DNA of 37,904 nt, taken from the NCBI GenBank assembly GCA_030619405.1, contig JAUXBK010000002.1, positions 1 through 37,904 of the forward strand. Reading direction: 5' to 3'. Shown here one piece after another: positions 1-37,904 of this stretch (the first letter of the stretch is position 1; each line of letters begins with the position of its first letter). A program made the position numbers and the translations under genes. The notes beneath the pieces were generated by a model. The model saw only the letters and a list, made by a program, of their open reading frames with translations, was not told where the DNA came from and did no database searches. Source of the DNA: Sedimenticola sp. (GTDB taxonomy: Bacteria; Pseudomonadota; Gammaproteobacteria; Chromatiales; Chromatiaceae).

Positions 1-12
1 GCAGCCCTGCCA

Positions 13-1725
13 ATGCGCCAGAAAACAGGGACAACCGATACCGGGCAGCAACAGCTGCTGGAGCACTACCTGGTCAAGCTGCGGCAGCGCTTCAAGTCCC
101 AGGTCAATCGTATGACCGGTGGCGGAATGGCGCAGCTGCTGGGTGAACGCCCGAACGGCAGCGACCTGAGCTTTCTGCTCAGTTATCTCCATGCCTTCCA
201 CTGGTTGCGCCACAATGTACCGGAACGGTATCGCCCCCCCCTGCTGGCCGCCTTCAAGGGCTCTTCCAGGGCCTTCCTGATGGCGTTGCTCGAGCGCTCC
301 AGAAGCGGTGAGGAGTTCGTGCGCGGCTACATCGATCACTGGCTGGCAGCCCCGGCAGGGGGCCCAATTCAGCGGGAGCAGCTGCTGCGCCTGCTGCAGG
401 CCAGAAACGGCAGCCGTGAGAGAGTGACGGCGGACGTTCTGGAGATCTGGGAGGGTTTCGGGCTGTTTTCCCGTCCCGATGCGGTGGCCTACAAGGAGAT
501 CGCCCGGAGCGAACGGGACCGGTATGGCGAGATGCTGGGCGAGCCCGATCGTGAGCGCCTGGCGCTGGTGGACTCACTCCCGGACACCGGGCAGGAGAAC
601 GCCCGCTTCGATAAACTGGGCCTGATACCCGCCATGGGCTGCCCCCAGACATGCCGCCACTGCATGTTCATCTGGCGCCCGCTGATGCGGGATGCGGAAG
701 ACCCGGAAAAACTCTACCGGCTGGTGGATGCCCACACCCGAAGCGTGCTGTTCACCGGAGGGGATCTGACCCGCCACATGCAACACTTCTATCGGGCGAT
801 CGGGTCGATGCAGCATGTCCGTAACTTTGCGATCCTGTTGAATGGTGATTTCGCCACCTCCCCGAAAGAGACCGGGGAGGTGATTCACTCCATGCTGAAG
901 GCCTTGAAGAGTCGCCCCTCGAACTGGCCCCAGGCCCACATTCTGCTGCAGATCAGCTTCGACGAGTTCCACCAGGAGGTGGTCGTCGACCGGCACGGGA
1001 AACTGAGAGAGCGGATCCCGGTGGCAAAGATCGCCCATATCGTGGAGGCCGTGCCCCAGCACCCGGAGATCCAGCTGGCCCTCCTGCACAAACAGAACCA
1101 CCTGAACTTCTCCATGGAGCTGTTCCAGAAAGGGGTATTCGGGCGACTGACCCGGGAACTGGGCCGCCGGGGCCATCAGATCCAGATCCTCTCCACCGCG
1201 CCCTCGGCCCGGCACAAGGGCAACCCGGCCAGGCCCGGGCAGAGCGGCCCGCTGATCAAGGATGCCAGCTTCATCCTGACCCGTTACCCGGACAACCCGG
1301 TGCTGTTGACCAGTTCCACCATCGATGCCTACGGCCGGGCCGAGCTGCTGGAAGCGGGGGAAGCGGTCAGCGAGAAGACGTTTCTGGCTGAGGTGCTGAC
1401 AAACGGGGCTCCACCGGGCGAGGCCTTCGACACCGATCTGATGTTCTGGTTCAATGGCTGGGTGACGCTCTTTTCCGCCGTTCACATCTGCCTGGGCAAT
1501 GTACATACGGAGGGGGCGGATATCCTGTTCGAGCGGCACCGCAAAGACCCGCTGACTCGGGCGCTGCACGGTTTCGACCGCAGGCTGCTGGAGTACTACA
1601 GTGAGATACGCGCGGATCTGCAGCAACGGATCGAGAAGGCAACCGGCCCGCACCACCTGTTCCACATGCTGACCGAAGAGGGAGACGTCAGACTGCACAT
1701 GACCCGGCGATTGATCAAAACATGA
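13..1725 (+). CDS. Radical SAM domain protein (CPQTCRHC cluster motif, CxxxCxxC)
   Basis: 570 aa ORF containing GLIPAMGCPQTCRHCMFIWRP; followed at once by overlapping ATGA of the next small ORF. Confidence 0.75.
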   Translation: MRQKTGTTDTGQQQLLEHYLVKLRQRFKSQVNRMTGGGMAQLLGERPNGSDLSFLLSYLHAFHWLRHNVPERYRPPLLAAFKGSSRAFLMALLERSRSGEEFVRGYIDHWLAAPAGGPIQREQLLRLLQARNGSRERVTADVLEIWEGFGLFSRPDAVAYKEIARSERDRYGEMLGEPDRERLALVDSLPDTGQENARFDKLGLIPAMGCPQTCRHCMFIWRPLMRDAEDPEKLYRLVDAHTRSVLFTGGDLTRHMQHFYRAIGSMQHVRNFAILLNGDFATSPKETGEVIHSMLKALKSRPSNWPQAHILLQISFDEFHQEVVVDRHGKLRERIPVAKIAHIVEAVPQHPEIQLALLHKQNHLNFSMELFQKGVFGRLTRELGRRGHQIQILSTAPSARHKGNPARPGQSGPLIKDASFILTRYPDNPVLLTSSTIDAYGRAELLEAGEAVSEKTFLAEVLTNGAPPGEAFDTDLMFWFNGWVTLFSAVHICLGNVHTEGADILFERHRKDPLTRALHGFDRRLLEYYSEIRADLQQRIEKATGPHHLFHMLTEEGDVRLHMTRRLIKT

Positions 1726-1826
1726 CCATACCCAAGCCACTGCGTAAACTCACCGGCATGCTGCTGCTGCTCTCCACCGCGGGGCTGATCCCCTGGGTGG
1801 CCCTGTTCCGCACCCTGTTCGGCTGA
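1722..1826 (+). CDS. 34-aa putative single-pass membrane miniprotein MTIPKPLRKLTGMLLLLSTAGLIPWVALFRTLFG
   Basis: ATGA overlap with the radical SAM stop codon, hydrophobic core, ends 4 nt before the next start; below the ORF track cutoff. Confidence 0.5.
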   Translation: MTIPKPLRKLTGMLLLLSTAGLIPWVALFRTLFG

Positions 1827-1830
1827 CCCC

Positions 1831-2673
1831 ATGTCCAACGCCAAACGCTACAACCCCCAACTCGAAAAGATCTCGGGCAAGGTCCGGGGTATCGGACTCT
1901 ACCTGCTGCCGCTGCCGCTGGCTCTGATGACAATCGCCGCCCTGTGGCAAGGTGATTTTTCCGGCGTGCTCATGGGAGCGCTCGAGTTCAGCCTGTTCAC
2001 ACTGGCCGCCATCGTCGCCCGCCACGGCTTCCGCCTGGAGCAGGAGTATACCCGGCGCAGGATAGCCCGGGCGCCGAGACCGCCCTGGAAGAGCCTGGCG
2101 GCAACCACCCTGGGCATCGCCACCGGCATCACCGCCTGGTTCAGCGGTGGCTATGGCATCGGCAGCAGCGCCCTGTTCGGGATCGGCGCATTCATCAGTT
2201 TCCATCTTCTCTATGGCCTCGACCCGCGCCGGGACAAGAGCGGCAATGTCTCACTGGGGGTCACCACCAAAGAGGTGGTCGAGATGCTGGACAAGGCAGA
2301 GGTAAAACTGGCTGCACTGGAGCAGGCGGCCGCCCGGATCCATGAGCCGGACTACGTCCGGTCGCTGCGGCGCATCGTGGCGAACACCCGGACCATCGTC
2401 GAGGGAATAGAGAAAGACCCGGCCGACCTCGCCCGCAGCCGGAAATTCCTCAACACCCACCTCGCGGGGATACTACGGGTCACCAACAGCTATCTCCGGG
2501 TCCAGGATGGCGAGCCCGGCGATGAACTGAAACAGGGTTTTGGCACTCTATTGAATGATTTCGAGCGGACGGTACAGGACCATCAGGCCGAACTGCTGGA
2601 GAACGACCGCTTCGATCTGGATGTGCAGATCAAGGTGCTCGAGACACAGTTGAACAAAGAAGGCATCTATTAA
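1831..2673 (+). CDS. XpaC-like (5-bromo-4-chloroindolyl phosphate hydrolysis) family membrane protein
   Basis: N-terminal TM segments plus charged helical C-terminal domain (EVVEMLDKAEVKLAALEQAA); sits upstream of a TelA gene as in known XpaC-TelA pairs. Confidence 0.7.
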   Translation: MSNAKRYNPQLEKISGKVRGIGLYLLPLPLALMTIAALWQGDFSGVLMGALEFSLFTLAAIVARHGFRLEQEYTRRRIARAPRPPWKSLAATTLGIATGITAWFSGGYGIGSSALFGIGAFISFHLLYGLDPRRDKSGNVSLGVTTKEVVEMLDKAEVKLAALEQAAARIHEPDYVRSLRRIVANTRTIVEGIEKDPADLARSRKFLNTHLAGILRVTNSYLRVQDGEPGDELKQGFGTLLNDFERTVQDHQAELLENDRFDLDVQIKVLETQLNKEGIY

Positions 2674-2675
2674 AG

Positions 2676-2869
2676 GAGGCTCTTGCAAAATTCTTAAATC
2701 CCCTCTCCCTTGAGGGAGACGACTGCAGGGATAATGCAGGAGGTAGAGTAACGAAGGGAGCAGTTACCGAGGGCCAGGGTGAGGGTGATTAAAATCAAAC
2801 TGTTATCTTTTTCGATCCCCTCACCCCAACCCTCTCCCGGGGGGAGAGGGGGTATTTTGCAAGAACCTC
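2676..2869. repeat. Palindromic/MITE-like repeat with GAGGYTCTTGCAAAAT terminal inverted repeats
   Basis: Left gaggctcttgcaaaat and right attttgcaagaacctc are inverted copies; interior has CCCTCTCCC arms and ctgcagggataatgcaggaggtagag. Confidence 0.75.
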
Positions 2870-2888
2870 ATAAGGGAGGAGAGAGTCC

Positions 2889-4094
2889 ATGAGTGAAGAG
2901 AAAAGCGCAGCGACGCCAGGCGCAAGCAGCGATACCCGCGCCCAGGCCGGCCATCAGGTGATCGCCAACAGCAAGGCGCCCGGGCCGATCGAGAGCCGGA
3001 TGGTGGTCTACAAAGAGGCGCCACCCACGGCCAGGGTAGAACTGGATGCCATCATCACCGAGATCGACATGGATGACCGCACATCTATCATCTTCTTTGG
3101 CTCCAAGACCCAGGAGAAGATGAGCCAGGTCTCCGAAAGCATGCTGGAGGGGGTGAAGAACAAAGATCTTGGCACCGTTGGTAACTCGCTCAACGACATG
3201 ATCACGGCTATCCGGGGATTCGACGTCGACTCCCTGATGGAAAAACCGGGCTTCTTCGAGCGTCTGTTCAGCAAGGCGGAGCCCATCGCCCGCTTCATCG
3301 GTAAGTATGAAGAGGTGCGCGGCCAGATCGATGCCATCATCGACCAGCTCAATGACCACAAGACCACGCTGCTGACCGATATCGTCTCCCTGGAGAAGCT
3401 GTACGATGCCAACATCGACTATTTTCACCGGCTGGAGCTGTACATCTCCGCGGGCGCCGAAAAACTCCAGCGGCTGGATGAAGAAGAGATCCCAAAACTG
3501 GCCGAAGCGGCCGCTGCCGAGAAGGAGAACATGCTCGATGCCCAGCAGTTGCGTGATCTGCGCAGCGCCCGGGACGATCTGGAGCGCCGGGTTCACGACC
3601 TGCGCCTGACCCGCCAGGTGGCCATGCAGAGCCTGCCGAGCATCCGCCTGGTTCAGGAGAACGACAAAGGCCTCATCACCAAGATCAACTCCACCCTGGT
3701 CAACACAGTGCCCCTGTGGAAAAACCAGCTGGCCCAGGCGGTCACCATCTTCCGCTCCGGACGGGCGGCGGACACCCTGAAGCGCTCCACCGATCTGACC
3801 AACGATCTGCTGGAGGCCAACGCCGAAAACCTGAAGCAGGCCAACGTCCAGGTGAGGACCCAGATGGAGCGTGGTGTGTTCGATATCCAGTCGGTCAAGC
3901 GGGCCAACGATCTCCTGATCGAGACCATCAACGAGAGCCTGCAGATCGCAGATGAAGGCAAACGCTCCCGTGCCGCCGCGCAGAAAGAGCTGCAGACGAT
4001 GGAGAATGAGCTGCGGGAGGCCCTGATTGCCGCCAAGGCCCAAAGCGAAAAGCTCCCGGCGGTGAACAAAAACAGAAACGGCGGAGAGCACTGA
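2889..4094 (+). CDS. Toxic anion resistance protein, TelA family
   Basis: 401 aa, TelA-like helical protein (LYDANIDYFHRLELYISAGAEKL, VNTVPLWKNQLAQAVTIFR). Confidence 0.85.
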   Translation: MSEEKSAATPGASSDTRAQAGHQVIANSKAPGPIESRMVVYKEAPPTARVELDAIITEIDMDDRTSIIFFGSKTQEKMSQVSESMLEGVKNKDLGTVGNSLNDMITAIRGFDVDSLMEKPGFFERLFSKAEPIARFIGKYEEVRGQIDAIIDQLNDHKTTLLTDIVSLEKLYDANIDYFHRLELYISAGAEKLQRLDEEEIPKLAEAAAAEKENMLDAQQLRDLRSARDDLERRVHDLRLTRQVAMQSLPSIRLVQENDKGLITKINSTLVNTVPLWKNQLAQAVTIFRSGRAADTLKRSTDLTNDLLEANAENLKQANVQVRTQMERGVFDIQSVKRANDLLIETINESLQIADEGKRSRAAAQKELQTMENELREALIAAKAQSEKLPAVNKNRNGGEH

Positions 4095-5182
4095 TGGGGC
4101 TGTTCGGCAAACTGTTCGGCGAATTCATCGATGTCATCGAATGGCTCGATGACAGCAGCGATACCATGATCTATCGTTTCGAGCGCTATAACAACGAGAT
4201 CAAATATGGCGCCAAGCTGACGGTTCGCGCGTCCCAGAATGCGGTTTTCGTCAACGAAGGAGAGGTGGCTGATGTGCTGACCCCCGGCATGTACGAGCTG
4301 GAGACCAGGAACCTGCCCATCCTCTCCACCCTGCAGCACTGGGATCACGGCTTCCAGAGCCCGTTCAAGGCAGAGGTCTATTTCTGCAATATGGTGCGCT
4401 TCACCAACCTCAAGTGGGGCACCCGAAACCCGCTGATGCTGCGCGGCCAGGAGTTCGGCGCCGTCAGACTGCGGGCGTTCGGGACCTATGTCGTCCGCAT
4501 CAATGACCCCCGGGTCTTTATTCAGGAGATAACCGGCACCGACGGCCTCTTCACCATCGATGAGATCAGCGACCAGCTGCGCAACCTGATCACCTCCCGT
4601 TTCGCCAACATCATCGGCCAGTCGAGTATCCCGGTACTGGACCTGGCGGCCAACTACGATCAGCTCGGCGGCTTTCTCACGGAACGTATCGCGCCGGAGT
4701 TCAAGGCCTACGGCCTGGAACTCACCAAGATGCTGATCGAGAACATATCGTTGCCCCCGGAGGTGGCGGCGGCCCTCGACAAGCGCACCAGCATGGGCAT
4801 GATCGGAAATCTGGACAAGTATCTGAAGTACCAGACGGCCGAAGCGATGGGCAACGGTGGTGAGGGCGGCAGTACCATGTCTGACGCCATGGGAATGGGA
4901 GTCGGGATGGCAATGGCGGGCAAGATGGCAGAGAGCATGCGTAGTAGCGCTGCCACACCGCCGCCCATGCCACAGCAACTCGCCTATCACGTCGCGATCG
5001 AGGGTGAAGCCCGCGGGCCGTTCGGTTCCAGCGAACTGAAGCAACTGATCCGTGAAGGCAAACTCACCGGCCGCTCCCTGGTCTGGACCGATGGCATGAG
5101 CAACTGGCTGGCGGCCGACGGGGTCGAGGCGCTCCGCCCCCTGCTGCCAACCGCCGCGCCACCACCACTGCCACCCAAGTGA
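4094..5182 (+). CDS. SPFH-domain protein (YdjI/virion-core-like) with C-terminal GYF_2 domain
   Basis: GAKLTVRASQNAVFVNEGEVADVLTPGMYEL...; C-terminal YHVAIEGEARGPFGSSELKQLIREGKLTGRSLVWTDGMSNW; start overlaps telA stop. Confidence 0.85.
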   Translation: MGLFGKLFGEFIDVIEWLDDSSDTMIYRFERYNNEIKYGAKLTVRASQNAVFVNEGEVADVLTPGMYELETRNLPILSTLQHWDHGFQSPFKAEVYFCNMVRFTNLKWGTRNPLMLRGQEFGAVRLRAFGTYVVRINDPRVFIQEITGTDGLFTIDEISDQLRNLITSRFANIIGQSSIPVLDLAANYDQLGGFLTERIAPEFKAYGLELTKMLIENISLPPEVAAALDKRTSMGMIGNLDKYLKYQTAEAMGNGGEGGSTMSDAMGMGVGMAMAGKMAESMRSSAATPPPMPQQLAYHVAIEGEARGPFGSSELKQLIREGKLTGRSLVWTDGMSNWLAADGVEALRPLLPTAAPPPLPPK

Positions 5183-5202
5183 TGGGGTGATATGAAAAAT
5201 TG

Positions 5203-5668
5203 GCCGCGGATTCACGCGGATAAGACACGGATGTTGGTACGGCTTTGATACACGCCGGCGGCTGAAATCATATCATTACCCATATCTCGGTCAGAAAAAA
5301 GGTTCTCACACGAAGTCACGAAGACACGGAGAAGAAGAGATGAATGAGAATAAAATCGGAGATATTACCGTGAACTGTGCCGTAAAGGTTCCAATGCAAT
5401 TCGGCCCAGGTCTGCTGAAGAGTGACAATGAGGTCCTGATGAAAGACGGTATCTTCCGTATCGTAAACGGCAAACTGGAATGTCCGCTTTTTTCTTCTCT
5501 GTGTCTCCGTGCCTCCGTGTGAGGCAATTCTTTCGGGTCGAGCTATGGGTAACGGTATGAGCTGGAATGGGACCGAACCTTCCATCAGCAACTGCACCCG
5601 GAAAACAGCGTTCAAGGTGCGTGCGTCAATAAATCAATCCGCATTTGATCCGCGTTGATCCGCGGCTG
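5203..5668. mobile_element. Inverted-repeat cassette A (outer CCGCGGATTnACGCGGAT arms) containing a second nested IR cassette
   Basis: ggccgcggattcacgcggataagacacggat at left; aatccgcatttgatccgcgttgatccgcggctg at right; inner arms at ~5268-5338 and ~5491-5561. Confidence 0.7.
5340..5522 (+). pseudogene. Internally deleted GxxExxY-family relic
   Basis: MNENKIGDITVNCAVKVPMQFGPGLLKS (family N-terminus) joined directly to DNEVLMKDGIFRIVNGK (family C-terminus). Confidence 0.65.
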
Positions 5669-5685
5669 AAAATCTATATTATCCC

Positions 5686-6855
5686 GTGAACGATGACCTG
5701 ACGGAGATTTCACCGGAAATCCCACCAACGCTACAGAAGGCCACCTTCCCCTGTGCCCGTTGTGGAGCGACGCTGCATTTCGTTCCCGGCGAAGGCGAGC
5801 TTGAATGCCCCTGGTGCGGATACCAGTCCGTGATCGAGGATTCCGGGGAGCGCATTCTCGAATATGACCTGCAGGAGGCGGTTGGCGCCCTGCAGAAGGC
5901 CGAGCGGGCAGAACCTGACAGCGAGGCCATCGTCCATTGCGACACCTGCGGTGCCGAGTTTCGCCTGGAAGTCAACGTCCACTCCGGGGAGTGCCCCTTC
6001 TGTGGCAGCCCAGTGGTCACCGCCAGCGATCAGTTCCGGCTGTTCAAACCACGTTCACTGCTGCCCTTCCGCATCGGCCGGGAACAGGCGAGAGCGGCGT
6101 TTCAGGGGTGGATCGGCAACCTCTGGTTCGCCCCCGGCGCCGTTGCCCGATACGCCCGTGAAGAGGGCAAACTGACCGGCATCTACCTGCCCTACTGGAC
6201 CTACGACAGCCAGACCGTGACCCGCTACCAGGGAGAGCGGGGCACCACCTACTATGTGCGGGTCCAGGTGCCCGTGGTCGTCAACGGCCGGCGGACCATG
6301 CAGACCCGCCGTGTCCCCCGGGTTCGCTGGCGGAGTGTCAGCGGTGTGGTGAAACGCCACTTCGACGATGTGCTGATCGGTGCCACGACCACCCTGCCGC
6401 GGGCGATCACCGACCGGCTGCAACCCTGGGACCTGGGGAACCTGGTGCCCTACAGCGAAGAGTACCTCAGCGGCTTTCGCAGCGAGGTGTATCAGATCAA
6501 GGTAGACGAGGGGTTCGAGCAGGCGCGACTGGTGATGGACAGCACCATCCGCAACGATGTCAGGCGCGACATCGGCGGTGATCACCAGCGGATCACGCGC
6601 CTGCACACCAGCCACAGCCAGATGACTTTCAAACACCTGCTGCTGCCGGTATGGGCAGCCGCATTCCGCTACCGGGGCAAGAGTTACCGCTTCGTCATCA
6701 ACGGCAGGACCGGCAAGGTGCAGGGCGAGCGACCCTATAGCTGGATAAAGATCGGGCTGGCCATCATTGCTGGCCTCCTGGTCGCTGCCGGTGTGATCTG
6801 GGCCTTGAACGAATACGGGGTTCTCCAGCAGACGAGCTACGGATCCTTTCCATAA
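5686..6855 (+). CDS. Double zinc-ribbon (TFIIB/PriA-like zinc ribbon) protein with C-terminal TM helix
   Basis: CARCGATLHFVPGEGELECPWCG and CDTCGAEFRLEVNVHSGECPFCG; hydrophobic IGLAIIAGLLVAAGVIWAL near C-terminus; GTG start. Confidence 0.75.
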   Translation: MNDDLTEISPEIPPTLQKATFPCARCGATLHFVPGEGELECPWCGYQSVIEDSGERILEYDLQEAVGALQKAERAEPDSEAIVHCDTCGAEFRLEVNVHSGECPFCGSPVVTASDQFRLFKPRSLLPFRIGREQARAAFQGWIGNLWFAPGAVARYAREEGKLTGIYLPYWTYDSQTVTRYQGERGTTYYVRVQVPVVVNGRRTMQTRRVPRVRWRSVSGVVKRHFDDVLIGATTTLPRAITDRLQPWDLGNLVPYSEEYLSGFRSEVYQIKVDEGFEQARLVMDSTIRNDVRRDIGGDHQRITRLHTSHSQMTFKHLLLPVWAAAFRYRGKSYRFVINGRTGKVQGERPYSWIKIGLAIIAGLLVAAGVIWALNEYGVLQQTSYGSFP

Positions 6856-6947
6856 GCAGCACCATCTTCAATCTATCCGTATCCGTTCACGGGATAAAAA
6901 GATATTCAGCCGCGGATTGACGCGGATTACACACGGATTGATTTATT

Positions 6948-7144
6948 GTAACTTCTCACTCTCCCGGGGCAGTTTCGTAGGGGGGATAAGGCGCGCCCAC
7001 AGACCTCCTCTCTTGCTCCCCTCTCATGCGCGCCGCATCCACCAATGGCCCGCCCGCATGCCGCAATGCTCAGGATGAATGGTGGATGCGCTAAGCTTAT
7101 CCCCCCTACAAAGTCCAGGTTGCCCCGACTTATTGAGAAGTTAC
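6948..7144. mobile_element. MITE, IS66-like ends (GTAACTTCTCA...TGAGAAGTTAC)
   Basis: 11-bp perfect TIR; flanks gatttatt / gatttaat form an 8-bp target duplication with one mismatch; lies within cassette B. Confidence 0.75.
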
Positions 7145-7275
7145 GATTTAATAACACAAGCTTCTTGAACGCTACTTTATTCGGCGCCGAAGTTGATTAG
7201 CAGCTCGATCTCCGCCCCGATTAGCCTCCAACTCGCTGCACAAATGTGCCTTCGTGTATCTAAGCCATAACAAAA
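7145..7275 (-). pseudogene. GxxExxY-family C-terminal relic (frameshifted)
   Basis: Reverse complement contains gagctgctaatcaacttcggcgcc (ELLINFGA) and aataaagtagcgttcaagaagcttgtg (NKVAFKKLV), homologous to the relic in cassette C. Confidence 0.6.
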
Positions 7276-7374
7276 TCCGTGTGTAATCCGCGTCAATCCG
7301 CGGCTGAATGCCTATTATGATCCCGTGCACGGATACGATATTTGTTACACTGTGTCTTAATTAACGAAGTAATC

Positions 7375-8760
7375 GTGATCCGATGGTTGAATGATGTGAA
7401 TAAAAAATCCAAACCAAAAACGGGTATCTATCACGCCCCCTGGGAAAAGAGTTTCGACAAGATCCTCACCCCCTTTGAAGAGTTCATACACCGCCAGACC
7501 ACTAGTGGTCTGCTGTTGATGGGTACGGCCGTTCTCGCATTGGTATTGGCCAATGGGCCGCTGGCCTCCGCCTACGAACATCTGGTGCACACCCCCATCG
7601 GCCTTGCCATCGGTGGCTGGACGCTGGAAATGACCCTGCACCACTGGATCAACGATGGCCTGATGGCGCTGTTCTTCTTCGTGGTCGGCCTGGAATTGAA
7701 ACGCGAAATGCTGGTCGGGGAATTGGCCAACCCCCGTCATGCCACGTTGCCAATCGCAGCGGCAGTGGGGGGCATGGTCGTGCCTGCCTTGATCTATTAT
7801 GCCATCAATCCAGACGGCGACGCCGCACTCGGTTGGGGAATCCCCATGGCCACCGACATCGCTTTTGCCATCGGGGCACTGGCCTTGCTGGCGAGCCGGG
7901 TGCCCAAGGCATTGATCACTTTTCTGGTGGCGCTGGCCATTGTGGACGATCTGGGCGCGGTGATGGTGATAGCGGTGTTTTATACCGATACTATTGCGCT
8001 CGTTCCCCTGGCGGCCGCCGGCGCTTTGTTCGCTTTGCTGTTGCTGTTCAATCAGATCGGCATCCGCAAAACCCTGCCCTATTTTGTGGTCGCGGTGCTG
8101 CTGTGGTACGCCTTTCTGCAATCCGGTGTGCACGCTACGCTGGCCGGCATTCTGGGAGCTCTGTCGGTACCAGCGACACCCAAGTACAACCCGGAGCGTT
8201 TCAGTAAACACATCCGGGAGCTGATGCACCGTTTCGATGCCAGCCACCAGCCCGGCAAGAGCATCATGACCAATGACGCACTGCGTGCCGTGGTGCAGAC
8301 CCTGGAAAACGGCGTGCACAGTGTCGAAGCCCCGCTGCAGCGACTGGAACATATCTGGCACATGCCGGTGGCCTACCTGGTCATACCGATCTTTGCCCTG
8401 GCCAATGCCGGCATCCCGCTGGCATTCGATTCACTGGGTGAAGCCCTGACCCATCCGGTGACACTTGGCGTGTCGTTGGGTCTGGTGCTGGGCAAGTTCA
8501 TCGGTATCACCGGCGCCAGCTGGCTGGTGCTGAAACTGGGTGTGGCGGAGTTGCCCAAAGATACCCGATTCACCCAGATCGCCGGTGTGTCGCTACTGGC
8601 GGGGATCGGATTCACCATGTCCATATTTGTTGCCCAGCTTGGATTCGGTGGGCGCGAGGATCTGCTGCTGATGGCCAAGACAGGCATTCTTGCCGCCTCC
8701 CTGCTGGCGGGAATAACCGGTTTCATCTGGCTCTATCTGGTAAGCAAACTGTCCCGATGA
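7375..8760 (+). CDS. nhaA: Na+/H+ antiporter NhaA
   Basis: FFFVVGLELKREMLVGEL, ATDIAFAIGALALL, LALAIVDDLGAVMVIA, GIGFTMSIFVAQL; GTG start at 7375 preferred over TTG 7342. Confidence 0.93.
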   Translation: MIRWLNDVNKKSKPKTGIYHAPWEKSFDKILTPFEEFIHRQTTSGLLLMGTAVLALVLANGPLASAYEHLVHTPIGLAIGGWTLEMTLHHWINDGLMALFFFVVGLELKREMLVGELANPRHATLPIAAAVGGMVVPALIYYAINPDGDAALGWGIPMATDIAFAIGALALLASRVPKALITFLVALAIVDDLGAVMVIAVFYTDTIALVPLAAAGALFALLLLFNQIGIRKTLPYFVVAVLLWYAFLQSGVHATLAGILGALSVPATPKYNPERFSKHIRELMHRFDASHQPGKSIMTNDALRAVVQTLENGVHSVEAPLQRLEHIWHMPVAYLVIPIFALANAGIPLAFDSLGEALTHPVTLGVSLGLVLGKFIGITGASWLVLKLGVAELPKDTRFTQIAGVSLLAGIGFTMSIFVAQLGFGGREDLLLMAKTGILAASLLAGITGFIWLYLVSKLSR

Positions 8761-8790
8761 TCCATTTGGTCGCCGTTCACGGTTACTCCA

Positions 8791-8805
8791 TTTGATATGG
8801 GTCAT
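8791..8805 (+). promoter_or_regulatory. Possible FNR/ANR-like site upstream of ubiUV
   Basis: tTTGATatggGTCATg: one perfect half-site (TTGAT), the other 3/5, about 70 bp upstream of ubiU start. Confidence 0.22.
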
Positions 8806-8872
8806 GTACCCGAGGAGTGGAGTGGATTGAAATGGACATTTTTGGGTTGCAATCTCTGAGTGGTCTTCCTTG

Positions 8873-9868
8873 ATGGAACTGGTCTGTCCGGCAGGTAATC
8901 TTCCTTCGCTGAAAGCGGCTGTGGACAATGGAGCAGATGCGGTCTATTTCGGCTTTCGGGATGACACCAATGCCCGCCATTTCGCCGGGCTCAATTTCGG
9001 ACCCGCAAAGATTGCGAAGGGGATTCGCTACGCCCGCCAGCGTGGAGTGAAGGTGTTTCTTGCGCTCAATACCTACCCACAGCCCGCCGGCTGGTCACGC
9101 TGGCAGAACGCGGTGGATCAGGCGGCGGATCTCCGGGTGGATGCCATGATCGCCGCCGATATCGGGGTGCTGGATTATGCAGCCGAACGCTATCCGGAGT
9201 TGAATCTGCACCTCTCGGTCCAGGGCTCTGCCACCAACTATGAGGCATTGAAGTTCTACCAGGACAATTTCGCTGTCCGGCGGGCGGTGCTGCCCCGGGT
9301 GCTCTCACTCAGCCAGGTGCAGCAGCTGGTCGAACACAGCCCGGTGCAGGTGGAGGTGTTCGGGTTCGGAAGCCTCTGCATCATGGTCGAGGGACGCTGC
9401 ATCCTCTCATCCTACGCGACCGGTCGCTCCCCCAACACCTTTGGCGCCTGCTCACCGGCCAGTCACGTCGAGTGGAGAGAGACCGCCCTCGGTCTGGAGA
9501 CCCACTTGGGCGGCATCCTGATCGAGCGCTGCGGCACCGGGGAGAAGGCAGGCTACCCAACGCTCTGTAAAGGGAGCTTCAATGTGGGTGGCAACACCTA
9601 TCATGCACTCGAGGAACCCACCAGCCTCAATACCCTGGAGCTGCTCCCCTCACTCCATGCTGCCGGTGTGGCGGCAATAAAGATCGAGGGGCGCCAGCGC
9701 AGCCCGGTGTATGTGGCACAGGTGACCCGAGTGTGGCGTGCGGCGCTCGACGCCTGCCAGCGGGATCCCGACAACTACAGGCCCAGACACGAATGGATGG
9801 CAGAGCTGAGCAAAGTCTCTGAAGGCACCCAGACGACCCTCGGCGCCTACAGCAGGCCCTGGCAGTGA
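8873..9868 (+). CDS. ubiU: U32 peptidase-family ubiquinone biosynthesis protein UbiU
   Basis: MELVCPAGNLPSLKAAVDNGADAVYFGFRDDTNARHFAGLNF; adjacent ubiV and ubiT. Confidence 0.92.
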   Translation: MELVCPAGNLPSLKAAVDNGADAVYFGFRDDTNARHFAGLNFGPAKIAKGIRYARQRGVKVFLALNTYPQPAGWSRWQNAVDQAADLRVDAMIAADIGVLDYAAERYPELNLHLSVQGSATNYEALKFYQDNFAVRRAVLPRVLSLSQVQQLVEHSPVQVEVFGFGSLCIMVEGRCILSSYATGRSPNTFGACSPASHVEWRETALGLETHLGGILIERCGTGEKAGYPTLCKGSFNVGGNTYHALEEPTSLNTLELLPSLHAAGVAAIKIEGRQRSPVYVAQVTRVWRAALDACQRDPDNYRPRHEWMAELSKVSEGTQTTLGAYSRPWQ

Positions 9869-9891
9869 TTGGGTGAGGGCCCGAAAAATAT

Positions 9892-10806
9892 ATGGACAGA
9901 CGACCCAGACTCTCCCTCGGACCGGTGCTCTACTACTGGCCCAGGGAGCAGTTGCTCGCATTCTACGAACAGGTGGCCGCATCGCCGGTGGATATCGTCT
10001 ACCTCGGTGAGTCGGTCTGCTCCAAGCGCACACTGATGCGTACCGACGACTGGTTCGATCTCGCTGCCCGTCTCCAGGCGGCAGGCAAGGAGGTGGTCAT
10101 CTCCACCCTGGCCCTGCTCGAGGCCGAATCCGAGTTGAAACGGCTCAAGCGCATCTGTGACAACGGGGAGTACCTGGTCGAAGCCAACGACATGGGGGCG
10201 GTGCAGTTGATGCGGGACAAGACCTTCGTCGCCGGCCACAGCGTCAATATCTACAATGACCGCACCCTGGCACTGCTGGCCCGGCAGGGGCTGAAGCGCT
10301 GGGTCTTCCCTCTGGAACTCTCCCACCAGACGCTGGCGGATATGCAGGCAGCGCGCCCGCCAGGTGTGGAAACCGAGCTGTTTGCCTATGGTCGCCTGCC
10401 GCTGGCCTATTCGGCGCGCTGCTTTACCGCGCGGGCCCACAATCTGCCGAAGGACGACTGCCAATACCGTTGCCTCGACTATCCGGACGGCCTGACGCTC
10501 TCCGCCCAGGACGATACCCGGTTCCTCGCGCTCAACGGCATCCAGACCCAGTCCGCCCACACCTGTAACCTGCTGGGCGAACTGGATCGCATACGTGAGC
10601 TTGGGGTGGAGGTGGTGCGCATCAGCCCCCAGTCACACCATATGGAGCGGATAATCGAGACCTTCCATAAATGTCTGGACGGGGAGATGGCACCGGCAGC
10701 GGGGCATGCGTCACTGGAACCGCTGATGCCGGTTGGCTCGTGCAACGGCTACTGGCACGGTGAGGCGGGCATGATGTCCCAGTCCCAGGCTGCGATCGAG
10801 GGATGA
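9892..10806 (+). CDS. ubiV: U32 peptidase-family ubiquinone biosynthesis protein UbiV
   Basis: LSLGPVLYYWPREQLLAFYEQVAASPVDIVYLGESVCSKR; downstream of ubiU. Confidence 0.92.
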   Translation: MDRRPRLSLGPVLYYWPREQLLAFYEQVAASPVDIVYLGESVCSKRTLMRTDDWFDLAARLQAAGKEVVISTLALLEAESELKRLKRICDNGEYLVEANDMGAVQLMRDKTFVAGHSVNIYNDRTLALLARQGLKRWVFPLELSHQTLADMQAARPPGVETELFAYGRLPLAYSARCFTARAHNLPKDDCQYRCLDYPDGLTLSAQDDTRFLALNGIQTQSAHTCNLLGELDRIRELGVEVVRISPQSHHMERIIETFHKCLDGEMAPAAGHASLEPLMPVGSCNGYWHGEAGMMSQSQAAIEG

Positions 10807-10835
10807 TTTAGGCTGCTCAGCGGAAACAGACGGGG

Positions 10836-11369
10836 TCAGGATGTGCGGCCGGTCATAGGCCGTTTGCGGCCCAGGGGGCCGAACTCGGGAATCCGACTGA
10901 TGACGGCCGTCGCACCATCGAGCAGTTTGAGCAACAGGCCGAGGCGGTCGTCCAGCTCCAGGGCATCGAGGAAGTTCTTCACGTAGAGGCCCAGCTCGGT
11001 ATCGCCACCCAGACGCAGCCTGCGATTGAAGAACAGGGTGTCGGGGTCCTCGCGGCGGGTCGCCAGCAGAAGAAAGTCGTAGATCGAACCCTCGATACTG
11101 AGATCGTGGGGCAAACTGCTGTCCGCCGCTCTGAGTTTTCCGTTCAGCAGCGTGATGCGGTAGCTGAGACGGGCATCCACGACATCGACCAGCATCACCT
11201 TCTGCTCGAGAAACTCCAGCTCACCATCTGCGAGTTCCGGGGCAAAAATGCGGTTGAGAATCTTTACCAGCACCTGACTGTGAGCCGCACTGGGGATGAG
11301 CCCCAGCGGGAAGGCAAATGGTTTAGGCAACAAGGGGGAGCGTGAAAGATGGTCAGTAGTGTTACTCAT
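10836..11369 (-). CDS. ubiT: SCP2 sterol-binding domain ubiquinone biosynthesis protein UbiT
   Basis: FAPELADGELEFLEQKVMLVDVVDARLSYRITL...; next to ubiUV. Confidence 0.88.
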   Translation of the reverse strand: MSNTTDHLSRSPLLPKPFAFPLGLIPSAAHSQVLVKILNRIFAPELADGELEFLEQKVMLVDVVDARLSYRITLLNGKLRAADSSLPHDLSIEGSIYDFLLLATRREDPDTLFFNRRLRLGGDTELGLYVKNFLDALELDDRLGLLLKLLDGATAVISRIPEFGPLGRKRPMTGRTS

Positions 11370-11460
11370 AATGGGCTCCCGCTGTTGATATCCGGCCAGT
11401 CTGTATCCTTATGGATCAGGCGGTTTTTGTCAACGCCTGAAAATGGAAGGTTTTTTGTAA

Positions 11461-12081
11461 CTATTCAGCACTGTCTGTGAATCGTGGCGGTCCCTCCTGC
11501 AGCAGTCGGTCGCGATCCGCCGGGGTATTGATATTGCGAAAGGCATTGGCGGAATCGGTGAAATCGGCCAAGGTTACCCGATGTTGCCCATACCAAAGTT
11601 CGATCTTGCGATCACCCCGGGCCAGATATTGCGCCAGGCTTGCGATCAGTGCCCGAGGGATCAAGGCGTACACCGGCTGCAAGCGGGTCCCGTCATGGGC
11701 GACGGCAAGTTCCGCATCGCTGAGTTCCAGAGCGCTCTTCATGCGCTCCACATAGTCGGTCGGCAGCAGTGGCCCGTCGCAGGGCAGGGTAATTATATAA
11801 GGTGTGGAACTGGCTTGCAGCGCAGTGTGAAAACCAGCCAGAGGACCTTGGTAATCGCTGAGCTCGTCGGACAGCACAGGATGACCGAAGCACTGGTAGC
11901 GCTCAAGGTTGCGATTAGCGTTGATCAGGACTGCGCCGGCTTGTGGGGCGATAGCTGCGAGAACGTACTCGATCAGTGCCCGCCCACCCAGGTTCACCAG
12001 CCCCTTGTCCACGCCGCCCATGCGCCGGCCACGGCCGCCTGCGAGTATTACCGCGGTGATCTCCTCGTTGCTGATGCTCAT
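11461..12081 (-). CDS. mobA: Molybdenum cofactor guanylyltransferase MobA
   Basis: ITAVILAGGRGRRMGGVDKGLVNLGGRALIEYV. Confidence 0.92.
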   Translation of the reverse strand: MSISNEEITAVILAGGRGRRMGGVDKGLVNLGGRALIEYVLAAIAPQAGAVLINANRNLERYQCFGHPVLSDELSDYQGPLAGFHTALQASSTPYIITLPCDGPLLPTDYVERMKSALELSDAELAVAHDGTRLQPVYALIPRALIASLAQYLARGDRKIELWYGQHRVTLADFTDSANAFRNINTPADRDRLLQEGPPRFTDSAE

Positions 12082-12357
12082 TCCGGTTTGCTGTCCACGG
12101 TTTATGGGTCGGTCCTGTCATCGTGATCAAAGCGGATTGAACACAGCCATATTCCAGACAAAAAAGCGGTCACCTGACGAACACACTTTTACAGGATAGC
12201 TTGGTATTTATCAACGACTCTATGCGGACACAGAAGCGGAAGGGAGCAGCATGTCGCCTCATCGGTGAACTCATTCGCAGCCACAAAACTAAAATACAAT
12301 CTGGTATGATAATTTGCCTTTGATAGTTCTTTGATCAAATAAACCCAGGAGTGAGTT

Positions 12358-13935
12358 ATGAGCAGTATAGATCTGGATTACCTGTCTTTGCATCCGGACA
12401 TCACCTGTTACCGCTGGCCTACGCCAAGATTGGTAGAGCAGGCGGTGAAGAACAACGAAGGTCATCTGCTGCATAATCTTGCACTGGCTGTGCGTACCGG
12501 GCACACCGGACGTTCTCCCAAGGATCGCTTCATAGTGGATGATGAGATGACCCATTCGTCCATTTCATGGAATGACATAAACCAGCCGATCAGTGAGGCC
12601 GCTTTCGATGGAGTATTCGCTCGGGTAAAGCAGTATTTTCGTGCCTACAGCGCCTATGTGGAGGATGTCTATGCAGGCGCTGACAGCCGTTACCGGGTGC
12701 CGATACGTTTCATCGGCACGGCCGCCTGGCAGGCCCTGTTCGTGCGCAATATGTTTGTCTTGCCAAAGTCAGAGAAGTTAGAAGAGTTCGAGCCTGCATG
12801 GAATATAGTAGCGGCCCCACAGATGAGCGTGGATGAGCCGACTGCCCATGAACTCGGATTGAGATCGAACGACTTCGTCCTGATTAATTTCAGCAAGAAG
12901 CTGATTTTGATCGGTGGCACCGGTTACGCCGGTGAGATCAAGAAATCGGTATTCACCGTATTGAATTATCTCCTGCCGAAGCGGGGGATACTGCCCATGC
13001 ATTCGTCGGTTAATGTAAGCAATGATGATGTTGTTACCGTCTTTTTTGGTCTTTCCGGTACCGGAAAGACCACGCTTTCGATGGACCCGGAACGACGCTT
13101 CCTGGGTGATGACGAACATGGATGGAGCGACGATGGTGTCTATAACTTCGAAGGAGGATGCTACGCAAAAACCATTCGCCTCTCCGCTGAAGATGAGCCT
13201 CTGATCTATGCGGCGACTGAACGTCATGGTACAACGATAGAGAATGTGGCCTGGAATCCTCTCACCCGCTTTATAGACTATAACGATGGTGATTATACGG
13301 AGAATGGCCGGGCTTCGTTTTCCATCGATGCCATTCCCAATGCTATTCAAAGTGGACAGACCGGACATCCGGACTGCATTATTTTTCTGACCGCCGATGC
13401 GTTCGGTGTATTACCGCCGGTAGCCCGGTTATCCCCCAAGCAGGCGGCTTACCATTTCAGCCTGGGATACACCGCAAAAGTGGCCGGCACCGAACGTGGT
13501 GTGAAGGAACCAGAACCGGTGTTCAGCGCCCTTTATGGCGAACCCTTCTTCCCGCGCAATCACTCTGAATATATTCAGCTCTTCATGGACAAGATTCGTC
13601 AGCATGAGGTACCCGTGTGGTTGGTAAATACGGGTTGGACCGGCGGTAAGTTCGGGGTGGGCAAGCGCATCGATATCCCTGTTACAAGGGCGATCATCCG
13701 AGCCATTCAGAGCGGCGAACTCAACGATGTGAAGTTTGAACGCGACAAGGTTTTTGGATTCGACGTCCCCTCCAGTTGTCCGGGTGTACCTTCCAGAATA
13801 CTTGATCCTGCCTCAACGTGGAGAGACAGGGGAGCCTACGAGATAGAGCAGCGAGCACTGGCGGAGAAATTTATCGAACGCGCCAATTCCCTTGATTTGC
13901 CGTCCGAGGTAGCGCGCCAGAATCCTCAGGTTTAG
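12358..13935 (+). CDS. pckA: Phosphoenolpyruvate carboxykinase (ATP)
   Basis: FFGLSGTGKTTLSMDPERRFLGDDEHGWSDDGVYNFEGGCYAKTI. Confidence 0.95.
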   Translation: MSSIDLDYLSLHPDITCYRWPTPRLVEQAVKNNEGHLLHNLALAVRTGHTGRSPKDRFIVDDEMTHSSISWNDINQPISEAAFDGVFARVKQYFRAYSAYVEDVYAGADSRYRVPIRFIGTAAWQALFVRNMFVLPKSEKLEEFEPAWNIVAAPQMSVDEPTAHELGLRSNDFVLINFSKKLILIGGTGYAGEIKKSVFTVLNYLLPKRGILPMHSSVNVSNDDVVTVFFGLSGTGKTTLSMDPERRFLGDDEHGWSDDGVYNFEGGCYAKTIRLSAEDEPLIYAATERHGTTIENVAWNPLTRFIDYNDGDYTENGRASFSIDAIPNAIQSGQTGHPDCIIFLTADAFGVLPPVARLSPKQAAYHFSLGYTAKVAGTERGVKEPEPVFSALYGEPFFPRNHSEYIQLFMDKIRQHEVPVWLVNTGWTGGKFGVGKRIDIPVTRAIIRAIQSGELNDVKFERDKVFGFDVPSSCPGVPSRILDPASTWRDRGAYEIEQRALAEKFIERANSLDLPSEVARQNPQV

Positions 13936-13954
13936 GGCCGCCGGAGCAGGAACC

Positions 13955-14449
13955 CTATCTGGGTCCCGGTCTCCCCACTCGGGGGGCCGGTCGGGGGGCA
14001 GGCAGCGGGACGGGGCGTCCCGCGCCCGGTCTGTTGCCATCCTGCAGTCTGCGCTCTCTTATCTCCTCCCGCGGCTGCGGATCGCTCCATCGGCTGTACC
14101 CGCCGTATTCCAGGCGCCCCTCTCCGCTCTCTTCCCTTGTCTCAGAGGGGCTGTTCAGCGCCTGCTCCTGCTGTTCCAGGCGCTGCTTTTCCAGCTCATC
14201 GGCCATCTTTTCGGTCTGTTTCAGGTTCTTTTCCGCCGCTTCCACATTGGCCTGGGAAGGTGCAGGTGCCAGCGGCACCGCTTCCACCTCTACCGAATTC
14301 GACGGCGGGGTTGAAGAGTAGGTTACGTGGCCAGCGTCATCCACCGATTTATAGACCGTCTCTGCCGCAACCGGTGTCGCTGACAGCACGACCAGAAGGG
14401 ATAGCATATATCTTTGCATAAGATCTTTGACTCCAGTTTTTGTGATCAT
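13955..14449 (-). CDS. DUF4124 domain-containing secreted protein
   Basis: Signal-like N-terminus, ETVYKSVDDAGHVTYSSTPPSN; likely start at MQRYML (14416). Confidence 0.75.
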   Translation of the reverse strand: MITKTGVKDLMQRYMLSLLVVLSATPVAAETVYKSVDDAGHVTYSSTPPSNSVEVEAVPLAPAPSQANVEAAEKNLKQTEKMADELEKQRLEQQEQALNSPSETREESGEGRLEYGGYSRWSDPQPREEIRERRLQDGNRPGAGRPVPLPAPRPAPRVGRPGPR

Positions 14450-14493
14450 TTACGGGATCATATAGATATTTAGCCGGAAAAACTGCCTCCTCA

Positions 14494-16107
14494 TCAGAAG
14501 CGCCTGCGCAGGTAGCTGATGGCCTGACTGATGGTGAGTTCCATGTTCGAGGGGCCACTGCGGATGTAGAAGAATTCATTCTGCTTGTTACGCAGAAAAA
14601 CCGGCTCCTCTGCCCGTTCGCATTCGATGGCAACCACCTGTCTGCCTTCCAGATCATAGATCGCGAATTGTACGAAACGAGACAGCTCCGGCCCCAGGTG
14701 CTGGTTGAACAGATTCTTGAAATGCAGCCGGCATTTGTCCTCGTTTTCAAATTGATCAGCCTCTGTCCCCATAATAGCACCCGCATCCTCCACTCCGATC
14801 AGCAGAATCCCCCCGTCGGTGTTCATGAACGCAGAGACCCCCTTGAGCCAGGCCAGCTCTATCTCTTTTCCGAACTTGCCGCTGCGCAGGTTCATACGCA
14901 TGGTGGATTTGAACTCCAGGTGGGTGCTCTCGCCACTGTGAATCAGGCTGTACAGGTCATCCTCATAATGCTTCCCGTCGATACTCAGTTTCGGCAGGTC
15001 CTTGAGCTGGGCGCTGTATTTTCGGACCAGCAGCATGGCCAGCAGCGCCGCACCACCCAGCACCGCGATGGCGCTGAACAGTATCAGTTGCCAGTGACGC
15101 ATAAGTACCGAATAGAAACCGGCTATGGGGATTGCCACCCCTAGCCAGGCGCTCTCCTTTGTCTGATACAGTGGCTTGAATCCGCCCCACCACATCTGCC
15201 CGCCACTGGAGAACCGGATCGCCCCGCTCACGGGCTTCCCCTGGCGGCGCCAGGCCTCAACCGCATCGATGGCCAGGGTTCCTCCGTGGCTCCGGCTGGC
15301 AGAGAAAAACGGGTCCTCATTCGATACCACAGGTCCCTCCTTCTCGCCCCGTGGCACATAGACCCCGCCATCCGAAAGAAATATGAAACCCTTCCCCTGC
15401 TTGCCCAGCGGCAACTCATCGACGGTCTTCAGGATGGTGTCCAGTTCCACGTCCAGCGCCACCACTCGAATTGCCTCCCCATCCCGCCAGGCAGCGGAGG
15501 CGGTGATCCCTGTCACCTTCCGGGTGAAGAACAGGTAGGGCCGACCCCAGCTGACTTCACCGCTGGACATCTTCGCGACTGCAGACTTGAACCAGGGCCG
15601 CCGGCGGGGGTCGTAGCTCAGCGTCTCCTCCCAGCTATCCAGCGACTCACCGGAGGCCCGCCACCGACGCCAGGTTACCCGGCCGCTCTCTCCCGGTTCC
15701 CGCTCCCGGCTCAGCCACTGCTGACCATCCCGCATCAGGAAAAACGCCCTGCCCTGGTCGTCCGCAATACTCAAACTGGAGAGCCTTGGCAGATGCGTCA
15801 GCGCGGGGATCAGTTGCCGGGTCAGACGGGCCGGATCACCCAGCTTCAGTTCCTCTGCACGCCCCTGATCTCGCAGTATGGCCAGTTGCCGGGCCACAGG
15901 GTCCAACAGCCGTTTCACCTCTTCCCGCACCAGGGTGGTCGACTGAGAAAGCCGGCCCTGGGCGAGCTCCTTCCGCACCTGGGAGAGCAACAGATAATTG
16001 GCCAGCACCAGGGCCCCCACCGCCAGCAGAACTACCAGTACCAGATCACGAAACAGGTGGAAGCGGACCTGGCCAGGTGAATATTTGAGCAGTGAGAGGA
16101 GTTTCAT
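14494..16107 (-). CDS. Membrane sensor: extracytoplasmic Cache domain fused to cytoplasmic Schlafen AlbA_2 domain
   Basis: Two TM segments flanking a Cache-like region (SYDPRRRPWFKSAVA, GKGFIFLSDGG); C-terminal ESTHLEFKSTMRMN..ELAWLKGVSAFMNTDGGILLIGVEDAG..FFYIRSGPSN. Confidence 0.78.
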   Translation of the reverse strand: MKLLSLLKYSPGQVRFHLFRDLVLVVLLAVGALVLANYLLLSQVRKELAQGRLSQSTTLVREEVKRLLDPVARQLAILRDQGRAEELKLGDPARLTRQLIPALTHLPRLSSLSIADDQGRAFFLMRDGQQWLSREREPGESGRVTWRRWRASGESLDSWEETLSYDPRRRPWFKSAVAKMSSGEVSWGRPYLFFTRKVTGITASAAWRDGEAIRVVALDVELDTILKTVDELPLGKQGKGFIFLSDGGVYVPRGEKEGPVVSNEDPFFSASRSHGGTLAIDAVEAWRRQGKPVSGAIRFSSGGQMWWGGFKPLYQTKESAWLGVAIPIAGFYSVLMRHWQLILFSAIAVLGGAALLAMLLVRKYSAQLKDLPKLSIDGKHYEDDLYSLIHSGESTHLEFKSTMRMNLRSGKFGKEIELAWLKGVSAFMNTDGGILLIGVEDAGAIMGTEADQFENEDKCRLHFKNLFNQHLGPELSRFVQFAIYDLEGRQVVAIECERAEEPVFLRNKQNEFFYIRSGPSNMELTISQAISYLRRRF

Positions 16108-16225
16108 GGGCACGATTATACCGGCAGCCCGATCGCGGAGCATCCGCACAGTGATAAACTTGCTGTTTCGTTCCCATCACCGGGTGATATGCTGAATAAC
16201 AACGAGCAGGATTCAAGTTAGACCC

Positions 16226-16320
16226 ATGAAGTGCAAGGTGCTGATTATCGAGGATGACCCGGATATCGCCCGACTGGTGCAGATGCCCCTGTACGGGCTT
16301 CGGGGCCTCGGCTTCAAAGC
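16226..16320 (+). pseudogene. Truncated response-regulator receiver domain
   Basis: ATG AAG TGC AAG GTG CTG ATT ATC GAG GAT GAC CCG GAT... = MKCKVLIIEDDPDIARLVQMPLYGLRGLGFKAAHS, then runs into the antisense hydrolase 3' end. Confidence 0.65.
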
Positions 16321-16943
16321 AGCTCACTCACCCTGCTGTGGTAGAAGATATGCTGGCCTATCCTGTCCCCCTCAACCAGCAGTTTTTTCCAGTAGGGGTT
16401 GACATAAGTGGCGTGGTACCAGAGTGCACCATTGGTCGGATCCTTGGAGAAACCAAAATAGACCGCATAGGCCCGTTCCACCGACTGCTTCCAGGCTTTA
16501 CGGTCTTTCGGTTCATCTGACCGGCCATCGCACCACCAGGAAAACTGACAGCGATTGCGCCTCACTTCACCCCCCTGATGAACCACCTCGCACACCGTGT
16601 CCGGGTATTTCTTGCTGGCAATCCGGTTCATCACGACATGCCCCACTGCCCGCTGGCCCTCTTCCGGCTCACTGCGCGCTTCGAAATAGATGTTCTGGGC
16701 CAGGCACTGCACTTCGCTCTTCAGCTGGGACAACTGCTGTATCCCAACCTCACCCATCAACTGCTGCAGAAGCGTCGGCTCTGCTGAAGCATCCGCACTC
16801 CGGCCAGGCCGGTAGTTGACCCTTTCGTACTCTGATGTTGCCGCCACCATGGTTTCACCGGGATCCGACAACACCAGGGTTGGAAAAACACCCGCTAAAA
16901 CAAGGGCTGTGATGCCCATTCGTACGATAAATCGCTTCATCAT
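16314..16943 (-). CDS. SleB-type cell wall hydrolase
   Basis: LAQNIYFEARSEPEEGQRAVGHVVMNRIASKKYPDTVCEVVHQ...CQFSWWCDGRSD. Confidence 0.85.
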   Translation of the reverse strand: MMKRFIVRMGITALVLAGVFPTLVLSDPGETMVAATSEYERVNYRPGRSADASAEPTLLQQLMGEVGIQQLSQLKSEVQCLAQNIYFEARSEPEEGQRAVGHVVMNRIASKKYPDTVCEVVHQGGEVRRNRCQFSWWCDGRSDEPKDRKAWKQSVERAYAVYFGFSKDPTNGALWYHATYVNPYWKKLLVEGDRIGQHIFYHSRVSELL

Positions 16944-17128
16944 GGCGTAAACCAGTATCCCATCGCTAATCGGCCACTCTGCTCCGCCATCTGCTGCTTG
17001 CAGCCGGGGCTTGAACTCAAGCAGAAATCGTGCCAATCTGACGAATTTCAATAGATTACCGGTAGTTGAATTACTAATATAATCTATTAGTCGAGGTCGA
17101 GTGTAAAAAATACTGACATATGAAAATA

Positions 17129-17229
17129 AGGAAAAACAGGGCCAAGGACCGAGGACCAAGGAAAAGATAGAATCATCTTACCTCAATCCTCGGCCCTGTA
17201 TTTCCTGGGTCCTTGGCCCTGTTTTTCCT
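17129..17229. repeat. 22-bp perfect inverted repeat (AGGAAAAACAGGGCCAAGGACC) with internal repeats
   Basis: 17129-17150 and 17208-17229 are exact reverse complements; tcctcggccctgtatttcctggg/tccttggccctgtttttcctagg form an imperfect tandem copy. Confidence 0.8.
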
Positions 17230-17240
17230 AGGTCCTGCCT

Positions 17241-20009
17241 CTATTCCAACAACTTGGCATGGGCCGCCGCCAGCCTGGCCACCGGTACCCGGGGGGCGGA
17301 GCAGGAGACGTAGTTCAACCCTGCTTTATGGCAGAAGGCGATGGAGCCGGGATGGCCACCGTGCTCACCACAGATACCCACATTCAGGTCGGGACGCTTC
17401 TCCCGGCCCCAGCCGATCGCCAGCTGCATCAGTTTACCCACGCCCTTCACGTCCAGTACCTCGAACGGGTTGTCCTGCAGGATACCGTTCTCGTTGTACA
17501 TGGGCAGGAATTTGTTCTCCGCATCCTCCCGGGAGAAGGAGAAGGTGGCCTGAGTCAGGTCGTTGGTGCCAAAGGAGAAAAAGTCTGCCTCCTCGACCAG
17601 GGAATCGGCCCGCATACAGGCGCGTACCACCTCGATCATGGTGCCAAAGCGGAAATTCAGCTTGTGGCCACAGCTCGCCTCGATATCGGCCTGGATCTCG
17701 TCCACATAGGCCTTGACGTGCTTCAGCTCCTGAGCGGTACAGACCTGGGGCACCATGATGTGGGGATGCACCTCCAGACCCTTGGCTGCACACTCCGCCG
17801 TTGCCTCCAGCACTGCCCGGATCTGCATCTTGTAGATCTCCGGAAAGGTGATGCCCAGACGTACCCCACGGTGACCCAGCATCGGGTTGGTCTCATACAG
17901 GGCCCGCACCTTACGCAGCATGGTCTCCTTCTTGGCGATCGCCTCCTCCACCAGATGGGCGTCCACCAGGTGGCGCATGGAATCCGCCTCGGCCCGGGTC
18001 GCTTCACCTGCCTCATGCAGCAGGGTCAGGGTATTGGCCAATACTTCCATACCACGCACTGACTTGCTCAGGTGGTGTAATTTCTCCAGGTCATCCTGCA
18101 GCTGCTGTTCCGCTGGCAGAAACTCGTGAATCGGGGGATCCAGCAGACGGATGGTCACCGGCCGCGGCGCCATCGCCTCGAACAGCGCCTTGAAGTCGGC
18201 CCGCTGCATCGGCAGCAGCTTGTCCAGCGCCGCCTGGCGCTGGGCCTCATCCTCGGCCACGATCATCTCGATCACCACCGGCAGCCGATCCACCGTATTG
18301 AACATGCGCTCGGTACGGCACAGGCCGATACCCTGGGCACCGTACTTGACTGCACGGACCGCGTCCGGCGGGGTATCGGCATTGGCCAGCACGGCCAGCG
18401 TCGCCACCTCGTCCGCCCAGCCCAGCAGGGTATTGAGCTCGGAGGTGAACTCCGGTTCCACCGTCGGGATCTCGCCCAGATAGACGTTGCCGCTGCTGCC
18501 ATCGATGGTGATGACACTGCCCTCTTTGATAATCGAGTCACCCACATAGGCCTCCCGCCGCATCACGTCCACCTGGATGCCCTCGGCACCGGCCACGCAG
18601 GGTTTGCCCATACCGCGGGCCACCACGGCTGCATGGGAGGTCTTGCCACCCCGGCTGGTGAGGATACCCTCTGCGGCAAAAAAGCCGTGGATATCTTCCG
18701 GTTTGGTCTCTTCCCGTAACAGGATCACCTTGTGACCGCCGCTCTTGCCCAGCTCCTCGGCCCGGTCGGCATCAAACACCGCCTCTCCGAAAGCGGCACC
18801 CGGCGAGGCCGGCAGCCCCTGGGCCAGAGGTTTGGCTCGAAAGCCGGGGTCGAGACGGGGGTAAAGCATCTGCTCCAGCATATCCGGCTGAATCCGCAGC
18901 AACGCCTCCTCCCGGCTGATCAACCCCTCCTTCTCCATCTCCACCGAGGTGCGGACCATAGCGATGGCATTCATCTTACCGTTGCGGGTCTGCAGACAGT
19001 AGAGGATGCCCCGTTCGATGGTGAACTCGAAGTCCTGCACCTCACGGTAGTGCTGTTCCAGTTTCTGTCGCAACTGTTCAAGCTGACGGGCCATCTCCGG
19101 CATCTCCGTCGCCATCCGATCGATGGGCTTGGGGGTGCGGATACCCGCTACCACGTCCTCACCCTGGGCATTCACCAGGTACTCGCCGTACAGCTTGTTC
19201 TCGCCGGTACCCGGGTTGCGGGTGAAGCCCACGCCGGTGGCAGAGTCGTCACCCCGATTACCGAACACCATGGTGCAGACATTAACCGCTGTGCCATTGG
19301 CCATGTCGGGCGTGATATTGAACTCCCGACGATAATCCACGGCCCGCTTGCCCGACCATGAACCAAACACCGCCTTGATGGCGATCTCCAATTGCTGGTA
19401 GGGGTCTTCCGGGAAAGGACGGCCGGTGTGATCCTCAACCACTCGCAGAAAACGCTCGCTGATCTCCTTCAGGCCATCCGCCGACAGGCCCACATCCTCG
19501 GTGACATGGGCCTGCTGCTTGACCGCGTCGAACTCCAGGTCGAACAGTTCGTCCGGAATCCCCTGCGCGACCTTGCCAAACAGCTGGATGAAACGGCGAT
19601 AGGCGTCGTAACCGAAGCGCGGGTCTCCGGTCTGCTCGATCTCCCCCTGCAGGGTCTCGGCGTTGAGCCCCAGGTTGAGGATGGTATCCATCATGCCCGG
19701 CATGGACATGGCGGAACCGCTGCGCACGGAGACCAGCAGCGGGTTGCCGCTGTCACCGAACCCCTTGCCGGTGGCCTGCTCCACCGCACGCATCTGCTCC
19801 CGTACCTGATCCATGATCCCCGGTGCGAGCTCATCACCGTCGGACGCCAGGTACTCCAGGCAGGCCTCGGTGGTGATTACGAATCCCGGGGGCACATTGA
19901 GCCCGATCTGGGTCATCTCGCAGAGATTGGCTCCCTTGCCGCCGAGAAGTTTCTTGTTCTTTCCGTCGCCCTCTGAAAAATTGAAGACCCACTTAGAATT
20001 GCTGGACAT
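17241..20009 (-). CDS. ppdK: Pyruvate, phosphate dikinase
   Basis: KLLGGKGANLCEMTQIGLNVPPGFVITTEAC; GILTSRGGKTSHAAVVARGMGKPCVAG; FSFGTNDLTQATFSFSREDAE. Confidence 0.95.
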   Translation of the reverse strand: MSSNSKWVFNFSEGDGKNKKLLGGKGANLCEMTQIGLNVPPGFVITTEACLEYLASDGDELAPGIMDQVREQMRAVEQATGKGFGDSGNPLLVSVRSGSAMSMPGMMDTILNLGLNAETLQGEIEQTGDPRFGYDAYRRFIQLFGKVAQGIPDELFDLEFDAVKQQAHVTEDVGLSADGLKEISERFLRVVEDHTGRPFPEDPYQQLEIAIKAVFGSWSGKRAVDYRREFNITPDMANGTAVNVCTMVFGNRGDDSATGVGFTRNPGTGENKLYGEYLVNAQGEDVVAGIRTPKPIDRMATEMPEMARQLEQLRQKLEQHYREVQDFEFTIERGILYCLQTRNGKMNAIAMVRTSVEMEKEGLISREEALLRIQPDMLEQMLYPRLDPGFRAKPLAQGLPASPGAAFGEAVFDADRAEELGKSGGHKVILLREETKPEDIHGFFAAEGILTSRGGKTSHAAVVARGMGKPCVAGAEGIQVDVMRREAYVGDSIIKEGSVITIDGSSGNVYLGEIPTVEPEFTSELNTLLGWADEVATLAVLANADTPPDAVRAVKYGAQGIGLCRTERMFNTVDRLPVVIEMIVAEDEAQRQAALDKLLPMQRADFKALFEAMAPRPVTIRLLDPPIHEFLPAEQQLQDDLEKLHHLSKSVRGMEVLANTLTLLHEAGEATRAEADSMRHLVDAHLVEEAIAKKETMLRKVRALYETNPMLGHRGVRLGITFPEIYKMQIRAVLEATAECAAKGLEVHPHIMVPQVCTAQELKHVKAYVDEIQADIEASCGHKLNFRFGTMIEVVRACMRADSLVEEADFFSFGTNDLTQATFSFSREDAENKFLPMYNENGILQDNPFEVLDVKGVGKLMQLAIGWGREKRPDLNVGICGEHGGHPGSIAFCHKAGLNYVSCSAPRVPVARLAAAHAKLLE

Positions 20010-20190
20010 AATTTTTTACTGCTCCTTATAATCTTTGGCTGGAATTGATCATCGCCCGCAGACACTTCTGCGCGCCGGAATTCGGTATAATGCGGGGTTC
20101 CTGAGTCTGCATTCGGGGTTTATCCGATGGCCCCCGCGAATCCAGTCTGAATGTTAAGCGACCCATTTTACCTCATTATTACGGCGACTG

Positions 20191-23166
20191 ATGGAAAAAA
20201 CATACGAACCGCACAGCCTGGAGCAGCGCTGGTACCAGACCTGGGAACAGCGGGGCTGCTTCGCCCCCGCCGAAGATGCGAGCAGGGACAACCCCTACTG
20301 CATCATGATCCCTCCGCCCAACGTCACCGGCAGGCTGCACATGGGCCACGCCTTTCAGGACACCATCATGGATGCCCTGATCCGCTACCATCGGATGCGC
20401 GGTGACAAGACCCTGTGGCAGGCCGGCTCCGACCACGCCGGCATCGCCACTCAGATGGTGGTGGAGCGCTTGCTGGAGCGGGAGGGCAAGGGCCGCCATG
20501 ACCTGGGGCGTGAGCGATTCATCGAACGGGTGTGGGAGTGGAAGCAGCAGTCGGGCAACACCATCACCCGACAGCTGCGCCGCATGGGGGCCTCTCTGGA
20601 CTGGGAGCAGGAGCGCTTCACCATGGACGAGGGACTCTCCGAGGCAGTCAAGGAGGTGTTCGTCCGGCTCTACGAAGAGGGTCTGATCTACCGGGGCAAA
20701 CGACTGGTCAACTGGGACCCGGTGCTGCACACAGCGGTGTCCGACCTGGAGGTGCTCTCCGGGGAGGAGAGCGGACACATGTGGCACATGCGCTACCCTC
20801 TGAGCAACGGCCAGGGCCACCTGATCGTCGCCACCACCCGCCCGGAGACCCTGATCGGCGACTGCGCGGTCGCCGTGCACCCGGGGGACGAGCGCTATAA
20901 GCACCTGCTGGGTGAGCTGGTCGAGCTGCCGCTCACCGGCCGCCGCATCCCCATCATCGCCGACGAACACGTAGACCCCGAGTTCGGTACCGGCTGCGTC
21001 AAGATCACCCCGGCCCACGACTTCAACGACTACCAGGTGTGGCAGCGCCACCGGGACGAAAAGGCGATCTCGGAACAGCCCCACGGCGGTCTGATCAACA
21101 TCTTCACCGTGGACGCTTCCCTGCGTGACAACGAAGAGGAGGAGGATGGGCTGATCCCGCAGCAATACGTGGGACTGGACCGTTACCAGGCCCGCAAACG
21201 GATGGTCGCTGATCTGGACGCAGCCGAGCTGCTGGAGAAGATCGAGGCCCACAAGCTGATGGTGCCCCGGGGCGACCGCTCCGGCAGCGTGATCGAACCC
21301 TTCCTCACCGATCAGTGGTACGTGAAGGTCAAGCCCCTGGCCCGGCCCGCCATCGAGGCGGTGGAAAACGGCCGCATCCGCTTCGTACCCGACAACTGGA
21401 AGAACACTTACTTCGAGTGGATGCGCAACATCGAGGACTGGTGCATCAGCCGCCAGATCTGGTGGGGCCACCGGATCCCCGCCTGGTACGACGACGCGGG
21501 TAACGTGTACGTGGGCCGTGACGAGGCGGAGGTGCGGGAGCAGCACGGGCTGGCCCCGGACTACCCCCTGCGCCAGGACGAGGATGTGCTGGATACCTGG
21601 TTCAGCTCCGCCCTCTGGCCCTTCTCCACCCTGGGCTGGCCCGAGCAGACCGAACGGCTGGCCACCTTCTATCCCACCAGCGTGCTGGTGACCGGCTTCG
21701 ACATCATCTTCTTCTGGGTCGCCCGCATGATCATGATGGGGCTGAAATTCATGGGTGACGTCCCGTTCCGGGAGATTTACATCCATGGGCTGGTGCGCGA
21801 CTCTCACGGGGAGAAGATGTCCAAATCCAAGGGCAACGTGCTGGACCCCATCGACCTGATCGACGGCATCGAGCTGGAGCCTCTGGTGGAGAAACGCACC
21901 AGCGGCATGATGCAGCCCCAGCTGGCGAAGCGGATCGAACGGCAGACCCGCGAGGACTTCCCGGACGGCATCCCTTCCTTCGGCACCGACGCCCTGCGCT
22001 TCACCTTTGCCGCGCTCGCCACCACCGGACGTGACATCAAGTTCGACCTGGGGCGGATCGAGGGCTACCGCAACTTCTGCAACAAACTGTGGAACGCGGC
22101 CCGTTTCGTACTGATGAACACGGAAGGCCAGGACTGTGCCGCACAGGGAAGTGCAAATGCCGCGGGAGGCAGGACGCCGGAAGCGGCCGGTAGCGAGGGA
22201 GGCGAGATCGAGCTGAGCATGGCAGACCGCTGGATCGTCTCCCGCCTGCAAAGCACCGAACAGGCGGTGTCCAACGCCATCGAGAGCTATCGTCTCGACC
22301 AGGCGGCGAAGGCGATCTACGAGTTCACCTGGAACGAGTACTGTGACTGGTATCTGGAGCTGTGCAAGCCGGTACTGAACGACGACAGCGCCTCCGATGC
22401 CGCCCGGCGGGGCACCCGCCGCACCCTGGTACGGGTGCTGGAGACGCTGCTGCGGCTGGCCCACCCCATCATGCCCTTCATCACCGAGGAGATCTGGCAG
22501 CAGGTCGCCCCGCTAGCCGGAAAGTCCGGCGACGTACAAAGAAATACAAGTGCCGCAGAAGGCACGACTGCACGAATGCAGGAGGTAGAGCGAAACAGGA
22601 AGCCCGGGCCGAGGATGCCGGGAGCGACCGAGACCATCATGCTGCAGCCCTACCCCGCCAGCGACGGGCGCCTCATCGACCCGGAAGCGGAGGCGGAGAT
22701 GGAGTGGGTGATGCAGTTCATCCTGGGCGTGCGTCGCATCAAGGGCGAAATGAACATCGCCCCTGGCAAACCCCTCCCGGTGCTGCTGCAGAACAGCTCG
22801 GCCCGGGACCGGGCGTGGCTGGAGAAGAACCGGCACTACCTCGATTTCCTGGCTCGGCTGGAATCGGTCACCCTGCTGGATGACACGGACGAGGCCCCTG
22901 AGTCGGCCACTGCCCTGGTGGGCGAGATGAAGCTGCTGATCCCGATGGCCGGTCTGATCGACAAGGCGGCGGAGCTGACCCGGCTGGAGAAAGAGATTGG
23001 CAAGATCGAAGCCGATGTCGAGCGGATCGAAAACAAGCTCGCCAACCCCAACTTCGTGGAGCGGGCCCCGGCGACCGTGGTCGACAAGGAGCGCCACAAG
23101 CTGGCGGATCAGCTGTCGGCGCTGACCAAGCTGCGGGAGCAGCTGGAGAAGATCCGGCAACTATAG
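20191..23166 (+). CDS. valS: Valyl-tRNA synthetase (with two repeat-derived insertions)
   Basis: [44 protein letters not shown]. Confidence 0.95.
22136..22202 (+). repeat. In-frame palindromic repeat insertion 1 in valS
   Basis: gcacagggaagtgc / tgccgcgggaggca hairpins; encodes [21 protein letters not shown] in a position where conventional ValS continues directly. Confidence 0.6.
22533..22631 (+). repeat. In-frame palindromic repeat insertion 2 in valS
   Basis: gtacaaagaaatac, gtgccgcagaaggcac and ctgcacgaatgcag hairpins plus atgcaggaggtagag shared with the repeat at 2676-2869. Confidence 0.7.
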
Positions 23167-23253
23167 CAATATTTTTCGCTTCCCACGCGAGGCGCTGGTA
23201 CAAGTCACGGAAAAATAAGACATTTCGCCGCGGATTAACGCGGATTACACAGA

Positions 23254-23530
23254 TGAAAGTTTATAGACCCAAAGGCGAGGCACAATTGCTCAACGAGTTG
23301 AAGGCTACTGGGGTAACTTTTCAATAACTCTGTGAAAATGGGTAGGGTGGATCAAGGAGCGTAGCGACGGATTCACCAACTGTGCGGGTTTTGGTGGATC
23401 CGCTAAGCTTGATCCACCCTACATTTTTGTGGTTTGCATGGATTTTTACCTACTGGGACGAATATCGGGCTGCTAATCAACATCGGCACCCAGAAAGTAG
23501 CGTTCCCGGAAAGAGGCTTGTGTTATCAAA
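23254..23530 (+). pseudogene. GxxExxY-family C-terminal relic, split by a MITE
   Basis: MKVYRPKGEAQLLNELKATG | TNIGLLINIGTQKVAF after removing the MITE and one 8-bp duplication. Confidence 0.72.
23313..23449. mobile_element. MITE, IS66-like, 137 bp
   Basis: Begins GTAACTTTTCAATAA, ends TTTTTAC; perfect 8-bp duplication ctactggg at 23305-23312 and 23450-23457. Confidence 0.78.
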
Positions 23531-23594
23531 ACAATCCGTGTTTCATCCGCGTTAATCCGCGGCTGCTTTTGTGTCTGTGAACGCACACAGTAAT

Positions 23595-23651
23595 ACCTAG
23601 ATCCTGCAAGTGCTCGCACACACATAGCACGCTCACTTGCAGGATCTAGGT
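23595..23651. mobile_element. Hairpin repeat copy F1 (57 bp, internally deleted)
   Basis: acctagatcctgcaagtg...cacttgcaggatctaggt; the reverse strand matches both ends of the 164-bp copies. Confidence 0.75.
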
Positions 23652-23751
23652 GTAATAGTTACCTGATTTTTCAGTTTTTCTTTGCGCCTCTGCGCCTTTG
23701 CGCGAGAAATGCCTTTGTTTTTTTAATCCTGATATAGAGGAATCGCCAGCA

Positions 23752-24096
23752 ATGAAAATAACCCGGCTGGAAGCCTGTGAGACCGTTCCAATCACGATGG
23801 AGGGGGTGGTGGGTGCTACCAAGCAGGTGCCGATCGGCAAGGTCGACGGCGCCCCCAACTTCTCCATCCGGGTCTTTACCCTGGAGCCCGGTGGGCACAC
23901 CCCACACCACCAACACCAGACCGAGCATCTCAACTATATCCTGGAGGGAAAGGGCGAAGTGCTGGAGGGCGAGCAACCACGGCCCGTCGGCAAGGGTGAC
24001 TTCGTGCTGGTCAAACCCAACGAGCGGCACCAGTACCGCAACACCGGCAACACTCCGCTGGTGTTCATGTGCATGGTCCCGAGCGAATACGAGTAA
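23752..24096 (+). CDS. Cupin domain protein
   Basis: FTLEPGGHTPHHQHQTEHLNYILEGKGEVLEGE..PNERHQYRNTG. Confidence 0.85.
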   Translation: MKITRLEACETVPITMEGVVGATKQVPIGKVDGAPNFSIRVFTLEPGGHTPHHQHQTEHLNYILEGKGEVLEGEQPRPVGKGDFVLVKPNERHQYRNTGNTPLVFMCMVPSEYE

Positions 24097-24183
24097 GGGC
24101 TCGCGCCAAAATGCGTTTACATTTATGGGTGTCGAGATGATAGATCGGCGACCAGAAATGTGAAATCATTTTGAAGCGAGCCC
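24097..24183. mobile_element. Small MITE with GGGCTCGC ends and TAA target duplication
   Basis: gggctcgcgccaaaatgcgtttacattt / aaatgtgaaatcattttgaagcgagccc imperfect TIRs; taa flanks both ends. Confidence 0.65.
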
Positions 24184-24303
24184 TAAGAGGCTTGAGATCC
24201 ACCTGACCGGCCCCATATTCGATAGCAGACCGCTAACCGGCGTGCAGGTGCGTACCCTGGCAAAAGCAATACTCAAATCTTCAATTCTAGAGGGAAAGCA
24301 GTT

Positions 24304-24561
24304 ATGCCCACATACGACTATTTCTGTGAGGCCAACGACCGCAAGGTAGAGGTCAGCCACAAGATGAGTGAAAACCTCACCAACTGGGGTGAACTCTGCG
24401 AGCGGGCCGGCCAGGAACTCGGCGACACAGCGGCAGACACTCCGGTCAAACGCCTCGCCACCGGCGGCAACATCATCAACAGTTCCAGCCGCAACGAGCC
24501 CGCTCCCGCCTGCGCTACCGGCGCCTGCTGCCCCGGCGGCATGTGCGGCCTCCCCGAGTAA
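24304..24561 (+). CDS. FmdB-like small protein with C-terminal Cys-rich tail
   Basis: MPTYDYFCEANDRKVEV N-terminus; tail CATGACCPGGMCGLPE. Confidence 0.6.
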   Translation: MPTYDYFCEANDRKVEVSHKMSENLTNWGELCERAGQELGDTAADTPVKRLATGGNIINSSSRNEPAPACATGACCPGGMCGLPE

Positions 24562-24595
24562 CGCCTCGAGCCAGACCTCCACGGCCTTTTTTTGG

Positions 24596-24622
24596 TCCCC
24601 TCTCCCCCCAGGGAGAGGGGTG
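24596..24622. terminator. GC-rich hairpin, terminator-like (may be a degenerate repeat arm)
   Basis: gtcccctctccccccagggagagggg; followed by tgttttacaagaacc resembling the 2676-2869 repeat end. Confidence 0.4.
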
Positions 24623-24645
24623 TTTTACAAGAACCCCCAAGGGCT

Positions 24646-25107
24646 TTAAAGAAAGGAGAGACCGCTCTGCAACAGCTCCATGGCCTGGGTTCCGCCTTCA
24701 CCCTGAACGTAGTCCAAGGCGACTTCCGCAAACTTCCCGACCATATCGGGAGAGAGTCCCAGACCTTTGAAAGTGTCCGTCAGCTGAGCGGCCTGGCCTA
24801 GACCCGAGCCACCACCCAGGGCAGACGATGCTGCGCCCATCAGTCCGCCGGCGGAACCACCCGCGTCCCCAGCCAGTCCTGCCAGACCCGGTACCATGGA
24901 GAGCATTTCTCCGTACTTGGAGCCGCCCATATTCTCTTTTGCGGTACCCAGCAGTGCACCCATGCCGCCGGAAGCCTGCTCCTCACTCACGCCCAGCTGA
25001 CCGGTAGCGGCACCAAGCAACCCACCCAGATCGACCGACTGGGAAACCACCGGAGCGGCCAGTAACACAAGCAACATCAGAAAGCCCATAGCGTATTTAT
25101 TCATCAC
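24646..25107 (-). CDS. DUF2780-like secreted protein
   Basis: Signal-like N-terminus; LGGLLGAATGQLGVSEEQASGGMGALLGTAKENM. Confidence 0.65.
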   Translation of the reverse strand: MMNKYAMGFLMLLVLLAAPVVSQSVDLGGLLGAATGQLGVSEEQASGGMGALLGTAKENMGGSKYGEMLSMVPGLAGLAGDAGGSAGGLMGAASSALGGGSGLGQAAQLTDTFKGLGLSPDMVGKFAEVALDYVQGEGGTQAMELLQSGLSFL

Positions 25108-25274
25108 GTTTCAGTTCCCTTGTTTCAATTTTTGATAGATATCCAGTCTCGACACCGTAAGGTCTATCCGTGGTTTTCACGGCAGCGCCCAGCCTGAGCT
25201 GTTGCCATAAAATATCGGACTATTTCAGATATGAGAATAGTTCTCAGTTGTCACCGGGCCCCTGTTTTACTGTT

Positions 25275-25655
25275 TTAAGCAAGCAGGTGCTTGAGCTTCT
25301 TCGTCGACAGGGCACCCAGCAGCACCTTCTCGATCTTTCCATCCAGGACCAGGACGGTGGTGGGGGTGGCGCGGACGTTGTATCTCCGGGCGCTCTCCAG
25401 ATCCCGGGATATATCCACACTGATGGCAGGCTCACCCTGCCGCGCCATCTCCTCGATGACCGGCGTCATGCTGCGGCAGGAACGGCAGCGGGGGCTGTAG
25501 AAGTAGATCAGCTCCCTGCCCTGCTCCGGCACGGCTGAGTCTCCCACTTCCGGCGCCTGTCGACCGACCATCCTTTTGGATTGCAGAATGATGTTCAGCT
25601 GAAACAGGACGATGGCCCCCACCACTACCAGCACCACTATGCCTATCCAGGACAT
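25275..25655 (-). CDS. Membrane-anchored thioredoxin-like protein
   Basis: N-terminal TM; IYFYSPRCRSCRSMTPVIEEMA; RATPTTVLVLDG. Confidence 0.8.
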   Translation of the reverse strand: MSWIGIVVLVVVGAIVLFQLNIILQSKRMVGRQAPEVGDSAVPEQGRELIYFYSPRCRSCRSMTPVIEEMARQGEPAISVDISRDLESARRYNVRATPTTVLVLDGKIEKVLLGALSTKKLKHLLA

Positions 25656-25750
25656 CCGCTCCTCCTTTGCCCCATGACGAACTATATGCAGCTATTATAT
25701 CCTAGGATATACTTTTCCGTCCCGATACCCTCACCAACCCCCGTTTCCCC

Positions 25751-26644
25751 ATGCAGCAGCAGACGCACCAGTATCGGAAAATTATTCAACACCCCTTTCG
25801 TTTCCTGGCGCAGGTGGCCACAGGATTCCGTGCCAACCAGGGACTGTTGCTCTCCGGTGCCGTTGCCTACTACGCCCTGCTTTCCATCGTCCCGCTGATC
25901 ATCCTGATCCTGCTGGCGCTCTCCCACGTGGTGGACGAACAACTGCTGCTGCAGACCTTGCAGGAACACATCGAAGTGGTGGTCCCGGCCCATGCCGATG
26001 TCGTGGTCAATCAGATCGCTCTGTTCCTGGAGCACCGGCACGTGGTCAGCTGGATCCTGATCACCGTACTGCTCTTCTTCAGCTCCATGGCATTCACCGT
26101 GCTGGAGAACGCCATGTCCTTCATTTTCCACCACCGGGTCAGCATAAAGCGCCGCCACTTCATGCTCTCGGCCATCCTGCCCTACATCTATATCGTCGCC
26201 CTGGGTCTCGGTTTTCTGATCATGACCCTGATATCGGCGGCACTCGACACCCTGGGCAGCCACGACCTGGTACTGCTCGGCTACCACTGGCCGCTGATCG
26301 GGGCATCCAAATTGCTGCTCTATCTGATCGGGCTGGGCGGTCAGGTGCTGATCCTGAGCTCCTTCTACCTGGTGATGCCCGCCCGCAAGCTCTCTCTGCG
26401 CCACGCGCTGGTGGGCGGCATCACCGCGGCCATCCTGTGGGAGGGCACCCGCCACCTGCTGGTCTGGTACTTCTCCTCCCTCTCCTTCGTCGGCGTGGTC
26501 TACGGTTCACTCGCTACCACCATCGTCGCCCTGCTCAGCCTGGAGGCGGCCGCCATGATCCTGCTGCTCGGGGCGCAGGTGATCGCGGAGTATGAGCGCT
26601 TCGGGCTGGATGTGGCGGAAGAGGATGGGAACATCCATACCTGA
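25751..26644 (+). CDS. YihY/BrkB family inner membrane protein
   Basis: LLSGAVAYYALLSIVPLIILILLAL; multi-TM; GGITAAILWEGTRHLLVWY. Confidence 0.87.
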   Translation: MQQQTHQYRKIIQHPFRFLAQVATGFRANQGLLLSGAVAYYALLSIVPLIILILLALSHVVDEQLLLQTLQEHIEVVVPAHADVVVNQIALFLEHRHVVSWILITVLLFFSSMAFTVLENAMSFIFHHRVSIKRRHFMLSAILPYIYIVALGLGFLIMTLISAALDTLGSHDLVLLGYHWPLIGASKLLLYLIGLGGQVLILSSFYLVMPARKLSLRHALVGGITAAILWEGTRHLLVWYFSSLSFVGVVYGSLATTIVALLSLEAAAMILLLGAQVIAEYERFGLDVAEEDGNIHT

Positions 26645-26723
26645 CAGGCTGACACCAGTCACCGGCCGAGCGGATGGCCTGGCGCATTTCCTCTCGACTT
26701 GCAGCTACTTGATGCAAGAGAAA

Positions 26724-26869
26724 GTAACTTCTCAATAACCCGAGGCAAACGGGTAGGGTGGATCAAGGAGCGCAGCGACGGATCCACCAACGCTCCGTAG
26801 CCTGATGTATCCGCTCCGCTTGATACACCCTACATTTTAGATTCTTGCCTGAACTTATTGAGAAGTTAC
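26724..26869. mobile_element. MITE, IS66-like, 146 bp
   Basis: 15-bp perfect TIR GTAACTTCTCAATAA/TTATTGAGAAGTTAC; perfect 8-bp duplication aagagaaa at 26716-26723 and 26870-26877. Confidence 0.88.
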
Positions 26870-26880
26870 AAGAGAAACAC

Positions 26881-26964
26881 CAGCCGCGGATTGACGCAGA
26901 TTAAACGCAGATGACATGCTGACCACGAGCGAATCCGTGTTTCATCCGCGTCAATCCGCGGCAA
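26881..26964. mobile_element. Inverted-repeat cassette D, essentially arms only
   Basis: cagccgcggattgacgcagattaaacgcagatg ... gaatccgtgtttcatccgcgtcaatccgcggc. Confidence 0.65.
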
Positions 26965-27063
26965 CGAATGGTTTCTCCAGCAGAGGATGCCTGCCGCTTT
27001 CACACGAACGCCGGAACGATAGAGCCTTTTCAAACACCACCGGAAAAGCCGGTTCTTCTTACC

Positions 27064-29910
27064 TCAGTTTCCGCTATCCGGCTCTCCCGAATGTTGCAGA
27101 ATCGCCTGCCGGACCCGATCTCTGAGTTTCACCACCTCCGACCACTCCGCGGAAGGGGCCGTTACCGGGCCGGCTACCGAGATGCGCACCTTGCCCCGCC
27201 GGGGCATCCAGGATTCCGACCGCAACAGGCTGCGGGTCCCCTGCAGCGCCACCGGCACCACCGGCACACCAGCTTCGGCAGCCACCATGAACGCCCCCAT
27301 GCGAAACGGCAGCAGCCCCGGCATCCGAGCGAAAGTCCCCTCTGGAAAGAACAGCAGGTTGTCACCCTGCTGAACCCGGTCCGTGATGCGACGGCTGTCC
27401 GCCAGCCCTCGCCGGGCATCGAAACGCTCGACAAACTCACAGCCGATACGGCTGAGAAAGAGACGGGGAATGAACTGCTCTTTCAATTCCATCTTGGCGA
27501 CGAACACGAACCGGACCGGTAGCACCGCAACCAGCAGGATGCCGTCCAGGTAGCTGGCATGGTTGGCGGCCAAAACGAAGGGGCGGTCACGGATAAGCTG
27601 CTCGAGCCCATCGGTCTCGAGCCTTATCCCCAGGAGACGGGTCAGCAGGCGGGCGCCGCCCCGCATGACGCTCCAGCGGGCCTTCATCCAGGGCAACAGA
27701 ACCACCAGCGACCAGACTGGAACGGCAAACAGGAGAAACAGGCTCCAGGCATAGCCAGCGTAGGCCAGTTCCGTTGCCGTTGTCGATGCTCGGCGCAACT
27801 GGGGCAGCAGGCCGGTGAAGGCCAGCCTGAGGAACTGTAACCAGACCTGACGCCGCCCGTGGCGTGCCATGCCCTGCGCGTAGATCTCCCGGCTGGCGGC
27901 ACGACGAATCTTGCCACTGGATGTCTTCGGCACCGTCCGTGGTGGTGCCAGCACCAGATCGTCCAGAGGCATACCCAGCAGATCAGTCACCACCGCCTCT
28001 ATCTGTTCCCGCAGTTGCTGCAGGAGTGCCGGATCCTGCTCCCGGGTCTCTGCCAGCAGCACGATGCGCTCGGTTCCGGTGGCCGGGTCCCGGCTCCCGA
28101 ACAACGCCACACACCCCTTGCGTACCCCGGGCACCTCCCCCACCACCTGTTCCACCTCCTCGGGATAGATGTTCCGGCCGGCCTTGATGATGATATCCTT
28201 GGCCCGCCCGGTGAGGTAGAGGTCACCACCCGCTGTATAGGCCAGATCGCCGGTGTCGAGCCACGCTCCCTGCAGCAGCTTCCGGGTCGCCTCCGGATTG
28301 TGGAGATACCCCCGGGTAGCGGATGGTCCACGGAACTGGAGATGTCCCTCCCGCCGCTCCGGCAACTCCCGGCCACCGGTATCGACGATGCGCAGCTGAT
28401 GTCCCCCCAGGGGGCGGCCGCAAGCCACGAACTCCAGCGCGTTCTCTTCATCCTCCCCGGCCGGTACCGCCCGCCCGGTGCGGGTCAGGGCATCGCGGCG
28501 AACCCGGTCTATCAATGGTCCCCTGCCCAAGGGCGGAAACGTCAGCCCGACCGAGTTCTCCGCCAGCCCGTAGACCGGGGTCATTGCCTCCGGCCGGAAC
28601 CCGCAGGCAGAGAAGCGTTTGGCAAAACGGCGGATGGTCTGGGGGCTCACCGCTTCTGCACCGTTGAAGGCAAGGCGCCAGCTGCTCAGATCGAGTCCCT
28701 CGATCGCCGCATCGGGGATCCTGCTGATACAGAGTTCGTAGCCGAAATTGGGGGAGGCGGAGAGGGTGCCGCGAAAGCGATGCATCGCCCACAGCCAGCG
28801 CTGGGGCCGGGCCAGAAAGGTCAATGGCGACATGATCACCAACGGGCAGGCAAAATAGAGGCTGCCGAACCAGGCACCGATCAACCCCATGTCGTGATAG
28901 AGGGGCAGCCAGCTGATGAAGCGGTCACTGGAGTCGACCTCGAGCGCCGCACCCATCGCCCGCACATTGGCCAGCAGATTGGCGTGGCTCAACTGGACCC
29001 CCTTCGGGTTACCCGTACTGCCGGAGGTATACTGCAGAAATGCCAGGTCGCCGCCCCTGGACGGATGCCGCCGCAAGGTGGCAGCGGGTTCCGACCGCCG
29101 GTCCACACATAGAATATGCCGCACCCCCTCCAGCTGGGCCAAGAGCAGCTGGGCCACCGGCCGCGCCTCCGGCACCGTAATCAGGATACCAGCCCCGGCA
29201 TTGGCCAGGATACGGGCGTGGCGCCGCAGGTGGTCCTCGATCTGTGACAACCGCGCCGGCGGATAGATGGGTACCGGCACACCACCTGCCAGCAATACTC
29301 CGAAGAAGCTGTAGAAGTAATCGGCCCCGGTAGGGAGCATCAGAGCCACGGTCCCGCCGGGCTGAAGATCGTGTTCCTGCAGCCAGATCGCCACCTCCCC
29401 TGCCCGCTGCAGCAGCGCCTGGTAAGTGATCACCTCAGGGGCTTCGTGTTCCCGGTAGAGATAGATGTGGGGACGATCCGGGTGAGCCTCCACGTGCCAT
29501 TCCAGCACCTCGGGCAGGGTTACCGCCCGATCCGGAACTGCCTCCACCTGTTCGAGGATAGGGGCTTCGATCTCCTGACCGGACACCGAGTCGAGTGACC
29601 ACTCCCCTTCGGATTCGAGCAGCGCATTCAGCAACTCCCTGGGGGACTCCGCTGACGCCAGCAGCGATTCTGGCAGCGAGACACCAAATATCTGCTCCAG
29701 GCGGACCAGCAGCTCCATGCGCCCCAGGCTGTCGAACCCCAGATCCCGGTCGAACACCGAGTCCAGCGTGACCACCCGTTGAGCCCGGCGGCCGGGATGG
29801 GTCTCTTCCACCAGTTCAGAGATCACCCCCAGCAGCTGGCCGGCAATGTGCCTCTCTCGCTCTTTCGCACTTTGCCGAGACACTCGGGGATACCTCGTCC
29901 TCTTCTCCAC
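27064..29910 (-). CDS. Fusion: acyl carrier domain + FAAL/acyl-AMP ligase + PlsC acyltransferase
   Basis: DLGFDSLGRMELLVRLEQIFG (ACP); LQYTSGSTGNPKGVQLSH (AMP-binding); NHASYLDGILL and FFPEGTF (PlsC). Confidence 0.87.
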   Translation of the reverse strand: MEKRTRYPRVSRQSAKERERHIAGQLLGVISELVEETHPGRRAQRVVTLDSVFDRDLGFDSLGRMELLVRLEQIFGVSLPESLLASAESPRELLNALLESEGEWSLDSVSGQEIEAPILEQVEAVPDRAVTLPEVLEWHVEAHPDRPHIYLYREHEAPEVITYQALLQRAGEVAIWLQEHDLQPGGTVALMLPTGADYFYSFFGVLLAGGVPVPIYPPARLSQIEDHLRRHARILANAGAGILITVPEARPVAQLLLAQLEGVRHILCVDRRSEPAATLRRHPSRGGDLAFLQYTSGSTGNPKGVQLSHANLLANVRAMGAALEVDSSDRFISWLPLYHDMGLIGAWFGSLYFACPLVIMSPLTFLARPQRWLWAMHRFRGTLSASPNFGYELCISRIPDAAIEGLDLSSWRLAFNGAEAVSPQTIRRFAKRFSACGFRPEAMTPVYGLAENSVGLTFPPLGRGPLIDRVRRDALTRTGRAVPAGEDEENALEFVACGRPLGGHQLRIVDTGGRELPERREGHLQFRGPSATRGYLHNPEATRKLLQGAWLDTGDLAYTAGGDLYLTGRAKDIIIKAGRNIYPEEVEQVVGEVPGVRKGCVALFGSRDPATGTERIVLLAETREQDPALLQQLREQIEAVVTDLLGMPLDDLVLAPPRTVPKTSSGKIRRAASREIYAQGMARHGRRQVWLQFLRLAFTGLLPQLRRASTTATELAYAGYAWSLFLLFAVPVWSLVVLLPWMKARWSVMRGGARLLTRLLGIRLETDGLEQLIRDRPFVLAANHASYLDGILLVAVLPVRFVFVAKMELKEQFIPRLFLSRIGCEFVERFDARRGLADSRRITDRVQQGDNLLFFPEGTFARMPGLLPFRMGAFMVAAEAGVPVVPVALQGTRSLLRSESWMPRRGKVRISVAGPVTAPSAEWSEVVKLRDRVRQAILQHSGEPDSGN

Positions 29911-30125
29911 CGGAAATAACCCTTTTCATCTAGCTGCGTTGCAACATCTTGAATATGGGATCCTGGTTTCCGAGCAGCCCCATGAACAGCTCTCCCAATT
30001 CATGATGTAGATGCCTGCTTCAGGAACATCTCTGGTTGTGAGGTCCGCCAGGTGGACGGAGGGAAGGAATCGCTTCAAACCAGGTAGGAAATCTAGTTCC
30101 CGCAGGGTCGCAAGTCAAGCATATC

Positions 30126-30289
30126 ACCTAGATCCTGCAAGTAGTCGTGCATACAGAGTGCAAGCTATTGTTTCGTAGAGCGAATGAAAAATCGAGTGGA
30201 ATCCTTATTGTGATTTCCGAGATTTTTCATATCGCTATACGGAACAAGAGGTTGTGCTATGTGTGTGTGAATACTTGCAGGATCTAGGT
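30126..30289. mobile_element. Hairpin repeat copy F2, 164 bp
   Basis: acctagatcctgcaagta...tacttgcaggatctaggt; internal palindromic arms gaatgaaaaatc/gatttttcat. Confidence 0.8.
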
Positions 30290-30296
30290 ATCAGTG

Positions 30297-31067
30297 TTAG
30301 GAGTCGTCACCGATGCGATTCAGCACCAGCGATGCCGCCAGTAGCCCGAAGCTGGCGGTGACCGTCGTCACCGATCCGAAGCCGCCGCAGTTGAGACCCG
30401 TACCGCCCGGGGCCGGTTTACCCTGGCAGACGCCACCGTCGGCCACCGGGTAGCGGGACTGTTCGCCGGAATAGACGCAGGGGACCTCGAACAGTTGCTT
30501 CGGGTTGCGGGGAAAACCGTACTCCTTGCGCAGCAGCTTGCGGGTGTGGGAGAGCAGCGGATCATGCTCTGTGCGACTCAGATCCGCCACCCGTATCCGG
30601 GTTGGGTCGACCCGCCCGCCGGCCCCTCCCACCGTGACCAGCCGCTGTTTGCGGCGCCGGCAGTGGGCGATCAGCGCCGCCTTGGCACGAAAGGTGTCGA
30701 TGCAGTCCACTACCTGCTCGAACTCCCCGTGGATCAGTCGCTCCAGGTTCCCCTGCTCCACGAACTCCTCCACCGGCTCCACCCGGCAGGCCGGGTTGAT
30801 GGCCAGGATGCGCTCCGCCATGGCCACCACCTTGGGGCGGCCCAGCTGCCCCTCCAGTGCATGGATCTGGCGGTTGACGTTGGACTCCGCCAAGTGATCC
30901 AAGTCGATCAGGGTCAGCCGCCCGACTGCACTGCGGGCCAGCGCCTCCGCCACCCAGGAGCCGACCCCCCCGACCCCCACCACGCAAACGTGGGCCACCT
31001 TCAAACGCTCCAGGCCCTGCGTCCCGTAGAGCCGGGCGATACCGCCAAAGCGGCGCCCGTGGTCCAT
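30297..31067 (-). CDS. tcdA: tRNA threonylcarbamoyladenosine dehydratase (TcdA/CsdL)
   Basis: [52 protein letters not shown]; start MDHGRR preferred. Confidence 0.88.
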
Positions 31068-31170
31068 CTCGTCGATCTCTGACACTTCTACTCCTCTGCT
31101 CGATGGTTTCCGTGTATATTGCTCTTCATGGCTCTTTAGGAACACTGGCAAACCCGGTAAAGGAACCATT

Positions 31171-32019
31171 ATGAAACGAGTCGGTGCCCACGTCAGCGCC
31201 AGCGGCGGGGTGGAGAACGCCCCCCTCAACGCGGAGAAGATCGGTGCCCGGGCCTTCGCCTTGTTCACCAAGAACCAGCGGCAGTGGCGGGCAAAGCCCC
31301 TTAGCCAGGGGTGCATCACCGGCTTCAAGGCGAACCTGAAAAAGGTGGGCATCGCCCCCGAGCACGTACTGCCCCACGACAGCTACCTGATCAACCTGGG
31401 GCACCCAGACCCCGTGGCGCTGCAGAAATCACGGGGCGCCTTCCTGGACGAGATGCAACGCTGCGAGCAGCTGGGTTTGCAGATGCTCAACTTTCATCCG
31501 GGCAGCCACCTGAAAAAGATCTCAGAGACGGAGAGCCTGGCCATCGTCGCCGACTCCATCAACCAGACCCTGGATCGGACCAACGGGGTGGCCGCCGTGA
31601 TCGAGAACACCGCCGGCCAGGGCACCAACCTGGGCTACCGCTTCGAGCACCTGAGGGCCATCATCGACCAGGTGGAAGAGAAGTCGCGGGTCGGCGTCTG
31701 CCTCGATACCTGTCACACTTTCACCGCCGGTTACGACCTGCGCACCGAAGCGACCTGCGACACCACCTTTCAAGCGTTCGACGACGTCGTAGGGTTCGAG
31801 TACCTGCGCGGGATGCACCTCAACGACTCCAAGCCGGACCTGGGCTCCCGGGTGGATCGCCACGAGAGCCTCGGCAAGGGCAAACTGGGGTGGACCGTGT
31901 TCCGCTACATCATGAACGACGATCGCTTCGAAGAGATTCCCCTGATCCTGGAGACGGTTGACGACACCCTCTGGGCGGAGGAGATACGCCAGCTCTACGC
32001 CCTGGTCGAAACCGGCTGA
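31171..32019 (+). CDS. nfo: Endonuclease IV
   Basis: [65 protein letters not shown]. Confidence 0.95.
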
Positions 32020-32027
32020 ACCGTGCC

Positions 32028-32510
32028 ATGGACTCCACCCCCATGGAACCCCCCGACGAAAGCCACGGCTTCCATACCGCCCATGCCCGGTTCCTGATCG
32101 ACAGTTACCACCATTGGACCGGCCTGGAACTGATCACCACCGCTGCCGGTCCGGTGGAGACAGCGCGTCGTCTTTACCTGGCGCCGTTTGCCCTGGTCTC
32201 ACACGGCACAGGCTTAGATCCCCCGTTCAACTATGGGAACGAGACTGCGCTGAGGCTGTTCGAGATGTCCTGGGACCGGTTCACACGTACCCCCTCCCGG
32301 CAGTCCGCCGAGCTATCCGACCAGAGACTGCGGGCCGAGCTGATGACCCGGGTCATCCGCGACGGATTCATGCAGGGCTACAGCGGTATCCGGGTCTCCT
32401 CCAGTGGACGCAGGTTCCGCATCGACGATGCTGTAATCTGGAATCTCCTGGATGAAACCGGGAGCTACTGTGGTCAGGCGGCATACCTCAGCCACTGGCA
32501 ATTCCTGTAA
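32028..32510 (+). CDS. MEKHLA (PAS-related) domain protein
   Basis: LAPFALVSHGTGLDPPFNYGNETALRLFEMSWDRFTRTPSRQSAE; GYSGIRVSSSGRRFRIDDAVIWNLLDETG. Confidence 0.85.
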   Translation: MDSTPMEPPDESHGFHTAHARFLIDSYHHWTGLELITTAAGPVETARRLYLAPFALVSHGTGLDPPFNYGNETALRLFEMSWDRFTRTPSRQSAELSDQRLRAELMTRVIRDGFMQGYSGIRVSSSGRRFRIDDAVIWNLLDETGSYCGQAAYLSHWQFL

Positions 32511-32623
32511 CCGGGGTTGGCTGCGTTGCTACTCCGGAAATAATGGTTGAACTTTTCCCTGTAACAGCTATACTCCCGCGCTGCTGAACCAGATGGCTCT
32601 CCAAAGCCTCTGCGTCTTACTGC

Positions 32624-32700
32624 GGAGCGGTAGTTCAGTTGGTTAGAATACCGGCCTGTCACGCCGGGGGTCGCGGGTTCGAGTCCCGTCCGCTCCGCCA
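32624..32700 (+). tRNA. tRNA-Asp (anticodon GTC)
   Basis: ggagcggtagttcagttggttagaataccggcctgtcacgccgggggtcgcgggttcgagtcccgtccgctccgcca; acceptor stem pairs, CCA encoded. Confidence 0.95.
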
Positions 32701-32724
32701 TCTCCCCCCCTTTCTAGGAGCCTG

Positions 32725-33603
32725 TTACCGGCCGATCCCCTTGCGCACGTAGACATCGTAGCGGGTATTCGGGCTTTCGATTGACATGGTTGGGGAAGCG
32801 TCCCCCAGGTACCCGGCCTGCGTCGGGCGCTTCACCACCACCCGATAGCCGGCACGGCCCCGGGCCGCCTGCAGCAGCGCTTCGCTGTCCGGGTCGTCGC
32901 CCACCAGCGCTCGGAACAGGCTCATCTCCTTCTTCACCCGGGCCGATTTCCTGCGGTGCGGGTACATAGGGTCGAGATAGACCACATCCGGCGCATCCCG
33001 TTCCGACAACCGTTCCAGATAACGGATGGCATCCGCGTGGCGCACGATCATACGCTGCGCAATCGCCCGGAGTTCCGGATCCTCCGCCGCCCGCGCCCGC
33101 CGCACCCCGTCCTCCAGCAGCGCCCAGATTACCGGAGAGCGCTCCAGCAGGGTCAGCTCACACCCCAGGGCGGCCAGCACGAAACCATCTCTGCCCATTC
33201 CCGCCGTCGCATCCAGCACCCGGGGACGCCAGCCCCGTTTCAAACCCGCTGCCCGGGCCAGCGGCTGACTCACCCCGCCCCCGAAACGGCGCCGGTGGGC
33301 GGCACGGCCGGCAGTGAAATCCACGTAGACCGACCCGGTGGCACCCGGACCCTGCGGCCGCAACTCCAGCCGTTCGCGGGTGACCAGCAGCAGCAAACCA
33401 CAGCTGCAGTCTGCTGCCGGGACAAGCGGCAGTTTCAGAATCTCCGCGAGATGCGAGGCCATCCCGGATTCTCGTTCAGACTCGGCGGCAACGATGGTAC
33501 CACCCCCGTTTCCTGCCGGAAAAAGAGTCTGCGTGTCCATGTTTTCGACTGCAGTCATACGGTGCCCGCGCGCTCCACCGTTACGCCTGGCTGGCGCTGC
33601 CAT
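32725..33603 (-). CDS. rsmJ: 16S rRNA (guanine1516-N2)-methyltransferase RsmJ
   Basis: YVDFTAGRAAHRRRFGGG; VLDATAGMGRDGFVLAALGCELTLLER; DVVYLDPMYPHRRKSARVKKEMS. Confidence 0.85.
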   Translation of the reverse strand: MAAPARRNGGARGHRMTAVENMDTQTLFPAGNGGGTIVAAESERESGMASHLAEILKLPLVPAADCSCGLLLLVTRERLELRPQGPGATGSVYVDFTAGRAAHRRRFGGGVSQPLARAAGLKRGWRPRVLDATAGMGRDGFVLAALGCELTLLERSPVIWALLEDGVRRARAAEDPELRAIAQRMIVRHADAIRYLERLSERDAPDVVYLDPMYPHRRKSARVKKEMSLFRALVGDDPDSEALLQAARGRAGYRVVVKRPTQAGYLGDASPTMSIESPNTRYDVYVRKGIGR

Positions 33604-33807
33604 TTGAGTTTCTTCTCGTCGTAGACCGGAAAGGAGGGTATTTTAGGCTACGGTATACCGAATTCTCAAGTAAGCGGCATCCTTGGTGCCTATGGTAGGA
33701 ACATGGGGCGCAATCCAATCCGGTTTCAGAAACAAGGGATCGACCACATGAAGGCGATCCTCATACATCATGTTACACTACATTATATTTTATGATGGAG
33801 TTACTCT

Positions 33808-34038
33808 ATGCATCGTACACAGATCCAACTCGAAGAGCGTCAGTACCGCTACCTTTCCATCCGGTCCGGCAAGACCGGCAAGAGCCTCAGTGCGCAGATT
33901 CGTGAAATGATAGAAGAGCAAATGCTGGCCCGGCCCGATCCGGACGATCCACTGTGGGACATCGTTGGGATGTCGGAAGGCGACGATGCGCCCGTAGCCC
34001 GGGAGCATGATCAATACTTGTACGGAGAGCCCCGGTGA
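33808..34038 (+). CDS. Ribbon-helix-helix antitoxin (VapB-like)
   Basis: MHRTQIQLEERQYRYLSIRSGKTGKSLSAQIREMIEE; overlaps PIN gene start. Confidence 0.72.
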   Translation: MHRTQIQLEERQYRYLSIRSGKTGKSLSAQIREMIEEQMLARPDPDDPLWDIVGMSEGDDAPVAREHDQYLYGEPR

Positions 34039-34436
34039 AACGAGTCTTCATCGATACCAGCGGCTGGTTCGCCGCGGCATCCCGGAGAGACTATGATCAT
34101 CCGGCGGTCAAGCAATACCTGAAAGAGAGCACACCACCACTGCTGACGACCGACTATGTGGCCGACGAATCGGCGACCCTGTTTCTTTCGCGTCTTGGAC
34201 ATGCTGCCGCGGTACGCTTTCTGGACTCCCTCCAGGCCAGTCCCCGTATTGAATTGATCTATTTGAAGCAGCAATCCATCGAGGCGGCAATGCGGCTGTT
34301 CCGTGAACGTCCGGACAAGGGCTGGAGCCTCACGGACTGCACATCGTTCGTTATCATGAAAGAGCTGGGGCTGGATACCGCATTGGCTTTGGATGACCAC
34401 TTCCGTCAAGCGGGGTTTATCACCGTACCGACGTAA
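34035..34436 (+). CDS. PIN domain toxin (VapC-like)
   Basis: VFIDTSGWFAAASRRDYDH; TTDYVADESATLFLSR; SLTDCTSFVIMKELGLDTALALDDHFRQAGF; GTG start. Confidence 0.87.
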   Translation: MKRVFIDTSGWFAAASRRDYDHPAVKQYLKESTPPLLTTDYVADESATLFLSRLGHAAAVRFLDSLQASPRIELIYLKQQSIEAAMRLFRERPDKGWSLTDCTSFVIMKELGLDTALALDDHFRQAGFITVPT

Positions 34437-34564
34437 CCGCCCCCGACAAGGTCGGCACCTGCGACGTTGATTTCCACCCTTAGGTCCGTTACCGCTACGT
34501 CCCTGTAGCACTACTCGAGAAGATTCCAACCATATCAATTAAGATCTGACTGTGGAGAGATGCT

Positions 34565-36319
34565 ATGAGCGACAATAACAATCAACCGGGAAAGATTCGG
34601 CGTATAGCCCGCGGAATAGCGCCGGGGCTTGGGACCTTTGCACGCTATGACCGAGCCTGGTTGCGCCCTGACCTGGGCGCAGGCCTGTCCGTGGCGGCCA
34701 TTGCACTGCCTGTCGGTATAGCCTATTCAGACCTCGCGGGCGTTCCTGCCGTAATCGGCATGTACTCAGCCATCTTCCCGTTGCTGGCTTATGCGCTGTT
34801 TGGATCCTCACGCCAGTTGATGACTGGTCCCGACGCCGCGACCTGTATTATGGTGGCGGCAGCTCTCGGGCCACTGGCTGGTGGTGATCCCGACCGGTAT
34901 CTGGCCCTGATGGTGGTTCTGACCCTGATGACGGGTGTTATGTACATCATGGCCGGTTTTATGCGGCTGGGAATTATCGCCGACTTTCTGTCCCGGCCGA
35001 TTCTTACCGGCTATCTGAATGGCGTCGCCCTCATCATCATGGCCGGTCAGCTGCAGAAGCTGTTCGGCTATCGTGGTGAGGCGGCTGAGTTTTTCCCCAA
35101 GCTGGCTGAATTTGTCGACAAGTTCGATCAAACCCATCTACCGACTCTGATTCTCGGCCTCGGTCTGCTCGCAGGCCTGGTTGTTCTTCGTCGCACGGTA
35201 CCAAAATTGCCTGTCGCCCTTGTTGTCGTGATCGCCGGGATTGCCGCGGTGATGGTGTTGGGTCTCGATCAGGGTGGCGTCGCAATACTCGGTAGCGTGC
35301 CCGCGGGGCTGCCTTCAATGAATTTCAAGCTGTTTGATCTGTCTACGTTCAGCATGCTGATTGCCGATGCGGCCGGCATTGTTCTGGTCAGCTTTACCAG
35401 CGGTGTACTGACCGCCAAAAGCTTTGCACGGCGTAATCGCTATGAGATCGACGCTAATCAAGAGCTGTTTGCCTTCGGGGCCTGCAATCTTGCCTCGGGG
35501 CTGGCGCAGGGCTTTCCTGTGACCGGAGCGGATTCCCGCACCGCGGTCAACGACGCCATGGGTGGAAAGACCCAATTGGTGGGTCTTGTGGCGGCTGGCT
35601 CGATGTTGCTGGTATTGTTCTTTCTGACCGGCCCACTTGCGTATATACCCACCGCGGCACTGGCCGCGGTGATTATGGTGTCCGCTTTCGGCCTGTTCGA
35701 CTTTTCGGAGTTGCGTAACCTTTATAAAATCAGCCGCCGTGAGTTCCTGCTCTCGGCTGGAACAACACTGGGTGTGCTGATAGTCGGTGTGCTGCCCGGG
35801 GTATTGCTTGCCGTCGTCTTGTCCCTTCTATGGCTGCTGTTTGTGGTGTCCCGGCCCCATGACGCCATACTGGGGCGAATGAAGGGCATGAAAGGGTTTC
35901 ATAACGTCGCGGACTTACCCGAAGCTACCACCATACCGGGGCTTATCCTGTATCGGTTCGATGCGAACCTGGTGTTTTTCAATGCTGATTTCTTCAAGGA
36001 GCGCGTGCGTACAGTAATCGCCGCCGCGGATACACCGGTGGAGTGGATCGTAGTAGACGCGAGTTCTATCAATGTCATGGATGCCACCGCGATTCAGAAG
36101 ATCGATGAACTTCGTGAAGAGCTGACAGACCAGGGAATCGTGTTCGGCTCTGCCCGTGTGAAACCGAGTCTGGAGAGGTATTTCGAAGCTGACTGGGTGA
36201 GCAAGCGTCGCGAGCACCACGGGAGGTATGTCTTCCACACCCTCAAAGCCGCCGTGCGTGCCTTTAACAACCGGACAGGGCAGGGGCCGGGCCGGCAGCT
36301 GGAATCTTCGCAGGATTGA
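34565..36319 (+). CDS. SulP family anion (sulfate/bicarbonate) transporter with STAS domain
   Basis: LGAGLSVAAIALPVGIAYSDLAGVPAVIGMYSAIFP; STAS region VEWIVVDASSINVMDATAIQKIDEL. Confidence 0.92.
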   Translation: MSDNNNQPGKIRRIARGIAPGLGTFARYDRAWLRPDLGAGLSVAAIALPVGIAYSDLAGVPAVIGMYSAIFPLLAYALFGSSRQLMTGPDAATCIMVAAALGPLAGGDPDRYLALMVVLTLMTGVMYIMAGFMRLGIIADFLSRPILTGYLNGVALIIMAGQLQKLFGYRGEAAEFFPKLAEFVDKFDQTHLPTLILGLGLLAGLVVLRRTVPKLPVALVVVIAGIAAVMVLGLDQGGVAILGSVPAGLPSMNFKLFDLSTFSMLIADAAGIVLVSFTSGVLTAKSFARRNRYEIDANQELFAFGACNLASGLAQGFPVTGADSRTAVNDAMGGKTQLVGLVAAGSMLLVLFFLTGPLAYIPTAALAAVIMVSAFGLFDFSELRNLYKISRREFLLSAGTTLGVLIVGVLPGVLLAVVLSLLWLLFVVSRPHDAILGRMKGMKGFHNVADLPEATTIPGLILYRFDANLVFFNADFFKERVRTVIAAADTPVEWIVVDASSINVMDATAIQKIDELREELTDQGIVFGSARVKPSLERYFEADWVSKRREHHGRYVFHTLKAAVRAFNNRTGQGPGRQLESSQD

Positions 36320-36339
36320 GATGTTACGCTCCCGCGTGG

Positions 36340-36580
36340 GAATATATCCGCAGACGCTGTGCGTTGATGAATATGCTGTCCATGATACGAGGGGATTACT
36401 GAGCGCTCACCCAGCAGATCCCCGTACTGTTCCGCCAATTCGTTCAGGTTCGCCAGTATCCGGCTCCAGCGCCGGCGGGCTGATCCGATCACCTCACCGG
36501 CCGCCGCCTGCTTGGCGGCCAGGATGGCGCTGTTCTGGCCTATTGAATACGGGGCCAGGAAGTCTGAGGCTACAAAACAC
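36340..36580 (-). pseudogene. Coding-like remnant of unknown family
   Basis: Minus-strand LAPYSIGQNSAILAAKQAAAGEVIGSARRRWSRILANLNELAEQYGDLLGER; no convincing start/stop context. Confidence 0.25.
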
Positions 36581-36589
36581 GCTATCTAT

Positions 36590-36854
36590 ACCTAGATCCT
36601 GCAAGTGATCGTGCTTACAGAGTGCAAAATATTGATTCGTAGAGCGAATTTGCGACTGAGTGGAATCCTTGTTGTGATTTCCAAGGGAGCAAATATCGCT
36701 ATACAGATCAAGAGCTTGTGCTATGTTGTAACCGTTCAGTCCCCCTACCGTTTTGAACCCCTCACCCCAACCCTCTCCCTGAGGGAGAGGGGATTTGAGG
36801 AGGGGGGACTGAACGGTTACGCTATGTGAGTGTGAGCACTTGCAGGATCTAGGT
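36590..36854. mobile_element. Hairpin repeat copy F3 (164 bp plus nested 93-bp MITE and 8-bp duplication)
   Basis: acctagatcctgcaagtg...cacttgcaggatctaggt. Confidence 0.8.
36728..36820. mobile_element. 93-bp MITE nested in F3
   Basis: 18-bp TIR GTAACCGTTCAGTCCCCC; flanks gctatgtt/gctatgtg; the F2 sequence supplies the empty site. Confidence 0.8.
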
Positions 36855-37016
36855 ATTACTCTGAGCCCCACAATCGTGAATCCATTCAACGCTTTTCATA
36901 ATCCCTTTTGGGGGCGGTTGTTTTTTTCATACGGCTTCGCTGCTGTAACGCACTTACAAATCCATCGCCGCTATTCTAAACTGAGAAAGTGATCATCAGG
37001 GTTAGGAATTGGTGCC

Positions 37017-37553
37017 ATGCTTTCACCCGAAGAGTTGCCACACTATGTTTATGCCGATTATCGCTTATGGGAGGGTCGTTGGGAGTTGATTGAAGGCATA
37101 CCTTATGCAATGACGCCTTCTCCCAATTTTCGTCACCAGAAGATAAGCCAGAAAATAGCCCGACTCCTGGATGAGTCCCTTGATAACTGCAAACATTGCC
37201 AAGCTGTTTTGCCGGTGGACTGGAAGGTTTCGGACGATACGGTCCTTCAACCAGACAATATGGTCATCTGTTACCGTCCTTCCGGTGATTTTCTCTTCAA
37301 GGCCCCGTCGCTGATCTTTGAAATCCTGTCACCCTCTACATCCGGGAAGGATCGAAAGACGAAATATTCGATCTATGAGCGGGAGGGTGTCGTCTTTTAT
37401 TGCATTGTCGATCCCGAAAACAGTGTGTCAAAGATCTACCGGCTACGCGATGGCCGCTATATCAAGCAGATGGACGCGACAGATGAGACCTTCGAATTCG
37501 ACCTGGGCAAGTGCAGTATCGATCTTGATTTTTCACAGATATGGAAGGAGTAA
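37017..37553 (+). CDS. Uma2 family (DUF820) endonuclease-like protein
   Basis: YADYRLWEGRWELIEGIPYAMTPSPNFRHQKISQKIARLL; PDNMVICY; LIFEILSPSTSGKDRKTKYSIYEREGVVFYCIVDPE. Confidence 0.88.
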   Translation: MLSPEELPHYVYADYRLWEGRWELIEGIPYAMTPSPNFRHQKISQKIARLLDESLDNCKHCQAVLPVDWKVSDDTVLQPDNMVICYRPSGDFLFKAPSLIFEILSPSTSGKDRKTKYSIYEREGVVFYCIVDPENSVSKIYRLRDGRYIKQMDATDETFEFDLGKCSIDLDFSQIWKE

Positions 37554-37656
37554 TCTTCCATTTGGATTTCCGCAAAACGGGATCACGATATGCATTTAAT
37601 CTTACTTTCCGCGCCTCTGGTTTGGAGCTTTTCCTTATTTTATCGGCTTCATTTTT

Positions 37657-37812
37657 TCAGTGTGAAGACCAATAATCACTTTCAGATATATCCATGTACT
37701 CCAGTATAGTCTTGTGAGTGTCAGTAAGCTCGTCCTTGAATTCTTCTACGACTTGTTCGTTTTCGATAATCGAATAGGTGGAAACCGGCTCGAAAACGTC
37801 GATAATTTTATT
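37657..37812 (-). pseudogene. Possible coding remnant, no start codon
   Basis: Minus-strand open stretch NKIIDVFEPVSTYSIIENEQVVEEFKDELTDTHKTILEYMDISESDYWSSH between stops. Confidence 0.2.
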
Positions 37813-37904
37813 CTACAGCGTCAGAATGTGGTTGGATTGGGAGTTAGTACTAGCGATCGGGTACGCAATTTCTAGCAAAAACGGCGAATTGGCGGCCCAA
37901 TACA

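Follow-up and report, generated by a model that had tools for sequence, protein, structure and literature searches.

A MITE-like element with a GxxExxY relic nested inside an older element, and a putative repeat-recognising nuclease of inverted-arm cassettes

Introduction

A repeat-bounded cassette of Sedimenticola sp. encloses a second pair of inverted repeats of a different kind, and between these lies a 60-aa open reading frame that joins the beginning of a GxxExxY protein to its end. The locus raises the question of what such a cassette within a cassette is, and whether a given repeat type belongs with a given type of GxxExxY protein, as the original prediction had proposed. The window, namely the whole stretch of 37,904 nucleotides that was analysed, is contig C90 of a metagenome-assembled genome (2.33 Mb in 244 contigs, 84% complete). 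The mention of GxxExxY met in the open-access literature is made only in passing, and no account of flanking repeats for the family was found in that literature; one may exist elsewhere.

Results

The inner element and the cassettes around it

The inner element, referred to here as type 2, is a MITE-like unit of 291 bp (5269-5559, plus strand) with the ends CATATCATTACCCATATCTCG and CATACCGTTACCCATAGCTCG, recognised by its inverted repeat, its copies and the ends that they share. Its left arm (5268-5336, plus strand) is composed of an outer inverted repeat of 13-20 nt followed by tandem CACGAAG/CACGGAG units, and its right arm (5492-5560, minus strand) was delimited by inverted-repeat comparison. 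The arms, 69 nt each and 155 nt apart, are 78% complementary, and the first 12 kb of the window contain no longer inverted pair. They are bordered by a target-site duplication, GGCTGAAAT on the left (5260-5268, plus strand) and AGCTGGAAT on the right (5560-5568, plus strand), the two copies being identical at 7 of 9 positions. The predicted nesting of a distinct inverted pair is thus confirmed, with the inner arms lying between outer CCGCGGATT arms, and since the inner unit recurs in near-full-length copies, the nested pair is not a product of chance.

The enclosing cassette A (5183-5697) belongs to type 1, which carries CGCGGAT units. Its left terminus is degraded and its right terminus reads GTCATCGTTCACGGGAT on the minus strand, the terminus having been placed by comparison with other type-1 copies. 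Its CCGCGGATT arms occupy 5203-5232 (plus strand, tandem CGCGGAT-like units) and 5629-5668 (minus strand), and a degraded C-terminal GxxExxY remnant of the LLINFG type, also foreseen in the original prediction, is found at about 5575-5630 on the plus strand by comparison with other type-1 remnants. A second type-1 cassette, B (6879-7336), holds a remnant reading '...LLINFGAE' on the minus strand at about 7160-7206, and it too encloses a MITE-like unit (6945-7147), whose GAGAAGTTAC ends number 38 in the genome. A further copy of this GAGAAGTTAC-ended family lies at 26724-26869 of the window. Nesting is common in this genome, where type-1 arms number 153; on contig C92, for example, a 166-bp unit with type-2 ends encloses type-1 arms.

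Copies, ends and target duplications

The inner unit occurs in about a dozen or more copies in the window genome. Near-full-length copies of the 294-bp stretch lie on contigs C41, C19 and C58 (two copies), with identities of 76-86% and E values of 1e-67 to 1e-90, and many partial copies exist besides. The ends of type-2 elements read CATAYCGTTACCCATA-[ACT]-CTCG, and the outer CATAYCGTTACCCATA repeat is common to elements with different inner arms and to elements without a recognisable GxxExxY. Flanking 9-bp duplications matching at 7 or more of 9 positions border seven of nine two-ended type-2 elements, four of them perfectly (mispaired flanks give 2.8%), and 8 of 12 type-1 elements (mispaired flanks, 4.5%). 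Both types in the window genome are MITE-like families.

Around intact GxxExxY cassettes elsewhere, a fixed target duplication did not exceed the mispaired controls at 7 or more matching bases, and the outer CGTTACCCATA repeat was absent. Duplications of 9 bp are typical of DDE transposases, and since the intact cassettes possess neither feature, the duplications in the window genome may well come from such an enzyme. No transposase was found beside four solitary ends (contigs C240, C225, C83 and C88), where only housekeeping genes lie. Neither was an intact type-2 GxxExxY gene found in the window genome, which is 84% complete, nor an intact type-2 element in its relatives, of which G001 and G006 yielded only fragments and MITE-size units. 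In G001, a genome of the same genus, the contig ends at the place where the empty site was sought. The combination of intact gene, ends and target duplication in a single element, expected of an autonomous transposon with GxxExxY as its transposase, was not encountered: the intact cassettes have no fixed duplication, and no intact type-2 element came to light in the window genome or these relatives.

The 60-aa reading frame is a relic

The open reading frame inside the inner element (5340-5522, plus strand) is as originally described: it fuses the GxxExxY N-terminus to the C-terminal 'LMKDGIFRIVNGK', continuing as 'LMKDGIFRIVNGKLE', and the catalytic middle is missing. Its first 34 residues match intact GxxExxY proteins of other genomes at 56% (E 2e-10), and searches of the frame as a whole against Pfam and NCBIfam gave nothing up to E=10. 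It lacks D67, E77, K79, Q91 and Y95, residues that 180-186 of 188 intact relatives retain.

The deletion had been characterised as clean and in frame, which holds for the window copy but not for its sisters, wherein other junctions, frameshifts and early stops prevail. Eight copies oriented by this frame show about six different internal junctions, and most of their frames stop early. Only C236 has the junction of the window copy, in C41 the break falls at nearly the same point but disrupts the frame, and the junctions of C19, C58a, C58b, C129 and C229 differ; judging from the alignment, the breakpoint may fall at a CTGCTG (Leu-Leu) stretch found at both edges. In addition, the family stop TGA, as seen in the alignment of the other copies, is replaced by TGT in the window copy, whose frame consequently reads into the right arm.

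That the fusion is a working small protein, for instance an inhibitor that binds the repeats without cutting them, could be argued from its open frame with start and stop, and from the C19 and C129 copies, which likewise keep the frame through their respective deletions. However, the variety of junctions with mostly early stops, the lost family stop and the missing start codon of the C236 copy make this reading highly improbable, and a functional peptide was discarded as a candidate. Nothing in the copies suggests selection on the short frame. The 60-aa frame is a functionless relic whose in-frame join arose by coincidence, and the cleanness of the deletion has no functional meaning.

Intact GxxExxY genes lie between matched inverted arms

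For the family at large, 188 GxxExxY genes were gathered from relatives and from many phyla. Intact relatives match the PF13366 (PDDEXK_3) and TIGR04256 (GxxExxY protein) models far above cut-off, and 166 of the 188 keep all of E27, D67, E77, K79, Q91 and Y95, as is expected for an active site of the RecB/Cas4 kind. In the window genome a single intact GxxExxY gene was found, L001 (C110:20010-20357). Its AlphaFold2 model has a pLDDT of 95.7, and the best match among solved structures is SSO0001 (E 8e-4), a Cas4 protein. The catalytic residues and the fold of PD-(D/E)XK enzymes are thus found in the intact relatives, while the window frame lacks the catalytic residues.

Sufficient flank for an arm test, in which the 200 nt upstream were locally aligned with the reverse-complemented 200 nt downstream and a score of at least 16 was taken as a match, was available for 175 genes. 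Matched inverted arms surround 81% of them, against 9% when arms from different loci were combined and 0.9% when each locus was moved by 0.8-1 kb. An arm is built of roughly three 7-mers in tandem, which are separated by short spacers and conform to C-R-Y-N-R-A-N; CGCAAAG, CGCAGAG, CACAGAG, CGCCAAG, CACGAAG, CACGAAA and CGCAGAT are examples. The left and right arms of one gene agree in 101-123 of 123 cases, depending on the position, and these non-coding arms keep one motif across many phyla and across proteins that are 30-50% identical. The same architecture was seen again in isolate genomes and complete replicons. Around L001 itself the arms are of a third type, CGCAAAG, and their outer side runs into AAAGTC repeats; other CGCAAAG-type elements (on C55, C23 and C221) end in CATCTCGTTACCCATAACT. 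L354, a GxxExxY gene on a Sphingomonas parapaucimobilis replicon, sits between fabD and fabG (at 34 and 3 bp) with no recognisable arms.

The family is nearly absent from plasmids, being present in 8 of 72,556 records, and one query of phage records returned none. In this near-absence it is unlike an ordinary transposon.

The repeat unit follows the protein

Arms could be typed for 125 genes, these being the ones that fit a unit pattern chosen by eye, and changes of label on the protein tree were compared with those of shuffled labels. The unit type changes 47 times, against a shuffled mean of 86 and a minimum of 79, so that the flanking repeat type follows the protein phylogeny, as had been anticipated. 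The host label changes 74 times against 99 and is hence less well tracked by the protein tree than the repeat is. Single positions of the unit behave likewise, with observed against shuffled changes of 16/37, 21/39, 20/39 and 6/26 at positions 2, 4, 5 and 7; with the upstream arm only and a tree built without the C-terminal columns, the values are 19/38, 28/45, 20/39 and 9/27.

Because shuffling ignores relatedness, pairs chosen greedily on non-overlapping paths of the tree were also examined. Among 18 independent pairs that differ at position 2, the residue at alignment column 154, which stands two places after 'VN' in the C-terminal tail, is absent on the A side in 12 and on the G side in none. 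In a simple count, the tail is missing from 38 of 48 A-type genes and present in 74 of 76 G-type genes (112 of 124), and a post hoc rule fits 118 of 124. The residues that track position 2 are located at and just after the last strand (118-122). Since many columns were scanned, the link between position 2 and the tail is to be taken as a strong lead and falls short of a clean test, and restricting the independent pairs to well-supported branches left 6, with no significant result. Position 7 (G versus the rest) tracks a two-residue indel in 121 of 124 genes, mainly through one deep split. Of the eight plasmid-borne genes, which lay outside the discovery set, four had readable arms, and these fit at position 7 in 4 of 4 and at position 2 in 3 of 4; the other four had no clear arms. 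The same scan, uncorrected for the number of columns, points to columns 34 and 82 as possible further specificity residues, as G at position 5 goes with Thr at column 34 (8:0 over 19 pairs) and G at position 4 with Arg at column 82 (7:0 over 18 pairs).

Within the window genome, remnants of the CACGGAG type (type 2) match the CAC-unit clade (L144/L156-L159), and those of the CGCGGAT type (type 1) match the other class, with units ending in T or A. The suggestion that each of two repeat-end types is paired with its own GxxExxY subtype is therefore borne out for the pairing in this genome, but not for the number, as more than two repeat types exist both here and across the family.

Dispersed repeats match the resident gene

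Pairs of the repeats are also dispersed through genomes, up to about 390 copies per genome and mostly of the resident gene's type. CACGAAG pairs number 11-255 in seven genomes with a CACGAAG-type gene, 0-6 in eleven with CGCAGAG-type genes and 0-3 in twelve without a GxxExxY gene. For CGCAGAG pairs the counts are 2-392 where the genome has CGCAGAG-type genes and 0-8 where it has the CACGAAG type. One genome, G157, has both gene types and both repeats. The difference between types gives Mann-Whitney p values of 0.0002 for CACGAAG and 0.05 for CGCAGAG, and within one host family of 0.005 and 0.35, respectively, the latter being a weak enrichment. The window genome is an exception to this match, in that it contains 95 CACGAAG pairs, arranged as close inverted, REPIN-like doublets of roughly 70 nt, and no CACGAAG-type GxxExxY gene was found in its 84% complete assembly. 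Examples of the doublets are C57:7051-7120, C217:8864-8934 and C237:356-426.

Discussion

Based on the anatomy, copies, duplications, covariation and matched dispersed repeats observed here, we propose that GxxExxY is probably a repeat-recognising nuclease residing in inverted-arm cassettes, and that the window element would be its non-autonomous, MITE-like derivative. The protein would be a small Cas4/RecB-like PD-(D/E)XK nuclease, and its gene lies in a compact cassette bounded by inverted CRYNRAN arms. Most likely it recognises its own arms, because the unit co-varies with the protein, notably position 2 with the tail, and because the dispersed repeats match; both recognition and cutting are inferred. 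The window element would derive from a cassette of the CAC-unit subtype that lost its catalytic middle and gained or kept the outer terminal repeat CATAYCGTTACCCATA. It would then have spread in the genome with 9-bp target duplications, presumably through an enzyme acting in trans, and inserted itself into an older element derived from the CGCGGAT subtype. The dispersed arms and MITE-like derivatives could be relics or substrates of the GxxExxY nuclease.

The strongest competitor, to which we give somewhat less than an even chance, is that we are dealing with an ordinary MITE: a DDE transposase would recognise the outer CATAYCGTTACCCATA and move the window element, and GxxExxY would be only a captured passenger without a share in the movement. 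The length of the duplications, the sharing of the outer repeat by elements with other arms or no recognisable GxxExxY, and the want of both repeat and duplication at intact cassettes all speak for it. However, the four solitary ends have no transposase beside them, both main repeat families of the window genome carry GxxExxY remnants, and a passenger leaves the matched arms around GxxExxY genes in general unexplained. A different objection concerns the arms themselves, which could co-vary with the protein only through joint inheritance of the cassette, the protein not reading them. Arms and gene are indeed inherited together, and descent accounts for some of the covariation; both the clade and the repeat type pass down the lineage, switches at position 7 are few, and the support-limited pair test is not significant. 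Nevertheless, joint inheritance as the whole account is unlikely, in view of the single motif that the arms keep over such divergent proteins and phyla, the agreement of both arms of a gene, the repeated switches of position 2 with the same kind of tail change, and the dispersed copies that match the resident gene. As for an artefact of assembly or binning, with repeats collapsed or misjoined, the fragmentation of the genome into 244 contigs and the repeats near contig ends might invite it, but the perfect 9-bp duplications around individual copies, the related elements in two other genomes, and the recurrence of the architecture in isolates and complete replicons render it scarcely credible.

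The proposed nuclease cassette resembles the REPtron, in which RAYT (TnpA-REP), a Y1 HUH transposase, is associated with REP/REPIN repeats (PMC8266576, PMC3116915, PMC2817692). In both, a small nuclease gene lies between inverted copies of a short repeat of a dispersed type, many copies of the same type are scattered in each genome, repeat and protein co-vary, and the gene is chromosomal and almost absent from plasmids and phages. However, the GxxExxY enzyme is of the PD-(D/E)XK type (PF13366, with a fold nearest to SSO0001) whereas RAYT is HUH, and its arms are tandem CRYNRAN 7-mers in inverted pairs whereas REP is a palindromic hairpin with a GTAG/CGTC tag, which was not seen in the GxxExxY arms that were read. 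As enzyme fold and repeat structure differ, the GxxExxY system would work like RAYT/REP without being a member of it. With MITEs the window-type elements share a size of about 230-320 bp, terminal inverted repeats, 9-bp duplications, high copy number, an internally deleted coding gene and the lack of an intact transposase gene inside; unlike in MITEs, the internal relic is a PD-(D/E)XK protein and not a transposase, and in the search for an autonomous partner with the same ends no transposase was found beside the four solitary ends examined. With Cas4, lambda exonuclease and RecB-type nucleases GxxExxY shares the fold and the residues D, E-x-K and Q-x-x-x-Y, but it is only about 125 aa long, its consensus has no iron-sulfur cysteines, and in the regions read it does not lie next to CRISPR genes.

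A more far-reaching proposal envisages a new class of repeat system whose dedicated enzyme is GxxExxY. This Cas4/RecB-like PD-(D/E)XK nuclease would recognise the tandem CRYNRAN arms, in part with its C-terminal tail, and in many bacterial phyla it would spread or maintain dispersed repeats by the hundred, using neither HUH nor DDE chemistry. We put this forward tentatively, as possible but on balance doubtful. In such a case, the task of RAYT/REP would have been solved a second time, by an enzyme of another fold.

In conclusion, the correspondence between repeat and tail gives GxxExxY, a common family without an assigned function, a testable role, and the link could explain a large class of intergenic repeats of the CACGAAG, CGCAGAG and CCGCGGATT kinds. 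The element in the window would then be the kind of broken derivative that such a system leaves behind.
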